From: Paenibacillus qinlingensis
GTDB taxonomy: Bacteria > Bacillota > Bacilli > Paenibacillales > NBRC-103111
Direction: 5' to 3'
Assembly: GCF_013204845.1 (NCBI RefSeq)
Contig: NZ_JABMKY010000001.1
Location: 434,001-498,000, forward strand
Length of the DNA stretch: 64,000 nt
The notes under the pieces were generated by a model. The model ran no database searches. It was given only the letters and a program-made list of their open reading frames with translations, and had not been told where the DNA came from. The position numbers were made by a program, and so were the translations under genes. Shown here one piece after another: positions 1 to 64,000 of this stretch; position 1 is the first letter of the stretch; each line of letters opens with the position of its first letter.

Positions 1-77
1 ACTTCACCAGTTAGAGATTTATTTGAAACGGGAGCAAACTTGTAGTTAGTATCTGTTGATTCATTTGGAGTTTGCAT
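1..77 (-). CDS. oppC: Peptide ABC transporter permease OppC, N-terminal fragment
   Basis: Only the first 25 codons are inside the window. They read MQTPNESTDTNYKFAPVS and onward from an ATG at 75-77, open to the left edge. The start lies 4 bases after the oppB stop and has a purine-rich ribosome binding site (AAGGCGGG) inside the oppB tail. A polar N-terminal tail before the first membrane segment is usual for OppC/DppC permeases, which pair with OppB in the membrane. The assignment rests mainly on operon position (oppA-oppB-oppC), because no diagnostic motif is included. Confidence 0.75.
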   Translation of the reverse strand, partial: MQTPNESTDTNYKFAPVSNKSLTGE

Positions 78-81
78 GAAT

Positions 82-1014
82 TTATTTCCCGCCTTTCCCA
101 AGACGAATTCTAGGGTCTACTAAGCCATATACAACGTCAGTAATAAAGATAACGACAATCAAAATTGCTGAGTAAAATATAGTCAATCCAGAAATCATCG
201 TATAGTCATTCGAATATACAGACGATACAAAATGTTTACCCAAACCTGGTACACTAAAAATTTGTTCAACAACTAACGTACCTGTGATGACGTTTACAAA
301 TATTGGGCCGATGATCGTGATAACCGGCAATATCGCATTACGAATTGTATGCTTAACTACAACTGTCAAAGTTGACAAACCTTTTGATTTCGCTGTTTTA
401 ATATAATCTTGATTCAATACATCTAACATGGAAGTACGCATCAACCGAGCAAGAATCGCAATGGTACCGAAGGACAAAGCAATAGCTGGTAATACCTTGT
501 ATTCAGGACCTTTCCATAAACCAGCAGGCAAAATTCCCCACTTCACACCTACATAATAGGAAAGCATTGGCCCAAGTACGAAAGATGGAATGGAAACACC
601 TAGGATCGCAATGAACATAGCTGTGTAATCGCCAACTTTATTATGTTTCAAGGCTGCAATAATTCCTAAAGTTAAACCAACTACAATTGCGATTACAATT
701 GAAATCAATCCAAGTTCTAAGGATGATGGGAAAGCTTGTTTGATAATATCTGTAACTTTGTGAGCAGGGAATTGAAAGGAAGCTCCTAGATCGCCATGGA
801 TGATATTGTTCATGAATGTCAAGTATTGTTCCCACAATGGCTTATCTAAACCGTATTGCTTCATCAACATATCTCTCGTAGCTTTCGGAATCTTCTCAGC
901 GCCTTCTCCTAGTGGATTACCTGGCAAGTTTTTCATCAGAACGAAAGTAAATGTTGCGATTAGCCATAACGTAATAAGCGCATATAGGAAACGGCGAAGA
1001 ATGAACTTAATCAT
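82..1014 (-). CDS. oppB: Peptide/nickel ABC transporter permease, OppB/DppB type
   Basis: Inner-membrane permease subunit of an oligopeptide or dipeptide ABC importer, forming the channel together with OppC. The 310-residue length is typical. About six membrane segments are visible, starting at residues 9-28, 100-122 and 132-156 and ending at 276-299. The cytoplasmic EAA-type loop that contacts the ATPase lies around residues 204-230 (DYIKTAKSKGL then KHTIRNAILP), and the C-terminus has the family ending DPRIRLG. The ATG follows AAAGGAGGAG. The gene lies 100 bases after the oppA stop and just before oppC. The ATPase subunits (OppD/F) are not in the window; whether the substrate is an oligopeptide, dipeptide or other ligand cannot be read from the permease. 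Confidence 0.93.
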   Translation of the reverse strand: MIKFILRRFLYALITLWLIATFTFVLMKNLPGNPLGEGAEKIPKATRDMLMKQYGLDKPLWEQYLTFMNNIIHGDLGASFQFPAHKVTDIIKQAFPSSLELGLISIVIAIVVGLTLGIIAALKHNKVGDYTAMFIAILGVSIPSFVLGPMLSYYVGVKWGILPAGLWKGPEYKVLPAIALSFGTIAILARLMRTSMLDVLNQDYIKTAKSKGLSTLTVVVKHTIRNAILPVITIIGPIFVNVITGTLVVEQIFSVPGLGKHFVSSVYSNDYTMISGLTIFYSAILIVVIFITDVVYGLVDPRIRLGKGGK

Positions 1015-1052
1015 ATTGCTCCTCCTTTATTAAAATATAAGACAAGAAAGTT

Positions 1053-1091
1053 AGAAGAGGCCGCTCCCACGAGGTGCGAACGGCCCCTTCT
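1053..1091 (-). promoter_or_regulatory. Stable intercistronic hairpin between oppA and oppB
   Basis: Within the 100-base gap, AGAAG-GGCCG pairs with CGGCC-CTTCT and continues inward with CAC/GTG around a small loop. On the transcribed (minus) strand no clean U-tract follows, so it is a better candidate for an RNA-stabilising or partial-termination element than for a full terminator. Such elements are known to keep binding-protein mRNA more abundant than permease mRNA in ABC importer operons. The structure is seen; the role is inferred. Confidence 0.6.
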
Positions 1092-1114
1092 GCTCTAAAC
1101 TACTTTTTTAAAGA

Positions 1115-2797
1115 TTACTTAACTGAAGCCCATTTCAATTCCCACTCTTGACCAAACGACGGAAGAATCAAACCATTAATTGTTGATTTTTTCAGGTACG
1201 CACGAGTACGGAAGTACAATGGAGCTACACCTTGATCATCCATAAGGATTTTCTCAGCTTCAACCAAAGCTTTAGCACGTTTCGTCGTATCTGTTTCTGT
1301 TTGAGCGGACTTCACAAGTTTATCGTACTCTGGATTGCTGTAGTCACCTTCATCAAACTCGCCGCCAGTTACCCACATATCCAAGAACGTCATTGGATCG
1401 TTGTAATCTGCGCCCCATAGGGAAAGAACGATATCGAAATCTTTTTTGGAGGAAAGCTCGATACGCAATGCATGAGGAACTGGGTTCGCTTCAGCTACGT
1501 AACCAAGGTTTTGTTTCCATTGTGCAAGGATAAACTCAAGTGATTTTTTCGCAGTTTCTGTATCATCCGCGTTCACTTTCATTTTTGGAAGTGCAGTTAG
1601 ACCAAGCTCTTTCAAACCTTCTGCAAGCAAAGTTTTTGCTTTAGCAGCATCGAACTTCGGTTGCGTTTCGCCAGCTGTTTTACGGAATTCACCACCAGCA
1701 CCGTCAGAAGTACCACCTGGCACTAGACCAGTGGAAGCAACGGAACCATTAGCAAGAACTGTATCTACATAAGCTTGACGATCGATTGCCATACCAAGTG
1801 CTTGACGAATTTTTTTGTTCGCAAGCGCTGGTTGTTTCTTCACTTGGTACATCAAGTAGGAGTTCGTCAACTCTGGTTTAGGCAGGTTGTCCGGTTTACC
1901 TTTGTACAAAGTCAGTTGATCACGATTGATTTCAGTCAAATCAGCCGCATCAGTTTCATATAGGTTAAGGCCTGTATTTGTGTCTTTAACGATATTGACT
2001 GTTGCTTTTGTTAACTTCACATTTGCAGCATCCCAATATTTTTCATTTTTAACAAGCTCAAGTGTTTGGCCATGATCCCATTTGCTCAAGATGAATGGAC
2101 CTGCACCGATAACTTTGTCAGCTTCAGCGCCGTATTTGTCGCCAGCTTTCGTTACGAAATCTTCACGTTGTGGCAAGAAAGTTCCGAATGCAAGCATTTG
2201 TGTAAAGAATGCAACCGGTTTTTCAAGTTTGATTTCAATTTGCTTGTCGCTGATTGCTTTAACGCCAAGTGCATCTTGTGCTTTTTTAACTTCTTCAGGA
2301 GTTTTCGCTTTAGTAACAGCTTCTCCACCTTTAATCCAAGCTACTACGAAACTATATTGCCCTTTTGTAGCAGGATCCAATGTACGTTTGAAGGAATAAA
2401 TGAAATCTTGTGCTTTTACAGGTTGTCCGTCAGACCAGTTCGCGTTGTCGCGAATATCGATCGTGTACGTTAGACCATCAGGAGAGATTTTAGGCATATC
2501 TTTTGCAAGACCAGCTACTGCTTTGCCGTCTTTATCTGTACGATATAGACCTTCATTAAATGCGCTAATAAAAGTAAAAGCAGCATTTGCAGTTGCTTTG
2601 GAGCTGTCCATAATAGGAGGCTCAGCAGAGAAATTGATTTTAATTTCTTGAGGCTTGTTGGACGCTGGAGCTGAAGTACCTTTAGTACCATCTGTTGGTG
2701 ATACTGCTGGTGTTTCCTCACTTTTGCCACAACCCACTGCTACGCTACCCATAAGCGTTAATGCTACTGCTGTAGTAACCCACTTTGTCGCTTTCAT
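1115..2797 (-). CDS. oppA: Peptide ABC transporter substrate-binding lipoprotein OppA
   Basis: Extracellular solute-binding protein of family 5 (SBP_bac_5), tethered to the membrane as a lipoprotein and delivering peptides to OppBC. The chosen start is the ATG at 2797, preceded by AAAGGAGGAG. It gives 560 residues and a clean lipoprotein signal (MKATKWVTTAVALTL, lipobox VAVGC, modified Cys at residue 23). A longer reading frame exists upstream but lacks a matching ribosome binding site. Typical features are the Ser/Thr/Pro linker after the Cys, the DNANWSDGQPVKAQDF segment and the C-terminal family motifs around YNDPMTFLDMW. It is the first gene of the operon, with its own promoter and paired operator-like sites upstream. 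Confidence 0.93.
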   Translation of the reverse strand: MKATKWVTTAVALTLMGSVAVGCGKSEETPAVSPTDGTKGTSAPASNKPQEIKINFSAEPPIMDSSKATANAAFTFISAFNEGLYRTDKDGKAVAGLAKDMPKISPDGLTYTIDIRDNANWSDGQPVKAQDFIYSFKRTLDPATKGQYSFVVAWIKGGEAVTKAKTPEEVKKAQDALGVKAISDKQIEIKLEKPVAFFTQMLAFGTFLPQREDFVTKAGDKYGAEADKVIGAGPFILSKWDHGQTLELVKNEKYWDAANVKLTKATVNIVKDTNTGLNLYETDAADLTEINRDQLTLYKGKPDNLPKPELTNSYLMYQVKKQPALANKKIRQALGMAIDRQAYVDTVLANGSVASTGLVPGGTSDGAGGEFRKTAGETQPKFDAAKAKTLLAEGLKELGLTALPKMKVNADDTETAKKSLEFILAQWKQNLGYVAEANPVPHALRIELSSKKDFDIVLSLWGADYNDPMTFLDMWVTGGEFDEGDYSNPEYDKLVKSAQTETDTTKRAKALVEAEKILMDDQGVAPLYFRTRAYLKKSTINGLILPSFGQEWELKWASVK

Positions 2798-2937
2798 ATA
2801 AACTCCTCCTTTAAAATATGTATGTCTAGACATCTATGGCTAGGTGTTTTGTTAGTTTTATTAACATAAACCTTACACCTTTAACCCGGAGATCAATGAA
2901 ACCGCTTCTTTAATGTTATATAACTTCACTCGAACCT

Positions 2938-2955
2938 CTGGTAAAAAAATTTACT
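2938..2955 (-). promoter_or_regulatory. Downstream copy of 18-bp operator-like repeat
   Basis: Minus strand reads AGTAAATTTTTTTACCAG, containing the inverted repeat GTAAA-N4-TTTAC. An identical 18-mer occurs 88 bp away at 3026-3043. This copy lies just downstream of the predicted oppA transcription start (about position 2965), where a bound protein would block transcription. The sequence identity is seen; repressor binding is inferred and the regulator is unknown. Confidence 0.55.
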
Positions 2956-2971
2956 AGAGTCTACGCAAGGA

Positions 2972-2999
2972 ATTATAACATAAACGATGAGTTTGTCCA
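2972..2999 (-). promoter_or_regulatory. Predicted sigma-A promoter of the opp operon
   Basis: On the minus strand, TGGACA (2994-2999) and TATAAT (2972-2977) are separated by 16 bp. It gives a leader of roughly 165 nt before oppA. This is the main recognisable content of the 390-base gene-free stretch 2798-3187, together with the two 18-bp repeats that flank it; the rest is AT-rich with nothing else clear. Confidence 0.65.
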
Positions 3000-3025
3000 C
3001 AATTAATTTACCTATGACTAAATAA

Positions 3026-3043
3026 CTGGTAAAAAAATTTACT
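3026..3043 (-). promoter_or_regulatory. Upstream copy of 18-bp operator-like repeat
   Basis: Exact copy, same orientation, of the 18-mer at 2938-2955. It lies about 70 bp upstream of the predicted start site, so the two copies bracket the promoter at a centre-to-centre distance of 88 bp. That geometry is compatible with DNA looping or with combined repression. Confidence 0.55.
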
Positions 3044-3187
3044 CTCACGGTTTTTAATTATACAACCAACGGTTAATAAAATCTAGACGATTTTGTTTGT
3101 TATTTTCTACAAATCTCAAATAAATATTACAAACATCTACTTAATTATTGCCCATAATATCCAAAATCAGGTAACCACATGGAAAAA

Positions 3188-3589
3188 CTATGTTGTAAAA
3201 AGGTAGTTTTTACCTATATGAACGAAAAACAACAGAATATATAAGGCCGACAAGCCTACAAAGCTAAGTCGCCAAACAAGCCTGCCCACTTTGATTAAAT
3301 TAGTTTCCCCTTTCAAATGATTTTGATAACCCCCAATAATACCAAAAGCAATTAATAAGATCAGAACTATTAACCAGAAGCCAAATTGGGTATGAAAAAG
3401 TTTGTTCCACATCAAGGATACAGATCCTAGTAGAAACAAAGTTGTGATATCCATAGTAAAACGTGTGGTCATTTTCTTATCCTTCAGAAATAGAAAGATA
3501 AGGAACCACACTAGAACAAACGTAATAAATGGTGCTACTGCCAACATGGCATATAAGGTAGATAATAGACTAACGAAACTATTCAGCAA
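3188..3589 (-). CDS. DUF3397-like small membrane protein
   Basis: A 133-residue integral membrane protein with four predicted helices (about residues 15-35, 47-60, 70-88 and 110-128) joined by short basic loops. Topology, length and position next to panE match the DUF3397 family of Bacilli as I recall it; the family has no known function. It starts 13 bases downstream of the panE stop and is probably co-transcribed. No catalytic motif is visible. The family call is by resemblance and neighbourhood, not by a search. Confidence 0.7.
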   Translation of the reverse strand: MLNSFVSLLSTLYAMLAVAPFITFVLVWFLIFLFLKDKKMTTRFTMDITTLFLLGSVSLMWNKLFHTQFGFWLIVLILLIAFGIIGGYQNHLKGETNLIKVGRLVWRLSFVGLSALYILLFFVHIGKNYLFTT

Positions 3590-3602
3590 AAAGTTTCACC
3601 TC

Positions 3603-4556
3603 TTAATTTTCTATCGCTTTAATCATTCTATACACCATGCTATTCGCAGGTAGCTCAATGCCCATTTCATTGCCCATCTTCACTAAACTGCCATTTAAAT
3701 AGTCGACTTCCGTATGGCGTGATGCCTCGATATCTTGCAACATCGAGGAATGATTCGTTTTGGTCGACTCACATACAGCCATAATGGTATCCCATAGCTC
3801 AACCGGAAGTTCAACTCCTTTGGCAGCAGCCACATGAAGCGCTTCTTGGTAAAGATCTTGCATAAGAGACAGAGTCCATGTCGAACGGAGTAATTCACCA
3901 TTTTGTACACGTAAAATGGCGGTGAGTGGGTTAATGACCACATTCACAACTAATTTACTCCAGATTCTGACTCCCATATTTTTCGACAATTCCGCACGAA
4001 ATCCTGCTAACTCCAACATCTGCACAATGAAAATATGTTGATTATCTGGGGCAGGAAGATTATTCGGTTCTAACGCCCCTAAATATGTGATACCATGCCC
4101 CGTATGATTGACAGATGTAGGACTAGTTCGCTTAGCCCCTTCAGTTGTTACCGCAAATAAAAGCTTATTCCATCCGATGGCTTGGCCTAATTTCACTTCA
4201 TGACCCATGCCATTTTGAAAACATATTAGGTAAGTGTGACGTGTCATTTGGCTTTGAATATAGTTGATAAGCTCTGATGATATCGCCGTCTGCTTCACCA
4301 TCAGGAAGATATAATCGACTTGTTGCGCAAGTGGAACACTAGCTTCACCCGTCTCTTCGGAATAGCTATGGAATACGATCGGCCTCTCCGCCTTCGCTTC
4401 TAGTGGCTCCATCCCAATGATTTGGATACCAGTCTCCGCCAATTTAATAGCTTGATCTTCAGACCTTGTTACTACTGTTAAATGCGAACAAATAGGGGCA
4501 AGCTTAGCGGCAAAAAGAAGTCCAAGAGAGCCAGCACCGATGATCATAATATGCAT
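3603..4556 (-). CDS. panE: 2-dehydropantoate 2-reductase (ketopantoate reductase)
   Basis: NADPH-dependent reduction of ketopantoate to pantoate, in pantothenate/coenzyme A synthesis. The ATG at 4556 (AAAGGTGG, 7-base spacing) gives 317 residues starting MHIMIIGAGSLGLLFAAKL, which is the N-terminal Rossmann dinucleotide motif. The ApbA/PanE C-terminal helical domain is seen from about residue 175 (WSKLVVNVVINPLTAI, including the conserved Lys and Asn). A further in-frame start 14 codons upstream has no good ribosome binding site. In B. subtilis the related reductase gene ylbQ also lies near ylbO, as here. Members of this family sometimes act on other 2-oxo acids, so the substrate is inferred. 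Confidence 0.88.
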   Translation of the reverse strand: MHIMIIGAGSLGLLFAAKLAPICSHLTVVTRSEDQAIKLAETGIQIIGMEPLEAKAERPIVFHSYSEETGEASVPLAQQVDYIFLMVKQTAISSELINYIQSQMTRHTYLICFQNGMGHEVKLGQAIGWNKLLFAVTTEGAKRTSPTSVNHTGHGITYLGALEPNNLPAPDNQHIFIVQMLELAGFRAELSKNMGVRIWSKLVVNVVINPLTAILRVQNGELLRSTWTLSLMQDLYQEALHVAAAKGVELPVELWDTIMAVCESTKTNHSSMLQDIEASRHTEVDYLNGSLVKMGNEMGIELPANSMVYRMIKAIEN

Positions 4557-4596
4557 GCAATAACCACCTTTATTTATGTACCCACTATTATACAGC

Positions 4597-4638
4597 AAAA
4601 AAGCCGCAAACCAAGGCTCACCTTGATTTGCAGCTTTT
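4597..4638 (-). terminator. Rho-independent terminator after the GerR/RsfA-type gene
   Basis: On the minus strand AAAGC-GCAAAT-CAAGG pairs with CCTTG-GTTTGC-GCTTT around TGAG and is followed by TTTTTT. It separates the regulator gene from panE. Confidence 0.85.
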
Positions 4639-4658
4639 CATTCTAAGCGATTTAATAA

Positions 4659-5312
4659 TTAATCGACTCTTTCCAAATTACCATTTGCATCCATTTTGAA
4701 GCGCGGCTTCTCTTCTTCCTCTTCCTCTACGAGAAAGGCCATTTTCCTGGCACGGTCCATGATTTGAATAAGCGCTTTATAATCATCATTCACGACGCGA
4801 TAATCGGTTTCAACTTCATTTACTTGTTTATTCAGCTTATTATTTTCTCTGCCAAGTCTATCGAGTTCGTCCTCTTTGTCCTGCAGTTCTTTTTCCAACG
4901 TTTTAATATGACGATTCATATCCTGATAGGTACTGCGCCATTGCCGTAAGAAACGAATGACTGCATCGATAGACAGCGTCTCTTCAGTAAACACTTCATT
5001 CTTGCCCGAAGATACATCTGGACTATCAAGTAAACCAATGGATGAAGATCCCGAAATTGAAACAGGTGCATGCTTTTTCAGCTGTGTCCGTTTCTGACGC
5101 TGTGCTTTCGCAATTTGAATGGCTGCTTCATATTTCTTCCGAACAAAGCTGTTCCAGCGAAACCCACATGCGGCCGCTGTTCGTCCAATGCGCTCGCCAA
5201 CTTCCTCAAACGCAGATAATTGTGTACTTCCTTCTCGGATATGACGCAATGTCAACTCCGCTAAAATTAAGTCGTCTTCATCGCTCCAAGCATCTTGTCT
5301 AATTGCCGACAT
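4659..5312 (-). CDS. GerR/RsfA-family sporulation transcription regulator
   Basis: 217 residues. The N-terminus, RQDAWSDEDDLILAE then RHIREGSTQLSAFEEVGERIGRTAAACGFRWNS, is a Myb/SANT-like DNA-binding domain (about residues 5-60) characteristic of the RsfA family. A charged coiled coil follows at about 110-185 and then an acidic patch (VEEEEEE). In B. subtilis this family includes RsfA (prespore, sigma-F/G tuning) and YlbO/GerR (mother cell, sigma-E regulon). The neighbouring panE matches the ylbO-ylbQ arrangement, so GerR is the likelier counterpart, but I leave the symbol open. ATG 5312 follows TTAGGAGG. A terminator follows the gene; a structured region precedes it. Confidence 0.88.
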   Translation of the reverse strand: MSAIRQDAWSDEDDLILAELTLRHIREGSTQLSAFEEVGERIGRTAAACGFRWNSFVRKKYEAAIQIAKAQRQKRTQLKKHAPVSISGSSSIGLLDSPDVSSGKNEVFTEETLSIDAVIRFLRQWRSTYQDMNRHIKTLEKELQDKEDELDRLGRENNKLNKQVNEVETDYRVVNDDYKALIQIMDRARKMAFLVEEEEEEKPRFKMDANGNLERVD

Positions 5313-5332
5313 AAGGCCAAACCTCCTAACAA

Positions 5333-5360
5333 ATTATAGGGATCTTTGGTCCGAGAGCAA
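5333..5360 (-). promoter_or_regulatory. Possible sigma-A-like promoter very close to the GerR/RsfA-type start
   Basis: Minus strand TTGCTC (5355-5360), 16-bp spacer, TATAAT (5333-5338). Transcription would start only about 15 bases before the ATG, and the hairpin cluster at 5344-5397 would then not be transcribed. A sigma-E promoter, expected if this is gerR, was not found. Confidence 0.4.
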
Positions 5361-5397
5361 AGTCTCTCCTTTTCGGGAGCTTTGATTACTGATCAAA
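5344..5397 (-). promoter_or_regulatory. Three overlapping hairpins upstream of the GerR/RsfA-type gene
   Basis: In minus-strand order: hairpin A (TTTGAT-5-ATCAAA, 5397-5381), hairpin B (CAAAG-CTCC / GGAG-CTTTG, 5384-5358) and hairpin C (CTTTG / CAAAG, 5362-5344). B shares one arm with A and the other with C, so A plus C and B exclude each other. Further upstream, AATCAATT (5431-5438) pairs with AATTGATT (5454-5461). The pairings are seen; attenuation or any ligand is speculation. This is part of the 389-base gene-free stretch 5313-5701. Confidence 0.45.
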
Positions 5398-5540
5398 TTC
5401 TCTCCTACCCGCGGATACATCATAAAGAAGAATCAATTAGTCAGACAGGTATCAATTGATTCGTTGCCATTATTACTATTTCTATGCCCGTACTAGAGTT
5501 CATAGAATCTATTTGATACTAAATGGTATTGCCAAATTTT

Positions 5541-5569
5541 TTGACCCTCATACATGGGATTCGTATAAA
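5541..5569 (+). promoter_or_regulatory. Predicted distal promoter of yqgY
   Basis: TTGACC (5541-5546), 17-bp spacer, TATAAA (5564-5569). It would give a leader of about 125 nt before yqgY. Confidence 0.55.
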
Positions 5570-5624
5570 AAGACATACTACGTCTATATGATGAAATGTT
5601 TTCAATTTCGTCACCGTTTGACGG

Positions 5625-5653
5625 TTTACACCAATAAGATCAAACGGTATAAT
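5625..5653 (+). promoter_or_regulatory. Predicted proximal promoter of yqgY
   Basis: TTTACA (5625-5630), 17-bp spacer, TATAAT (5648-5653), with the expected start about 40 bases before the yqgY ATG. Confidence 0.7.
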
Positions 5654-5701
5654 GTGTTGTAGTTATTGTGCAACGTGGTACGAGAGGGGGATGTAACGAG
5701 A

Positions 5702-5932
5702 ATGGATCGCATGTTTCGGGTTCTAGGTTTTTGGACACTTGTTATCGCACTAATGAGCTTAGCTGGCGATATGATACCTATGTCTCTGATTTTCTTTTTT
5801 CAAACTGCCGTATTCGTTATTCTAGGCTATATGCGCTTGTCAGAACGTACTTACATATTGCTGTTCTGGGGATACATGATTATCTCCTTCAGCGGATTTA
5901 CGTATTGGTCATTTTTCAAAATGTCCGTCTAA
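5702..5932 (+). CDS. yqgY: DUF2626 (YqgY-like) small membrane protein
   Basis: A 76-residue membrane protein with three hydrophobic segments. MDRMFRVLGFWTLVIALM and SERTYILLFWGYMIISFSGFT match B. subtilis YqgY/DUF2626 as I know it. The function is unknown. The start at 5702 was chosen because the conserved family begins at MDRM; GAGGGGG lies about 11 bases upstream. An in-frame ATG would add 12 residues unlike the family. The gene stands alone between two promoters and a terminator shared with the convergent methyltransferase gene. Confidence 0.88.
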   Translation: MDRMFRVLGFWTLVIALMSLAGDMIPMSLIFFFQTAVFVILGYMRLSERTYILLFWGYMIISFSGFTYWSFFKMSV

Positions 5933-5946
5933 CGCAGATAACAAAC

Positions 5947-5985
5947 AAAAAGGTGAATCGGCAATTATGCCGGTTCACCTTTTTT
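5947..5985. terminator. Bidirectional terminator, yqgY / methyltransferase
   Basis: AAAAAGGTGAATCGGC pairs with GCCGGTTCACCTTTTTT around ATTAT. It is A-rich on the left and T-rich on the right, so it works in both directions. The last codons of the convergent methyltransferase gene (its stop is at 5965-5967) form part of the stem. Confidence 0.88.
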
Positions 5986-7095
5986 AATGGCAATAAACAC
6001 TTTAAACAATTCACTCATCCCGTCACTCAACAGTAATTGTCGGATTGAACGATTTCTTTTGGACACATCACTAAATGGATTTGGATCAAAATGATTTTGC
6101 AACTTTTCCAATATGCCCTGCTCGACTAAAAACTGACGCTGTGTCTGAAACACATACGGCTCAAATCCCGCGGAAATCGCAGCCTCCTGACACATGCTGA
6201 AATTAACGTGTGCCGTAATGTCCTGATCACCTGGATCAATAAAAGGATTGTCGTGCGCTTCGTGCTTCCGATAGCACATTAATGTCCCCTGATGCCGATG
6301 AGAGGCGTACAATTCCTCCTCTACATCGCCATAGTCAATTGCAATAACGCAACCGCTTCGAATCCGTTCCGAAAGTCGGACATACCAATCTACTGCCTCT
6401 AGATTCCATTCACTCATCTGTCCTTCTTGCCATTGAACTTCTAATGTATTTAGATAGTCTAATATGCGTCCAGGTCGAAGAGGTAACCATTTCTCTTGTA
6501 AATGTGGCTCTTGTTCCTGCCATATCACATAAGATTCATGAAAGACACCTTCTTTGTACTGCAGGCGATGAACCGGGAATGCATCCAGCAATTCATTGGC
6601 CAACACATACACATGATCGCGCGGAGGCTCACTCAACCATGCTGTTTCATCCAAGAAACGTATTCGCTCCACGTGCTCAACAAGCCTTTCTAGTTGCAAT
6701 TGGCGATGATAGGCACTCGATTCAATAAGCGTATACGTCATACATTCATAGACATCGGGGGCAGCCCGCTTCATTTCATCAAGTAATTGGCCTGCCATTC
6801 GCCCATTGCCTCCCCCCCATTCAACGATTTCAAATTGAGTAGGCTGATTGGTTTGAGTTTGCAGATGGTTATATATGAAAGAGGCCACCATTTCGCCCAT
6901 TACGGTCCCTATGGAAGAGCTAGTATAGAAATCTCCTTGTTTCCCTATCTTTATTTGGTCCTTCCGGTAATAACCAACTGTTTCCTGGTATAAGCATATC
7001 TCCATATAGTCTCGAAAGGAGATTCTTTGATCTACAGTCGAACAAATACGTTCCTTCAGTACCGCGACAACGCTAGTAGGCTCTAGTTGATTCAC
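5965..7095 (-). CDS. MidA-type SAM-dependent methyltransferase (DUF185)
   Basis: 376 residues. Recognised as the MidA/NDUFAF7 protein-arginine methyltransferase-like family by the N-terminal ISFRDYMEICLY and YYRKDQIKIGKQGDFYTSS segments and the SAM-binding motif I, IVEWGGGNGRMAGQLL, around residues 88-103. In mitochondria the relative methylates a complex I subunit; the bacterial substrate is unknown. The start is GTG at 7095, with a GGGGG tract 12 bases upstream, so initiation is not strongly defined. The 3' end runs into the terminator shared with yqgY. It is probably monocistronic. Confidence 0.85.
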   Translation of the reverse strand: MNQLEPTSVVAVLKERICSTVDQRISFRDYMEICLYQETVGYYRKDQIKIGKQGDFYTSSSIGTVMGEMVASFIYNHLQTQTNQPTQFEIVEWGGGNGRMAGQLLDEMKRAAPDVYECMTYTLIESSAYHRQLQLERLVEHVERIRFLDETAWLSEPPRDHVYVLANELLDAFPVHRLQYKEGVFHESYVIWQEQEPHLQEKWLPLRPGRILDYLNTLEVQWQEGQMSEWNLEAVDWYVRLSERIRSGCVIAIDYGDVEEELYASHRHQGTLMCYRKHEAHDNPFIDPGDQDITAHVNFSMCQEAAISAGFEPYVFQTQRQFLVEQGILEKLQNHFDPNPFSDVSKRNRSIRQLLLSDGMSELFKVFIAIKKGEPA

Positions 7096-7123
7096 GATTA
7101 TAAAACCCCCATTTCTTTACTTA

Positions 7124-7152
7124 CAGACAAATGAATAGGAAACCCTTATAAT
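7124..7152 (+). promoter_or_regulatory. Predicted promoter of the lipoprotein gene at 7186
   Basis: CAGACA (7124-7129), 17-bp spacer, TATAAT (7147-7152). An AGGAGAG ribosome binding site follows before the ATG. Confidence 0.6.
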
Positions 7153-7185
7153 GAAAAAGGATTATGGAAGGAGAGACAGCCCAGC

Positions 7186-8154
7186 ATGACAAAGAAGTGG
7201 ATTACCCTAACAGCGATAACGGCAATTGGCCTAGTCTCGTTGACCGCATGTACAGACAACACACAAGTTAAAGAAGCATTTCAGCAATCCGTAAACAAAC
7301 AATCGGAATTAAAATCTTATACTTTCGATGGTAGCACGACTCTCGCGATCAGTGATGGTTTGATGAAATCAGCTAACCCTCTTACCAACGGGTTGTTAGC
7401 TTTGATCAGAGAAAGCACAATTACGTGGAAGGGCATTAGCCAAGTTGACCCCCTCCAATATCAATCCGACTTACGCGTGACACCGAAGGGATCTACATCC
7501 CCCATCGACATACCAATTCTCATTAAAGATAGCAAATTGTATTTTAATATGCCAGCCTTAAATAAGACAGGGGATGAGTTCTATGCGATAGATTTACAAA
7601 AAATGAGCAGCACAACGGCTAGTCCCCTTAAAGCTGACACATTGAAAAATACACCACAAGTTTCTACCGCGCTTACGAAATTGATTTTCGAAGGAATCGA
7701 TGCGAAGTGGTTTAAGCAGGCCAAAGACCCTATTAAACTAACTGACGGTTCTACAGCTAAATCGATTCAAGTTGATCTGACTACAAAAAATGCAAAAGAA
7801 ATCAACACGCAATTCCAAGCCAAGTTGCCAGAGTTCATTGGCACTTTACAAACAAATGGCTTGTTAACAGCCGACAAAGCAGAAGCACTCAAGAAAAATG
7901 GCATGGCTTCTATAGCGCTTAAAGCACCAAGCAGTATGAAGATCGCAATAGATGATCAAGGCTTTATTCGTGATCAGACGCTGGATATCACGTTCTCAGT
8001 GACACTAGATGGCAAAGTCCTCGACAATCACATTACACTTCATCAAACTACTGATGCCATTAATCAAGGTGCGCCTCTAACAAAAGAAATTCCTGCTAAA
8101 GTCAAGAGTTTTGATGATATTCTCAAGCTTTTAACACCGGCAGCAAAAAAATAG
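7186..8154 (+). CDS. Secreted lipoprotein of unknown function
   Basis: 322 residues with a lipoprotein signal (MTKKWITLTAITAIGLVSLTAC; lipobox SLTAC, Cys at 22), then a soluble extracellular domain. The segment pattern (SELKSYTFDGSTTLAI, IKDSKLYFNMPAL, DEFYAIDLQK, IAIDDQGFIRDQTLDITFSV) recalls the LppX/LolA-like or DUF6612-like lipoproteins, which fold as a half-barrel that may hold a lipid. I cannot assign a family firmly. It has its own promoter and terminator, so it is a single-gene unit. Confidence 0.75.
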   Translation: MTKKWITLTAITAIGLVSLTACTDNTQVKEAFQQSVNKQSELKSYTFDGSTTLAISDGLMKSANPLTNGLLALIRESTITWKGISQVDPLQYQSDLRVTPKGSTSPIDIPILIKDSKLYFNMPALNKTGDEFYAIDLQKMSSTTASPLKADTLKNTPQVSTALTKLIFEGIDAKWFKQAKDPIKLTDGSTAKSIQVDLTTKNAKEINTQFQAKLPEFIGTLQTNGLLTADKAEALKKNGMASIALKAPSSMKIAIDDQGFIRDQTLDITFSVTLDGKVLDNHITLHQTTDAINQGAPLTKEIPAKVKSFDDILKLLTPAAKK

Positions 8155-8164
8155 GAACAAGGTT

Positions 8165-8200
8165 AAATACTTACCTTTCCCCAAAGGTAAGTATTTTTTT
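8165..8200 (+). terminator. Terminator of the lipoprotein gene
   Basis: AAATACTTACCTTT pairs with AAAGGTAAGTATTT around CCCC and is followed by a T-run. Confidence 0.92.
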
Positions 8201-8254
8201 GTGCTTCATTTAATAGAAATATGATAATCTATTCATAGGGGGAGAATACCATCA

Positions 8255-9352
8255 ATGAATTCTAAAAAACTCACAGCCTTGCTGTTGTCCATTGTTTTGC
8301 TATTGCAACTCACTTTGCCTACTGGAGGCGCCTTGGCTGAAGAAATCAAATCATCTCAAGATGAAGCTAAGGAATTGCTGCAGAAAGGGCTCACTATTTT
8401 CGAAATCGATAAAGAGGTTGCTCGTCTTAACGAGCAGGATGCCAAAATAGGTGAGCAGATCAAACAGAATGAACAAGATATCGTTAAGCAAAACGGTAAT
8501 GTGGAAGCAACTCGCAAGCATGCTGGCAAAGTGCTTCGCGCGTACTATACAGGAGACCGAGATTCGATCTGGATGCTTCTCTTCGCGGCAAATTCCTTTA
8601 CCGATGTCTTGCGTATGTTCGAGTATTTACAGATGATTATCACGAATGACCATCGCTCACTAGCGAAGTTTACGGATTCCTTTCAGAAACTCACCAAGTT
8701 ACAAACGGAACTCGCGAATTCACGAACTGAGCTGCAAGTTACCAAAGATAAATTCCTACAACAGCGCGAGAGACTCGTTAAGCTTCAAGAAGAACTGGAC
8801 AAACAGCTTGCTGTCAGTGCACAAGCTCAGGTTATTGCATCCCAAATCAAAAGTTTGAATGATCAGTGGAAGCAAGAAGGCTTACCTTTGGCCAGAGATT
8901 ACTTAGACAATTTATCCATGGCTTTCCGCGAGTTACCCCAATTCTTGATGCAAGACAGCAAGTATATTAGCATGACATCAACAACACCAGTCATCAATCT
9001 CACAGATGCAGATTTTAATATCTATCTTCACTCCAAGAGTGAGCTTCTGAAAACGTTGAATTTTGAATTCAAAGATGGATCTATGGTCGCCACAGGCAAA
9101 AAGGGCGAATTGCAGATAGCCATACAAGGAAATTTCGTCCTTCTTACCAACGCTGAAAATTTGAATGAAATACGATTTGTTGTTGATAATCTTGAATTTA
9201 ACAACTTCAAGTTGCCTGATACGACCATTGCAGACTTTACGAAGGAATTTTCACTAGGTTTTGTACCGAAAAAAGTAGTGAGCTACCTCGATGTGATCAG
9301 TGTCGAAACCAAAAAAGGCGTGGCAGTTGTGAAACTCAAATTATCTCTGTAA
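8255..9352 (+). CDS. Secreted coiled-coil protein, PcsB/CwlO-like N-terminal region
   Basis: 365 residues with a signal peptide (MNSKKLTALLLSIVLLLQLTL, cleavage near ALAEE). Residues 45-110 form a heptad-rich coil (VARLNEQDAKIGEQIKQNEQD), then YYTGDRDSIWMLLFAANSF and VLRMFEYLQMIITNDHRSL. This resembles the coiled-coil domain of PcsB/CwlO/EnvC-type cell-wall hydrolase regulators. No NlpC/P60, CHAP or peptidase M23 domain follows; instead there is a 150-residue C-terminal domain of unknown type. It could be a regulator or binding partner of a hydrolase. AGGGGGAG lies about 11 bases before the ATG. It is followed by a 162-aa gene on the same strand. Confidence 0.75.
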   Translation: MNSKKLTALLLSIVLLLQLTLPTGGALAEEIKSSQDEAKELLQKGLTIFEIDKEVARLNEQDAKIGEQIKQNEQDIVKQNGNVEATRKHAGKVLRAYYTGDRDSIWMLLFAANSFTDVLRMFEYLQMIITNDHRSLAKFTDSFQKLTKLQTELANSRTELQVTKDKFLQQRERLVKLQEELDKQLAVSAQAQVIASQIKSLNDQWKQEGLPLARDYLDNLSMAFRELPQFLMQDSKYISMTSTTPVINLTDADFNIYLHSKSELLKTLNFEFKDGSMVATGKKGELQIAIQGNFVLLTNAENLNEIRFVVDNLEFNNFKLPDTTIADFTKEFSLGFVPKKVVSYLDVISVETKKGVAVVKLKLSL

Positions 9353-9393
9353 ACTAGTAGGGATCATGCATGGAAAAGTGAGGAACAACAAAA

Positions 9394-9882
9394 ATGGAAT
9401 CTAAAATTGGTCTTATGATGGATCTGCCCGACGGAAAAATACCTGGCTTCTATGCCCAAATCGTCAAAGCGCTTGCCGGCAAAGTCGAGTTATTCGATCG
9501 CGATAAAGAAATGCTGATTGTTAGCAATGAAGAGCAACAACGCGCTGCACTTGAAGTCATGGCCCATTTTAATATTGAAACCACACTAATGGAGCTTCGT
9601 TTGTTAGTTGAAGATGCAGAGTTGACGGATTTGTTCAGTGACTACGGGTTCACTAGTCGTGCAGAACATAACTATTTATACGATAAAATCGTGATCCCTT
9701 TCCGTTTTACTGCGAATAGTCCCTCTGTCGAAGTTGATCAAGCTGCCCTTCAGGTTGAAGAGCATCTCATCGCCCAGTACAAAGATGGCGGCCACGACGT
9801 GTACGTTGTTGATCGACAGCTCGAAGAACTCATGCACGGAATTGCCAAAGCTTATCGCTGCGGCATCGAAATCCTTCGATAA
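9394..9882 (+). CDS. Uncharacterised 162-residue cytoplasmic protein
   Basis: No signal peptide or membrane segment. An acidic soluble protein, beginning MESKIGLMMDLPDGKIPGFY, with no motif I recognise. It lies 41 bases after the coiled-coil secreted protein and before a strong terminator, so the two may form an operon. AAAGTGAGGA supplies the ribosome binding site. A role linked to its neighbour cannot be inferred from the sequence. Confidence 0.75.
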   Translation: MESKIGLMMDLPDGKIPGFYAQIVKALAGKVELFDRDKEMLIVSNEEQQRAALEVMAHFNIETTLMELRLLVEDAELTDLFSDYGFTSRAEHNYLYDKIVIPFRFTANSPSVEVDQAALQVEEHLIAQYKDGGHDVYVVDRQLEELMHGIAKAYRCGIEILR

Positions 9883-9888
9883 CGCAGC

Positions 9889-9919
9889 AAAAAGCCCACA
9901 TCGGCTGATGTGGGCTTTT
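9889..9919. terminator. Bidirectional terminator, 162-aa gene / ylaK
   Basis: AAAAAGCCCACATC pairs with GATGTGGGCTTTT around GGCT; suits both convergent genes. Confidence 0.92.
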
Positions 9920-9925
9920 CTCTAT

Positions 9926-11257
9926 TTAGAGCAAATCTGCTGCCAATTGAGCCAGATGCGAGCGTTCGCCGCGCTCCAGCGTGATATGTCCGCTTATACC
10001 TTCCTGTTTAAAGCGTTCTACCACATACGTAAGCCCATTACTGGATGCATCTAGGTACGGATGGTCAATTTGATCCGGATCACCGAGGAGAACGATTTTA
10101 CTGCCTTCCCCAACACGAGATACAATCGTTTTCACTTCGTGTTTAGAAAGGTTCTGCGCTTCATCGATAATAATAAATTGACCAGGTATGGAACGTCCAC
10201 GAATATACGTTAACGCCTCCACTTGAATACTGCCGAGACCGGCAAGTATTTTTTCAATATCGCCTGGTTTTTTAGTATCGAACAAGTATTCCAAATTATC
10301 ATAGATCGGCTGCATCCAAGGGCGCAGCTTTTCATCTTTTTCACCAGGCAGGTAACCAATATCCTTGCCCATCGGGACGACCGGACGAGCAATTAACAGT
10401 TTCTTATATTTGCGATCATCCTCAATTTTCATGAGCCCCGCAGCTAACGTAAGCAGCGTTTTACCTGTACCCGCTTTCCCAGTTAGGGTGACGAGCGGGA
10501 TATCGTCATTGAGCAAAAGCTCAAGAGCCATTCGCTGCTGCGCATTGCGCGCGGCAATTCCCCAGATGGGATCATTACTCATGTAAAGCGGCTCAAGTTT
10601 TTTGGCATCCGGTGTAACTTTGAGCAGTGCGGACTTGGAAGAGCCCAGCTCATCGCGCAGGATTACGAATTCGTGCGGATGCAGCATATAGCTCAAATTA
10701 AGTGAAGTCACGGTCAAGAAGCGATATGAATAAAACTCATCAATGATCGAAGGGTGAACAAAAAGCGTGATATACCCCGTATACATATCGGTTTGAGCCA
10801 CAATCCGATCTGTTAAGTAATCCTGTGCTGGGATTCCTAGTACATCCGCCTTAATTCGGACCAACGTATCTTTGCTAACAATAACAACAGGTCTAGTCAC
10901 ATCATTTTCTTGTTCTTCCAAATGGTAATTCAATGCAACCGCTAGAATACGATTGTCGTTCGTTAATTCAGCAAACGTATCTTGCAGCTTCGCAAAGCTG
11001 CGATGGTTAAGCTCCACTTTAATGCTGCCGCCATGTCCAAGTGTAATGCCGTCAGATAAATTGCCTTTGGCTCTTAATCCGTCTAGCAATCTCGAGACAT
11101 GTCTGGCATTGCGACCGATTTCATCCGCATTTCGTTTCTTAGAATCGATTTCTTCCAACACCACGGCGGGTATGACCACTTCATTATCTTCAAATGCGAA
11201 TAAAGCATTGGGGTCCTGAAGCAGTACATTGGTATCTAACACGTAAATTTTTTTCAT
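9926..11257 (-). CDS. ylaK: PIN-PhoH family ATPase/putative ribonuclease YlaK
   Basis: 443 residues from ATG 11257 (GGGAGGGG, 8-base spacing); a longer frame upstream lacks such a site. The N-terminal PIN nuclease domain (about residues 1-140) shows the first acidic residue in MKKIYVLDTNVLLQDP and further conserved acids. The C-terminal PhoH ATPase domain (about 235-440) has Walker A (TLTGKAGTGKTLLTL) and Walker B (FIIIDEAQNLSKHEVKT). PIN-PhoH proteins are thought to be RNA-unwinding and RNA-cleaving enzymes. The neighbour ylaJ is divergent; in B. subtilis ylaJ and ylaK also adjoin. A second PhoH protein without the PIN domain lies at 41579-42544. Confidence 0.9.
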   Translation of the reverse strand: MKKIYVLDTNVLLQDPNALFAFEDNEVVIPAVVLEEIDSKKRNADEIGRNARHVSRLLDGLRAKGNLSDGITLGHGGSIKVELNHRSFAKLQDTFAELTNDNRILAVALNYHLEEQENDVTRPVVIVSKDTLVRIKADVLGIPAQDYLTDRIVAQTDMYTGYITLFVHPSIIDEFYSYRFLTVTSLNLSYMLHPHEFVILRDELGSSKSALLKVTPDAKKLEPLYMSNDPIWGIAARNAQQRMALELLLNDDIPLVTLTGKAGTGKTLLTLAAGLMKIEDDRKYKKLLIARPVVPMGKDIGYLPGEKDEKLRPWMQPIYDNLEYLFDTKKPGDIEKILAGLGSIQVEALTYIRGRSIPGQFIIIDEAQNLSKHEVKTIVSRVGEGSKIVLLGDPDQIDHPYLDASSNGLTYVVERFKQEGISGHITLERGERSHLAQLAADLL

Positions 11258-11370
11258 TGGTGTGTCCCCTCCCAGATTTGGCGTTAGATCATTGGTTATA
11301 TTCATACATACAACCTAACTGTACAGGACAAACTAAACGCGAGATTCAAGGAAAGAAGGGAACGATTCTG

Positions 11371-11919
11371 GTGAGACTAATATACGTATGCGGACTGATA
11401 TTGATCCTCGCGGTAGGCTGCAGTCAAGCGCCGAAAAGTGGTGCCCCCTCTCAAGATACGAATCAAAAGCAAGTAAAAGTTCAACAAATTGCTCCGCAAA
11501 AGCTAGAAATCAAAGATTCTAAGGCGGTTGCAGCGCATTTGGAAAACCTAGCATTGGGTATCCCTCAGGTTGAAAGCGCACATTGCGTCGTCTTCGGCAA
11601 TACAGCTGTCGTCGGCATTAATATTAAGAAGGAGCTTGATCGAGCGAGAGTCGGAACCGTTAAATATTCGGTGGCCGAAGCACTCAAGAAGGATCCTTAT
11701 GGCGTGAATGCCATCGTTACAGCTGATATGGATTTAGATCAACGCTTACGCAACATCCGGGATAACATTCAAGCAGGAAGACCTATACAAGGCTTTGCAG
11801 AACAAATGGCTGATATCGTTGGTCGTGTGATGCCACAACTGCCACGTGATATCCGCAATGATCCAGATATCGATAACGCAGGTCCTAGTGGGGACAGCCC
11901 TCAGGTTCCAGCCCGATAA
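11371..11919 (+). CDS. ylaJ: YhcN/YlaJ-family sporulation lipoprotein
   Basis: 182 residues starting at GTG 11371, preceded by AAGAAGGGA. This start gives a proper lipoprotein signal (RLIYVCGLILILAVGC, Cys at 17). Earlier in-frame codons would place the signal internally and overlap the ylaK start. The YhcN/YlaJ domain is recognised from AAHLENLALGIPQVESAHCV, NTAVVGINIKKELD and KDPYGVNAIVTADMD. Family members are spore-associated lipoproteins affecting germination. It is divergent from ylaK with 113 bases between; no clear promoter was seen there, in keeping with a possible forespore sigma factor. Confidence 0.88.
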   Translation: MRLIYVCGLILILAVGCSQAPKSGAPSQDTNQKQVKVQQIAPQKLEIKDSKAVAAHLENLALGIPQVESAHCVVFGNTAVVGINIKKELDRARVGTVKYSVAEALKKDPYGVNAIVTADMDLDQRLRNIRDNIQAGRPIQGFAEQMADIVGRVMPQLPRDIRNDPDIDNAGPSGDSPQVPAR

Positions 11920-11934
11920 ATTGCTGAAGATGAC

Positions 11935-11972
11935 AAAAAGCCTGACTGCAGACGCAGATCTAGGCTTTTTTT
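11935..11972 (+). terminator. Terminator of ylaJ
   Basis: AAAAAGCCT-GA-CTGC pairs with GCAG-ATC-TAGGCTTTTTT around AGAC. The 3' end of the convergent 47-codon gene lies inside it. Confidence 0.85.
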
Positions 11973-12103
11973 ATCGCATCAAAAACTCGGCCGAGTGAAA
12001 ATTGGGCATCTCGGCTCTCACAAGCTTTCGCATATTCGGCTGTATTCATCATGTGGGCGCTATCTGTCCATTGCATCGGTGCAGCTGTTAGAAGTTCAGC
12101 CAT
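11960..12103 (-). CDS. Small 47-residue protein of unknown function
   Basis: A complete short gene: ATG at 12101-12103, stop TAG at 11960-11962. It begins MAELLTAAPMQWTDSAHMM and ends with a short basic tail (IKKA). The ribosome binding site AGTAGGAGG lies 10 bases upstream, and an extended -10 promoter element lies about 50 bases upstream. The product is soluble, with one Cys and no membrane segment. It resembles no family I know. The strong translation signals and the promoter argue for a real gene; whether it is conserved cannot be judged here. Its stop codon sits within the ylaJ terminator stem. Confidence 0.6.
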   Translation of the reverse strand: MAELLTAAPMQWTDSAHMMNTAEYAKACESRDAQFSLGRVFDAIKKA

Positions 12104-12151
12104 ATCGTTTGCGCCTCCTACTAGGTGGTTGAAAACGCTCCTTACACTTAC

Positions 12152-12160
12152 AGTATAGCA
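12152..12160 (-). promoter_or_regulatory. Extended -10 promoter of the 47-codon gene
   Basis: Minus strand TGC-TATACT, i.e. an extended -10 (TGnTATACT). The -35 region is poor, as is common with extended -10 promoters. Expected start near 12145. Confidence 0.55.
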
Positions 12161-12288
12161 TAGTGAGTGCCAAGCGTTCCACCATTATGTATCTATTTTC
12201 AAATCAACGGGCACTCCTTATTTGCCCAGATATATTTAAGTGTACGTTGATTTGTTAAAGTTATGTCCACGTTCCCAGCGTTACAGCA

Positions 12289-12582
12289 CTATTGATTATT
12301 GTAAATGGGATTCGAGTTGATATCATCCAACAGCTTCTCCGCACTCTCGCGATCGAAACAATGCTTGTGATACTCCCCTTCATGGTCATAGCCAATCCAT
12401 ATTTTCATCGGATCTTCGATCGGCAGCACTTCTAGATTACTAACTCCGTGATCTTCAACTATTATAAGTGCAAAAAAATCCAGCGTTTCCTTCGCCGCTT
12501 CATCCTCAGGACGAGCCTGGGACACAATATGCATTTGCAACCAATTGAAAAAAGCATCCCCTAGCTTCATTTCATCGTCCAT
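12289..12582 (-). CDS. Uncharacterised acidic 97-residue protein
   Basis: A small acidic soluble protein (MDDEMKLGDAFFNWLQM; ending NSNPIYNNQ) with no recognised motif. Its start overlaps the end of the upstream 145-aa gene by 11 bases and GAGAGG lies directly before it, so translation is probably coupled. ATG codons at residues 1 and 5 are both possible starts. It is the last gene before a 185-base gap with no further feature apart from the promoter of the 47-codon gene. Confidence 0.7.
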   Translation of the reverse strand: MDDEMKLGDAFFNWLQMHIVSQARPEDEAAKETLDFFALIIVEDHGVSNLEVLPIEDPMKIWIGYDHEGEYHKHCFDRESAEKLLDDINSNPIYNNQ

Positions 12583-13009
12583 CCTCTCTTAGTAGAACAA
12601 CATCATATCCAGCATCTAACCAATCCATCCATTGTTTGATCCAAATGCTATGCATCCTATAGCTAGTTTCCCGATGTTCATCCATTGCGATTAGCAAACC
12701 TTTCGCCTCTCGCTTAGTCAACAAACGGTCCAGAAAGGCTTCTGCGCAGTGCGATAGATAGAATGGCTCACCATTAAATACAAGGTTACCTTCATGCGTT
12801 AAATCTAATTCTACGAGGTCTGATCCACACATCTCTTCATCATCACTGAGCAGGAGGCTCGCTTTAAACATCTGGAGTAAGCGAGGATGTTGCTGGCCTG
12901 CTAGCTGGCGGAACGATTCGAATTCTGCGTCAGGCAGGCAGCTCATACGCTCAGCCCCCAACACGAGCGGCGAATAACTGAGAATAGGTGTTAACCAATA
13001 TCGCGTCAT
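12572..13009 (-). CDS. Uncharacterised 145-residue protein
   Basis: A soluble protein beginning MTRYWLTPILSYSPLVLG, with an acidic middle (LLLSDDEEMCGSDLVELDLTHEG) and no recognised domain. AGGAG lies about 10 bases before the ATG. It sits 21 bases downstream of the ylaH-like gene and overlaps the 97-aa gene, so the three form a probable operon in the position where B. subtilis has ylaI-ylaL. I see no similarity to those proteins that I can name. Confidence 0.7.
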   Translation of the reverse strand: MTRYWLTPILSYSPLVLGAERMSCLPDAEFESFRQLAGQQHPRLLQMFKASLLLSDDEEMCGSDLVELDLTHEGNLVFNGEPFYLSHCAEAFLDRLLTKREAKGLLIAMDEHRETSYRMHSIWIKQWMDWLDAGYDVVLLREDGR

Positions 13010-13030
13010 AAGGCATGGACTCCTTACTTG

Positions 13031-13315
13031 TTATGTCGGCCTTTTGCCGGTTCTTTTTTCAATAAAATAGCGGATTCTAACCATGAACATCAAAGAAATC
13101 GCTACAGCCAAGCAAAGTACAATGGGCAAGCCTACGATTTGGAATACGAGGAGCATCACGGAACCGATTGCTAACAACACATAGATTAGAGCTGCTTTAA
13201 GCACTGGCAGCTTGCGGGTACGAAACACTTTATTGTACACATAGGACATAAAAACAAAGATTAATAGATACGTAATCAAGAGGTGATTGGCAAACCATTC
13301 ATTCAGGGCAGTCAA
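13031..13315 (-). CDS. ylaH: YlaH-like small membrane protein
   Basis: About 94 residues with three hydrophobic segments (YLLIFVFMSYVYNKVF, AALIYVLLAIGSVMLLVFQ, VLCLAVAISLMFMV) and a basic C-terminus. Shape and position directly after typA (ylaG) match YlaH of Bacilli. I prefer the TTG at 13315, which follows TGGAG at a usable distance; the ATG at 13336 has no ribosome binding site and would add seven residues. Function unknown. Confidence 0.75.
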   Translation of the reverse strand: MTALNEWFANHLLITYLLIFVFMSYVYNKVFRTRKLPVLKAALIYVLLAIGSVMLLVFQIVGLPIVLCLAVAISLMFMVRIRYFIEKRTGKRPT

Positions 13316-13393
13316 CGAACATACACTCCATTTCATTAATAGGTTAAGTCATCCAATGTAAGTCATTCCTCATTATCCCTTAAAACGACAATA

Positions 13394-13437
13394 AAATAAA
13401 GGGAAATGCGGCTAGAAAGCCCACATTTCCCTTTATT
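13394..13437 (-). terminator. Terminator of typA
   Basis: Minus strand AATAAAGGGAAATG-GGCT pairs with AGCC-CATTTCCCTTTATT and is followed by a T-rich tail. It separates typA from the ylaH-like operon. Confidence 0.85.
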
Positions 13438-13452
13438 CGAATACTTTGTGAA

Positions 13453-15294
13453 TTAAACGTTAGCTTCCGCTGTTTTGCGGTGCTTCTCAGCACGCTCGCG
13501 CTCGCTCTTGTTCAGAATCTTTTTACGGATACGAACCGATTTAGGTGTAATTTCACAATACTCATCATCATTCAAGTACTCAAGAGCTTGCTCCAAAGAG
13601 TACGAGCGAGGTGTTTTCATTTTTACTGTTTCTTCTTTATTTGCGGAACGAATGTTGTTAACCGCTTTTTCTTTACAAATGTTAACGATGATATCATTGT
13701 CACGTGTATGCTCACCAACAACCATACCTTCGTAAACTTCTGTTTGCGGATGAACGAACAAGATACCGCGATCTTCGACAGAAAGAATTCCATATAATGT
13801 AGATACGCCGGATTCACTGGAAACGAGTACGCCTTCGTGACGTCCGCCAACGCCTGCTCCTTGGTATGGACCATAGCTGTCAAAAGCATGGTTCATAATT
13901 CCGTAGCCGCGAGTAAGCGTTAGGAAGTTCGTTCTGTAACCGATCAAACCGCGTGCTGGGATCTTGAACTCTAGACGAACGTTACCGCTGCCGTTGTTGA
14001 TCATGTTGACCATTTCGGCTTTACGAGAACCTAAGCTCTCCATAACGGAACCCATGCTGTCTTCTGGAACGTCGATGATCAAATGCTCAATCGGTTCCAT
14101 TTTTTGTCCGTCGATTTGACGAATGATAACTTCTGGTTTGGAAACTTGTAATTCAAAGCCTTCACGACGCATGTTTTCAATCAAAATACCTAAGTGAAGC
14201 TCACCGCGGCCCGATACTACGAAAGCGTCAGGGCTATCCGTATCTTCAACACGAAGGGAAACGTCTGTTTCAAGTTCTTTATAAAGACGCTCACGGATTT
14301 TACGGGAAGTAACCCATTTACCTTCACGACCCGCGAATGGCGAGTTGTTTACGATAAATGTCATTTGAAGCGTTGGCTCATCGATTTTCAAGACTGGCAA
14401 TGCTTCTGGGTTCGCAGGATCTGCTACCGTTTCACCAATGTTAATATCTTTGATACCTGCAATGGCAATGATGTCCCCTGCAGCTGCTTCTTCAATCTCA
14501 ATACGCTTCAAACCACTGAATCCAAAAAGCTTCTCGATTCTAGCTTGTTTTTGTCCGCCTTCACGAGTCATAACCGTAACAGTTTGACCTTGACGGATTT
14601 TACCGCGGTTCACACGGCCTACACCGATACGACCCAAGTACTCATTGTAATCCATCAATGTAACTAGGAATTGAAGAGGTTGCTCAACATCTTCCGTTGG
14701 AGCTGGAATGTGTTGTACGACTGTTTCATAGATAGCTTCCATGTTATCATCTTGTTTCTCTGGATCTAGACTTGAAGTCCCTTGCAATGCGGAAGCATAT
14801 ACAACGTGGAAATCAAGTTGCTCGTCAGTAGCACCAAGTTCAATGAACAAGTCTAGAACTTCATCAACAACTTCTTGTGGACGAGCGTTCGGACGGTCAA
14901 TTTTGTTTACAACAACAACTGGGGATAGGTTGCTCTCAAGCGCTTTACGTAGAACGAATTTCGTTTGTGGCATTGTACCTTCGAAAGCATCAACAACCAA
15001 CAATACGCCGTCTACCATTTTCATGATACGTTCAACTTCTCCGCCGAAGTCAGCATGCCCTGGTGTATCTACAATGTTAATCAAGTAATCTTTATAGTTA
15101 ATCGCCGTATTTTTGGCAAGGATGGTAATACCGCGCTCTCTCTCTAGATCATTGGAGTCCATCGCTCTTTCTTGAATAGCTTCGTTATCGCGGAATGTTC
15201 CGGATTGTTGAAGCAATTTATCTACGAGTGTTGTTTTACCGTGGTCAACGTGTGCGATAATGGCAATGTTGCGAATCTTGTCTCTTGCATGCAT
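13453..15294 (-). CDS. typA: Translational GTPase TypA/BipA
   Basis: 613 residues. Ribosome-associated GTPase acting in 50S assembly and adaptation to cold and stress. G-domain motifs are present in order: [16 protein letters not shown] (G1, residues 9-24), RGITI (G2), [11 protein letters not shown] (G3), NKIDRP (G4). The EF-G-like domains and the TypA-specific C-terminal domain follow ([21 protein letters not shown] region split across the end). The ATG at 15294 has GAGAGGG 10 bases upstream; the in-frame TTG three codons earlier is too close to it. It corresponds to B. subtilis ylaG. A hairpin lies in its leader and a terminator follows. Confidence 0.96.
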
Positions 15295-15342
15295 GAATGT
15301 CAAACCCTCTCTACCCTATAATTTTCGTCTCTGTTCATAAAA

Positions 15343-15371
15343 CAAGCGTCGGACATAAGCGCCGACGCTTG
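15343..15371 (-). promoter_or_regulatory. Hairpin in the typA leader
   Basis: CAAGCGTCGG pairs perfectly with CCGACGCTTG (10 bp, 9-base loop). On the transcript it is followed by TTTTATG, so it may act as a weak attenuator. It lies just downstream of the predicted typA start site. Confidence 0.6.
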
Positions 15372-15383
15372 ACATTTACCCTT

Positions 15384-15412
15384 AGTATACGCAGTTTCTC
15401 GACATTATGCAA
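15384..15412 (-). promoter_or_regulatory. Predicted sigma-A promoter of typA
   Basis: Minus strand TTGCAT (15407-15412), 17-bp spacer, TATACT (15384-15389). The leader of about 85 nt contains the 15343-15371 hairpin. Confidence 0.7.
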
Positions 15413-15458
15413 GACAAAAGGCACACTTAACAAAACTTTTAACTGGAAAGAAGCAAGT

Positions 15459-15941
15459 TCACCACAATCTTCGCTTTCGGAAAATCATGGAAAGTCCAAC
15501 AACAACAAGGATCAAAGCGATTACATAAATCCCTAGTTTGACTAGTAAAGTCAAAGCAAACAGCGCTGCCGAAATGATGCCTAACACCATAGCTGCGATC
15601 CAAATACCGCGATCACTCCCCCGTTCAAACAAGTGGAGTTCATATAAACCAATTGCAGGACCTAGTATGAAACCTGGCCAAATATAAGCCATAGAACCCC
15701 AACCAAATAAGTTGCAAAAGAAAAACATAAGGGCATATACGGTTAAAATGCCGCCAGGAACGAGAACGCCCGCTGGTAAACGGCGGTTAAAATACAACAA
15801 ATGAAAGAGCAGTCCAGGCACGAGTAAGACAAGTGGCCAAAAAAAGGAAAAAAGCATCTGGAAGACTCCTAATTTGCCTAGCAACAATAAGACAGCTAAG
15901 CCAATAAATACAATACCAATGGAGTAGCTATTTCTAGCGAT
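15459..15941 (-). CDS. LiaI/LiaF-like multi-pass membrane protein with probable non-canonical start
   Basis: A small membrane protein with four to five hydrophobic helices and a basic C-terminus (IFRKRRLW), resembling LiaI-LiaF-like TM-domain proteins; function unknown. The first canonical start in this frame is TTG at 15887, with no ribosome binding site. The frame stays open 5' of it and encodes another helix (ARNSYSIGIVFIGLAVLLLLG), up to a TGA at 15954-15956. GAGGAGGG (15948-15955) lies 7 bases before an ATC at 15941, with an ATT at 15947. No ATG, GTG or TTG is available there. I therefore place the start at ATC 15941 (160 residues); TTG 15887 (142 residues) is the alternative. Confidence 0.65.
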   Translation of the reverse strand: MARNSYSIGIVFIGLAVLLLLGKLGVFQMLFSFFWPLVLLVPGLLFHLLYFNRRLPAGVLVPGGILTVYALMFFFCNLFGWGSMAYIWPGFILGPAIGLYELHLFERGSDRGIWIAAMVLGIISAALFALTLLVKLGIYVIALILVVVGLSMIFRKRRLW

Positions 15942-16157
15942 ACGAATCCCTCCTCAAATGGGCATAGGTTGAATAGGGTAAATCGACTATAAATCGACAC
16001 CCTTCAACAAATATTTTAGCTCACATGGCATAAAATTGCTAGGTGTTTATGATTGCCCCAATTTGCGTTCAATTCCAAATGACTGGGTATACTATAGCTC
16101 GCACAGGCCCCATTTGCCTTGGCGATCGGTCGTCTGATGTTCAACTGAGGAGGTATC

Positions 16158-17363
16158 ATGGAACAAACTCTAACTAGCGATAAGGTAAAACAGAAACCAC
16201 TTTGGACCAAAGCTTTTCTGATCACATCACTCGCAAATTTACTGCTTTTTTTTAGTTTTCAAATGCTGATCCCTACGATACCTACTCATCTTTCTCAATT
16301 AGGTGGAGACAATGTCCAAGTCGGACTTGTCATTGGGATTTTCACTATTTCCTCACTCCTGACAAGACCATTCGCCGGCAGAGCATTAGACCTTTTAGGT
16401 AGAAAACATGTTCTCTTAGTTGGTTTAACTATTTGCGCACTTACCATTGCCGGTTATTCATATATCGCAGCAGTTACGTTAATTCTAGCAGCACGATTCG
16501 TTCATGGCATCGGCTGGGGATTGTCGACGACATCGCTCGGAACCGTAATAGCCGATATCATCCCCCCTGAACGCCGCGGCGAGGGAATGGGCTATTATGG
16601 GTTATCCAACACCTTGGCCATGGCCGTCGGTCCGTTAACTGGTTTGTGGGTCATGCAATCCATAGGATTTGCTTATGTGCTTTTAATCTCAACTATTCTT
16701 GCTATTTTATCTTTGTTTAGCTCGCTTTTCATTACATATCCGAAGCCTCTACACCCAGTGAAACCAAGTCAACGCCCTCGCTTTGTCGATCGCCTATGGG
16801 AACAGAGCGCGCTCCTCCCCTCTGCCCTGTTACTATGCAGTGCAATCTGTTACGGAGGAATTGTGACTTTCATTACCTTATTCGGCTTAGAAGCAGGCAT
16901 TCCTAATGTAGGTTTATTTTTCTTATGCAATGCCAGCATGGTTCTACTCGTGCGTCCCCTCACTGGGGTTCTCTTCGACCGCAAAGGACCGGAGTGGGTG
17001 CTGCTCCCTGGAGCGGCTTTCACGATTTCAGGCTTATTATTACTTTCATATGCGCACTCCAACACTAGCCTAGCTATTGCAGCTTTATGCTACGGCGTTG
17101 GATTTGGCTCGATACAACCCGCTCTTCAAGCGTGGACGATTCAGCGTTCTTCCCCTGAGCGCCGAGGCGCTGCCAATGGAACCTTCTTCTCAGCCAACGA
17201 CCTTGGCATTGGATTAGGTGCCATGGCGTTAGGCGCCCTCGCTAACTGGAGTGGTAGTTACGCGATGATGTATAGATACTCCACAACATTAATTATTCTA
17301 TTCCTCTTAATCTATGGCTGGTCCTTCTGGGCCATCGCGTCGCACAAAAAAACAGCACACTGA
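16158..17363 (+). CDS. MFS transporter (drug-efflux type)
   Basis: 401 residues with about 12 hydrophobic segments. Motif A-like GRALDLLGRKHVLL follows helix 2, and a second copy (TGVLFDRKGPEWVLL) sits in the C-terminal half, showing the usual internal duplication. This points to a proton-coupled major facilitator exporter of the small-molecule/drug type; the substrate cannot be predicted. ATG 16158 follows GAGGAGG at 4-base spacing. Divergent from the LiaF-like gene, with 216 bases between that hold no clear operator. A strong terminator follows, so it is monocistronic. Confidence 0.88.
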   Translation: MEQTLTSDKVKQKPLWTKAFLITSLANLLLFFSFQMLIPTIPTHLSQLGGDNVQVGLVIGIFTISSLLTRPFAGRALDLLGRKHVLLVGLTICALTIAGYSYIAAVTLILAARFVHGIGWGLSTTSLGTVIADIIPPERRGEGMGYYGLSNTLAMAVGPLTGLWVMQSIGFAYVLLISTILAILSLFSSLFITYPKPLHPVKPSQRPRFVDRLWEQSALLPSALLLCSAICYGGIVTFITLFGLEAGIPNVGLFFLCNASMVLLVRPLTGVLFDRKGPEWVLLPGAAFTISGLLLLSYAHSNTSLAIAALCYGVGFGSIQPALQAWTIQRSSPERRGAANGTFFSANDLGIGLGAMALGALANWSGSYAMMYRYSTTLIILFLLIYGWSFWAIASHKKTAH

Positions 17364-17381
17364 CCCATGGTCAGCGTGCTT
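17354..17381. terminator. Terminator between MFS and TerC genes
   Basis: AGCAC-TGACC pairs with GGTCA-GTGCT around CAT, A-run on the left and TTT on the right; serves the convergent genes. Confidence 0.75.
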
Positions 17382-17386
17382 TGAAT

Positions 17387-18067
17387 TCATTCATTCCGCG
17401 TCTTGAATTGCAGCATTCGTACCCCTTTGGCGATACCACCTGCCGCAATTACGACAATGGTTGCCATAATGGGGATCCAAATATGTAAAAACTCATAATC
17501 ATGCAGCAACCAGTCAATCATTTTCTCATCTTTTACAAACATTTCCCCTGCTGTATATCCAAGTATCCCTGCTCCGATAAATACCAGAATCGGGTATTTC
17601 TGCAATAAATTCATCACAAGCGTACTTCCCCAAATAATAATCGGAATACTTAGTCCAATACCCAAAATAATGACCGTATTATTGCCATTTCCTTTGGCTG
17701 CAATCGCTAATACATTGTCCAAACTCATGACGAAATCTGCAACAATAATCGTCCAAATCGCTTTGCCAAGCGTTGAAGCTTCCTTGACATTGGAATGCCC
17801 CTCTTCGTCCGTAAGGAGCTTAATCGCAATCCATAAGAGCAAGATAGAACCGCCCGCTTGAATGAATGGAATTGAAAGCAGACTCACGGCTACAAGTGTC
17901 AGTATTAAACGAAGAGCAATAGCGCCGAACGCCCCCCACCAAATCGCAAGCTTGCGCTGTTCAAGCGGCAGATTCTTGCTGGCTAATGCAATGACAACCG
18001 CATTATCGCCGCTCAGAACGATATTGATTAACATAATTTGCAGAAATAATAATAACGCATCAATCAT
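17387..18067 (-). CDS. TerC/YjbE-family membrane protein
   Basis: 226 residues from ATG 18067 (AGGAGG, 9-base spacing); an earlier frame start would add 19 residues and disturb the first helix. About seven helices, with the two TerC acidic motifs within helices: NIVLSGDNAVVIALA and ADFVMSLDNVLAIAA. TerC-family proteins are metal exporters, in B. subtilis linked to manganese export and metalation of secreted enzymes. It lies 71 bases after thiI on the same strand and may be expressed with it. No yybP-ykoY riboswitch is seen in this short gap. Confidence 0.9.
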   Translation of the reverse strand: MIDALLLFLQIMLINIVLSGDNAVVIALASKNLPLEQRKLAIWWGAFGAIALRLILTLVAVSLLSIPFIQAGGSILLLWIAIKLLTDEEGHSNVKEASTLGKAIWTIIVADFVMSLDNVLAIAAKGNGNNTVIILGIGLSIPIIIWGSTLVMNLLQKYPILVFIGAGILGYTAGEMFVKDEKMIDWLLHDYEFLHIWIPIMATIVVIAAGGIAKGVRMLQFKTRNE

Positions 18068-18138
18068 TGCTTCACGACCTCCTGGCGAACATGGAGAGCA
18101 AGTGATTGGAAAGGGTGCGTTCACAGCAGCGTCGAGAG

Positions 18139-19347
18139 TTAGAATAAATGGGCGTTAGTTTCCTGTTTCAATTGTCCATGTACGATTTCAATAGTTTCTG
18201 TTGCTAAGACCGCTTTGTCAATTAACTCATTTAGAAAACCCATGCTAGCTTCCAGCTTCTCAACCAAGATTAAGTTAGGATTCGTACTAGGAGATGGCGG
18301 AAGGAACAAGGAGCAGCAATCCTCATAGGGTAAAATCGAAATAGGAAAAGTCCCAATTGATTCTGCAAGACCAATAATTTCTTGCTTGTCCATCATCATC
18401 AACGGTTGAAGGAGCGGTAAAGTGACCACACGACCAATAGCATTTAAACTTGGCAGGGTTTGACTTGCAACTTGCCCCAAGCTCTCACCGGTAACTATGG
18501 CTCCAAGTCCTTCACGCTCAGCTATCCGTTCAGCAATTCGGTACATAGCCCGCCTAATGAGCGTGACTAGCAAATTATCCTGATACTCACGATGTATGGA
18601 GGTTTGAACCTCTGTGAAAGACACCATGTGAAGCTTTAGGGAGTCCGTGTAGCCTGCCAACTGATTCGCAAGCTGAATGACCTTATCCTTCGCCCGCTCA
18701 CTCGTATATGGATAGCTATGGAAATGGATAGCCTCCAAGGTCAACCCTTTTCGCATGGCTAACCAACCTGCAACAGGACTATCAATACCTCCAGACAACA
18801 TGAGCAGCGCTTTGCCACTTGTACCTGACGGGAACCCCCCAGCCCCTTCAATGACTTCAACGTATAAAAGCACCTTATCCTCTCGGATTTCTACACGCAA
18901 TTCAACCTCAGGCTTTCGAACGTCCACCTGCAGCCCCGGAATCGCTTGAAGCACATAACCGCCAACCAAGTAATTCATCTGCTGCGAGTCATGCGGAAAT
19001 GCTTTATTAACCCTGCGAACTGTCACCTTAAAAGTCGAAGGTTGCTTAGGTAATGCCTGCATCATCCGCAGCGCTGTTTCTTGAATTGCAGCTAGTTCCA
19101 ATGGCGCATGATACGCTGGACTGAAGGATGCAAGTCCAAATACACGCTGTAAAGAAGCAGAAGCCTGTTCATAAGCGGCACCCCCTAGCTCCACATATAC
19201 GCGTCCAAACTCCGGAATATACCTAACATCAGGAAAAGAACTTAAAACTTTACGAATTTGAATTATAACACTCTGTTCAAATCGTTTGCGATTTTTACCC
19301 TTTAACATCATTTCGCCAAAACGCAATATTAAACAATCCGGTTTCAA
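18139..19347 (-). CDS. thiI: tRNA 4-thiouridine synthase ThiI
   Basis: 402 residues. Makes 4-thiouridine at position 8 of tRNA. The N-terminal ferredoxin-like and THUMP domains cover about residues 1-165, followed by the PP-loop adenylation domain with LMLSGGIDSPVAGWLAM near 180-198 and the GAIVTGESLGQVASQT segment. There is no C-terminal rhodanese domain, as in B. subtilis, where a dedicated cysteine desulfurase passes sulfur directly. That partner lies immediately upstream: the start overlaps the desulfurase gene by 4 bases (translational coupling). Confidence 0.95.
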   Translation of the reverse strand: MKPDCLILRFGEMMLKGKNRKRFEQSVIIQIRKVLSSFPDVRYIPEFGRVYVELGGAAYEQASASLQRVFGLASFSPAYHAPLELAAIQETALRMMQALPKQPSTFKVTVRRVNKAFPHDSQQMNYLVGGYVLQAIPGLQVDVRKPEVELRVEIREDKVLLYVEVIEGAGGFPSGTSGKALLMLSGGIDSPVAGWLAMRKGLTLEAIHFHSYPYTSERAKDKVIQLANQLAGYTDSLKLHMVSFTEVQTSIHREYQDNLLVTLIRRAMYRIAERIAEREGLGAIVTGESLGQVASQTLPSLNAIGRVVTLPLLQPLMMMDKQEIIGLAESIGTFPISILPYEDCCSLFLPPSPSTNPNLILVEKLEASMGFLNELIDKAVLATETIEIVHGQLKQETNAHLF

Positions 19348-20522
19348 TTTCGCTTCCCCCTATGGATGACGGATGGATTTCTCATGGGAGCAAGCTCCTT
19401 GGCCACCTCTTGTAATGAGCGCAGGAACAGCGCTATATCTTCTGCTTGTTGTTCATCAGAAAAGCTTATTCTTAAGCCGCTAGCGGCCACATCACGCTGA
19501 TAACCCAATGCCAGCATGACTTCACTAGGCTCCGATTCACCAGATGTACAAGCTGATCTCGTAGAGATGTAGATCCCCTTCTGTTCTAGGGCATGCACGA
19601 CGACCTCTGCTTTCATTCCTGCAAAAGAAAAATGAACAATATGAGGAGCCATCTCCTCCTCCACCGCAGAGCCTGAAATTGCTAGCTCAGGTATGGCAGA
19701 GATACCGGTCAACAATTGTTGCCTGAGCGCCCGCTTGTGAGCAATTTTCGATGCAAGATGATCCATACTGATGCGCAGTGCTTTGGCCATGCCCACGATC
19801 AAAGGGACATTCTCCGTACCTGAACGAACACCAAATTCTTGTCCCCCACCTGCAAGCAATGGTTTGAGCTGTACGCCTGCTCTCCGATATAAGAAGCCTG
19901 CACCCTTTGGACCTCGAAATTTATGCGCAGAAGCACTGCAGAGATCAACTCCCCATGTCTTCGGTTCTAGAGGAAGTTTAGCAATGCCTTGTACAGCGTC
20001 AACATGAAATATAATTTTCGGAAAACCCGCGAGGAACTGACCAATTTCTTGAATCGGTTGGATCGTGCCAATCTCATTATTCACATACATGATGCTAACA
20101 AGAATTGTATCCTCACAAATGGCTGCTTGAAGATCCTCGAGCTGTACGCTGCCAGTCTTAGAGACAGGCAAATAGCTAACACGAAAGCCTTCCTGCTCAA
20201 GTCCAGCAAATACTTCCTTAACGGATGGATGCTCGATTTGCGTAGTAATCAGATGCTTGCCTCTTTGCTGATAGTTGTAGGCTACGCCTTTGATCGCTAA
20301 GTTATTACTCTCAGTCCCGCCAGAAGTACAAATGATTTCATTTGACGATACCTTAAGCGATGAAGCTATAACTCCCTTCGCGCTTTGCAGAAGCTTCTCA
20401 GCTTCTACACCAAGGCGATGAATCGAGGAAGGATTTCCGTAATGAGATTTCATTACTTCCGCGATCGTTTCTATCACTTCTTCATAAAGCGGCGACGTTG
20501 CCGCGTAATCCATATAAAGCAT
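19344..20522 (-). CDS. Cysteine desulfurase, NifS/NifZ type, partner of ThiI
   Basis: A PLP-dependent class V aminotransferase releasing sulfur from cysteine. From ATG 20522 (MLYMDYAATSPLYEEV) it has 392 residues; AAGGGG lies about 11 bases upstream. The PLP lysine is at residue 201 (SASAHKFRGPKG) and the catalytic cysteine at 325 (STRSACTSGESEPS). The frame could begin 7 codons earlier at ATG 20543, but the family starts at the YMDYAATSP segment. The overlap with thiI indicates the sulfur donor role for tRNA thiolation, as for B. subtilis NifZ. Promoter at 20588-20616. Confidence 0.92.
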   Translation of the reverse strand: MLYMDYAATSPLYEEVIETIAEVMKSHYGNPSSIHRLGVEAEKLLQSAKGVIASSLKVSSNEIICTSGGTESNNLAIKGVAYNYQQRGKHLITTQIEHPSVKEVFAGLEQEGFRVSYLPVSKTGSVQLEDLQAAICEDTILVSIMYVNNEIGTIQPIQEIGQFLAGFPKIIFHVDAVQGIAKLPLEPKTWGVDLCSASAHKFRGPKGAGFLYRRAGVQLKPLLAGGGQEFGVRSGTENVPLIVGMAKALRISMDHLASKIAHKRALRQQLLTGISAIPELAISGSAVEEEMAPHIVHFSFAGMKAEVVVHALEQKGIYISTRSACTSGESEPSEVMLALGYQRDVAASGLRISFSDEQQAEDIALFLRSLQEVAKELAPMRNPSVIHRGKRN

Positions 20523-20587
20523 AGTTTGCAGATTCCCCTTCATACCCCTAAACTAAAATGATTCTTGTTTCATGGGATGCTTTTCCT

Positions 20588-20616
20588 ATTAAAACGTATA
20601 TCCGATGAGAACTCAA
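20588..20616 (-). promoter_or_regulatory. Predicted promoter of the desulfurase-thiI(-terC) operon
   Basis: Minus strand TTGAGT (20611-20616), 17-bp spacer, TTTAAT (20588-20593). Confidence 0.55.
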
Positions 20617-20687
20617 GTAAGCAGGCAACAATGCGAAAGGCCGATCTCCGCATAGCACATGCGAAAACCAGCCCATTGGATCCGTAT

Positions 20688-21398
20688 TTATTGAGCAAAA
20701 TTAGAACGATGATCGAGCACTTTTGAAACATACGCTTGCGTCTCTTTCGGCAAGAACTGAAGCTTAGCGGCCAAATCCTGATCTGTCTTTATCCCTAAGC
20801 GATCGACACGACCAGGACCAGCATTGTATGCTGCAAGAGCAACGCCTTCGTTCCCATTATATTTCTTCAGCAATCCACTAAGGAAATGTGTACCTGCATC
20901 TATATTCTGCTTGGGATCAAATGGATTCGTGACCCCATAACCGCTGCTAGTTCCATCCATTAGCTGCATTAATCCTTTGGCACCTGCGGTTGAAACTGCT
21001 TGATGGTTGAACGAGGACTCTTGCTGAATGACCGCCTTAACCAAAGAGGTGTCTACGCCATATTTTAAACTAGCTTGCCCAATGAGCCCTTCAAACTGCG
21101 TTACAGATGTCGGCTGTGAGAGGGACTGCAACGGTGTAAATGATTTATTCAAAGCGCCTAACGCGCTTGGCAGATTGCTTAGCGATTGATTAAGTATAGA
21201 TGTATCTAAAGGGTCAGTCCCCGTATTTACACCTTGGCCCATCAATGTGTTTAAAATCTCACTGAAATCACTAGTTTCGTCCGAGCTTGAAGATGAGGAG
21301 TTATCAGCGAAAAGACTTATTTTACTCATCGTCTGAAGCTGAAGCAGCTCTTTCAACACTCTAGGGTCAATTCCTTGCGTATTCGTGATGCTGTTCAT
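20688..21398 (-). CDS. Lytic transglycosylase with SLT domain
   Basis: 236 residues from ATG 21398 (GAGG, 7-base spacing). The first 100 residues are Ser/Asp/Gln-rich and poorly structured. Residues 103-225 are an SLT (soluble lytic transglycosylase) domain with catalytic Glu127 in KAVIQQESSFN and the motifs AGAKGLMQLMD and ALAAYNAGPGRV. The enzyme would cleave peptidoglycan glycan strands, forming anhydro-muramyl ends. No N-terminal signal peptide is visible, so export would need another route, as for some YjbJ/CwlQ-like proteins of Bacilli. A terminator upstream separates it from the next gene. Confidence 0.88.
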   Translation of the reverse strand: MNSITNTQGIDPRVLKELLQLQTMSKISLFADNSSSSSSDETSDFSEILNTLMGQGVNTGTDPLDTSILNQSLSNLPSALGALNKSFTPLQSLSQPTSVTQFEGLIGQASLKYGVDTSLVKAVIQQESSFNHQAVSTAGAKGLMQLMDGTSSGYGVTNPFDPKQNIDAGTHFLSGLLKKYNGNEGVALAAYNAGPGRVDRLGIKTDQDLAAKLQFLPKETQAYVSKVLDHRSNFAQ

Positions 21399-21480
21399 TC
21401 TCAGACCTCGCTTTTTCATTTTCGATGTATTCATTGTACACGTTTTGAGCCTTGACGACTATACTTTTATTCGAATACAT

Positions 21481-21508
21481 AAAAAAAAGGACAGTCTATT
21501 GACTGCCC
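21481..21508 (-). terminator. Terminator of the HlyC/CorC-type gene
   Basis: Minus strand GGGCAGTC pairs with GACTGTCC around AATA and is followed by TTTTTTTT. Confidence 0.88.
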
Positions 21509-21519
21509 CCTCTTGCCTT

Positions 21520-22854
21520 TCAAGAAATATTCTGTTGCAGCATTTCATTGTCATTCAATGATCTTCTCACTGTGACTCGTGATATGCGCAAATGATCGGT
21601 TTCTTCAACGATAAACATAAACTCGTCGTTATAACTTACCTGCTGATTACGGCTAGGAGGAATTTCCGTTTGGGAATAAATCCAACCACCGATCGTATCA
21701 TAGTCATCCGACTCGATTTCAAGTCCGAAGTAATCATTAACTTCATCAATTAACAACAATCCATCAATTGAGAATGTATTCTCATCTTTCATTTCGATCG
21801 TTGGGCGCTCCTCGTCAAATTCATCTTGGATTTCACCAACAATCTCTTCCATAATGTCTTCTAACGTCACTAAACCTGAAGTACCGCCGTATTCATCAAT
21901 GAGCAAAGCCATTTGGCTCTTGCGTTTCTGCATCATTTTCAGCAAATCACTGATATGAATAGAATCCGGTACCGTAGTAATCGGTCGAATGATTTTCTTA
22001 ATGCCTTTCAGGTTGGCATCAGGCTTCAGCAGATCCTTAATGTGAACAAAACCGATGATGTTATCCTTATCTGGATCACACACTGGGTAGCGAGTTCGCA
22101 TTTCTTTGATCGCGATAGCTAAGTTCTCTGCATAAGAAAGTCCTGCATATAAGCATTCCATTTCTGTACGAGGAATCATAATTTCGCGTGCTGTCGTCTC
22201 AGCAAATCCGAATATATTATCAACAAGCGTGAGCTCTGTGTTATCAATTAGTCCGTTTTTGTGGCTTTCCTGCATCAGGACTCGAATTTCGTCCTCCGTA
22301 TGCGCAGATTCGTGTTCCGTTGTAGGCTCAATCCCAGCACGGCGCAACATCCAATTCGAAATGCCATTTAATGTCCAAATGAACGGGTACATCATTTTAT
22401 AGAATAATACCATGGGTCCTGCAGAGAGCAACGTAATTTGTTCCGCTTTACGAATCGCATACGTTTTAGGAAACTGTTCACCTAACGTGATATGAAGAGT
22501 AGTCATTAAGGAAAACGCGATAATAAATGTAATCGTGTGAAAAACGGTGTCTGGTAATCCCAGCGGAGCGAATAATGGCTCTAAAATTTTGGCAAACGTC
22601 GGTTCACCTACATAACCAAGTCCTAATGAAGTGAGTGTTATTCCTAATTGACACGCACCAAGGTAAGCATCAAGATTATTCATAATTCCTTGAGCAAACT
22701 TCGCATTACGCCGGCCTTCACCGACAAGCGATTCAATCCGACTTCCACGTACTTTCACCATTGCAAATTCTGCTGCGACAAAAAAACCGTTTAACAACAC
22801 TAGTCCAAACATTAACAGAAAACTGATTAACGTTTCGGGCAAAGGATCTTCCAA
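21520..22854 (-). CDS. HlyC/CorC-family membrane protein with CBS domains (MpfA-like)
   Basis: 444 residues. DUF21/CNNM membrane domain at about 1-190 (three to four helices, LISFLLMFGLVLLNGFFVAAEFAMVKVR split at its start), a CBS-domain pair at about 205-335 (MIPRTEMECL; SQMALLIDEYGGTSGLVTLEDIMEE), and a CorC/HlyC transporter-associated domain to about 430. Related Bacillota proteins (MpfA, YhdP, YqhB) export magnesium or protect against magnesium overload; the old 'hemolysin' label is historical. The start is TTG at 22854 with AGGTAAGG before it. A leader of about 90 nt with small hairpins precedes it; no M-box riboswitch is recognised. Confidence 0.9.
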   Translation of the reverse strand: MEDPLPETLISFLLMFGLVLLNGFFVAAEFAMVKVRGSRIESLVGEGRRNAKFAQGIMNNLDAYLGACQLGITLTSLGLGYVGEPTFAKILEPLFAPLGLPDTVFHTITFIIAFSLMTTLHITLGEQFPKTYAIRKAEQITLLSAGPMVLFYKMMYPFIWTLNGISNWMLRRAGIEPTTEHESAHTEDEIRVLMQESHKNGLIDNTELTLVDNIFGFAETTAREIMIPRTEMECLYAGLSYAENLAIAIKEMRTRYPVCDPDKDNIIGFVHIKDLLKPDANLKGIKKIIRPITTVPDSIHISDLLKMMQKRKSQMALLIDEYGGTSGLVTLEDIMEEIVGEIQDEFDEERPTIEMKDENTFSIDGLLLIDEVNDYFGLEIESDDYDTIGGWIYSQTEIPPSRNQQVSYNDEFMFIVEETDHLRISRVTVRRSLNDNEMLQQNIS

Positions 22855-22876
22855 TACCTTACCTATCCCCTAACAA

Positions 22877-22891
22877 GTGCAAAAGCTGCAC
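22877..22891 (-). promoter_or_regulatory. Small hairpin in the HlyC/CorC leader
   Basis: GTGCA pairs with TGCAC around a 5-base loop; next to it GGAG (22895-22898) can pair with CTCC (22910-22913), and AGGT-AC-ACCT (22902-22911) is palindromic. The leader is visibly structured but matches no riboswitch class that I know. Confidence 0.35.
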
Positions 22892-22951
22892 CCAGGAGAG
22901 TAGGTACACCTCCCTTAATTTTCGATTTTATTTTTTTAAATATCACTACTC

Positions 22952-22979
22952 ATTATATAATAATACTGTAATCATTCAA
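22952..22979 (-). promoter_or_regulatory. Predicted promoter of the HlyC/CorC-type gene
   Basis: Minus strand TTGAAT (22974-22979), 16-bp spacer, TATAAT (22952-22957). The remaining part of the 297-base gap up to 23151 holds only AT-rich sequence and the next terminator. Confidence 0.6.
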
Positions 22980-23117
22980 AGGTGCGAATATGACACTTGA
23001 AGCCAAATAGTACGAGCAAATGGGCGTAAACACATTAAAATAAGCCCTTCTCGCGCTTTTACACAGGAATAATGGCATTCTTAAGCCCTTTTCCACCTTT
23101 TTTTCTGATTAAAAATA

Positions 23118-23145
23118 AAAAGCAAGCCGATTTCTCGGCTTGCTT
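23118..23145 (-). terminator. Terminator after the 135-aa membrane protein gene
   Basis: Minus strand AAGCAAGCCGA pairs with TCGGCTTGCTT around GAAA and is followed by TTTATTTTT. Confidence 0.9.
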
Positions 23146-23151
23146 GGCTTG

Positions 23152-23559
23152 CTAGGAATAATATGGAATCAATAAAAAATAGGCGGCAACGGCAATAAAA
23201 CCAAGAGCAACGGACCAAGAACCCAAGCTCTTATTTCCCATTACAAAAGCAATAACACCGAGAATAATACCCGAAATCCCAAGCAGTACTGGCCATACAA
23301 ATAAAGAGGCCAGAGCAACAAACAGTGCAACATACCCCACTGCTTTATTGCGTGTTACAACTTCTACGAGCTCAGCGACTTCCTCATCAGAAACTGTCGA
23401 GGTCGAACTGGACTTATAATCTGGGTTTATTCTGGTCTGAGGTACAGCAATCTCAGCTGCATATTCTTCCCCAGCATGGAGTCCGCTTTCGAGATGAAGC
23501 TGACTCTTCTGGAATCGCTCCTTGGTGGCATTGTCTAAAGAACTGTCCTCTTTATTCAT
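23152..23559 (-). CDS. Small membrane protein, DUF4190-like C-terminus
   Basis: 135 residues: a polar N-terminal half (1-70, Ser/Glu-rich) and a C-terminal hydrophobic part with two to three helices (NKAVGYVALFVALASLFVWP, GIILGVIAFVMGNK, WSVALGFIAVAAYFLL). The NKSLGSWSVALGFIAV pattern is reminiscent of DUF4190 membrane proteins. Function unknown. CGGAGG is placed well before ATG 23559. It lies 22 bases after the DUF1540 gene and before a terminator, so it is the last gene of a short operon. Confidence 0.75.
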   Translation of the reverse strand: MNKEDSSLDNATKERFQKSQLHLESGLHAGEEYAAEIAVPQTRINPDYKSSSTSTVSDEEVAELVEVVTRNKAVGYVALFVALASLFVWPVLLGISGIILGVIAFVMGNKSLGSWSVALGFIAVAAYFLLIPYYS

Positions 23560-23581
23560 GCTACCTCCGCGTTACACATAC

Positions 23582-23800
23582 CTAGTTTTTACTCGCAGGC
23601 TTAAACGTGTGGCAACACGTATTAGCCGCTTTAGTTGCAGTATCATGATGAGTAGTATCAAACGATTCCTCTGAAGCAAATTCTTCATTGTAGCTAGCAT
23701 GAGCGTGCTGATCAATTTCAATCATAATCGTGTCCGCATGACAGTTGTTTCCTTGTGTCCAATATTCACAATTCGCTACTGCGCATTTGACTGCTGGCAT
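23582..23800 (-). CDS. DUF1540 Cys-rich small protein
   Basis: 72 residues starting MPAVKCAVANCEYWTQGNNC. The spaced cysteines of the first 25 residues and the CCHTFKP near the end match DUF1540 proteins, which probably bind a metal through Cys and His; several members in Bacillota appear in spores. Three in-frame starts (GTG 23809, ATG 23803, ATG 23800) cluster behind AAGGGGG; 23800 has the best spacing (8 bases). It lies between the GH15 gene and the 135-aa membrane protein gene on the same strand. Confidence 0.82.
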   Translation of the reverse strand: MPAVKCAVANCEYWTQGNNCHADTIMIEIDQHAHASYNEEFASEESFDTTHHDTATKAANTCCHTFKPASKN

Positions 23801-23847
23801 CATTATCACCCCCTTAACAATTTGCCCGCCTCAGGAGTGAACTATGC

Positions 23848-24942
23848 CTAGCGAAGTCTGTCAGATAAGACCAAGAACATGGCGTGCGACCACAACAGCG
23901 GCAGTGCAGGATCCCCATGTTTCTCTATCCATTCTTTATATACAGCCGGCTCGAGAAGGTGGTCATCTACTTGCTCTGGCAAACGTCCCAGCTCATCAGC
24001 CTTGCTTGCTATCCATGCTAAACAGCGCTGAGCTTCGTCTTTATTTCCAAGTTCTAACTGGATCCAGCCATACCAAGCAGTCAGAAGCAGCCACTCGCCG
24101 CCCCCGTAATATCGATCTTCGATGTAGCGCCCAATCCCGTCATGTTTAAGATCAGCTTCAATCGCTTGCAGTGTTCGCAGCATAATAGGGTCGTCTGGTT
24201 TACATACACCAAATGGTAAGGCGAGCCACATTAGGCTTGCGTCAACACCAAACAACGCCGGTTGCCATACTTCATTCATACAATGAATAGATTTCACGAA
24301 GCGCCCGTCATGAACAGCATGCGTATGTATAAAATCTCGGATGAGATCAGATTTCTCAATCAAGGCCGGACGTCCTTCAAGCTCACCTAGCGCCTTCAGT
24401 CCTCCATATAAACAGGCCAACGTTGCTGGATGGACATAATCAGGATATTCCTCCCAACAATCAAAATTCGGATAGTGCCAGAATGTCATGACATAGTCTA
24501 CTGTTATCTCAATGCTGTCCCTGAACTCTTCTAGAAGTGAAGTGTCACCCGTCAAACGTATATGTTCTACAAGCCCCCAGATCCAAGCCCCGTAACCATC
24601 TAACTGGAAGTGACCCCATTCGGAATGATCATCTCGCCCATCCAAGTGATACCTTGTCCCTAAAAACTCGGAACGATCAATCCACTCCCTATTCTCGTGT
24701 TTTCGCATTAGATCGGTTAGCCGCGGGCGTTTGTCCTTCAGAACTCGATGCACCCAGCGGTAGAATTGCTCCGCACTTTTCGTTTCTCCAACACGATCCA
24801 TCGCATTTGCTATAAAAGTACCATCACGCAGCCAACTATAGGAATAGGTTGAAAAAAGAGGTGAAGCCACGTAACCTCCGCTAGGATGTTGATTCAGCTT
24901 AATAATGTCCTTGCTAACGCTGACTAATTGTTCTAGCTCCAT
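23848..24942 (-). CDS. Short GH15-family glycoside hydrolase-like protein
   Basis: 364 residues, one (alpha/alpha)6-barrel domain of glycoside hydrolase family 15 (glucoamylase/glucodextranase type). Recognised from FSTYSYSWLRDGTFIA (substrate-site Trp/Arg/Asp), HFQLDGYGAWIWGL and FDCWEEYPDYVHPATLACLYGGL, which carries the acidic residues expected for the general acid. The usual GH15 enzyme has about 600 residues with an N-terminal beta-sandwich; that domain is missing here and no signal peptide is present, so the protein is cytoplasmic. Substrate unknown (trehalose, starch oligomers or others). ATG 24942 follows GGGAGG. Terminators bound it upstream. Confidence 0.85.
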   Translation of the reverse strand: MELEQLVSVSKDIIKLNQHPSGGYVASPLFSTYSYSWLRDGTFIANAMDRVGETKSAEQFYRWVHRVLKDKRPRLTDLMRKHENREWIDRSEFLGTRYHLDGRDDHSEWGHFQLDGYGAWIWGLVEHIRLTGDTSLLEEFRDSIEITVDYVMTFWHYPNFDCWEEYPDYVHPATLACLYGGLKALGELEGRPALIEKSDLIRDFIHTHAVHDGRFVKSIHCMNEVWQPALFGVDASLMWLALPFGVCKPDDPIMLRTLQAIEADLKHDGIGRYIEDRYYGGGEWLLLTAWYGWIQLELGNKDEAQRCLAWIASKADELGRLPEQVDDHLLEPAVYKEWIEKHGDPALPLLWSHAMFLVLSDRLR

Positions 24943-24965
24943 AACGATTTCCTCCCTTTTATATA

Positions 24966-24994
24966 AAAAGGGATGCGTTGTAACCGCATCCCTT
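24966..24994 (-). terminator. Terminator of the ypuI-like gene
   Basis: Minus strand AAAGGGATGCG pairs with CGCATCCCTTT around a 7-base loop and is followed by TTTAT. Confidence 0.88.
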
Positions 24995-25016
24995 TGTTGG
25001 TTTATTTTTTATTGGA

Positions 25017-25517
25017 TTAAACTTTTTCACCTTGCATACGGCGTTGTGTAATGTAATCTGTTTCATAGTATGCAAGATCTTCACGAAGCTCTTCGAACAC
25101 CTTGGACAATTCGATTGTTAAATCACGCACTTCACGTGATGGTTTCTTGCGGAAACGAATCGCATCTTGTCCTGTATAAGCGTAACGACCATCTTCAGAG
25201 TAGCACTCGTTCTTAGGATAGAAAAAGGTATTAACACATGTATGGTATACCTCATAGAGCACTTTTTCCGAAAAATCAACATTAAAAGTAGGACGTCTTA
25301 AGCTAACGCCTAATTTCTCATAAGCCACTTCACAAAAAACTAGAAGATGACGAGTGTCCTGTAAATACCCGCGGTAAAATTCGTCCATTGCCGGATCATT
25401 TTCCACATTTAACAGTGAGAGAGATTGTTGATTAAGAAACAGTTCCATTTTGGCCGTCGTTTCTTTGAGTTTCGTACGCGTGGAATCACAAACATTTTTC
25501 ACATTAAAAACAGCCAT
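25017..25517 (-). CDS. ypuI: YpuI-like protein (DUF3907)
   Basis: 166 residues, soluble. FFYPKNECYSEDGRYAYTG and AIRFRKKPSREVRDL and ELREDLAYYETDY resemble DUF3907/YpuI of Bacilli; function unknown. GGAGG lies 7 bases before ATG 25517, and a weak promoter lies further upstream. The gene is monocistronic (terminator directly after) and divergent from the protease gene. Confidence 0.78.
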   Translation of the reverse strand: MAVFNVKNVCDSTRTKLKETTAKMELFLNQQSLSLLNVENDPAMDEFYRGYLQDTRHLLVFCEVAYEKLGVSLRRPTFNVDFSEKVLYEVYHTCVNTFFYPKNECYSEDGRYAYTGQDAIRFRKKPSREVRDLTIELSKVFEELREDLAYYETDYITQRRMQGEKV

Positions 25518-25557
25518 GTTAGAAGACCTCCTATAATTGCGCTACTTCTATCCTACC

Positions 25558-25586
25558 ATAATTTATCCCGAAGTGGTATATGTAAA
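25558..25586 (-). promoter_or_regulatory. Possible promoter of the ypuI-like gene
   Basis: Minus strand TTTACA (25581-25586), 17-bp spacer, AATTAT (25558-25563). The -10 matches only four of six positions. Confidence 0.35.
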
Positions 25587-25697
25587 ACACCAGTTACCAT
25601 GCATAAAAGATAACCGCTCGCCTAACCCTACTCTTAGATAATATGTTCTTCATTAACGAGTTGACCTTTTTCTACAAACAAAAAGGAGGGCATGAAC

Positions 25698-27617
25698 ATG
25701 TGGCGCTATCTCTCCACCATTGCGGTTGTTCTTGGATTAGGGGTTATACTCTTTCCGCAGCCTCAACAACGTACCAAACCTGGTCCTGAGGTTTACAGTG
25801 CGAAGTATGAAACAACGTCCAAGCTTGCGCTATTAGAACAAGATGTAAAGATTACAGATGAACTTTGCAGAAGTCAATGTGCTATCGATTATACGACCAT
25901 GCTCAGTCAAATCGAAGGCGGTGAGCCTGTAACCAATGTTATGAAAAACATGCGCAGTCACCATGAGAAAATGGATGTGCTAGTATGGTCCAAGCGCGGT
26001 CAGACTTGGGAGCAAGGCATCAAATCGGGAGAACTTCCCCCTGCTTATGCAGACCAGGCCGCAACCTATCTGAAAGAAGCCAAAACTGCCGTAGATGGAG
26101 GTAAACATTACCAGTCTCCTAAATTCGGTGCTGGACATCATGTGTATTTCGTCCAAGGAACTGCTTCAACCAACGGTCAAGATTCGCTTATTGGGGTTAT
26201 TCATCAGGATGTGCTGGCACAAGTGACCGATCATCAAATGAAAAATTTAAGACTCGAGCCTTACCCCAACGAGAACCGTTGGAAAGTAAAAGCCGTTGAA
26301 ACGAATACATTAAATGAGAAGATTGTCGATCATCCCGAAGATAATCAAGGAACTAGCCACTATCAACAGAATGAAGTCGTCGTCCGTTTCAAAACGGATC
26401 CAACGGAGGCTCAGCTCAATCAAATTAAAACAGAGATTCATGCAACATCTGCTCAAAAGCTAGGTTATACGTATGTTTTCCGTACAAATGATAGAGATGC
26501 CAAGTCATTGATCGCCTATTTCAGTAAATGGAACGTTGTGTATGTTGAACCACACTTTCTTTATATGACCAATGATTACTATGATGATCAAGAACGAACA
26601 GATTCAAACCCATCCAGTACCAATACAGATAGCATTCAAACACCAGTCTCATCAAACTTCGTACCCAATGATAATTTGTATCAAAAATATCAATGGAATT
26701 TGCCGTTGATCGAAACATTACAAGGCTGGCAGCTAAACCGCGGCGCAAATAATGTCATTGTTGCCGTAGTTGATACGGGTGTTGATCTGGCGCACCCAGA
26801 CCTGCAAGGTCAATTACTGCCTGGTTACAATGTCATTAGTGGAAATGATAATCCGCAAGATGATGTTGGACATGGTACACACGTCACAGGCGTTATTTCA
26901 GCTCTTGTCAACAATCATCTAGGCGTTGCAGGGATGACTTGGTTTAACAAAGTGATGCCCGTTAAAGTACTAGACCAGACAGGTGCAGGCAGCACATACT
27001 CGGTTGCTCAAGGAATTATTTGGGCAACGGATCACGGAGCAAAGGTTATGAATCTCAGTCTCGGCAATTACGCAGATTCTGGATTTCTCCATGATGCTAT
27101 TCAATACGCCTATGATAAGGATGTCGCACTCATCGCGGCAAGCGGAAATGACAATACTGAACAACCTGGATATCCAGCTGCTTATCCCGAGGTATTTGCA
27201 GTTGCGGCCATAGATTCGCAGAATGAGAAAGCGCCCTTCTCCAATTATGGCGACTATATTGATGTGACCGCTCCTGGTGTCACCATCGCCAGCACGTATC
27301 CCAACAATCAGTACGCTGCCCTATCGGGTACATCCATGGCTAGTCCGCACGTAACAGCACTCGCTGCTTTAATTCGATCTACTAATCCTAATTTGAAAAA
27401 TACGGATGTCTATGAAATTATGAGGCAGTCCGCTCAGGATCTAGGCGACAAGGGTCATGACAAATACTTTGGTTATGGCGTGATCGATGTCGTCAAAGCT
27501 CTCGAGATGGCGAAACAGGATACGGCTGCTCCATTGTCCTACTGGCCGCAGGATTTAGCGCGCCAATTACATCTTGTACCGCAGAAGTATGCGGGTACCT
27601 TGGGGCTTGAGAAATAG
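25698..27617 (+). CDS. Secreted subtilisin-like serine protease (S8)
   Basis: About 639 residues from ATG 25698, which sits 8 bases after AAAGGAGG (an ATG at 25692 is too close). Signal sequence or anchor at residues 4-20 (RYLSTIAVVLGLGVILF). A long propeptide follows; its end (EVVVRFKTDPTEAQLNQIK; WNVVYVEPHFLYM) resembles the fervidolysin-type prodomain. The S8 catalytic domain (about 330-590) has the triad Asp359 (VVDTGVDLAHPDL), His392 (GHGTHVTGVIS) and Ser546 (GTSMASPHVTAL). The product is an extracellular or membrane-bound endopeptidase. A C-terminal tail of 40 residues is unassigned. Terminator follows. Confidence 0.92.
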   Translation: MWRYLSTIAVVLGLGVILFPQPQQRTKPGPEVYSAKYETTSKLALLEQDVKITDELCRSQCAIDYTTMLSQIEGGEPVTNVMKNMRSHHEKMDVLVWSKRGQTWEQGIKSGELPPAYADQAATYLKEAKTAVDGGKHYQSPKFGAGHHVYFVQGTASTNGQDSLIGVIHQDVLAQVTDHQMKNLRLEPYPNENRWKVKAVETNTLNEKIVDHPEDNQGTSHYQQNEVVVRFKTDPTEAQLNQIKTEIHATSAQKLGYTYVFRTNDRDAKSLIAYFSKWNVVYVEPHFLYMTNDYYDDQERTDSNPSSTNTDSIQTPVSSNFVPNDNLYQKYQWNLPLIETLQGWQLNRGANNVIVAVVDTGVDLAHPDLQGQLLPGYNVISGNDNPQDDVGHGTHVTGVISALVNNHLGVAGMTWFNKVMPVKVLDQTGAGSTYSVAQGIIWATDHGAKVMNLSLGNYADSGFLHDAIQYAYDKDVALIAASGNDNTEQPGYPAAYPEVFAVAAIDSQNEKAPFSNYGDYIDVTAPGVTIASTYPNNQYAALSGTSMASPHVTALAALIRSTNPNLKNTDVYEIMRQSAQDLGDKGHDKYFGYGVIDVVKALEMAKQDTAAPLSYWPQDLARQLHLVPQKYAGTLGLEK

Positions 27618-27644
27618 AACACTCACCACCTTCCATGCACAGTT

Positions 27645-27690
27645 AAAAACCTTCAATCCCCCTATTTTTGGCGGGATTGAAGGTTTTATT
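27645..27690 (+). terminator. Terminator of the S8 protease gene
   Basis: AAAACCTTCAATCCC pairs with GGGATTGAAGGTTTT, then a T/A-rich tail. Confidence 0.85.
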
Positions 27691-27744
27691 GATTATAAAA
27701 TAAAATACCCACAAAGCCGAAGCCTTGCGGGTAACCGACTGAGT

Positions 27745-28160
27745 GGAAAGTTTGCCGTAAGCCGGGTTCTGTACTTCCAGTGGTCATAACGGGCGTCTGC
27801 TCCCCTGCCACTATTGAAGCGACAATCATCTATCTAGGCTGTACATTGCTGCACAGCTCAAGCGACCAACCCGAACGCGTCTCAGGCGAAGACTGCTGCC
27901 TCGAAAGCAGCTAGCGTTCCATTAGGTCTTGCTCCAAGTGGGGTTTACCAGGATCTATGTCACCATAGAACCTCGTGGTCTCTTACACCACGGTTCCACC
28001 CTTGCCTGTGCTATATTTCAAGCCATCGGCGGTCCATTTCTGTGGCCCTATCCTTCAACTCGCGTTGACTGGACGTTATCCAGCACCCTGCCTTATGAAG
28101 CCCGGACTTTCCTCTCGCTATGGCTTACCCATAGCCAGCGATTGTCTGTCAAACTTTCCA
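27745..28160 (-). ncRNA. rnpB: RNase P RNA, type B
   Basis: About 416 nt on the minus strand. Helix P1 forms from GGAAAGTTTG at the 5' end (near 28160) and CAAACTTTCC at the 3' end (near 27745). Diagnostic conserved segments are present: AGAGGAAAGTCCGGGCTTC in the 5' part (around 28100-28120, CR-I) and ACAGAACCCGGCTTA near the 3' end (27756-27771, CR-V). The overall organisation is that of the Bacillus class (type B) ribozyme, which removes 5' leaders from tRNA precursors. Exact ends are estimates to within a few bases. A consensus promoter lies directly upstream. Confidence 0.95.
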
Positions 28161-28171
28161 TTGCATAGGCT

Positions 28172-28200
28172 AGTATACTAGGAATGCCTACGAATTACAA
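28172..28200 (-). promoter_or_regulatory. Promoter of rnpB
   Basis: Minus strand TTGTAA (28195-28200), 17-bp spacer, TATACT (28172-28177), placing the start near the first base of the RNA. Confidence 0.75.
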
Positions 28201-28255
28201 CACATGGTCGTTTCCTTTCTTTCCTGAAACAGCCGAAAGAGAACCAAAACCACGT

Positions 28256-29365
28256 TTAGACGAATTGAAACGGTTCTGTATTAATCGCGGATGCGAGCAC
28301 TTGCGTATCCGTCTTGGCCAGCTGCGCGGCGAGATAATCTGCGACGCCGCGCTTCATGATCTTCTCAACGTTGTGACCAACGTCGAGGAGGGCTAACCCC
28401 GCCGCGAGCGCATCATGCGCGGTGTGGTAGTCAATGTCGCCGGTGACCAGCACATCGGCGCCGGCAAACATGGCGTGCCGCATGTAGCGGCCGCCAGAGC
28501 CACCCAGCACGGCCACCTTGCGAATGGGCCGTGATAGATCGCCGACGACGCGCACCGTCGGCACGTCGAACACAGCCTTCGCGTGCTCCGTGAGCTCGCG
28601 AAGTGTCATTGCCGCGGACAGCTTGCCCACGCGGCCCAAACCGAACACTCTACCCTTGAGGTCCATCGGGTAGAGGTCATAGGCCACCTCCTCGTAGGGG
28701 TGGGCCTTCAGCATAGCAGTTACCGCTTTGCGCTGAACGCTAGCGGTGACGATCGTCTCTACGCGTACCTCTTGTACGCGTTCCAGCTTCCCAACTTCCC
28801 CGATAAACGGAGTAGCCCCTTCCTGCGGCAGGAACGTCCCCGTCCCGGGGATATTGAAGCTGCAGGAGCTGTATTGGCCAATGCCGCCAGCTCCAGCCTT
28901 AAATAGGGCATCCAGCACGACTTGATGATGCGTCTCCGGTACGAAGACGACGAGCTTCTGCAACTTCTCGGTATGCACATCTTCCAAGTGTGTCATCTCA
29001 GTTAAGCCTAGTTGCTCTGATAGCAGATCATTAACGCCGCCTTCTGCTACATCCAGATTCGTATGAGCAATATACACAGCGATATCATTCTTAATTAATT
29101 TTTCATATAAACGACCTGCTGGTGTTTCTGTCTGAAGATGTGCCAAAGGTCTGAATATAATTGCATGATGGGCAATAATTAGGTTCGCTCCAGCTTCAAT
29201 AGCCTCATCAACAACGGCATCGGTCACATCAAGAGCAACAAGCACCTTCGTGATCTCTTTCTGTAGTGAGCCAAGCTGCAAGCCGATTTTATCATCGGCC
29301 ATCGCGTAATGCTTCGGAGCCAGTTGTTCAAACAACTGGATTACGGTTTGACCTTTTGCAAGCAC
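28256..29365 (-). CDS. Nif3-like dinuclear metal centre protein (YqfO)
   Basis: 369 residues. NIF3 family with the metal ligands in LIIAHHAIIFRP (about residues 64-67) and the C-terminal VGHNVEKIMKRG segment. The family core is interrupted at about 130-235 by a PII/CutA-like domain, as in B. subtilis YqfO. The metal-binding fold is established; the reaction is not firmly known (GTP cyclohydrolase I type 2 is a common but doubtful label). The start is GTG 29365 behind AAGGAGG at 7 bases, overlapping trmK by 25 bases. The 3' half (about 28280-28870) is markedly GC-richer than the rest of the gene and window. Confidence 0.9.
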   Translation of the reverse strand: MLAKGQTVIQLFEQLAPKHYAMADDKIGLQLGSLQKEITKVLVALDVTDAVVDEAIEAGANLIIAHHAIIFRPLAHLQTETPAGRLYEKLIKNDIAVYIAHTNLDVAEGGVNDLLSEQLGLTEMTHLEDVHTEKLQKLVVFVPETHHQVVLDALFKAGAGGIGQYSSCSFNIPGTGTFLPQEGATPFIGEVGKLERVQEVRVETIVTASVQRKAVTAMLKAHPYEEVAYDLYPMDLKGRVFGLGRVGKLSAAMTLRELTEHAKAVFDVPTVRVVGDLSRPIRKVAVLGGSGGRYMRHAMFAGADVLVTGDIDYHTAHDALAAGLALLDVGHNVEKIMKRGVADYLAAQLAKTDTQVLASAINTEPFQFV

Positions 29366-30105
29366 GCGAGTACCTCCTTAATTTCATGCATTTCTTGGCT
29401 AACTTGCTCTGCTTTCGCGATGGATGCCTCTGCAGTAGATAGCTTCAGTTGGTCTACGATCATGGCCAGCTTCTTAAGTTCACTTTCCCACTTCACAAAC
29501 CAAACCTCAGGCGTCTCATTAATCAAATATGGACCCATCTGTTGCAATCGTTCCTTGGAAACAGTAACTCCACCTTGAAGAATCCGCTCCTCATAAAGCG
29601 CTTCTAAAGCTCCGCGTTCCTCTGTATTAGCGGTAACCGCGGTTAAGATCTCATAGATCTTGCCATCTTCTTCGAGAATTGTTTCTGATTCCAACTTCCA
29701 ACCATTGGAGAGCAGCCAACGCCGCACATGATCTTCACCCACATTCGGTTGTAGAATCAAATGTTGAACGCCTGGAAGCTTCAATTTACCAGCCTCTAGA
29801 ATGCTCGCCATTAAGCTGCCACCCATGCCAGCGATCGTAATGACATCCACTTCACCTGCCTCAATTACCGCAAGCCCATCACCTGATCTCACTTCGATGA
29901 TCTTGGATAAACCGCTCTCGAGCACCTGTCTTTGGGCTGCCTCGAACGGCCCAGGGTTTACTTCCCCTGCAACCGCAGCAACGATAATCCCCTGCTGTGC
30001 CAAATAGGTTGGCAATAACGCATGATCCGAACCGATGTCAGCAACTTTCGAGCCCACTGGCACGCGATCCGCAATCATTTGAAGTCTTTTCGATAATTTA
30101 ACCAT
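29341..30105 (-). CDS. trmK: tRNA (adenine22-N1)-methyltransferase TrmK
   Basis: 254 residues. SAM-dependent N1 methylation of A22 in tRNA, found mainly in Gram-positive bacteria. The Rossmann motif is near the N-terminus (SKVADIGSDHALLPTYLAQ, about 19-37), with ITIAGMGGSLMASIL and LILQPNVGEDHVRRWLL further along; a C-terminal coiled coil follows from about 210. It starts 3 bases after the stop of the 276-aa membrane protein gene and overlaps the nif3 gene, as in the yqfN-yqfO pair of B. subtilis. Confidence 0.93.
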   Translation of the reverse strand: MVKLSKRLQMIADRVPVGSKVADIGSDHALLPTYLAQQGIIVAAVAGEVNPGPFEAAQRQVLESGLSKIIEVRSGDGLAVIEAGEVDVITIAGMGGSLMASILEAGKLKLPGVQHLILQPNVGEDHVRRWLLSNGWKLESETILEEDGKIYEILTAVTANTEERGALEALYEERILQGGVTVSKERLQQMGPYLINETPEVWFVKWESELKKLAMIVDQLKLSTAEASIAKAEQVSQEMHEIKEVLACLQKVKP

Positions 30106-30108
30106 ATC

Positions 30109-30939
30109 CTACATTACCCACTCTACCCATTTTTTTCGCAGCAAAAATAATGCTACGCCTACTGAAACTAATTTCGCCGTGAATGATAGTTGAATGACAC
30201 GCGAGCTCATGTCTACATCTACGAGGAAGGTCATGGCCTCAGGGATAAACCAAACCAAGCCTCCTACTAGCATGAGCACGCTAGCCGCTTGTTTATTCGT
30301 GTGATGTGCAAGCCAAGCCATCCATATGAGTACAACGCTTACAGGTACCCAGCTTAATTGGAGTGAAAACCAAGCAGGATGCTCTAACTTTTGCATCAAT
30401 AACCAGCTATAAGTCCCTACAAGCCCTAGCCATCCACAAATTTGAAAAATCGCCATTCGACCAATCAAACCATTAAATAACCAGATAAAGCTGCAAAATG
30501 CCAAATATCCAATGTACGTTGTTGACGTGTGTATGTCCGACAAGTCCATGATATGTAACCCCAAAAGTAGCATAGCAATAGATGCTATGCCGCACAAGAC
30601 ATAAGCAATGACAGGCTTGCGACTAAATTGTCTATATGCAAATGCATAACAAATAAAGACAAAAAGTGTGGAAATACCAATTTGCATTGGCAATCCAAAA
30701 GAGTTAAAATTAAGAGCAGATAAGGCAAGAGCGGCAATTACCGCTAATGCGAACAACCATATTTTCCAATTACTGTTTGTTACAGCCGTAGCCGAAACAC
30801 CCAAAAGTGAAGCCGGTTTAGGGGTCATATCATCCACATACAAATTCATTAGAAAATCGCAATAATGCTCGGGCAGCAATTTGCTCCGGCGCCAATGATC
30901 GATTTCTCTTACTATCACTTTTCTTCTCTCAGCATCCAT
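30109..30939 (-). CDS. Multi-pass membrane protein, possibly DUF2157-like
   Basis: 276 residues: a soluble N-terminal segment (1-55; REIDHWRRSKLLPEHYCDFL) and eight or so membrane helices, ending with basic residues (LLRKKWVEW). The layout of a short cytoplasmic domain with a membrane domain recalls DUF2157-type proteins, but the assignment is weak. GGAAGG before ATG 30939. Translationally close-coupled to trmK, though no link between the functions is evident. B. subtilis has no counterpart between sigA and yqfN that I recall, except cytochrome cccA. Confidence 0.72.
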   Translation of the reverse strand: MDAERRKVIVREIDHWRRSKLLPEHYCDFLMNLYVDDMTPKPASLLGVSATAVTNSNWKIWLFALAVIAALALSALNFNSFGLPMQIGISTLFVFICYAFAYRQFSRKPVIAYVLCGIASIAMLLLGLHIMDLSDIHTSTTYIGYLAFCSFIWLFNGLIGRMAIFQICGWLGLVGTYSWLLMQKLEHPAWFSLQLSWVPVSVVLIWMAWLAHHTNKQAASVLMLVGGLVWFIPEAMTFLVDVDMSSRVIQLSFTAKLVSVGVALFLLRKKWVEWVM

Positions 30940-31010
30940 CTATTCGCTCACCTTCCTAGCTACTTTATCGGTGATTCAATGCTCAGATTTTAGTAAATTT
31001 TTAAAGGAAA

Positions 31011-31047
31011 CCGCAAAAAAAGACCCCGCCGAATTTGGCAGGGCCCA
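31011..31047 (-). terminator. Terminator of the dnaG-sigA operon
   Basis: Minus strand GGCCCTGCC pairs with GGCGGGGTC around AAATTC and is followed by TTTTTTT. Confidence 0.88.
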
Positions 31048-31059
31048 CTCCAAGCGATT

Positions 31060-32175
31060 TTATTCCAAAAAGTCCTTCAAACGTTTGCTACGGCTCGGAT
31101 GTCTTAATTTCCGCAAAGCTTTTGCTTCAATCTGACGAATCCGTTCCCTTGTAACACCGAATACTTTACCGACTTCTTCTAATGTTCTTGTACGTCCATC
31201 ATCAAGTCCGAAACGTAAGCGAAGCACATTCTCTTCTCTTTCAGTTAACGTATCTAGCACATCTTCAAGTTGTTCTTTCAAAAGCTCGTATGCAGCTGCA
31301 TCCGCTGGCGCGAGCGCTTCTTGATCCTCGATAAAATCCCCTAAATGTGAATCATCTTCTTCACCGATTGGTGTTTCTAAAGAAACAGGCTCTTGTGCAA
31401 TTTTCATGATTTCACGAACTTTATCCGTGCTTAAATCCATCTCTTTTGCAATTTCCTCTGGCGTAGGTTCGCGCCCCAGTTCTTGCAGCAATTGACGTGA
31501 AACACGAATCAATTTGTTAATCGTTTCTACCATATGTACCGGAATCCGAATCGTTCTCGCTTGATCCGCAATTGCGCGAGTAATCGCTTGACGAATCCAC
31601 CAGGTTGCATAGGTACTGAATTTGTAGCCTTTGGTATGGTCGAACTTCTCCACAGCCTTAATAAGACCCATATTACCTTCTTGAATCAAATCAAGGAACA
31701 ACATGCCGCGACCTACATAACGTTTGGCGATACTTACAACAAGTCGAAGGTTAGCTTCAGCTAAACGACGCTTCGCTTCCTCATCCCCATTTTCAATACG
31801 TTTAGCCAACCCCACTTCGTCTTCCGCGGAAAGAAGCGGTACGCGACCAATTTCTTTCAAATACATCCGAACTGGATCATTAATTTTAATCCCCGGCGGC
31901 AAAGCCAGATCATCATCGAAGTTAAATTCATCGCGCTCGTTTTCTTCCGGATTCATCGAATCTTCATCTGACTCATTCCCCACATCAATACCTTGCTCGG
32001 AAAGTTGTTCAAAGAACTCATCGATTTGCTCAGGATCCTGATCGAAGGGAGCTAATTTCTCCATGATATCCTTGTAAGTTAGTGAGGACCGTTTTTTCCC
32101 CTGCTCTATAAGTTGGTCTTTCACCTGGTCCAGGGTCAATTCTGTCTCTAATTCTGTACGCTGATCATTCGCCAT
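31060..32175 (-). CDS. sigA: RNA polymerase primary sigma factor SigA (RpoD)
   Basis: 371 residues from ATG 32175 ([18 protein letters not shown] well spaced). Region 1.1 at about 1-80, region 1.2 at [16 protein letters not shown], region 2 with [18 protein letters not shown] promoter-melting motif ([18 protein letters not shown]), region 3, and region 4.2 with [18 protein letters not shown] and the C-terminal [11 protein letters not shown]. This is the housekeeping sigma factor whose TTGACA/TATAAT-type promoters are seen throughout the window. It lies directly downstream of dnaG, the usual macromolecular-synthesis operon order in Bacilli. Confidence 0.97.
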
Positions 32176-32212
32176 GGTACGGACTCCCTCCTCCCTAGTC
32201 ATGTCAGTTTAG

Positions 32213-34060
32213 CTAAGATGACTTCAACCGTTTTTCTAGGGCAATAATTTCAATTGCAATTTGTGCAGCTTTAAGATGGTCTCCCTCGCGTACTGCGCGA
32301 GCTTGTTCTTCTTTCTTGCGTTCAACTTCTTCTTGCATTGGAACTTTGCGAATTTGGCGAATATAGTCGTCAATCACTTGTTCGTGTAGTCCATGACCGG
32401 CTCCCATCATAACGATGGAGCTAGCCAAGCTCTCCAGCTGTTCGTCTTGCAGCATGGCAATGTATCGGCTTGCATCGGGCTCTAAATACTGAGCGTAGTA
32501 AGCATATAAATAAGCAGCTAAGACTGCGTGAGCTTCAACATTAAACTGGTCACCCAATTGCGCTTCAACATGAGCACATACGTCACGATCGTGCATCATT
32601 ACGGCTAAAATCAAACGCTCTGCATTATGATATGCGGGTAGCAACGAGGGCGTTTTCTTCTTTGTTCGTTCCGCTGGTCTCCCATTATTCATAACATTAT
32701 TCCACAGAATTGGTTTATTATCCCCATCTGGTCGGTTTTTTTCCGATTGCAATAAGATTTCATGGAGATCCAACTTCATGGCTTCATAGGAAGAATCAGG
32801 AAACTCTGAAGCTAACTGTTTGAGATAATGTTCGCGTTCCATTGGAGATTGCAACTGGCTAATTAATTTCACAGCGGATTGCAGATAACGTAGTCGTTCA
32901 CCGTCCTCATGCAATTTAAAATTTTTGCGGATGTATAAGAGCTTATATTTCATCGATGGCACGGAAGCTCCAATAATCTCCCTTGCGAATCGGTCAAACC
33001 CATATTGACGAACATAATCATCTGGATCTTTGCCATCTGGCAGCATCGCAACCGTTACTCGGCTTCCGGTCTCTTCCAATAAAGGAATACTCTTGAAAGC
33101 AGCAGATTGTCCTGCATTATCACCATCATAGCAAATGACGATTTCATCCGCGTTGCGGTTCAGTAAGGCTGCATGCTCTTTGGTTAATGCCGTGCCCATT
33201 GTTGCAACACCATTGGTAATACCTGCTTCCCATGCTTTGATCAAATCTACATACCCTTCGAAAATAACCGCTTGCTGAAGCTTTCGCATATTCGGCCTGG
33301 AAAGATGAAGATTGTACAAAGTCCTACTTTTATTAAAAAGTATGGATTCAGGGCTGTTTAAATATTTGGGTTGCGCATCCCCCATAGCTCTGCCGGCAAA
33401 TGCAATGACCTTGCCCGTCGAGTCGCAAATAGGGAACATGATACGTTCACGGAATTTGTCCACGTAGCCATGACCTTCATGTTTGGCGGAAATCAAACCG
33501 CCTTTCTCCATTAAAGCTAAATCAAATCCACGTTTGTCCAATTGTTGAACGAGCGTGTCCCACATTAATGGTGCGTAACCAATCTGAAACGTATCAATCA
33601 GCTTATCGGAAATTCCTCTAGAGGTCAGATAGCCTTTCGCCGCTTTACCTTGATCGGTGTTACCCACGACATAATGATAGAATTTGGCTGCAAACTCATA
33701 GGCCTTTAAAAGGGTGGCTTTTTCTTGCTGCTGCTCATTCTGCTCGTCAGATACTTCTTCCCAAGTTATTGGGATATCTGCGTCTTCTGCAAGCTTCGTG
33801 ATCGCTTCTGCAAAGGTTAAGCCCTCGATTTCCATAATGAACCGAATTAAGTTCCCCCCTGCCTGGCAACCAAAGCAACGATAGATCTGTTTCTCTGGTG
33901 TAACCGTAAACGAAGGACTTTTCTCCGAGTGGAAAGGACATAGTCCCTTCATATAATGCCCTTGTTTGCTTAAATGTACGTGCCTTCCGATGACATCTAC
34001 GATATCATGGCGCTTCAGTACAGCCTCAATAACCTCTTCAGGTATGCGTCCGTACCTCAT
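32213..34060 (-). CDS. dnaG: DNA primase DnaG
   Basis: 615 residues. Synthesises RNA primers at the replication fork. The N-terminal zinc-binding domain has CPFHSEKSPSF and YRCFGCQAGGN (about residues 41-66). The catalytic core and TOPRIM fold follow (KVIAFAGRAMGDAQPKYLNSP; VIFEGYVDLIKAWEAG; ICYDGDNAGQSAA), and the C-terminal part is the DnaB-helicase-binding region. AGGTGG lies 6 bases before ATG 34060. Located between yqxD and sigA as in B. subtilis. Confidence 0.97.
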   Translation of the reverse strand: MRYGRIPEEVIEAVLKRHDIVDVIGRHVHLSKQGHYMKGLCPFHSEKSPSFTVTPEKQIYRCFGCQAGGNLIRFIMEIEGLTFAEAITKLAEDADIPITWEEVSDEQNEQQQEKATLLKAYEFAAKFYHYVVGNTDQGKAAKGYLTSRGISDKLIDTFQIGYAPLMWDTLVQQLDKRGFDLALMEKGGLISAKHEGHGYVDKFRERIMFPICDSTGKVIAFAGRAMGDAQPKYLNSPESILFNKSRTLYNLHLSRPNMRKLQQAVIFEGYVDLIKAWEAGITNGVATMGTALTKEHAALLNRNADEIVICYDGDNAGQSAAFKSIPLLEETGSRVTVAMLPDGKDPDDYVRQYGFDRFAREIIGASVPSMKYKLLYIRKNFKLHEDGERLRYLQSAVKLISQLQSPMEREHYLKQLASEFPDSSYEAMKLDLHEILLQSEKNRPDGDNKPILWNNVMNNGRPAERTKKKTPSLLPAYHNAERLILAVMMHDRDVCAHVEAQLGDQFNVEAHAVLAAYLYAYYAQYLEPDASRYIAMLQDEQLESLASSIVMMGAGHGLHEQVIDDYIRQIRKVPMQEEVERKKEEQARAVREGDHLKAAQIAIEIIALEKRLKSS

Positions 34061-34108
34061 TTCAATCCACCTACAATTCAGGTCGCTTTTCCGACTAATT
34101 ACTATTCG

Positions 34109-34573
34109 CTATTTGTTTTCGATTTCCTGCAAATTTTTTAAAAGATTTGTCAAACCATGTAGAAAATTTTTGCGATCCGTCTCTGTAAAGGGTTTTGGCC
34201 CTTTCGTATGCTTACCATTTCTTCGCAATTTAGCGGAGGCATGGCGGCGTTCCAACAGATAATCAATCGAACTATCGGTATATTCCTGCCCCCGATTCGT
34301 CAAACAAATCGAACCCTTCGCTAAACCCAACGCGGCGAGTCCAAAATCTTGTGTTACCAGAATATCACCTGACCGAATCTGATTGGCAATATATAAATCG
34401 ACAGATTGATCGGAACGATCTACTTGAACTACCTTCACACCTGGATTTTCCTTCATCTTATGATCAAATGAAGCAACTAGAACAACTTGTACGCCAAACT
34501 GTCTACCCGCCTGTTCGATCTCCGACTTTACAGGACAAGCATCGGCATCAACGATAATACTTCTTGCACTCAA
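34109..34573 (-). CDS. yqxD: UPF0178/DUF188 protein YqxD
   Basis: 154 residues beginning SIIVDADACPVKSEI, the signature of the YaiI/YqxD family, with LVTQDFGLAALGL and the C-terminal GPKPFTETDRKNFLHGL. The fold is PIN-like, so a nuclease role has been suggested, but the function is unknown. The start is TTG 34573, with AGGGG at 7 bases; no ATG is available near. It is placed between ppsR and dnaG, a conserved position. Confidence 0.9.
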   Translation of the reverse strand: MSARSIIVDADACPVKSEIEQAGRQFGVQVVLVASFDHKMKENPGVKVVQVDRSDQSVDLYIANQIRSGDILVTQDFGLAALGLAKGSICLTNRGQEYTDSSIDYLLERRHASAKLRRNGKHTKGPKPFTETDRKNFLHGLTNLLKNLQEIENK

Positions 34574-34663
34574 GTGTCAGCCCCTGCCTTCAGAAGAAAT
34601 CTCACCGTACTATTATATACGATGGACTTGCAAAAAATCCTGCAAGCCAGAACATAAAGCTTT

Positions 34664-35476
34664 CTAGATATGTTCAATATGATCCATAATTAAACTGGCT
34701 GTTTCTTCAACAGCACGATTCGAAACATCAAAAATGACACACCCGATTTTGCTCATAATTTTATCAGCAAAATCCAGTTCTATTTTAATACGTTCAACAT
34801 TCGCATAGGTTGCATTTTCTGCAAGTCCAAGTGTCCGGAGACGTTCTTGGCGTATTACATTTAATTTATCAGGGTCAATGCGTAAGCCGATAATCTTATC
34901 TTTTGGCACGGTATAAATGGCAGCAGGCGGCTGCATTTCCGGAACTAGTGGCACATTTGCCACCTTCAGTCTTTTGTGCGCCAAATACATGGATAACGGG
35001 GTTTTGGACGTACGCGATACACCTAATAGAATGATATCAGCTTTCTGAATGCCGCTAAAATCGCGACCATCATCATATTTAACAGCAAATTCAACGGCTT
35101 CGACCTTCTTGAAATAGTCTTCATCCAGTGGATGAATCATCCCGGGTTGTCTACGCGGTTCTTGCCGCAATGCCTTCCCTAGCGTCGTCACAACAGGGCC
35201 AAGTAAATCGATAAAGGGAATATCATATTGTTTAGCTTTCGTTATCAAATCATCCCGCAGCTCAGGAATAACTAACGTAAATACAACAATTCCTCCATGC
35301 GTTCGAATCCCATTAATCACTTTATCTATACCCTCGAAATCGTGAATAAACGGAGCGCGAACGATTTCTACAGGCACTGGATGGAATTGCATAGCAGCTG
35401 CCCGAACAACAGACTCTCCTGTTTCACCGACAGAATCCGAAACAACATAAACACGAGTAGGTTGTGGATGTTCCAT
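34664..35476 (-). CDS. ppsR: PEP-synthase/PPDK regulatory kinase-pyrophosphorylase (PpsR, YqfL)
   Basis: 270 residues of the DUF299 family: bifunctional ADP-dependent kinase and phosphate-dependent pyrophosphorylase controlling pyruvate phosphate dikinase or PEP synthase. The nucleotide-binding P-loop-like motif ILLGVSRTSKTPLSMYLA is seen at about 149-166, with YVVSDSVGETGE near the N-terminus. In B. subtilis yqfL lies in the glyQS-dnaG area and affects CcpN-dependent gluconeogenesis. Here it directly follows recO, without glyQS or ccpN between them. Confidence 0.93.
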   Translation of the reverse strand: MEHPQPTRVYVVSDSVGETGESVVRAAAMQFHPVPVEIVRAPFIHDFEGIDKVINGIRTHGGIVVFTLVIPELRDDLITKAKQYDIPFIDLLGPVVTTLGKALRQEPRRQPGMIHPLDEDYFKKVEAVEFAVKYDDGRDFSGIQKADIILLGVSRTSKTPLSMYLAHKRLKVANVPLVPEMQPPAAIYTVPKDKIIGLRIDPDKLNVIRQERLRTLGLAENATYANVERIKIELDFADKIMSKIGCVIFDVSNRAVEETASLIMDHIEHI

Positions 35477-35555
35477 CTTCCTAACCCCTTTCAGCAGGGA
35501 CAGACCCTACTAGCATTTGTATGTAAAGAACATCAGAACAGAACGATAGCATGAG

Positions 35556-35599
35556 AAAAACCTCACCGATATGCGGATAGCACAAGGGCGAGGTGTTTT
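35556..35599 (-). terminator. Likely terminator of the era/recO operon
   Basis: Minus strand ACCTCGCC pairs with GGTGAGGT (one G-U pair) around a 19-base loop, then TTTTT. Confidence 0.5.
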
Positions 35600-35652
35600 C
35601 CACCACATCATATCAAAGGGAGAAACACATGTCAATTGAATCGCATATTCAT

Positions 35653-36402
35653 TTAAATATTGTATTTCTCCATTTGCTCAATAAAACCTCTTGATTTCCA
35701 CTGCACACCAATATGTATGTCCATGTAGGCACGCATGCATTGCTTAAGCTGCTCTTTCGTCTCCTCTTTCACTTGAACGGAACCCAGTCTGCGCATGTCC
35801 ATTCTAGGAAAAAGTCTTAGGAGTTTCTGTGCACCTTCACCAATAGCAATCGCAGAGGCATCTTTATATCGACAGCGACTGCATAGCGTACCACCCATAT
35901 TCGGGCCGAAAGTCGTGATTCCAGTTGTTTCACCACAGGCGACACAAGCATCCGTTATAGGCAAATAGCCAGCTAAATCAAACATTTTCATTTCATACAA
36001 ATGCGTGACGATTTGCATGTCCTTATTTTCTTCAATGGCCATTAGACCAGCCTTGAGCTGCTCGAAAATGTAGTTATTGCCTTCTTCATCACCCAGCATG
36101 CGATCTGTCATCTCTGCTAAATAAGAGGCATAGGCCGATTTATGTAAATCTTCGCGTAATGCATGATGAGCCTCAATAATTTCAGCTCCGTTGAGAGATC
36201 CCATCTGACCTCGTTGTTTAAAAAAAACAAAATCGCCGTACGTAAACAGCTGCGTAACGGCGCCATGTTTGCTCTTCAATTTCTTCGCACCGCGAGCCAT
36301 AACTCCAACTTTCCCCAGCTCGGGGGTGAATAAACGAATAATTTTGTTGCCTTCTCCGTAGTCCATGCTACGAATGACAATCCCTTGAACGCTATGCAGC
36401 AA
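35653..36402 (-). CDS. recO: DNA repair protein RecO
   Basis: 249 residues. Loads RecA with RecR in the RecFOR gap-repair pathway and anneals single strands. The N-terminal OB fold begins LHSVQGIVIRSMDYGEGNKI, and a zinc-binding motif occurs at about 148-180 (CVACGE ... CSRCRY). The start is TTG 36402 with GGGGG at 7 bases. Downstream of yqzL and era as in other Bacilli. Confidence 0.93.
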   Translation of the reverse strand: MLHSVQGIVIRSMDYGEGNKIIRLFTPELGKVGVMARGAKKLKSKHGAVTQLFTYGDFVFFKQRGQMGSLNGAEIIEAHHALREDLHKSAYASYLAEMTDRMLGDEEGNNYIFEQLKAGLMAIEENKDMQIVTHLYEMKMFDLAGYLPITDACVACGETTGITTFGPNMGGTLCSRCRYKDASAIAIGEGAQKLLRLFPRMDMRRLGSVQVKEETKEQLKQCMRAYMDIHIGVQWKSRGFIEQMEKYNI

Positions 36403-36448
36403 ATAGCTTCCCCCATGAATGCCGCTCTGAATACACGAGTTCTTACTC

Positions 36449-36601
36449 TCACATATTCAGACCATCAAGCGGCTCTTCGTTACTTTGATCCTCTTCTTGC
36501 ACTTCTGAATCCATGCCAGGTTCTCCCGTTACTTGTTTGTACAGCAGATAGGCGTCCACATCACCGGTCTTTGAAAAATACGTCCACGAAAAATCTTTCA
36601 T
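36449..36601 (-). CDS. yqzL: YqzL-family small protein
   Basis: 50 residues: MKDFSWTYFSKTGDVDAYLL, then an acidic tail (QEEDQSNEEPLDGLNM). The aromatic FSWTYFSKTGDVDAYLLYK stretch matches YqzL of B. subtilis, which also sits between era and recO. The gene is too short for many annotation pipelines. GGGGAGG lies 9 bases before the ATG at 36601; an in-frame ATG three codons earlier abuts the ribosome binding site. Function unknown. The overlapping frame on the opposite strand is not credible. Confidence 0.9.
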   Translation of the reverse strand: MKDFSWTYFSKTGDVDAYLLYKQVTGEPGMDSEVQEEDQSNEEPLDGLNM

Positions 36602-36694
36602 GTTCAGCATCCTCCCCATCGAACGTGATGTTCATAGGATGTGCATTGAGCGCGTCAGTATGCGATGTAAAAACTGGTACTCTCAGGAAAAAAA

Positions 36695-37594
36695 TTACTC
36701 GTGACGGAAACCGAGGTCACGAAGCACTCTGTCTTGGTTTCTCCAGTCTTTCTTAACTTTTACCCATAATTCTAAGAAGGTTTTGGAGCCTAATAGTGTT
36801 TCGATATCTCGACGGGCTTGACGCCCAATTTCCTTCAGCAACGCACCTTGTTTACCGATGACGATCCCTTTTTGCGATTCACGCTCTACGAAAATGACCG
36901 CGGAGATATGAACGATCCCATTCGGTTCGACACGCATATCTTCAATCTGAACGGCAATAGAATGTGGGATCTCTTCCCGTGTCATATGGAGAATTTTCTC
37001 ACGCACAAGCTCCGCACAAACGAACTGCTCCGGGTGATCTGTAATTTGATCTGCAGGGTAGTACTGAGGTCCCTCTGGCAAGTAGCGAATAATTTGTTCG
37101 AGCAACGTCGTTACATTATTCCCTTTCAACGCGGATACAGGTACGATTTCTGCGAAATTGTATAGGTCCTTGTAATTGGTAATAATGGCAAGCAGCGCTT
37201 CAGGCTGAACGAGGTCGATTTTATTCAACACCAGGATAACTGGCGTTTCAATATGTTTTAACTGCTCGATAATATAGCGGTCTCCCCCACCTATACCATC
37301 TGCAACGTCAACCAAAAATAATACGGCATCAACTTCACCAAGTGTCCCATGAGCAACTTTACTCATGTAATCGCCTAGCTTGGACGTAGGTTTATGAATA
37401 CCTGGTGTATCTAGAAATACAATTTGTCCATTATCTGATGTATACACACCATGAATCTTATTTCTAGTTGTTTGAGGCTTATCCGACATAATCGCAATCT
37501 TTTGTCCGATAATTTGGTTCATTAATGTTGATTTTCCGACATTCGGGCGTCCGATAATCGCGACAAACCCTGATTTAAATTCTTTTTTGGCCAC
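36695..37594 (-). CDS. era: GTPase Era
   Basis: 299 residues. Essential GTPase binding 16S rRNA near its 3' end during 30S assembly. G motifs: [15 protein letters not shown] (G1), [13 protein letters not shown] (G3), VLNKIDLV (G4), SALKG (G5). A C-terminal KH domain has [18 protein letters not shown]. The start is GTG 37594 with GGAGG 10 bases upstream; it lies 6 bases after cdd, typical of this operon. Confidence 0.97.
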
Positions 37595-37600
37595 TTCTAC

Positions 37601-38014
37601 TTATCCTCCATTTGTGTGCAAATCTTTCGTTGTAAAAGCGCCTGGCAATAAAGCAGCCACCGTCGTTTGAACGAAAGCTCCTTTGAGATTACTCAAATAT
37701 ACAGGCATTTCCGGTTCGCACAATTCAATTAGTACTTGTCGACATACGCCGCATGGCGAAATCGGCCCTTCCGTATCTCCAGTTACCGCGATTGCTTGAA
37801 AGGATCCCCTCGGATGCCCATCTGCAATAGCACGGAATAACGCAGTTCTCTCGGCACAGTTCGTCGGTCCATAGGCAGCATTTTCGACATTGCATCCTAA
37901 ATGCACGTGTCCATTCGCGTCCAATAACGCGGCACCGACCTGAAAGTTGGAATAAGGCGTATAGGCTCGCTTCATCGCGTCCTTAGCGAATTCAATGAGT
38001 TCTTGCGGATTCAT
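37601..38014 (-). CDS. cdd: Cytidine deaminase
   Basis: 137 residues. Zinc-dependent hydrolytic deamination of cytidine and deoxycytidine in pyrimidine salvage. NFQVGAALLD, the CAERTALF segment (with the catalytic Glu and a zinc Cys) and GVCRQVLIE (the other zinc Cys ligands, as PCGVC) are visible; the small tetrameric form is indicated by the length. I chose ATG 38014 (MNPQELI), which is properly spaced from AAAGGGTGG; the ATG two codons earlier touches it. Confidence 0.95.
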   Translation of the reverse strand: MNPQELIEFAKDAMKRAYTPYSNFQVGAALLDANGHVHLGCNVENAAYGPTNCAERTALFRAIADGHPRGSFQAIAVTGDTEGPISPCGVCRQVLIELCEPEMPVYLSNLKGAFVQTTVAALLPGAFTTKDLHTNGG

Positions 38015-38050
38015 AGCCATCCACCCTTTTATTAATTAGTAATAGTTAAG

Positions 38051-38755
38051 TTATAGCATGTTTAAGCAGGTAAAAGCGAGGAGCGTCACCACAATGCCAA
38101 TCATTGCGCCCAAAAAGAGTGCTGGGAACGGCCTTGTTTTCTTATCATACAAAACAATAAGGATAATAATAGATAGCGTGTATCCAAGTAAGGCGGCAAT
38201 CGTTTCGGTGACTAGTACCAATATGACTGTAGCGATCGCAAAGGCGATAGCTGTTAATAAACTGGGTCTAACTAGTTTCCCTTTGTCAGAGAATCTGGTT
38301 TCAATCACGATGACTGTAAGCATGACTAGAGCAATTAAGATCCATATTGCCCCCGCTGACATCGGTGTTTCTTGAAGTCTGGCGTGCCGTAACAATTGAT
38401 CGATTGGCTCATAGAAAACAACTAAGCCGACAACGATTGCAAACATTGCAGACACCAATACGGACGCCGCGGCGACGTCCTTCGCAATTTTGGCTAACGG
38501 ATGGCGGTCTGGCATAGCTAGATCCACCGTTTTCTCGACAGCCGTATTAATTAGTTCCGTAACAATCATGAGTGTGACGGCTAATAAAATAAACAATATA
38601 TCGGTTTTGGATAAATGAACAAAAAGAGCTGCTAATAACACAAGAAACGCAACGGAAAAATGAAACTTCATATTTCGCTGCGTATCTAGTGCATATTTGA
38701 TTCCTTCATAGGCATACCGAAAGCTTCTACGCCATTTACGGAAGCCGCCTGACAT
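38051..38755 (-). CDS. dgkA: DgkA-type diacylglycerol/undecaprenol kinase with extra membrane domain
   Basis: 234 residues, nearly twice the length of B. subtilis DgkA (about 120). Residues 1-120 are the DgkA domain (FRYAYEGIKYALDTQRN; the active-site helix ELINTAVEKTVDLAMPDRHP; KIAKDVAAASVLV). In Gram-positives this acts as undecaprenol kinase. The remaining 110 residues form four further hydrophobic helices with no phosphatase (PAP2) signature. The extension may be a transporter-like or stabilising domain; its role is unknown. ATG 38755 shares its A with the ybeY stop TAA. Confidence 0.9.
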   Translation of the reverse strand: MSGGFRKWRRSFRYAYEGIKYALDTQRNMKFHFSVAFLVLLAALFVHLSKTDILFILLAVTLMIVTELINTAVEKTVDLAMPDRHPLAKIAKDVAAASVLVSAMFAIVVGLVVFYEPIDQLLRHARLQETPMSAGAIWILIALVMLTVIVIETRFSDKGKLVRPSLLTAIAFAIATVILVLVTETIAALLGYTLSIIILIVLYDKKTRPFPALFLGAMIGIVVTLLAFTCLNML

Positions 38756-39291
38756 TAGCGTGTCAAGCCTGCCTTCTGCAAAATGTCCTCCTGTTTAGCG
38801 AACATCACTTTCTCTTCTTCTTCACTCTGGTGATCATATCCAATCAGATGTAAGAAGCCATGAACAAACAAGAAGCCCAGCTCACGTTCAACGGAATGAC
38901 CATACTCTTCTGCTTGCGCAATCGCACGTGGCACAGAAATTATAATATCGCCAAGAGGCTCAATAAACGCCTCCGATACGGTTTCGCCTTCTTCAAGCTC
39001 CCCCTCAGATTCGTCACCATCATCTTCATAGTTAATTTGAATTTCATCATCGCCAAATTCACTCATCGCAAAGGATAGGACATCTGTAGGCTTGTCTAAA
39101 TTGCGGTACTGCTTGTTCAAATCTTGGATTGTCTCATCATCTACGAACGTAAGGGCAACTTCACCTTCAGATACGCCTTCACTCTCACCTGCAAGCTTGA
39201 GCAGTTCCTCGAGCTTCTCTATGAACGCCGGCGAAATTTCTTTCTCTTCCTGCTCACTGCTCCATGCTAATGTCAAATCTACACTTGCCAT
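38755..39291 (-). CDS. ybeY: Endoribonuclease YbeY
   Basis: 178 residues. Zinc-dependent RNase for 16S rRNA 3'-end maturation and ribosome quality control. The HGFLHLIGYDH zinc motif lies near the C-terminus, with VALTFVDDETIQDLNKQYRN and TDVLSFAM upstream. A 25-residue acidic insertion (DDGDESEGELEEGETVSE) between the TDVLSF region and the GDIIISV strand makes it longer than the roughly 155-residue family norm. GGAGGG precedes ATG 39291. Confidence 0.95.
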   Translation of the reverse strand: MASVDLTLAWSSEQEEKEISPAFIEKLEELLKLAGESEGVSEGEVALTFVDDETIQDLNKQYRNLDKPTDVLSFAMSEFGDDEIQINYEDDGDESEGELEEGETVSEAFIEPLGDIIISVPRAIAQAEEYGHSVERELGFLFVHGFLHLIGYDHQSEEEEKVMFAKQEDILQKAGLTR

Positions 39292-39309
39292 AGGGATAAA
39301 CCCTCCTTC

Positions 39310-41550
39310 TTATGCGCCTGGTTTCTTAGCCGTTAGTTCACTTGGATATTCAATACGAGAATGGAAGATCCCTAACAAAGTTTCATTCAGTGTTTTAGCA
39401 ATCTTATCCAGTTCCTTCAAGGTGAGATCACATTCGTTGAATTGACCATCGTCCAAGCGTGATTTAATAATTTTGGTTACCATGGAATCAATTTGTTCAA
39501 GGGTCGGGTTACGCAATGAACGTACCGCTGCCTCCACACTATCTGCAATCCCCACAATAGCCGCTTCTTTGGATTGCGCTTTAGGACCTGGATAACGGAA
39601 GTCTTCTTCGCGTATTGCTTTGTCACTATTTTCTTCTTCAGCTTGCTTCTTCGCCTTATGATAGAAAAAGTGCAAAAGCGTTGTCCCATGATGCTGTTCA
39701 GCGATATCACGGATCGGTTTCGGCATTTTATAATCCTTCAACATGTCAACACCATCGCGTGGATGCGCAATAATAATGGACTTGCTAAGATTCGGATCTA
39801 TCCGATCATGCGGATTCTCGATATTTGTTTGATTTTCAATAAAGTAGCTAGGACGCTTGGTTTTGCCAATATCATGATAGTACGATCCTACCCGGCACAA
39901 AAGCCCGTCTGCACCAATAGATTCAGCCGCTGCTTCAGAAAGGTTGCCTACCATTACACTGTGATGGTACGTACCTGGTGTTTCTGTTAACAGCTTGCGA
40001 AGTAGTGGATGATTCGGATTAGAAAGCTCTACCAGCTTAAGCGGGGACAAAATTCCAAAAGAAGCTTCAAAAAACGGAAGCAGTCCGATGACGAAAACAA
40101 CCGTTACAAGTCCACCAGCCGTAGCAAAAGACAGAGACATTAGAGCTTCTCTTTGCTGAAAATGATCCTCCATCAACAACATCGCCGTTATCGTCAACAT
40201 GGAGAAAAAGGCAATCATTAGGCCCGCTTTCAAAATAGTCGCACGCTGACTTGCACGTTGAATCGTAAAAACACCGCTAAAACAAATAACTAAGCTAACT
40301 AAGCCAAACCGAAAATCGAATAGCGAATCGTGCTCTGTATTAAAAATAATACTAGCAATGATAGAGAATAAAACCGATGAAATAAAAGCTAGGGGTGCAT
40401 CCAGTAATATCGCGATCAAGATGCTTCCGAGTGCTGTTGGAGCTAGATACCCGATAAACGGATAATCAAAATTCTGGAGCAGTGAAATGATTTTCATACC
40501 AGCAATATTCATTACGAAGATGAGTACTAGCATGACCAGTTGTGAATTATTGTATTTAACCTGTAAATTACTCTGTCTTACAAATATAAAAATCACAAAT
40601 GATAAGAGCGCACATAGGATGCCTAGACCAAGCTGAGGCAAATGATTAGCCTTATCTTTTAATAGCTTCAGCTTTTCCAACCGCGTGTATATTTCTTCCG
40701 TAATAACATCTCCAGCTTTAACCAGGACATCATTCTTATTAATATATACGGTCTTCATATTGCCCCTTGCTTGTCCTTTCGCATCTTCAGTACCCTTCTG
40801 ATCAAAAAATTTATTCGGGGTAATCAACGCTCTGGCAATCTCGGTTACCATCTCACGGGATGTATTCTTCGCCAAGGTTGACGTATTCACAACTTCAGCT
40901 ACCTTGGCCCTTGCCGTCTGTGCATCAAGAATTTGGTCATTCATCAATTTCATGACGATCTCTCTGGTTACCGATCGCATGTCTGCAAGATCTTCCTTCG
41001 TCAACCTAGGCAGTTTAAAGTAAATTTCCTCTGGCAGCGGATATTTCTGATCCGATAGACCGAGTTGGATTTGTTCAAGTAACAAATCATTATATTGCCC
41101 ACTATTGCGCAAGGTTTTGATAGCGTCATTCGTTAGGTCACTAATTAGCTGCGGAATGACACGACGGTAAATGCTAACTTTATCATCGAACTTCACTTCT
41201 TCATCAGCGTTGATCTGAGATAACTTATCAAAAATAGCATCACTTATGACTTCATTCTTGAGATTAACGATCTTGTAGACAGGCTGAACGCGCTTTGCAG
41301 CGTCTTCTTTGGCTTGCTCTGTTGCGACAGCGTTCTCAATCTGCTCTGGCGCATAAATCGTCTTTTCACTCTTCATGCCTAAGGTAATATCGAATACTTG
41401 TGGAACGAGCTTAGCATACAGGGTGAAATAGAATATCAATCCCAATATGAGAAACAAGAGTATTCTTAAGCCTGTATTGTATTTCCATCCGCTCAGCCGG
41501 TAATGAAATTTGCCCTTCATTTGCACTTCATTCTTCATTACGGAGGTCAT
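39310..41550 (-). CDS. pgpH: c-di-AMP phosphodiesterase PgpH (7TMR-HD)
   Basis: 746 residues. Membrane-anchored hydrolase of the second messenger c-di-AMP to pApA. Order: N-terminal helix (about 30-48), extracellular 7TMR-HDED domain (about 55-290), seven helices (about 305-490), and the cytoplasmic HD domain with HHSVMVGNLSEAAAESIG, SYYHDIGKTKRP and IAEQHHGTTLLHFF. In B. subtilis it is yqfF, in the same place between phoH and ybeY. Several ATG codons near the N-terminus (41550, 41538, 41520) compete; none has ideal spacing to AGAGAGGA. Confidence 0.95.
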   Translation of the reverse strand: MTSVMKNEVQMKGKFHYRLSGWKYNTGLRILLFLILGLIFYFTLYAKLVPQVFDITLGMKSEKTIYAPEQIENAVATEQAKEDAAKRVQPVYKIVNLKNEVISDAIFDKLSQINADEEVKFDDKVSIYRRVIPQLISDLTNDAIKTLRNSGQYNDLLLEQIQLGLSDQKYPLPEEIYFKLPRLTKEDLADMRSVTREIVMKLMNDQILDAQTARAKVAEVVNTSTLAKNTSREMVTEIARALITPNKFFDQKGTEDAKGQARGNMKTVYINKNDVLVKAGDVITEEIYTRLEKLKLLKDKANHLPQLGLGILCALLSFVIFIFVRQSNLQVKYNNSQLVMLVLIFVMNIAGMKIISLLQNFDYPFIGYLAPTALGSILIAILLDAPLAFISSVLFSIIASIIFNTEHDSLFDFRFGLVSLVICFSGVFTIQRASQRATILKAGLMIAFFSMLTITAMLLMEDHFQQREALMSLSFATAGGLVTVVFVIGLLPFFEASFGILSPLKLVELSNPNHPLLRKLLTETPGTYHHSVMVGNLSEAAAESIGADGLLCRVGSYYHDIGKTKRPSYFIENQTNIENPHDRIDPNLSKSIIIAHPRDGVDMLKDYKMPKPIRDIAEQHHGTTLLHFFYHKAKKQAEEENSDKAIREEDFRYPGPKAQSKEAAIVGIADSVEAAVRSLRNPTLEQIDSMVTKIIKSRLDDGQFNECDLTLKELDKIAKTLNETLLGIFHSRIEYPSELTAKKPGA

Positions 41551-41578
41551 TCCTCTCTATCTATCCAACCTAGCATCA

Positions 41579-42544
41579 TTACTTATTTATTTCAGCGTTA
41601 TAGGCAACAATTATTTTCTGAACAAGTGAATGACGAACAACATCACCTTCATCAAAATAAATAAAGCCCAGTTCTTCAATACCACTTAGAATACGGGACG
41701 CTTCAACCAATCCAGAAGACTTCCCTCTAGGTAAATCAATCTGTGTCACATCGCCTGTAATGACCATTTTGGAACCGAAACCAAGTCTCGTCAGAAACAT
41801 TTTCATTTGCTCTGGCGTCGTGTTCTGCGCTTCATCCAGAATGATGAAAGAATCATCCAACGTACGCCCTCTCATATACGCCAAAGGGGCGATTTCGATG
41901 AGTCCGCGCTCTAGTGACTTCGCAACTTGCTCAGGCCCTAGGACATCATTAAGAGCATCATACAATGGGCGTAAATAAGGGTCAACTTTTTCCTGTAAGT
42001 CCCCCGGCAAGAATCCTAAACTTTCCCCTGCTTCGACTGCTGGGCGAGTGAGGACTATACGTTTTACAGCTCCTTCTTTCAAGCGCGTCACGGCAAGAAC
42101 AACTGCTAAATACGTCTTACCTGTTCCTGCTGGACCTATGCCAAAGACAACATCCTTTTTCTTAATCGTATCCACATACTTCTTCTGCCCAATTGTTTTG
42201 ACACGAATCGGCTTTCCCTTATGTGTGGATGTAATTTCACCTTTGAATAAATCCAATAATTGCTCTGCCTTCATTTGTTTCGCTAACTCAACGGCATAAA
42301 GTACATCTCGCTCAGTCACCGTGTAATTATTGCGGATCAGCTGCAGCAGAACTTCAAAGAGCTGCTGAAGTGAGTTCACTTCCGCAGCTCTGCCTTGAAT
42401 TGTTATTTCGGCTTCGCGCGTAAAGATTTGAGCTTCAATTTCCCGTTCGATGATATGTAAGAATTTATCCTGGGGACCAAACAAAGCGAGTCCTTCATTT
42501 GGATTTTTCAATGTAATTTGGACAGATTGCGCATTTTCTATCAA
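41579..42544 (-). CDS. phoH: PhoH-family ATPase (YqfE/YbeZ type)
   Basis: 321 residues: N-terminal RNA-binding-like part, then a PhoH ATPase domain with Walker A VFGIGPAGTGKTYLAV (about 134-149) and Walker B SFIILDEAQNTTPEQMK. YbeZ/PhoH proteins work with YbeY in RNA metabolism; ybeY lies two genes downstream. Begins at TTG 42544, a few bases after the yqfD stop, with AGGAGA and GAGG upstream. Differs from the ylaK product, which has an added PIN domain. Confidence 0.93.
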   Translation of the reverse strand: MIENAQSVQITLKNPNEGLALFGPQDKFLHIIEREIEAQIFTREAEITIQGRAAEVNSLQQLFEVLLQLIRNNYTVTERDVLYAVELAKQMKAEQLLDLFKGEITSTHKGKPIRVKTIGQKKYVDTIKKKDVVFGIGPAGTGKTYLAVVLAVTRLKEGAVKRIVLTRPAVEAGESLGFLPGDLQEKVDPYLRPLYDALNDVLGPEQVAKSLERGLIEIAPLAYMRGRTLDDSFIILDEAQNTTPEQMKMFLTRLGFGSKMVITGDVTQIDLPRGKSSGLVEASRILSGIEELGFIYFDEGDVVRHSLVQKIIVAYNAEINK

Positions 42545-42551
42545 CTGGGCC

Positions 42552-43745
42552 TCATTCTCCTTGTGTCACAATTGGTTGTTCTTCCGCGATATTCTCTTCG
42601 ACCTCAAAATGAACGTCTATATAAATTTTACCATTCTCTGTTTTTTCATGCAAAATTTTTTCTCCGACGATCCTTGCATCCTCACCCGCAGCCCCTAATA
42701 ATTTGGCTCTAGCTTGCTCCATGCCTACCTTTTTCGCGTTCGCCGATTCCACAGGCTCATCAACGACATGTACCTCCATTATTTTCTCATGAAGCCAACC
42801 AAGAGGGATTGAAAATGAACGCCAAGCTAGTGTTTTGCGATCAGGTATGGTTTCAAATTGTTCGAATGATGTCTTCCCATAGCCTGTAAGCTGCAAAGCT
42901 CTTGACCCTACTACGAGATATCTTCGATGTTCTGTTTCACCTGTAAAGACCTTATATTGTTTCGTAAGCGGGGCTTCGATTCGGGAGGTATACCAGACCA
43001 CTCCCCTTATCTTACCATCTGCGACCACGGTTTGACTATTTTGCTCATCACCAATCGTACCAGAGATCAAAACAGCCCCTTTGCGAACATACGTATTCGG
43101 TTTAACCATCGGCTTGCCTTTCACCGATTGTATTTCAGTGACGAGCGCACTTTTGGAAGCCACGATGTTTCGTGGATTTTTCAATGGACCTTTTCCGGGG
43201 ATGGTCGCCTCAACAACCTTAATGGTGATATGCGTCCCTCGAATTTCGACGCCAACCCACGCAGCACTTGGTAGTTGCTGCTGAATAGCACGAGAGAGCT
43301 CCTCGGTCTTGTCCAACCTAAATTTCCACTGAAACTTATGGATACCTTGCTTGGATGCAGCCTGTAAAATGTCCGACGATGCGATACGATCATTGCCGTC
43401 CACTGTCACTTGCCACACCAAAGAAGTGAGCACATAAATACTAATAATGAATGCAGCAATGCCGCCAAACAACACTTTTCTCCGTCCAATTTTATCCATA
43501 AAAAATGGCAGCCCAAACCGCTCCACCACATGCACTCTACAGCCTGTCCTTTTCAAAAGCGGCCGAATTCGGAAGAAATCCTTGATAAGGATGTACATCT
43601 CCAACTTCCCATCTTTGCCAGCTTGAATATCCCATATGGAGAAGCCACCCTCCACCATGGGACGAATCAACCTTTCGCAGTCGTTGCCTCTGATTTGTAT
43701 GCGTACATAGCCACGCAAACGGGCAATGAATAGGGATTGTTTCAT
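42552..43745 (-). CDS. yqfD: Sporulation protein YqfD
   Basis: 397 residues of the stage IV sporulation protein YqfD family. One helix at about 91-111 (VLFGGIAAFIISIYVLTSL), followed by an extracytoplasmic region with a POTRA/FtsQ-like start (VDGNDRIASSDILQAASKQGI). N-terminus FIARLRGYVRIQIRGND. CTGGAGG precedes ATG 43745. Paired with yqfC, as in B. subtilis, where both belong to the mother-cell sigma-E regulon. No sigma-E promoter was identified with confidence here. Confidence 0.93.
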   Translation of the reverse strand: MKQSLFIARLRGYVRIQIRGNDCERLIRPMVEGGFSIWDIQAGKDGKLEMYILIKDFFRIRPLLKRTGCRVHVVERFGLPFFMDKIGRRKVLFGGIAAFIISIYVLTSLVWQVTVDGNDRIASSDILQAASKQGIHKFQWKFRLDKTEELSRAIQQQLPSAAWVGVEIRGTHITIKVVEATIPGKGPLKNPRNIVASKSALVTEIQSVKGKPMVKPNTYVRKGAVLISGTIGDEQNSQTVVADGKIRGVVWYTSRIEAPLTKQYKVFTGETEHRRYLVVGSRALQLTGYGKTSFEQFETIPDRKTLAWRSFSIPLGWLHEKIMEVHVVDEPVESANAKKVGMEQARAKLLGAAGEDARIVGEKILHEKTENGKIYIDVHFEVEENIAEEQPIVTQGE

Positions 43746-43782
43746 GACTCAGCCTCCAGTTCTCATTCGCACTACCACAATA

Positions 43783-44061
43783 TTAAGGCATATATTTCAC
43801 ATGATCGATGATGCCTTCAATGAACACTTCTTCCGATAGAATCGCTCTTATGACCAATTGCTGGCCGCAAACTTCTAACGTTCCTTTCGCTAACTCCAGC
43901 TTCAAAATTTCACTGGAAAAATGCAGTACGCCCCGGTGATTCTCAACATATAGCTGTACGTTGCCGATCATCGTGATTCGCGGCAAATCCTGTACAACAT
44001 CTTGGGGAAGATCAAGGATCTTGGCCGTGAACTGGTTCCATTTGCGGGTCAAGCGACGCAT
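43783..44061 (-). CDS. yqfC: Sporulation protein YqfC
   Basis: 92 residues, YabP/YqfC family: LPQDVVQDLPRITMIGNVQLYVENHRG and ELAKGTLEVCGQQLVIRAIL are typical. It is needed for normal sporulation in B. subtilis, in an unknown way. It is first in the run yqfC-yqfD-phoH-pgpH-ybeY-dgkA-cdd-era and follows the terminator of the floA operon, so its promoter must lie within 44062-44165. Confidence 0.92.
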   Translation of the reverse strand: MRRLTRKWNQFTAKILDLPQDVVQDLPRITMIGNVQLYVENHRGVLHFSSEILKLELAKGTLEVCGQQLVIRAILSEEVFIEGIIDHVKYMP

Positions 44062-44165
44062 AGCTGGGCAGTACCCCCTCTAACTAGAAGATCGAGAATG
44101 AAGAAAAGGCGCATAGACTTTCTACCAAATTATGCGACAAGAGCTGCTTTTATGAAAAAGAGGCA

Positions 44166-44202
44166 TAAAAAAAACGTCCCCTCGCATTGGCAAGAGGACG
44201 TT
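44166..44202 (-). terminator. Terminator of the nfeD-floA operon
   Basis: Minus strand AACGTCCTCTTGCC pairs with GCGAGGGGACGTT (with a few mismatches near the loop) and is followed by TTTTTTTT. Confidence 0.88.
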
Positions 44203-44214
44203 CTTGATATGATG

Positions 44215-44679
44215 TCATCGACGGTAGGGTTTCTTAGCTCGTGGCGGGCCCAAAATTTCTGCCCACACAACACCTTGAAGAACTTGATCCCGATTCGGTT
44301 GATCTGGAAATTGGCTTGCGGTCGAGATCTCATCTGCATAAATAGGCGAACTCGTTGTTGTTCCACTTTTCACCACTTGAGGTGTGAAGGGTGATGCCTT
44401 CGGTTTCTGCGTTGTAGCACTTGACTTGCCAAGCCCAGACTGATTAAACTCGTCTCTTGTGCGTTCAGGGCGACTGGAAGGAGTCATATGACCCGAAGGT
44501 GCTTTCTTCGCCTCTGCATGCCTTCTAGGGTCACCTGGGCCGTTACCGAAGGTCGGCATGCCTTTTCTTTGCGCACTCTGCTCAGCTCGCTTGCGTCTGC
44601 TTTGTATTTGATAGAAGAAGGTTAGCGCTATAATGACCAAATACCAGTTCTTAAATAAAAATGCGATAAGCTGTTCCAT
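44215..44679 (-). CDS. Single-pass membrane protein with long disordered tail
   Basis: 154 residues: one N-terminal helix (5-24, LIAFLFKNWYLVIIALTFF), a basic stretch (QSRRKRAEQ), then a Pro/Ser/Thr-rich, probably disordered region and a compact C-terminal motif (LQGVVWAEILGPPRAKKPYRR split at the end). It is the third gene of the nfeD-floA unit, where B. subtilis has the unrelated-looking yqfB. It could be a membrane-linked partner of flotillin; that is an inference from position only. Confidence 0.75.
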   Translation of the reverse strand: MEQLIAFLFKNWYLVIIALTFFYQIQSRRKRAEQSAQRKGMPTFGNGPGDPRRHAEAKKAPSGHMTPSSRPERTRDEFNQSGLGKSSATTQKPKASPFTPQVVKSGTTTSSPIYADEISTASQFPDQPNRDQVLQGVVWAEILGPPRAKKPYRR

Positions 44680-44697
44680 TTGATCACCTCACAAACC

Positions 44698-45687
44698 TTA
44701 TTCTTTTTCATTTTTTCCATCGTTTACTTTACCCAAAGAGGAACGCATTTGTGTATCAGATTCAATATTTTTGAGATTCATATAATCCATGACTCCTAAT
44801 TGACCATTCCGTAGAGCTTCAGCCATGGCAAGAGGGACTTGCGACTCCGATTCAACCACTTTAGCACGCATCTCAACGACTCGCGCTTTCATCTCCTGTT
44901 CAGCAGCAACGGCCATCGCGCGGCGTTCCTCAGCTTTCGCTTGGGCAATCCGTTTGTCTGCCTCCGCTTGCTCTGTTTGCAAATGCGCACCAATATTTTT
45001 GCCAACATCGACATCCGCAATATCAATAGACAGAATTTCAAAAGCTGTCCCCGCATCCAATCCTTTGCCTAAAACTGTGCGAGAAATCATGTCAGGATTT
45101 TCTAAAACATCTTTATGAGATTCACTGGAACCTACGGTTGTAACAATCCCCTCTCCGACGCGGGCAATAATTGTTTCTTCGCCGGCTCCACCTACGAGTC
45201 GATCAATGTTCGCACGAACCGTAACTCTCGCGATAACTTTTACCTCAATACCGTTCTTCGCTACGGCTGAAACATTCGGCGTTTCAATAACACGCGGATT
45301 TACACTCATTTGAACAGCTAGCAATACATCACGGCCCGCCAAGTCAATGGCTGCCGCGCGCTCAAACTCCAAATGAATTTTTGCACGATGTGCAGCAATT
45401 AATGCATTCACAACACGGTCAACGTTTCCACCTGCTAGATAGTGACTTTCCAATTGGTTCACACTAAGATCAATACCCGCTTTGGTTGCTTTAATCATTG
45501 GGTTTACTATGCGACTTGGGGTTACCCGACGAAGTCTCATGGCAATCAAGGTAATAATACTGATTCTGACACCGGAAGCCAACGCAGAAATCCATAGCAT
45601 GACCGGAACCACACTGAGTAATATCGATAATACGATGATAATAATCGCTGCAAGCAGCACCAAATATAAACCTGGTTCAATCGTCAT
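44698..45687 (-). CDS. floA: Flotillin-like protein FloA
   Basis: 329 residues. Scaffold of functional membrane microdomains. The N-terminal membrane-inserting hairpin is at about 6-48, followed by an SPFH/band 7-like domain ([54 protein letters not shown]) and an Ala/Glu-rich coiled coil at about 230-285 ([21 protein letters not shown]). It corresponds to B. subtilis YqfA. Located 14 bases after nfeD; the two proteins work together in membrane stress responses. Confidence 0.96.
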
Positions 45688-45701
45688 TTGTTTGTATCCT
45701 C

Positions 45702-46367
45702 CTAAATATTAGGTTGGTCTTCTACAGCTTTCACTACTACTCGAACTCCTTCGACTTCCACAACGATAACTGCTTTATTTACCGAAATAAAACTACCATG
45801 CGTTACCACATCAACACGTTCCCCTTGAATCAATGCCGTACCCGCAGGTCGCAATGGCGTTATGGCTTCACCCGTCAAACCTATTAAATTGGATCGATCG
45901 GGGCTCGATGTAAAGCCCTTGCTCGTAGTTAGCTGCTCCTTCAGAATAAAACGGTTCCAAACGCCGCGATGCTTAAACGTCCTGATTGCAGCAATGATAA
46001 CCACAAGGGCGACTAGCAAGGCAATAATTAACATGAATGCTGCTTCCTTGGGATCTGAAGATGCCATCAGCACACCGCCGAATAGGCAAATCGCCCCTAG
46101 AACACTTAGAATTCCGAAACTTGGCACAACCAATTCTAAAATTAAAAGAACCAAACCAAGTCCCAAGACAGCTAAGTCGCCAAAACTCGCAAAGCCAGCT
46201 AAGTAAAAACCTAAGAAATATAAACCAAAGCCAGCAACTCCCGCCAAGGCAAGCAATCCACTACTGAAAAAAAGCAACTCAAGTGCAATCCCAATAATCC
46301 CAACCATCAATAAAACGGTACCTGTCACAGGGTGAGTCAGAAACGCGGATAGATTATCAAGAAACAT
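45702..46367 (-). CDS. NfeD-family membrane protein (short form)
   Basis: 221 residues: four to five helices (about 12-135) and a C-terminal NfeD OB-fold ([48 protein letters not shown]). B. subtilis YqeZ, in the same position, is about twice as long with an N-terminal ClpP-like serine protease domain; that domain is absent here, so this is the short NfeD1b type. Partner of FloA in membrane organisation. Expression is probably under a sigma-W-like factor (promoter at 46412-46437). GGAAGGAG precedes ATG 46367. Confidence 0.9.
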
Positions 46368-46411
46368 CGTCGTTCACTCCTTCCCGTCATACTTCCTACT
46401 CAATAGGTATG

Positions 46412-46437
46412 TACGTAATAACTTATGAACTGTTTCA
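46412..46437 (-). promoter_or_regulatory. Sigma-W-type promoter of nfeD-floA
   Basis: Minus strand TGAAAC (46432-46437), exactly 16 bp, CGTA (46412-46415). This is the B. subtilis sigma-W consensus, and the matching B. subtilis operon (yqeZ-yqfA-yqfB) is a known sigma-W target. The start site would be near 46405, giving a leader of about 38 nt. Confidence 0.8.
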
Positions 46438-46481
46438 GAAATTAGTAGAAATATTAAAATGCACCTGAATGTTAAAGAAAA

Positions 46482-46514
46482 AAGACCGAGCAGAATGATC
46501 CACTCGGTCTTCAC
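46482..46514 (-). terminator. Terminator of rpsU-yqeY
   Basis: Minus strand AAGACCGAG pairs with CTCGGTCTT around a 13-base loop and is followed by TTTTCTTT. Confidence 0.85.
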
Positions 46515-46529
46515 AAAACATATTTGGTA

Positions 46530-46973
46530 TTAACCTAATAATTGTTGAACTAACTGATTGATAAGTTTACCATCAGCGCGTCCTTTAACCTGAGGCATCA
46601 ATGCCGTCATCACTTTGCCCATATCCGCTTTGGAAGAAGCACCAATTTGCTGGATGGTCTGCTGTACAATGGCTTTCACTTCTTCCTCAGAAAGCTGTTG
46701 CGGCATGTACTCAGCTAGAATAACAAGTTCTGCCTTCAGGTTGTCGGCTAGATCGTCACGACCTGCCTTACTAAATTCTTGGAGGGAATCCTTACGCTGT
46801 TTGATCTCACGAGTTAGAACATCAAGCACTTCATTGTCGTCTAAGGGTCTTTTCAGATCAATCTCAGAATTCTTAATCGTAGATCGTACCATTCGAATTA
46901 CAGAGAGCTTAAACTTGTCCTGACTCTTCATCGCTTGTTTCATATCTTCGTTCAATCGATCGCTTAAGCTCAT
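46530..46973 (-). CDS. yqeY: GatB/YqeY domain protein
   Basis: 147 residues, helical: [79 protein letters not shown]. It is homologous to the tRNA-binding tail domain of GatB, suggesting a tRNA-related function that has not been proven. It lies 8 bases after rpsU, as in most Bacilli. AGGAGG overlaps the rpsU stop region. Confidence 0.94.
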
Positions 46974-46981
46974 GTTGCCTC

Positions 46982-47155
46982 CTAGAACTTTCTTTTACGA
47001 GCAGCCTCAGATTTAAGCTTGCGCTTAACGCTAGGCTTGTCATAATGCTTACGTTTCTTAACTTCTGCAAGAACGCCATCCTTAGCGATGGAACGCTTAA
47101 AGCGACGAAGTGCAGCATCTATAGTTTCGTTCTTACGAACTCGAGTTTCTGACAA
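46982..47155 (-). CDS. rpsU: 30S ribosomal protein S21
   Basis: 57 residues, very basic. Translation starts at TTG 47155 (then [20 protein letters not shown]), with GGAGGG 7 bases upstream; this gives the exact family length. The upstream in-frame codons belong to the leader. S21 is the last protein added to the 30S subunit and aids initiation; in B. subtilis its loss affects motility and biofilm. The promoter is a perfect sigma-A consensus. Ends [10 protein letters not shown]. Confidence 0.97.
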
Positions 47156-47210
47156 CAGTTTTCCCTCCCTCCGAACAGACCATCTAAGACAAAACGGTTC
47201 ATCAAATCTC

Positions 47211-47239
47211 ATTATAGGTGATAGTAATTAGGGTGTCAA
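47211..47239 (-). promoter_or_regulatory. Perfect consensus sigma-A promoter of rpsU
   Basis: Minus strand TTGACA (47234-47239), 17 bp, TATAAT (47211-47216), with a leader of about 50 nt. Confidence 0.9.
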
Positions 47240-47269
47240 TCGCAAAACTGATCTTTCCTACTAGAAAGA

Positions 47270-47620
47270 TTAGTTATGGACCCCAAGCGGTGCCAATCTA
47301 GCACCTGCCATCAAATGATAATGCAAATGGTGAACAATTTGACCAGCGTTTGCTCCAATGTTCGTGATCACACGATAACCGGATTCTTCCACCTCTAGCT
47401 CTCTAGCAATTTCAGCAGCTACACGCTGCATTTGCCCCACGATTGCCCAATCTTCCGGCTGTCCCGCCGCTAAAGAAGCAAAGTGTTTCTTCGGAATGAT
47501 TAGGACGTGAATCGGTGCCGCTGGCTGAATATCATGAAAAGCTAGAATCTGATCATCTTCATAGACTTTCTTTGAGGGAAGATCCCCTGCAATGATTTTA
47601 CAAAAAATACAATCACTCAT
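47270..47620 (-). CDS. HIT-family protein (HinT-like nucleotide hydrolase)
   Basis: 116 residues. CIFCKIIAGDLPSKKVYEDD at the start (two zinc-type Cys) and the histidine triad region near the C-terminus (GQIVHHLHYHLMAG, i.e. HxHxH). HinT-type enzymes hydrolyse AMP-lysine and related phosphoramidates. A 7-bp hairpin (47251-47270) just after the gene followed by TTTTG may act as a weak terminator. GGGAGG is 12 bases from the ATG, with an out-of-frame ATG between. Confidence 0.93.
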   Translation of the reverse strand: MSDCIFCKIIAGDLPSKKVYEDDQILAFHDIQPAAPIHVLIIPKKHFASLAAGQPEDWAIVGQMQRVAAEIARELEVEESGYRVITNIGANAGQIVHHLHYHLMAGARLAPLGVHN

Positions 47621-47710
47621 TGATCCATTCGTCCTCCCGACAGTGTTATCCTACTTACCTTTAAGTTTATCGGAAAGCGCTCAAAAAATCCAATCCAAAT
47701 CTTATCGGAA

Positions 47711-48775
47711 TTAGCGATGAGGTTGACTTTTGAGGGATTGGTGAATCTTCTTCCATTTCGCTTTCTCAGCTGCTTGAAGTCCTTTGTCCTCTTTGCGAGC
47801 CAAATAAGCTAGTTCCTTCTGTAATTTCACATAATTCTGAAACCGCTCTGCGGACAAAACGCCCGAATCTAACGCGGATTTCACGGCACATTTGGGTTCA
47901 TTCTCATGCTTGCAATCTTGAAAGAAGCATTGCTCGGCGAATTCCTCGATATCTTGGAAAGAAGTACTCAAACCCTCAGAAGCGCTCCATAGCTGCAGCT
48001 CCCTCATTCCTGGTGTATCGATTAAAATACCGCCATCCGGCAGTAGAATCAGCTCACGGTGCGTTGTCGTATGCTTTCCTTTGTCATCCCCAGATCGAAT
48101 ATCCCCCGTGTTTAGAATATCTCGACCGTAAATACGGTTCACCAAGGTTGATTTCCCTACCCCTGACGATCCCAGCAGTGCCACAGTCTGACCCTGGGTC
48201 ATATAGCTAGCAAGTTCGTCTAAGCCACGATTTTCAGCAGAGCTAATAATATGAATCGGTACCCCAATGGCAACAGCGGCTACTTCAGCCGCCAACTCAT
48301 CTGGGTTCGCGCAAAGATCAGACTTGCTTAATACGATGACAGGATTTGCGCCGCTCTCCCAGGCTAGGACTAAGTATCGCTCAATGCGGCGAACATTAAA
48401 ATCTTGATTCAACGCATTAACCAGAAATACGGTATCCACATTGGTTGCAACAATTTGCTCTTCCGTGACTTGTCCAGCCACTTTACGGGAAAACTTACTT
48501 CGACGAGGAAGCACGGCATGGATTACAGCACGCTGCTCGCCTTCTCGGAGTGATATCACTACCCAATCCCCTACCGCAGGGTAATCCTCGCGTCGTAGAG
48601 CTTGGTGACGCATTTTGCCAGAAACTTCAGCCAACACTTCGCCAACTTCCGTCTGAACGCGATACATATGTTTATGTTCTAAGGAGACGCGGCCTGCGAC
48701 AAATCCTTCTTCGTTAAGAAAGGGTTCAAATGCTTTTTCGAAACTATCGTGCCATCCTAAATCTGCTTTATTCAA
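47711..48775 (-). CDS. rsgA: RsgA/YjeQ-type circularly permuted GTPase
   Basis: 354 residues. Ribosome small subunit-dependent GTPase involved in late 30S maturation. An N-terminal OB fold (about 30-95) precedes a circularly permuted G domain: VIVLSKSDLC (G4) comes before LLGSSGVGKSTLVN (G1) and DTPGMRELQLW (G3). A C-terminal zinc motif (CFFQDCKHENEPKC) follows. The length and N-terminus differ from the 290-300-residue CpgA/YloQ type, so this is probably a second paralogue in the genome. The start is TTG 48775, with a poorly placed AAGGA, so the N-terminus is uncertain. Confidence 0.88.
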   Translation of the reverse strand: MNKADLGWHDSFEKAFEPFLNEEGFVAGRVSLEHKHMYRVQTEVGEVLAEVSGKMRHQALRREDYPAVGDWVVISLREGEQRAVIHAVLPRRSKFSRKVAGQVTEEQIVATNVDTVFLVNALNQDFNVRRIERYLVLAWESGANPVIVLSKSDLCANPDELAAEVAAVAIGVPIHIISSAENRGLDELASYMTQGQTVALLGSSGVGKSTLVNRIYGRDILNTGDIRSGDDKGKHTTTHRELILLPDGGILIDTPGMRELQLWSASEGLSTSFQDIEEFAEQCFFQDCKHENEPKCAVKSALDSGVLSAERFQNYVKLQKELAYLARKEDKGLQAAEKAKWKKIHQSLKSQPHR

Positions 48776-48880
48776 GTCCTTATTTCATCCTCTCAAGGTG
48801 TTCTAATGTGAAGTATATACCGAAGCGATAAGCCTCACACGGGAAAGAATCGTTTAGATTATTTAATCCGCGGATCCTAT

Positions 48881-48894
48881 TTGACACCGGTCAA
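48881..48894 (+). promoter_or_regulatory. Palindrome 1 upstream of the TetR-oxidoreductase gene
   Basis: TTGAC-ACCG-GTCAA, a perfect inverted repeat with half-sites resembling TetR-family operators. It lies just upstream of the predicted -35. Confidence 0.55.
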
Positions 48895-48902
48895 TTCACT
48901 TG

Positions 48903-48931
48903 TAGACTGTAAGTCTATTTTTGCATATAAT
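48903..48931 (+). promoter_or_regulatory. Promoter with embedded palindrome 2, TetR-oxidoreductase gene
   Basis: TAGACT (48903-48908), 17 bp, TATAAT (48926-48931). The -35 is the left arm of the perfect inverted repeat TAGACT-GTA-AGTCTA (48903-48917), so a bound repressor would occlude RNA polymerase. Autoregulation by the encoded TetR domain is the simplest reading. Confidence 0.65.
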
Positions 48932-48965
48932 AAGTGTAAATGGATCGTTTGAATGGAGTGAGCGG

Positions 48966-50888
48966 ATGAGTCAATTCATGAGAGCCTCGACCCGCAAAAA
49001 GCGTGATGTAATGATGGAAGTCGCTTTAACGATGTTCATGGAGAAAGGGTACGAAAATGTTTCTGTTGATGATATTATCGGGGAAACCAGCACCTCCAAA
49101 GGAACCTTCTATCATTATTTCAAAAGTAAAGATGCCATTATTTCAGCGTTATACAGCAAACAAACACAATTAATTCAGGAGTGGGTGAAACAACCCCCTT
49201 CGAAGGTACAATCGCTAGAAGGTCATATTAATCGTCTATTTTTAGACTTAGCGTCGAATATTCAAATGTCACCACGATTAATTCGAAGTTTGCAGGCACT
49301 TTCTTTACAAAATGATACGGTGAAATCAGAAGAACTTCAGCAATTGAAAGTCCTGACTCAAAGTTTAATGCACTGGCTCCCGGAGCCAAAAAAGATTGAT
49401 CTGCTCGTATGCATGTATACCGGAACGATCCTAACTTGGTGTAATCAAGATGATGCCGACCTGCTCTCCATGATGAAAAACAACTTAGCCTGGCTTTGGG
49501 TAGGTCTTCGTTCTGAAGAACCTTATGCATCGCTGCAGGTAGAACCCGTCCCCAAGGAGGAAAAGCGAATGAAAGTAGCCATTATCGGCGGAGGCTTAGC
49601 TGGTTTAACAGCAGCCGCGTATTTATCAGAAAACCCACACGTAGAAGGTATTCTATTTGAGCGCAGTCCACAGTTAGGAGGGCGAGCTTTTACGTACGAG
49701 AAAGCAGGTTTCACGCTTAACTACGGCGCGCACGCCATCTACGGAATTGACCGTCACACACTGACTACCATGGAACGCGAGCTAGGGCTATCCTTCTCGT
49801 CTAAACAAGTGGATAAACGCAAAGTCGTCTATGCGAAGCATAATCAACTTACGACTGCGCCGCTCGATGCCATTAACCTTCTCAAAACCGATTTGTTAAG
49901 CACGATTCAAAAAGTTCGCTTTGTAGGTGAAATTGCAGCCATTATCGCCAATATTCACAATATTAAGAACTACGCAACCTTGGCCGACTATCTTGCGGAA
50001 TCTAACGCGGATGAAGATGTTAAAGAGCTTTGGGAGCATTTGGTTTGTTCCAACTTTTTCATTACACCTGAGGATGCTCGTAACGTATCCGGTGCAGTGA
50101 TTAGCGAGTACTATCACAACTTATTCTTGTCTAGTAAACCTGTTAACTACGTCTTAGGCAGCTGGGCTGTTATCACCAATCAACTCAAACAAAAATTGAC
50201 CACTTCCGGCAAATGGGAAATCGCCTTACAGGAAGGTGTAGACGGACTTCGTTATGAGGATCGTAAATTTGTATTAAAAACGAAAACACGTGAAATGGCG
50301 TTTGATAAAGTGATCTTCGCAATGCCTGTACAACAAGTAGTGAAACTACTTAAAGGTTCGGCATGGGAGCCTTTCTTAGCACCGTATGAGTCCAACACAG
50401 CAACCGAAGTTATGGTTTATGACATTGGATTAAGCCGCGTCGTCGCTAGACCATTCAGTTACATCAGTGACATGGATAATAAACTATTCATCAGCGATGT
50501 TTCTGCAACAGACCATACACTAGTTCCAGAAGGTGGACAGTTGCTGCAAGGTATTGCTTACCTTAGTGATAAATTCGATAACGAAGAGGAACGCAAAGCT
50601 TATTTGGACAATAAAACCTCTCAAATGGAAGCCCTGTTCGATAGGCATTACCCAGGTTGGCGCGATGTTACTGCAGTTAAGCGTGTTTCGAAGAAGGCGA
50701 TGGTTTCCAGTGTGAAAAACATTGCGACCAACAGACTTTTGCCAACACGTGTAGAAAATATCCCATTCTACTTCTGTGGAGACGGATGTACAGGTAAAGG
50801 CGAGCTTGCTGAACGCGCATTTTCGAGTGCACGCAGCGCGGCATTGTCGATCGTTCAGGAAGTTGAACAAGCTTTACAGAACGTATAA
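48966..50888 (+). CDS. TetR-family regulator fused in frame to FAD-dependent phytoene-desaturase-like oxidoreductase
   Basis: 640 residues from ATG 48966 (GGAG, 7-base spacing; earlier in-frame codons fall inside the promoter). Residues 1-200 are a TetR regulator: helix-turn-helix in ENVSVDDIIGETSTSKGTFYHYFKSK-like sequence (about 27-55), then a ligand-binding helical domain. Residue 202 is the Met of MKVAIIGGGLAGLTAAAYL, the FAD dinucleotide motif. The next 438 residues form an amine-oxidase/phytoene-desaturase-type enzyme, closing with PFYFCGDGCTGKGELAERAF. No stop codon separates the parts, but AAGGAGG lies 8 bases before this internal ATG (49569). Either a fusion protein or both products may be made. 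The enzyme's substrate is unknown. Confidence 0.85.
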   Translation: MSQFMRASTRKKRDVMMEVALTMFMEKGYENVSVDDIIGETSTSKGTFYHYFKSKDAIISALYSKQTQLIQEWVKQPPSKVQSLEGHINRLFLDLASNIQMSPRLIRSLQALSLQNDTVKSEELQQLKVLTQSLMHWLPEPKKIDLLVCMYTGTILTWCNQDDADLLSMMKNNLAWLWVGLRSEEPYASLQVEPVPKEEKRMKVAIIGGGLAGLTAAAYLSENPHVEGILFERSPQLGGRAFTYEKAGFTLNYGAHAIYGIDRHTLTTMERELGLSFSSKQVDKRKVVYAKHNQLTTAPLDAINLLKTDLLSTIQKVRFVGEIAAIIANIHNIKNYATLADYLAESNADEDVKELWEHLVCSNFFITPEDARNVSGAVISEYYHNLFLSSKPVNYVLGSWAVITNQLKQKLTTSGKWEIALQEGVDGLRYEDRKFVLKTKTREMAFDKVIFAMPVQQVVKLLKGSAWEPFLAPYESNTATEVMVYDIGLSRVVARPFSYISDMDNKLFISDVSATDHTLVPEGGQLLQGIAYLSDKFDNEEERKAYLDNKTSQMEALFDRHYPGWRDVTAVKRVSKKAMVSSVKNIATNRLLPTRVENIPFYFCGDGCTGKGELAERAFSSARSAALSIVQEVEQALQNV

Positions 50889-50916
50889 ATCACATGAACT
50901 CTATATTTTAACAAAC

Positions 50917-50970
50917 AAAAAGCTGTTCAAGATCTGACTTTGTCGTCAGAAATTGATACAGCTTTTTTCG
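50917..50970. terminator. Terminator between the fusion gene and the GH26-like gene
   Basis: AAAAAGCTGT pairs with ACAGCTTTTTT, with an inner stem TCTGAC/GTCAGA. Usable from both sides. Confidence 0.85.
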
Positions 50971-50972
50971 CT

Positions 50973-52916
50973 TTATTTGCTGGTAATGGTCACCGTTCGA
51001 GTTGGCCCATCCCAATTGACGATACCACCAAAGGTTTCTCCTACGAATCTAGCAGGTGCAAGTGTGTAGCCATTTACTAGTCTAGCTGGTTCTTCCAACT
51101 CAATCGGCTTACCATTGACATAGACTGTTTTTTGATCAAGTGTCAATTTCACGGTTGTACTCCCTTTAGTTGCTGTGACAGATCGGGTAGCCGCTTCATA
51201 ATCAACCTTAGCTCCCATCGCTTCGAAAATGGCTCGAAGCGGCGTAAATGTCGAACCATTTACAATGACAGGCGCTTGTTCAAATTGCTGTACAGCACCA
51301 TTGATGTTCACAGATACTTGTGATGAAATACCAAATGTACGGAACGCCACTTGCTGGCCGGATTTATTCAAGATACGAAGCTGTAAAACAGAGCCTTCCG
51401 GCACCTCGCCAGCTTTAAGATCTATCCCGTATGGCAAACTCGTTTGGGAAGCGATAACTCGACCATTCAGTAGATACTCCACTTTACCAATGTATACTTC
51501 AGGTATTTTGATAAAAGGAATGATTCTCGTTTGCTTCGTAAAAGCTTGATGATCAGCATCAATCGGCACATATCCTACACGGTCCGTTGGTTTAGCTGCG
51601 TCCTTCACTTCAGATAAAAGATAGGGATTAGCAATCAACTGACTGTAATAGCTTTGAATATCAGAGGAAGTTGATAACGAGTAATCGTTCTTTGCGTTAT
51701 TCATTTGCTGATCCACATTAAAATACGTAATAGCTTTCAATCTTGGATATTTGTAAGGCATAACTTCATACAACCGTTGTAGATTCAACTTCGCCCATTC
51801 CGTGTAATCTTCACCAGCCGAATGTGAATAATGCGGAACGCCAGTCTCACTCAGCATCAAAGGTTTACGGTCTGCATAGGTGTTGTACAACCTTGTAAGA
51901 CGTTCTACGTTGCTTGTCGCAAGCATGGAGGGCAGTGATGGATCTCCATTTTCGTACGGCTCGATATATAAACTGACACCAACCCAGTCAACATACGCAT
52001 CACCTGGATAGTAGGGATCGATATCATTGGCTGGTACATCCCCCGGACTCCACACCATAGCCACATTCGGCGCATCCGTCGCAAATACATCATGAAGCAT
52101 TCTAAACTTGGCGATATATTGTGCAGGATTCCCATGCCACTTCACCCAAGCACCATTCATCTCCCCTGCAAATCGTAGAAAAATCGGAATTCCAGCGGCT
52201 TTTGCTTCTTTCGCCCAGCTCCGTAAGTAAGCCCCATCTGTGACAGGATCTAATCCATTATCCGGCTCCCAAGCGATTTGCAAGGCACCTCCAGCATCTT
52301 TGGCACGCTTTGCATAGGAAGATGGGAAACCTTGACCCCAGTGAGCATAAGCTAAGTAAATCGCGTGCTTTTTGCCATACACAGATTGCATTTTTGTAAA
52401 TGTATTACCGACTTTAGGATCTTGCTCGGAATACATACCTAAATAGGTCCCGTATGCTGGTTCAAACTTAGCTAAGCGCGAGTTGACTGATTGGGATCGC
52501 TCTTGAACGATGCTCTCGACATTTTCTTCCCGATACAATTCAACGGTTGTCCGAATTTGATCCGCACGCTGTAATTTGACAGCCCCCCAATCCTTGCCTG
52601 CATTAACCCAATATTGATTTTCCTGCTCATAATAACGAATCGCTTGATCATAATCGCCGATATCGTCAAAATACTTGTCTAATTTACCGCTGAAAAGGGC
52701 GGCATTCTCCCAGTCCCCCGCGCTTGCATAGTAATCAGCCAAATATATCCAATGGGGAACCGCTGCTTTCGAATTTCCAGACGCTTGCAACGAGTCCGCT
52801 TGTTTCCAATGATCCCAAACAACATCCGCACGCGCTGGTGCAGGAGACCCCGCCATACCCGCCGCAAGAATACCGACTGCCAGTGATAGAATTCCTATTC
52901 GCCTATTCATTTTCAA
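50973..52916 (-). CDS. Secreted GH26-like glycoside hydrolase with copper-amine-oxidase-type stalk domain
   Basis: About 647 residues. TTG 52916 follows AAAGGGAG at 10 bases and gives a signal peptide directly (MKMNRRIGILSLAVGILAAG, cleavage after ARA); upstream ATGs are less well placed. Order: TPR-like helical repeats (about 30-125; YLADYYASAGDWENAALF, DYDQAIRYYEQENQYW), a GH26-type (beta/alpha)8 domain (about 150-420) with acid/base Glu in FLRFAGEMNGAWVKW and nucleophile Glu in LMLSETGVP, a beta linker, and a C-terminal stalk domain (about 535-647; STFTPLRAIFEAMGAKV; APARFVGETFGG). GH26 enzymes are mainly mannanases and beta-1,3-xylanases; the substrate here is open. Confidence 0.85.
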   Translation of the reverse strand: MKMNRRIGILSLAVGILAAGMAGSPAPARADVVWDHWKQADSLQASGNSKAAVPHWIYLADYYASAGDWENAALFSGKLDKYFDDIGDYDQAIRYYEQENQYWVNAGKDWGAVKLQRADQIRTTVELYREENVESIVQERSQSVNSRLAKFEPAYGTYLGMYSEQDPKVGNTFTKMQSVYGKKHAIYLAYAHWGQGFPSSYAKRAKDAGGALQIAWEPDNGLDPVTDGAYLRSWAKEAKAAGIPIFLRFAGEMNGAWVKWHGNPAQYIAKFRMLHDVFATDAPNVAMVWSPGDVPANDIDPYYPGDAYVDWVGVSLYIEPYENGDPSLPSMLATSNVERLTRLYNTYADRKPLMLSETGVPHYSHSAGEDYTEWAKLNLQRLYEVMPYKYPRLKAITYFNVDQQMNNAKNDYSLSTSSDIQSYYSQLIANPYLLSEVKDAAKPTDRVGYVPIDADHQAFTKQTRIIPFIKIPEVYIGKVEYLLNGRVIASQTSLPYGIDLKAGEVPEGSVLQLRILNKSGQQVAFRTFGISSQVSVNINGAVQQFEQAPVIVNGSTFTPLRAIFEAMGAKVDYEAATRSVTATKGSTTVKLTLDQKTVYVNGKPIELEEPARLVNGYTLAPARFVGETFGGIVNWDGPTRTVTITSK

Positions 52917-53081
52917 GAGATACAAACTCCCTTTCATGGTGTTCAAAGTTTTTCGCATGTACTTGATACGTTATGAGCAATGGAAAAGTAGCATAAAACT
53001 TAAAAAAATTACAAAACCGCTCCAATCATAAGTAAAATTTGATCTGAATTTTATGTTTTCACCACGACAGTTCGATCCCTT

Positions 53082-53109
53082 TTGCAATTAACCATTGTTA
53101 GAATATAGT
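53082..53109 (+). promoter_or_regulatory. Predicted promoter of the CapA-family gene
   Basis: TTGCAA (53082-53087), 16 bp, TATAGT (53104-53109), about 25 bases before the ATG region. Confidence 0.55.
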
Positions 53110-53138
53110 TAAAAAGAGTAAGAAAGGGTTTACATTGG

Positions 53139-54395
53139 ATGAAAAATATAGGGGCAGTTATCCTAATGGCAGTTTGTATAAGTTCGCTATTTGTTGGTTG
53201 TGAAGCTGCATGGAATCCCTCGTCCCTTGGAGTGAAGTCCATTCCTATTAACTCAAAATCAAATGAAGTTACACAGGAATTAAATAATCAACACGTTTCG
53301 GACCCTTCACCGATGGTCAAGATGACAGAATCAATTGAAGATAAGAGTCGCACACCTGCCTCTGATGTAAGCACAAACGGTACTGACATTTCTACTAATG
53401 TCGTATATGTACAACCAACACCAATCGAACAATTCAACTCAGAACCCTTGCATATCCTTTATGCCGGCGATGCGATGTTCGATTGGTCCGTCAAAGAAGC
53501 GATTAATCGATACGGACCTGATTATCCTTTCTTACATATTCAATCCGATATCGAGCAAGCTGACTTCTCTTTCGTCAATCTGGAAACGGCGGTTACGCAA
53601 GAGAACGAGAAGGATACTAATCAGATCTATAATTTCAAATCGAATCCTGAATCCCTTACTGGTCTGAAAAATGCTGGTTTCGATATGGTATCCGTTGCCA
53701 ATAATCATTCCATGGATTTCTTGCAGAAGGGTTTTCTCGATACACTTACCCATCTAGATACGGCTGGTCTGCTTTATGTGGGAGGTGGTCTGAATGCACA
53801 AGAAGCGTACCGAGCAAAGAGCGTTAATTTGAAGGGGAAAATAGTAAAATTCCTCGCCTTCTCTCGTTTCATCCCAACCGGAGATTGGTTTGCAGGTAAG
53901 AACAAGCCTGGTATTGCTCAGGCATATGATAGAAAGCCCGTGCTTGATGCCATAGCTCGGGAACGCGAGGGCGCTGATTATGTTCTTGTCTATCTGCATT
54001 GGGGGGTGGAGATGAATAATCGTCCTGAAGCATGGCAGCGCGAATTCGCCAAACAAATGATCGATGCAGGTGCAGATGCTATCATTGGGAGTCATGTGCA
54101 TGTGTTGCAAGGTTTTGAGTATTACAAAGGCAAGCCCATTGCGTATTCGATCGGTAATTTCCTATTCCCTGATTATGTAACGGGACCAAAAGCAGACACG
54201 GGTCTGCTCCATTTGAAGCTAGATGAGGAGCAAATCGAGATGTCGTTTCAACCATTTTACATTGAGAAAAATCAAATCGTCTCCAAGGGTTCTGTGTATG
54301 TAGAAAAGCAATTAGCCTATTTGACATCTATTTCTTATGGGGTGGCACTCGAAGGGCAGACGATTCGACCGGAGATCGGAATCGCCAGCAAGTGA
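53139..54395 (+). CDS. CapA-family lipoprotein (PGA_cap metallophosphatase-like)
   Basis: 418 residues. Lipoprotein signal MKNIGAVILMAVCISSLFVGC (Cys at 21), a Ser/Thr-rich linker to about residue 100, then the PGA_cap domain with calcineurin-like metal motifs: ILYAGDAMFDWSV, VNLETAVT, VANNHSMDF, LHWGVEMNNRP, GSHVHVLQGFEYYKGKPIAYSIGNFLF. CapA/PgsA proteins take part in poly-gamma-glutamate synthesis or export, but no capBC genes lie nearby. The isolated gene is thus a CapA-like surface phosphoesterase of unknown role. AGAAAGGG is about 10 bases upstream. Confidence 0.88.
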   Translation: MKNIGAVILMAVCISSLFVGCEAAWNPSSLGVKSIPINSKSNEVTQELNNQHVSDPSPMVKMTESIEDKSRTPASDVSTNGTDISTNVVYVQPTPIEQFNSEPLHILYAGDAMFDWSVKEAINRYGPDYPFLHIQSDIEQADFSFVNLETAVTQENEKDTNQIYNFKSNPESLTGLKNAGFDMVSVANNHSMDFLQKGFLDTLTHLDTAGLLYVGGGLNAQEAYRAKSVNLKGKIVKFLAFSRFIPTGDWFAGKNKPGIAQAYDRKPVLDAIAREREGADYVLVYLHWGVEMNNRPEAWQREFAKQMIDAGADAIIGSHVHVLQGFEYYKGKPIAYSIGNFLFPDYVTGPKADTGLLHLKLDEEQIEMSFQPFYIEKNQIVSKGSVYVEKQLAYLTSISYGVALEGQTIRPEIGIASK

Positions 54396-54412
54396 ATATC
54401 ATTAGGAAGTAT

Positions 54413-54474
54413 GTAAGCGGAACTGCCGATGACTCTCTCCCAGCATATGGAAGTCATCGGAATTCCACTTCTTA
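54413..54474. terminator. Long imperfect inverted repeat between convergent genes
   Basis: GTAAG-GGAA-CCGATGACT pairs with AGTCATCGG-TTCC-CTTAC around about 16 bases. Probably a terminator for the CapA-type and/or the protease gene; the T-run is poor. Confidence 0.55.
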
Positions 54475-54482
54475 CTACTTAT

Positions 54483-55586
54483 TTACTTATGGGATTTCAC
54501 CAAAATGGCTCTAGTACGCTTCCGTTGCTTCTCCGTCAAAGGCTGTACATAAGAAGCGTCACCACGAGGTGCAGTTCCTTTTATTTTACCTGCCGTATAC
54601 GTGCCACCTGCAGCTGGAATAGCCGTACGTACACCATAAGATGCCATAACCACACCGATTGGATTACTGATGGAACGAGAGCCATCCGCTGGACCCGCGA
54701 AATTAAGCGCTACCGCATAGCGATCGCTGGAACGCAGCCAGACTGAACCTGAATCACCCGGAAGTGATACCGGACCTGAAGTTCCTACGATGACAGTCTG
54801 ATTGCGAAACAACAGCGTACCTAGGCTGCCCCCATAAGAAACACGCACATCCACATTGTTAGACTCCACGATTCCTCTTACAGCACCTGTCGTACGACCT
54901 GATTTAAACACTTGAAGTCCAACAGGATAGCTCAGAAGATGGCCTGGTACTGTAATTAATTCGCCAGATGCACTGCGTAAATATCTCGGGTTTAATAGGC
55001 TGTTCGAGGTTGGAAGGGCAATAGACGAATCCTGGAAATTAACTTCACCAGGACGTAACGGAACAAATTGGTATGCTCTCCCTACTCGATCAGTCCCGGA
55101 ACTTCCGCCATCTGCCGGACCAGGCTGGACCGTTTCCGAGAATGCCGAAGAATTATCTCTGATCAACACATGGTTGTTACTCAGGATGTAAAGTTGATTG
55201 TTTTTGATTACGATTAAGCCAGCAGTCCCTGTGGAGGAAGGATTCGTTTTGCCAATGCTCACCCCGCCAGGAACTGGACGATTCCTACTTTGAAACGTAG
55301 TTGCCCTGTAAACTTTGGGTTTTGGAGCCTTTAACACATGTGCTTTGAACGAATCCGCGGAGAGAAAGCGCACGGGAACAGATGACCCCAATTTTGAAGC
55401 AACGCTTTTAAGATTATTTAATCCTGATGGCACGATTTTTTGGTGGGTGTATACAATGACACTCGCACCCGCTGTTGGTTTTTTGGGATCTGCGTATCCA
55501 ACGCCGACACCCATAACCTCCGCCCTTTTCAATAAGACAGGTGAGAGACGATTCTTATGTTTTAATGCTTCATGAAATGTTGCCAT
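54483..55586 (-). CDS. Trypsin-like serine protease of the Nal1-like type
   Basis: 367 residues from ATG 55586 (GGGGA, 6-base spacing). The N-terminal 95 residues are basic and unusual (HEALKHKNRLSPVLLKRAEV, then GVGVGYADPKKPTAGASV). The chymotrypsin-fold domain follows with catalytic His in YILSNNHVLIRD and Ser in SLPGDSGSVWL; VNFQDSSIAL is a likely Asp region. This arrangement resembles the 'Nal1-like' serine peptidases found in Bacillota. No signal peptide is recognised, so the location is unclear. The C-terminus (TEKQRKRTRAILVKSHK) is strongly basic. Monocistronic. Confidence 0.8.
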   Translation of the reverse strand: MATFHEALKHKNRLSPVLLKRAEVMGVGVGYADPKKPTAGASVIVYTHQKIVPSGLNNLKSVASKLGSSVPVRFLSADSFKAHVLKAPKPKVYRATTFQSRNRPVPGGVSIGKTNPSSTGTAGLIVIKNNQLYILSNNHVLIRDNSSAFSETVQPGPADGGSSGTDRVGRAYQFVPLRPGEVNFQDSSIALPTSNSLLNPRYLRSASGELITVPGHLLSYPVGLQVFKSGRTTGAVRGIVESNNVDVRVSYGGSLGTLLFRNQTVIVGTSGPVSLPGDSGSVWLRSSDRYAVALNFAGPADGSRSISNPIGVVMASYGVRTAIPAAGGTYTAGKIKGTAPRGDASYVQPLTEKQRKRTRAILVKSHK

Positions 55587-55678
55587 GCACATTCCCCTTT
55601 TCATCAAGTTGGTGCAGTGTATGCCAACTTGTACGTTTCGGCATGATGTCTTTACCTAAGAGGCAGACAGGAAATAAA

Positions 55679-55716
55679 AAAAGGCTAATGACCGGAAGTC
55701 GGTCATTAACCTTTAT
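55679..55716 (-). terminator. Terminator of the addA-sbcD-sbcC operon
   Basis: Minus strand AAAGG-TAATGACC pairs with GGTCATTA-CCTTT around a 7-base loop, followed by TTTTTATTT. Confidence 0.88.
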
Positions 55717-55782
55717 GGGGTAATACTTAGATGAAAACTTCTTCATAAAGTCTCTTAACTACAAATAATTTCAATTACCTAT

Positions 55783-58700
55783 TTAAAGCTCTTCGAGCGA
55801 AATGCGACTCCCGCGACCGGATGGTTCTGCGGGTTGAACTATTAATTTGCGCACAAGTCGAGCCCGAAGCTCGGGTACGTGAGAGATGACACCTACAGCT
55901 AATCGATCTGTATGCAACTTCTCAAGCGCACCAATGACCATGTCTAGCAACTCCTGGTCCAGTGTGCCGAAGCCTTCATCGAGAAAGAAAAACTCTAACG
56001 GATATTCGCCTTTGAGCTGAATCTGAGCGGACAAGGCTAACGCTAAGGCTAACGAGGTAAGGAAGGTTTCCCCACCAGACAATGTGCCAACTGGTCGCTT
56101 CACCCCGCCATTCGCATCATCACGAATAACGAAACCACCACCAGAGTCGACTTCGATCCCATAACGTCGACGCGTCAACTCACCAAGTCGCTCGGATGCC
56201 GCGCGACTTACTTGCATTAACTGCTCTTCGGCAAGATACTCGACGAAGGCATTGGCCTTAAGCACGGCTTGGAGCTTGCCAAGCCGTTCTAGCAGCGTCG
56301 CCTGCTCAGCGCGCTGTGCTTCGAGCTCGCACCAGCGCAAGTGCCGCGCAGCAAGCTCGCTGGCGCCCTGCGCCGCCTTGGCCCGCGCCTCCAGCGCGGC
56401 CTCGGCGCCGGCCTTCGCGTCGCTCAGCTGCGCCTGCGACTGCGCCCACTCGGCCGCGCTCAGCACGCGGCCCTGCAGCTTCGCTGCCAGCTGCGCCAGC
56501 TGGGCGCGCAGCGCCTGCTCGCGCTCGCGGTGCTCCGCCGCGAGCTGCGCCCACTGACGGCGCTGCTCAGGCGCCAGCGCCGCTGCCTCTGCGGCTTCGC
56601 GCGACGCGAAGCCGCCTTTCTCGAGCGCGCTAACCAGCGCGCGCTCGGTCTGCGCCAGCTGCCGCGCTGCGGCGGCAGCGGCTTCGGCGGCGGCGCTGTA
56701 GCGCTGCGCCGCTAGGGACTGCTCGCGCTGCGCAGCAGCGTGCGCGAGCTTGGTCTGCTGCGCGAGCTGCCGCAGCAGCGCGAGCGCGGAGGTCGCCTCC
56801 GCGATGAGCTGCGGCACCGCCGCGCCAGGCGCGCGCTGAGCGAGCTGCCGCGACTTGTCGGCGGCGAGCTGTGCGAGCCCTTGCAGACGCTCATGGAGCT
56901 GCAAGGCCGTACGCTCGCGCTCCTGCGCAGCAAGTTGAAGCTTTTCGATGCTGGCGAGGAGTTCCTCGAGAAAAGGGATGCTTTTCTCAATGCGGCCGCG
57001 CAGCTCATCCGCCATCCGCTCATGCTCAAGAATCTGTTGAAGCTGTTCTTCAACAATTTCCCAGCTCAGCCCCGTGAAACGTTCTTGCCACTGAAGAACT
57101 TGATCTTGGATAGCAGACGTCAGACCACTTAGTCTGCCTTCAGCTTCCACAACCAAGCCAGCAGCCGCTTGCGCTTGCGCACCTAAGACTAAATCTTGTT
57201 GTGTCAATTGTACATGTTCTTTGAGCAAATTCTCATAAGCCCTCTCACACGCTTCCACTTGAAAAGCAACTGCTTGTGAGGCAGAGTTTACACGCTCCCA
57301 TGCCTTTTGCCAATCTTCCAAATTCATGACCGCAAGTGAGCTTGGCGAACTTTCCTGAGTCCTTTTTTCTTGACCTACGGCAGCCTCTTGAAGCGCTAGA
57401 TCACGTCCAGCGTCTACGATCTGTTGCTTACTTATCGCCTCTTCTGAAAATCTCATCTCAGCAGCCTGCTTATGTAGATCCGCCATTTTTCGAATGAGTT
57501 GCCCCGCTTGATATTGGCTTTCTTTCGCTTGCTGCAAGAACGGCTCGATCTGATACAGTAGGCTTTCAGAAACGCTTGTCGTATCCAGATCCACTTCGTT
57601 CCCGCTGCTCTTATGCAACGCTGGGTGCTCTAGCGCACCGCACACGGGGCATGATTCACCCATTTCCAACTCTGCAGCCAACTGAGCAGCTAAGGCATGA
57701 CGCTCTTGATTCTTTAATTGCTTTCTTTGCTCCTCCAACCACCCATGCAGGTCACTGGAGAAAGCTGTTAATAAGCCTTCTTGCTTCTGCAATTGCCATT
57801 CACTCGTAGCACTTGTTTCAAACCATCTTGTAAGCTGAGAATATAACACTCTTTGTTTGTCCAAAATTAAAGCTCTCGATTGCTCCACAATGTTACATGC
57901 ATTTACTTTGTCAACTTTGTTTCTTTGAGCTTCTAGCTCTTGAGTCTGAAGAAGAAGTATAGCCTTTTTCTCCTGAACTGCGATTTGCAGCTGTTGCCTC
58001 TTCACAGCATCCGTCTCAACCTGTTTTAATTGAGCTTTCAGTTCTGTTTGTTTAGCCACCGCTTTTTGTTTCGTGTCCTGCGCTTTAGACATCTCCGCTT
58101 GCAAACCCAATAATGCTGATTTCACTTCAGCTTCTTGGGTTTGAGCCGTTTGAATTTGCGACTGTACTTGTTCAAGCTCTCGTCCAATTACAAGCGCTTG
58201 TTCTAACTGATCCAAACGCAGCAATAACGGCCCTTCTTGCTCGACTAAATCCTGCCCTGCTTTGTCAAAAGCAAGCGATGCTTGTTGATAATCAGTTTCA
58301 GCATGCGCTAGGGATGACGTCGCGTTTACAAGAAGTGTTTCGCTTGACGACACATCTTTACTAGCTAATTGATGTTGATCCAAATATGGAATAACCCGCT
58401 CCGCTTGTTCCGCAAGTTTCAGGACCCGTTCTTTCTCCGCAATAAGACCTTCTTGTTCATAATGCTTCCGCTGCTCTTGCTCAAGACTTTCCGATTCCAT
58501 GATCCATTGATAAATTTGTTTATTTTCTTCGTATGCCTTCTCCTGCTGCTCCCAATAAAGTCGACTTCGAACAGCTTCTTGTTCCGCTTCAAGAAGTCTT
58601 CTATTCGCTTCTTCCAAAGCCTCAGTGGTCGCTTCGCCCAATCCCTGCTGCTCAGCAGCAAGCTGTTTAACGGCACTATCCGTTTCCTTTACTTTAGAGC

Positions 58701-59265
58701 TCACCTTTGCGCTTAATTGGTCACCATAAGTTTCAAGATGGAACAGCCGTTGCAGCATTTGCCTGCGATCTTTACCTGTCAAAGTCAGGAACTCAGCAAA
58801 TTTCCCTTGTGGCAGCACTACTGCTCTTGTGAAATCCTGCATCGACAGACCTAGAATGTTCTGTACCTGGAGATTGACTTCCCCTGCCTTATCCGCAAGT
58901 ACGATGGTTTCATGATCTCGAATATGCAAGAGACGTGAAATCGTTCCGTTAATCGACATTTCCGCTCCGCGCTTAAATTGCCTCTCTACTCGGTAGCGCT
59001 CTGTGCTCGATGCGTTCGTCAGTTCAAATGTAAAAGAAACGAACAGCGTTTGCTCCGCATGATTCATGATCGCTTGCGTACCACCGCTCGCTCTCTCTAC
59101 TTTGCCATAGAGGGATAGTGTTATCGCATCTAAAATCGATGACTTCCCGCTGCCCGTTGGTCCAAAAATACCAAACACGCCCGCATCCACGAGTTGGCTA
59201 AAATCAATCGTTTGCAGTTCTCGATAGCTTTGCAAACCAGACATTTGTAACTGAATTGGACGCAT
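55783..59265 (-). CDS. sbcC: SbcC (Rad50-like) ATPase subunit of SbcCD nuclease
   Basis: 1160 residues. SMC-like ATPase that, with SbcD, cleaves hairpins and DNA ends. N-terminal Walker A GIFGPTGSGKSSILDAI at about 32-48; long coiled-coil arms; zinc hook CPVCG at about 540; C-terminal signature TLSGGETFLTSLALALALS and Walker B/D-loop FFLDEGFGTLDQ. The returning arm (about residues 768-1012, bases 56230-56960) is extremely Ala/Gln/Arg-rich and GC-rich compared with the rest of the gene. AAAGGAG precedes ATG 59265. Downstream of sbcD as in B. subtilis addBA-sbcDC. Confidence 0.95.
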   Translation of the reverse strand: MRPIQLQMSGLQSYRELQTIDFSQLVDAGVFGIFGPTGSGKSSILDAITLSLYGKVERASGGTQAIMNHAEQTLFVSFTFELTNASSTERYRVERQFKRGAEMSINGTISRLLHIRDHETIVLADKAGEVNLQVQNILGLSMQDFTRAVVLPQGKFAEFLTLTGKDRRQMLQRLFHLETYGDQLSAKVSSKVKETDSAVKQLAAEQQGLGEATTEALEEANRRLLEAEQEAVRSRLYWEQQEKAYEENKQIYQWIMESESLEQEQRKHYEQEGLIAEKERVLKLAEQAERVIPYLDQHQLASKDVSSSETLLVNATSSLAHAETDYQQASLAFDKAGQDLVEQEGPLLLRLDQLEQALVIGRELEQVQSQIQTAQTQEAEVKSALLGLQAEMSKAQDTKQKAVAKQTELKAQLKQVETDAVKRQQLQIAVQEKKAILLLQTQELEAQRNKVDKVNACNIVEQSRALILDKQRVLYSQLTRWFETSATSEWQLQKQEGLLTAFSSDLHGWLEEQRKQLKNQERHALAAQLAAELEMGESCPVCGALEHPALHKSSGNEVDLDTTSVSESLLYQIEPFLQQAKESQYQAGQLIRKMADLHKQAAEMRFSEEAISKQQIVDAGRDLALQEAAVGQEKRTQESSPSSLAVMNLEDWQKAWERVNSASQAVAFQVEACERAYENLLKEHVQLTQQDLVLGAQAQAAAGLVVEAEGRLSGLTSAIQDQVLQWQERFTGLSWEIVEEQLQQILEHERMADELRGRIEKSIPFLEELLASIEKLQLAAQERERTALQLHERLQGLAQLAADKSRQLAQRAPGAAVPQLIAEATSALALLRQLAQQTKLAHAAAQREQSLAAQRYSAAAEAAAAAARQLAQTERALVSALEKGGFASREAAEAAALAPEQRRQWAQLAAEHREREQALRAQLAQLAAKLQGRVLSAAEWAQSQAQLSDAKAGAEAALEARAKAAQGASELAARHLRWCELEAQRAEQATLLERLGKLQAVLKANAFVEYLAEEQLMQVSRAASERLGELTRRRYGIEVDSGGGFVIRDDANGGVKRPVGTLSGGETFLTSLALALALSAQIQLKGEYPLEFFFLDEGFGTLDQELLDMVIGALEKLHTDRLAVGVISHVPELRARLVRKLIVQPAEPSGRGSRISLEEL

Positions 59266-59345
59266 TGTACTTTACTCCTTTCATTCGCATCGCAAAGTTA
59301 TCCACAAGTATTCGTTGGGGAAAACACTTTGCCTACCACCTTCTC

Positions 59346-59362
59346 ACGTACGTAAAGTACGT
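59346..59362 (-). repeat. Small inverted repeat between sbcD and sbcC
   Basis: ACGTAC-GTAAA-GTACGT in the 115-base gap between the two genes. A perfect 6-bp stem without T-run; possibly an mRNA processing or stability element. Confidence 0.4.
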
Positions 59363-59380
59363 TCATCCTTGTCCAATCAA

Positions 59381-60562
59381 TTACTCTCCGCCAGTTGCAT
59401 CCCCAAGATCTTTCTCTTGCAGCAGCTCCAAAAATAATTGAACCAACGCAGGCTCAGGTTGTGCGCCTCCCGTTTGGCGCGAGTAGAAGCGCGTAAAATG
59501 CTCTTCCATCGAGAAAGCTGCTCTCGGCATTGCTGAGCGCACAACTTCCATCTCCGGATAGATGGGGCGAATGTGAATGAATCCTTCATACGCTTTGCGT
59601 AACGATTGTATCTGCTCAATGGACATAGCCGATGTCATCGTAATCTCCAAATCAATCCATGCCGAGCTATCCCTTTGCTCATCTAACCATTGATGAACCT
59701 GCCCAATGCCTTCCTTTGCCTTCCAACTCACTAATGGGCGTCCGGAGGTCAAGAAAATCTCCTTAGGTTCAGCTGTTTGTCCTGGGGCAAGATCAAGTAT
59801 CGTAACCGATTTGGCTTGACCTGCTTCCGAGAAGCTATAGGCTAGCGGAGATCCACTATATCGAATGGGTGATGCCGCCTTCACATTTTGCGGGCGATGC
59901 AAATGACCTAGCGCAACGTATTGCGCCCCCGCTGACAGAGCTGTTGTATCAACCGTATAAGCGCCGCCTACTTGAATAGGTCGTTCAGATTCCGTTTCAT
60001 GTCCTCCAAGGACATACAAATGACTCATAATTAAATTCACTGTGCTAGCTTCGAAGGAAGCTGCCTGTTTGCGGATGAGTGCACCAACCCGCTCCGAGTA
60101 TTTGCTCCTCAGCACTTCTTCCTCGGCAGCCTCGGACAACAACTCCTTCAAACGTGATTCCGAAGGATACGGCAAAGCGATTAGTCGTGCAAGCTCACCC
60201 GTACGTGCTATTCCAATCGACTGAATTTCTTGAATAGGCAAACCTATCAAGGTTATTCCTTGCGTTGCTGCTAGCGGACCCGAAGCTGCTAGCCGATCCG
60301 GATGATCATGATTGCCTGAAATAATCGCCACATGCCTTTTCCCGCCATCAGCTAATCGGGCAATGCCTTCATAAAACAACTGCTCCGCTGCCGCAGGAGG
60401 ATTCACACTGTCATAAATATCTCCTGCAATTAACACTAAATCAATGTCTTGATCTTCCACAATGCGTACGAGCTCGTCCATAAAAGCGATCTGCTCTTCC
60501 ATCCGGCTTCGACCTTCCAAAGCTCGCCCAAAATGCCAATCCGCTGTGTGTAAAATTCGCAT
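59381..60562 (-). CDS. sbcD: SbcD (Mre11-like) nuclease subunit
   Basis: 393 residues. Manganese-dependent phosphoesterase with the five metal motifs: HTADWHFGR (1-11), LIAGDIYDSVNPPA, ISGNHDHPDRLAA, IMSHLYVLGG and LGHLHRPQNV. The C-terminal capping domain follows from about residue 290. It acts with SbcC at DNA hairpins and double-strand breaks. ATG 60562 follows AAGGAGATGAG. Lies between addA and sbcC, co-oriented. Confidence 0.95.
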   Translation of the reverse strand: MRILHTADWHFGRALEGRSRMEEQIAFMDELVRIVEDQDIDLVLIAGDIYDSVNPPAAAEQLFYEGIARLADGGKRHVAIISGNHDHPDRLAASGPLAATQGITLIGLPIQEIQSIGIARTGELARLIALPYPSESRLKELLSEAAEEEVLRSKYSERVGALIRKQAASFEASTVNLIMSHLYVLGGHETESERPIQVGGAYTVDTTALSAGAQYVALGHLHRPQNVKAASPIRYSGSPLAYSFSEAGQAKSVTILDLAPGQTAEPKEIFLTSGRPLVSWKAKEGIGQVHQWLDEQRDSSAWIDLEITMTSAMSIEQIQSLRKAYEGFIHIRPIYPEMEVVRSAMPRAAFSMEEHFTRFYSRQTGGAQPEPALVQLFLELLQEKDLGDATGGE

Positions 60563-60607
60563 ATCTCATCTCCTTCCTACCCCTGACCAGGCTTTCGTTT
60601 TCAATGA

Positions 60608-63600
60608 CTACATCTCTACCAACTTAGCTCCATCAAAGAAATAGAGGAACTTTCCGTGTATCGGACGTTTCCAAATGTGTTCAACAGCTCGTGCATACAA
60701 CCCTATTTGCTTCTCATAACGAAGCTGAAGTTCTGATTCCGTGCTTCCTCGTACAGCATCCGTTTTATAATCAACAAGAACAAGTCCCAGTTCATCTTCA
60801 AATAGACAGTCAATGACCCCTTGAATGAGCACTGTTTCACCAAGCTTAGATGGCTCCGTCTCCGAGTAAACTTCATCCGCAGGGAGTCCATAGCTAAATG
60901 GAACCTCTCGCTGAACATGATGTGACTGAATCATTCTTCGGCCAACCGACGTCTCAAAAAACTTCAAAATAACAGGTATATCTACCACATCACGCTGATC
61001 TTGCGTCATGGTTTGCTTGTCCAACATCTCTTGGAGTGTCGATTGGATACTTGCCTCTGTAGGTAATTCCGATAGGGACATATTTTGCATAACGGCATGA
61101 ACAACAGTTCCTTTCTCTGCCGCCGTTAACTTCTTCTCCTCCATAAATCTCGGTCTACGCCAAATCGAGGGTGCTGGTTGATTGGTCACCGACACCGGTC
61201 CCAGAATAGATGGGGGTTCCACAGCGTTCGGTGACTCCAACTCATCTGCGATTCGATTGGCCTCAGATAATCGTTTCATCTCCGAAACTGTCGTTTTGGC
61301 AAAATGTTTAGGTGCATCTTGGAACTCATATTGCCAAGATAAACGCTCACCTAAAACATCTTTCCAATTCCCCGATGTAGTGACAACCTCTCGTTGCTGG
61401 ATTGCCATGAAGCGATCTTGATCTGGCTCGAAAGCAGGATCTACTAGTACATCTAATTGCTGCAAGCTTTCTGGTGTAATAACAGATAGTTTCCATTGCG
61501 AGGAATCATGCAGCAGTCTTATATCTGAAGACATATCGCTAATACCAAGCCTTTCTCTCCACAAGGCTGCATCAGGATGACGCAGCAATGCAGGTCCGAC
61601 CCAGTCCAGATAGCTCTTCGCTTTAGCCAACTCAAAATCAGGCAAATACCACGCCTCTCTAGATAAATGACGTCCCCATCCGCGCAGAAGCTTATCGAGA
61701 GACTTCACAGTGCCTAATAAGTACAATTTCTCACGAGCTCTTGTTAGTGCTACATATAGGACACGCATTTCTTCGGCTAGAAGCTCTAGCTTCAGCCGCT
61801 TTTTAATGGCAAGTGAGGGTAAAGTCGGATAACTGACACGAAGCGTCGTATCTACAAATCGCGGTCCAAAGCCAAGTTCTTTATGCAACAGAAATGCTTC
61901 ATTCAAATCGCGTTGATTAAACATTTTCGCCATTCCCGCAACGAATACGACAGGAAATTCTAAACCTTTACTCTTATGAATGGACATTATTCGTACGACG
62001 TCTTCCTGCTCACCCAACGCACGCGCGGTTCCAAGATCGCCTCCACTTTCTTTCATCCGCTCAATAAATCGTAAAAAACGGAATAATCCGCGCAGGGATG
62101 TACTCTCGTATTGTCTAGCTCTATCGTACAGCGCTCTTAAATTGGCTTGTCTTTGCATGCCGCCTGGCAACCCCCCAGCGAAATCGTAATAGCCGGTTTG
62201 TCTAAAGATTCGCCAGATCAAGTCAGCAAGAGAGCCCTGTCTCGCATCATTTCGCCATTGTTCTAATTGTTCAAGAAACGCTGTCAATTTCAACGACAAC
62301 GAGTCATGCTCATCATGGAGACTTTGTCCAGCGGTGCGCAAGACAGACTCATAGAAAGCTACAGATTTATCCGCAACTCGGATTTGTGCTAAATGTTCAG
62401 CACTCAGTCCCACCATAGGTGATCGCAAAACAGCAGCCAAAGGTACGTCCTGATACGGATTGTCGATGACTTTCAATAAGGAGAGCATCGTCTCGACTTC
62501 AGTTGCTGAGAAGTACCCTGTGCTGAGCTCGGCATAAGCAGGTATTCCCTGTTTCTTCAGCTCGTCGATTAATATGGGAGACCACGCTTGGGTGGCCCGC
62601 AGTAGAATCACAATATCCCTGTAAGTTGCCGGCCGATTGCCGCCTGTTCTTTTATCAAATACCTGAAAGGCTTCTTGACTCTCAGCTCCTAATAAGCCCC
62701 TGATTTGACGAGCTATGGTACGTGCTTCCAGCTGTGCGGTTTCCAGTTCTTCTGCTTCCAAGGCAGGATCCGTCCCATTTTCAGTGCTTTCCGCGTTGAA
62801 CTCGTCACTATTTTCTTCGGATTCTTCCATGAACGTATCGCTTTTGTCAGCACCGTCTTTCGCACGGTCAATGATTAGCATTTCCACAGAACAATCGGAT
62901 AGCGAAGGCGGATACCCAGCTCCGTACACCAGTTCCGCACGCTCATCGTAAGCAATTTCGCCGACAGTTTCATTCATCATTTGTTTGAAAATAAAGTTAA
63001 CCGCATCGACGACTTGAATACGACTTCGGAAATTTCTAGCTAAGTCAATTCTTCCACCGTTCATTTCACCATCAGATGCTGATTCTTTGTTGGAACGATA
63101 CGCTTTGTATTTTTCCAGAAATAACCCTGGTTCTGCCAATCGAAACCGATAAATACTTTGCTTTACATCGCCAACCATAAACCGATTCCCTGGCTTGGTA
63201 GTTGAAATCAGCTCAACAATGGCTTCTTGGACACGATTCGTATCCTGATATTCATCCAGGAGCACTTCCGCAAATTGTTTCCTATACGCTTGAGCAGCTT
63301 CTGAAGGGTATAATTCACCCGGCATGGAACCAGGTGCACTAAGAATTTGCAAGCAGTAATGCTCCAAATCAGCAAAATCAATCAGCCCCTTCGCTGCTTT
63401 AGCCGCTTGATATCTTTTGCCAAAATCAACGATAAGATCAACAAGGACATGCAATAAAGGAGCCATTACGGCAATTTCTTGATGAAATTGCTCTGGTGTC
63501 CGTCCGAACAATTCTTCTTTTAATTTGTTAATTTGATCTTTCGCTTTGTTCCGTAATTCTTTGACTTCTTCTTGTAGTCCTTTATCATAATCATCGCCTT

Positions 63601-64000
63601 TGCAGGCTTTGAGCTTGCCGAACTCAACCGTCTGAAAACCAAGATACAAGACGGACCATGGGTATGTCGTTGTTTCCAGCAGATTCTGAACGAGTAGCAA
63701 ATCATCACGTAAATTATCGATATACGGAGCAGGTCCTCCAGGGGATTCTGCGATATGCATGGCTTGTCCTAGCAAGTCCGCTGCTCCCTCTAGTTCAAGG
63801 GAAAGATCATGAATAAGACTTTGCTCCCATAGTGAATAATCCACAGGCGCAGATGTCGCGGCAACATAAGGCAAGGCTTCCTCAACTATCGCGTTTGCCT
63901 CATCCACATTCTCCTGGTCAGCTTGATGTGCTCGCGGCCCGAACATTGAAGCTGTTCCTCTTAACCAGTGCTCTGGCCAAGGATGACTACGAGATACATC
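60608..64000 (-). CDS. addA: AddA helicase-nuclease subunit, C-terminal part
   Basis: Runs off the right edge: the frame is open through position 64000, so at least the first 100 or so residues are missing (the segment SRSHPWPEHWLRGTASMF is internal). 1130 residues visible. UvrD/RecB-type helicase motifs: LLDEYQDTNRVQEAIV (Walker B), VGDVKQSIYRFRLAEP, MSIHKSKGLEFPVVFV and LYVALTRAREKLYLLG. The C-terminal RecB-type nuclease has LGLVLVDYKTDAVRG. An acidic, Ser/Glu-rich linker (about 62715-62860) interrupts the helicase core. With AddB it processes double-strand ends for RecA. AddB should lie upstream, outside the window. Confidence 0.95.
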   Translation of the reverse strand, partial: DVSRSHPWPEHWLRGTASMFGPRAHQADQENVDEANAIVEEALPYVAATSAPVDYSLWEQSLIHDLSLELEGAADLLGQAMHIAESPGGPAPYIDNLRDDLLLVQNLLETTTYPWSVLYLGFQTVEFGKLKACKGDDYDKGLQEEVKELRNKAKDQINKLKEELFGRTPEQFHQEIAVMAPLLHVLVDLIVDFGKRYQAAKAAKGLIDFADLEHYCLQILSAPGSMPGELYPSEAAQAYRKQFAEVLLDEYQDTNRVQEAIVELISTTKPGNRFMVGDVKQSIYRFRLAEPGLFLEKYKAYRSNKESASDGEMNGGRIDLARNFRSRIQVVDAVNFIFKQMMNETVGEIAYDERAELVYGAGYPPSLSDCSVEMLIIDRAKDGADKSDTFMEESEENSDEFNAESTENGTDPALEAEELETAQLEARTIARQIRGLLGAESQEAFQVFDKRTGGNRPATYRDIVILLRATQAWSPILIDELKKQGIPAYAELSTGYFSATEVETMLSLLKVIDNPYQDVPLAAVLRSPMVGLSAEHLAQIRVADKSVAFYESVLRTAGQSLHDEHDSLSLKLTAFLEQLEQWRNDARQGSLADLIWRIFRQTGYYDFAGGLPGGMQRQANLRALYDRARQYESTSLRGLFRFLRFIERMKESGGDLGTARALGEQEDVVRIMSIHKSKGLEFPVVFVAGMAKMFNQRDLNEAFLLHKELGFGPRFVDTTLRVSYPTLPSLAIKKRLKLELLAEEMRVLYVALTRAREKLYLLGTVKSLDKLLRGWGRHLSREAWYLPDFELAKAKSYLDWVGPALLRHPDAALWRERLGISDMSSDIRLLHDSSQWKLSVITPESLQQLDVLVDPAFEPDQDRFMAIQQREVVTTSGNWKDVLGERLSWQYEFQDAPKHFAKTTVSEMKRLSEANRIADELESPNAVEPPSILGPVSVTNQPAPSIWRRPRFMEEKKLTAAEKGTVVHAVMQNMSLSELPTEASIQSTLQEMLDKQTMTQDQRDVVDIPVILKFFETSVGRRMIQSHHVQREVPFSYGLPADEVYSETEPSKLGETVLIQGVIDCLFEDELGLVLVDYKTDAVRGSTESELQLRYEKQIGLYARAVEHIWKRPIHGKFLYFFDGAKLVEM

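Follow-up and report, generated by a model that had tools for sequence, protein, structure and literature searches.

We describe a gene of the soil bacterium Paenibacillus qinlingensis that encodes, in one reading frame, a TetR repressor followed by an FAD oxidoreductase. The gene lies in a 64,000-nucleotide stretch of the 8.9 Mb genome, referred to here as the window. Comparison between genomes shows conservation of the fusion itself, of a start codon inside it, of a palindrome ahead of it and of the link between palindrome and fusion. The most probable reading is a flavoenzyme gene that represses itself and yields two nested proteins, a scarce repressor-enzyme and a more abundant free enzyme. 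Since the internal start and the repressor-like upstream site are both conserved, the enzyme probably controls its own production. We infer from this conservation that both products are made and that the gene is self-repressed; the fusion would presumably bind the palindrome and respond to a ligand, and the tethered enzyme might influence the repressor. The parts of the locus, in window coordinates, are as follows.

48966 to 50888, plus strand: fusion gene, 640 residues and a stop codon; translation free of internal stops, with in-frame homologues in relatives
48966 to 49517, plus strand: TetR half, residues 1-184, nine helices
49515 to 49568, plus strand: linker, residues 184-201; pLDDT below 50 at residues 184-198 and the lowest identity among the three parts
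49554 to 49560, plus strand: internal ribosome-binding site AAGGAGG, spacer of 8 to the ATG; conserved relative to the linker
49569 to 50888, plus strand: nested frame of the free enzyme, 439 residues and a stop codon; conserved start, predicted product
48903 to 48917, no strand assigned: candidate operator, palindrome TAGACTGTAAGTCTA; a perfect TAGAC-N5-GTCTA ahead of most fusion genes
48903 to 48931, plus strand: promoter-like pair TAGACT (48903-48908), 17 bases, TATAAT (48926-48931), from a consensus scan

A first-pass annotation of this DNA had proposed a single 640-residue frame holding a TetR protein and then a complete FAD oxidoreductase, and translation together with Pfam bears this out. 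In bacteria, TetR repressors belong to the most frequent regulators, usually as separate proteins. Here, TetR_N (PF00440) occupies residues 18-62 (50.8 bits against a cut-off of 24), and in the predicted structure the helix-turn-helix of TetR_N is followed by an all-helical ligand-binding part, as expected of the TetR family; the modelled half forms a nine-helix fold of 184 residues with a pLDDT of 89.2. The nearest TetR repressors are FadR and EthR, with FadR structures nearest by profile; the FadR family model NF053878 gave 31 bits, below its cut-off of 200. Amino_oxidase (PF01593) covers residues 211-626 (73.3 bits, cut-off 19.8), in agreement with the fold. Met202, encoded by the ATG at 49569, is the first residue of the oxidoreductase part, which is complete in the model of the whole fusion protein (pLDDT 82.9, pTM 0.64). 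The FAD-binding glycine motif and the C-terminal Gly-Asp pair of such enzymes are present: G208-G213, G238-A241 and G605-D606 are invariant across 15 sequences, and we take them to be the FAD-binding residues.

What the enzyme does is less readily read from its relatives. The label "phytoene-desaturase-like" given to it earlier holds for the fold, by structure comparison, but not for the family, the desaturase models scoring far below their cut-offs (TIGR02734, 28.6 against 238.1; TIGR02731, 29 against 569.4). The models for protoporphyrinogen oxidase (TIGR00562, 59.8 against 97.85) and HpnE (TIGR03467, 73.2 against 283.05) were not reached either, and among the 25 NCBIfam models listed of 59, none attained its cut-off. 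In a survey of 40 neighbourhoods, a HIT gene was found in 19 and a GH26 gene in 7; neither these nor the HEAT/Nfu_N genes point to a pathway. Two unfused enzymes from two families (L137 and L085) adjoin a HEAT-repeat/Nfu_N/"Virulence_fact" gene and a beta-lactamase-family gene, and a functional link of these neighbours to the enzyme is possible. Elsewhere in the window, a class A RNase P RNA lies at positions 27743-28157 of the minus strand (Rfam RF00010, 272 bits); many Bacilli have the class B RNA instead.

The same architecture recurs widely in other genomes, which disposes of the worry that relatives might all carry two separate genes: neither the same-genus nor the family genomes do so. 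Sixty of 99 genomes searched, the window's own included, have the fusion: all 29 other same-genus genomes, in frame and at 82-99% identity; 28 further genomes, in frame at 59-79%; and two (G062 and G070) at 31-32%. Within the window's family, 85 of 104 genomes carry it in frame. Sixteen of the remaining 19 gave no match at 1e-100, in two (G033 and G040) the enzyme is present without TetR, and one (G355) has a broken frame, so that 85 of the 86 family genomes possessing both halves hold them in one frame. A single TAA in the matched stretch of G058 falls at the C-terminal end, as judged by frame length. No match to the fusion was found on plasmids. In one same-genus genome the fusion is accompanied by a second enzyme gene that stands free (L066, 82% identity); genes of the NAD(P)H-binding and CMD families lie close to it.

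That a sequencing or assembly error merged two genes in the window is a reading we consider practically negligible, and we reject it because relatives carry the fusion in the same frame: Paenibacillus sp. Soil750 (99% identity, the nearest named relative among the matches listed), P. phytorum (92%) and P. chondroitinus (88%), as well as the family genomes counted above. Nothing in the window speaks for such an error, and G355 alone shows a frame break. There (L197:1175-3071), the operator, the TetR half and the enzyme half are kept and the internal start is intact, with the halves in different frames. The assembly is a single contig, 84% complete, and the break could be either a true split or a sequencing error.

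The internal start is the feature on which the prediction of a second product rests. The AAGGAGG stretch followed by 8 bases and the ATG at 49569, remarked upon in the first-pass annotation, is confirmed by reading the sequence. Among the 58 first-clade fusions read, 57 have Met202; the exception, L065, has Ile and is therefore not one of the 27 other-genus genes counted next. All 30 same-genus genes show a 7-base Shine-Dalgarno match at a spacer of 8. Among the 27 other-genus genes with the Met, 20 have a match of at least 6 bases and 26 the spacer of 8, which is thus kept in 56 of 57 genes overall. At other ATGs in any frame, matches of at least 6 bases occurred in 0 of 1177 cases in the same-genus genes and in 5 of 769 in the 27 others; the site at Met202 is beyond chance. 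In 35 genes from outside the genus (leaving out L065, and also L200, where the pattern did not match a motif), bases -15 to -9 are 80-100% conserved, compared with 30-66% for most linker bases between -30 and -1, the conserved exceptions being -29 (86%), -8 (80%), -23 (74%) and -7 (71%). The Lys-Glu pair at the junction is written AAG GAG in 48 of 52 cases and elsewhere in the same genes in 23 of 120, counts that add the same-genus and other-genus sets, the 30 same-genus genes being close relatives rather than independent cases. Resampling codons gene by gene gave no significance for the motif (p of 0.11 and 0.24 as mean or median); in four genes of one genus (L056, L058, L059 and L061) the motif was weaker than expected. 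By prediction, 50 of 58 genes have a stronger ribosome-binding site at the internal start than at any N-terminal one (medians -11.2 against -9.0 kcal/mol). A Shine-Dalgarno-type motif also precedes the same Met in free-standing orthologues, and in one fusion (L122) the motif lies in a different codon phase, with TTG as the start. The gene thus has the two in-frame starts, the inner one conserved along with its ribosome-binding site, that two products from one frame call for. L065 lost both the Met and the motif and kept the palindrome, so the free enzyme is evidently not indispensable.

The linker joining the halves drifts. It is modelled as floppy (pLDDT below 50 at 184-198), and outside the genus (n=28) identity to the window averages 52% in the TetR half, 33% in the linker and 78% in the enzyme. 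Its length varies by whole codons, from 17 to 30 residues, and is 20 residues in 51 of 58 genes. Over the last 20 linker codons, the used frame is free of stops in 57 of 57 genes (L065 left out), whereas the other two contain a stop in 40 and 26 of the 57. These patterns argue that the halves are held in frame across a linker that is otherwise free to change. The earlier suggestion that the cell makes both fusion and free enzyme from one gene gains support from comparative evidence: the internal start is conserved within a drifting linker and recurs in a second fusion (see below).

Ahead of the gene lies a palindrome that we take to resemble TetR operators in kind. Of 58 fusions, 56 have a perfect TAGAC-N5-GTCTA at a distance of 55 to 95 bases ahead of the gene; of the other two, L039 has one mismatch and L052 no palindrome. 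It is absent before all 5 free-standing orthologues. At named genomes, some of which are the same organisms as those numbered above, the palindrome was found at 19 of 19 fused and 0 of 8 free-standing loci. TAGACYNNNRGTCTA, the form with inner Y and R, is present in 84 of 85 fused family genomes and in 1 of the 19 others (G355), counts that refer to presence in the genome, with promoter position read at a subset of loci. Across the genomes compared, then, presence of the palindrome tracks that of the fusion. TAGACT, the first promoter-like hexamer, sits inside the candidate operator, and TATAAT-like bases lie at a constant distance from the palindrome in many relatives; the promoter scan is weak alone, with 6 sites against 4.3 expected from shuffles. 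In several genomes the palindrome is doubled, with the copies 23-24 bases apart.

By count alone the palindrome is unremarkable, and it is its position that matters. In 27 of 30 same-genus genomes TAGACYNNNRGTCTA occurs just once; read backwards as a control, the Y/R pattern occurs 42 times in the 30. Without the inner Y/R, TAGAC-N5-GTCTA occurs 98 times in these genomes, 1-7 times in each, against 182 for the backwards control, and some of these copies recur at set places. At least ten extra operator-like sites were seen, and none of the ten read is in a promoter position: six lie in one coding stretch that is presumably nadC-like, one in another open frame and three between convergent frames, two of these in terminator-like hairpins. 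For one of these six, at L190, the ORF assigned was on the opposite strand, but the bases around the site match. A second TAGAC-N5-GTCTA is found within the TetR coding part at 6 of the 19 named fused loci (L110, L115, L117, L122, L128 and L130), where it lies at about +266 to +278 counted from the beginning of the match, and also in several same-genus genomes; the window has none there. This intragenic copy may be a codon coincidence or an intragenic operator.

A second group of fusions (L071, L072 and L080) carries a TetR half unrelated to the first. With the first-clade model these halves score 59 bits, below at least 25 of 51 matching frames, themselves chosen by likeness to the query. In all three a Met is conserved at the junction, and the ribosome-binding site before it is strong (-10.3, -11.5 and -11.5 kcal/mol, respectively), outranking those of all other in-frame Mets (15, 14 and 11 Mets in total); the second-best site in L071 stands at -9.2 kcal/mol. 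Their internal Met lies 9-10 residues upstream. Their promoters share an element of their own, ATGACC-N20-RGTCAT, directly after TATAAT in 3 of 3 cases, which was not found at the free-standing relative L211. Since two of the three members are 85% identical, the group offers few independent cases. Fused enzymes form two well-separated groups in a tree of 70 enzymes, and the free-standing L066, L067, L070 and L068/L069 fall among the first group; this is a quick tree with SH-aLRT support only and a midpoint root, in which long branches meet. Taken together, the tree and the dissimilar TetR halves suggest that the fusion arose twice. A phylum search with the second-clade fusion matched 1 of 398 genomes, the window's own. 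Pfam gives no second fusion in the long frame of L101.

Free-standing enzymes have their own bearing on the history of the gene. Enzyme without TetR is common across Bacilli: at 1e-30 the enzyme was found in 65 of 250 genomes of the class, 63 unfused and 2 fused as judged by match extent. L067 and L070 are still next to the HIT gene found alongside many fusions, as would be expected had TetR been lost in place. The first-pass annotation had imagined an ancestral pair of genes fused by a single indel. The ATGA overlap it cited is present at the internal ATG, but carries little weight as a sign of such a pair, since it needs no more than a second codon starting with A. A search with an HMM trained on the TetR halves of the fusions (E 1e-3, ORFs of at least 60 codons), which a distant TetR could escape, detected no TetR-like gene next to 26 unfused enzymes of the class (flanks of about 1.5 kb, four cut by contig ends) or next to 5 closer ones (4 kb flanks). 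The supposed pair finds no support, and we reject the fusion as its relic because this search gave no TetR-like ORF beside the unfused enzymes read. In Thermoactinomyces sp. DSM 45892 (L144:2914-4718), the end of an unfused TetR gene and the beginning of an FAD_binding_3 enzyme gene overlap in an ATGA, and a RibD_C gene comes next. This TetR is the top-scoring unfused one with the first-clade model (102 bits); the locus is a TetR/flavoenzyme pair close to fusing, but its flavoenzyme is of a different family from the fused one.

Alternative readings of the locus can be weighed against these observations. One could suppose that only the full-length fusion matters and that the Shine-Dalgarno-like stretch starts nothing, slowing ribosomes at the boundary so that the TetR half can fold. 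Ribosome pausing at such motifs has been proposed, and the motif does lie at a domain boundary, ahead of the end of the disordered linker. Against it speak the fixed spacer to a conserved start codon, the TTG of L122, which can serve as a start, the motif that free-standing orthologues carry before the same Met and the joint loss of Met and motif in L065; we regard this reading as improbable. Still harder to credit is the notion that the internal start is an unused relic of a free-standing enzyme gene. The shared Met and ribosome-binding site of the free-standing orthologues are what it would predict; yet the motif persists, synonymous positions included, in a linker that has otherwise fallen to a third identity outside the genus.

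A stronger contender, though an unlikely one, holds that the covalent link is incidental: the gene would amount to a two-gene operon in one frame, with fusion serving translational coupling and the tethered enzyme taking no part in sensing. The faster evolution of the TetR half than of the enzyme, the existence of free-standing enzyme copies and the strength of the internal start, which makes free enzyme the predicted main product, all sit well with it. Against it stand the frame kept open across a drifting linker in the 57 genes tested, the near-universal union of the halves in family genomes that have both, and the two origins of the fusion.

The self-repressing gene with two nested products, which we prefer, could work as follows. 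A single transcript would issue from a promoter whose -35-like hexamer sits within TAGAC-N5-GTCTA. Translation from the first ATG would yield the repressor-enzyme, a TetR dimer bearing a flavoenzyme on each half through a flexible linker, and translation from the internal ATG, with its stronger ribosome-binding site, would yield free enzyme in excess. The fusion would bind the palindrome and repress its own gene, with perhaps few further targets. Filling of the TetR ligand pocket, most simply by the substrate or product of the enzyme, would lift repression, and more enzyme would be made until the ligand is consumed. The first-pass annotation went further in supposing that the DNA-binding part may directly sense the substrate or the redox state of the flavoprotein. 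It is conceivable, although we hold this somewhat less than evenly likely, that the design is a recurring one, Bacilli having at least twice joined unrelated TetR proteins to one flavoenzyme family. A strong internal start and a private operator would each time share the gene with them, which alone would then determine the feedback as well as how much free enzyme is made relative to repressor-enzyme. By virtue of carrying the enzyme, the repressor would then remove its own inducer at the promoter.

If this is true, the fusion, conserved and equipped with an operator and a built-in second start, would constitute a compact natural feedback circuit. As the inducer of the promoter is likely to be the substrate or product of the enzyme, the fusion also offers a handle on the substrate of a Bacilli-wide enzyme family, and it would be well suited to the question of whether a repressor senses differently once its enzyme is tethered to it. 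Since the second fusion carries another kind of TetR, it would seem to be the design, and not an accident, that needs explaining.

Among the matches listed from the open-licence literature without preprints there was no TetR-flavoenzyme fusion, which does not mean that none has been published; the sections of PMC13176608 consulted make no mention of fusions. The individual parts have familiar counterparts. The complete nine-helix fold with its ligand-binding part is shared with TetR repressors such as FadR and EthR, from which the present protein differs in being covalently joined to an enzyme. Among the matches listed, the PF01593 proteins phytoene desaturase (5mog), protoporphyrinogen oxidase and 3ka7 from M. 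mazei have about 14-19% identity to the enzyme half. Bacterial genes with two in-frame starts are known to give pairs of N-terminal proteoforms, according to the portion of PMC11005335 consulted. One frame, two starts and two products would be common to both, the products being predicted here; the short form of the fusion would lose an entire repressor, and the arrangement is found in two separate fusions. In its working, the closest known analogue appears to be trifunctional PutA (proline utilization A), described in the consulted part of PMC5293562 as a flavoenzyme whose N-terminal DNA-binding domain represses its own genes. Autogenous repression by a flavoenzyme would be common to the two, again as a prediction for the fusion. 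Their parts are unrelated: PutA combines a ribbon-helix-helix domain with proline/P5C dehydrogenase, the fusion a TetR with an amine-oxidase-type fold, and the Pfam scan of the fusion gave TetR_N, Amino_oxidase and Rossmann-type families only, with no PutA domains. An internal start that frees the enzyme goes unmentioned for PutA in that part of the source, whereas the fusion has a predicted one.
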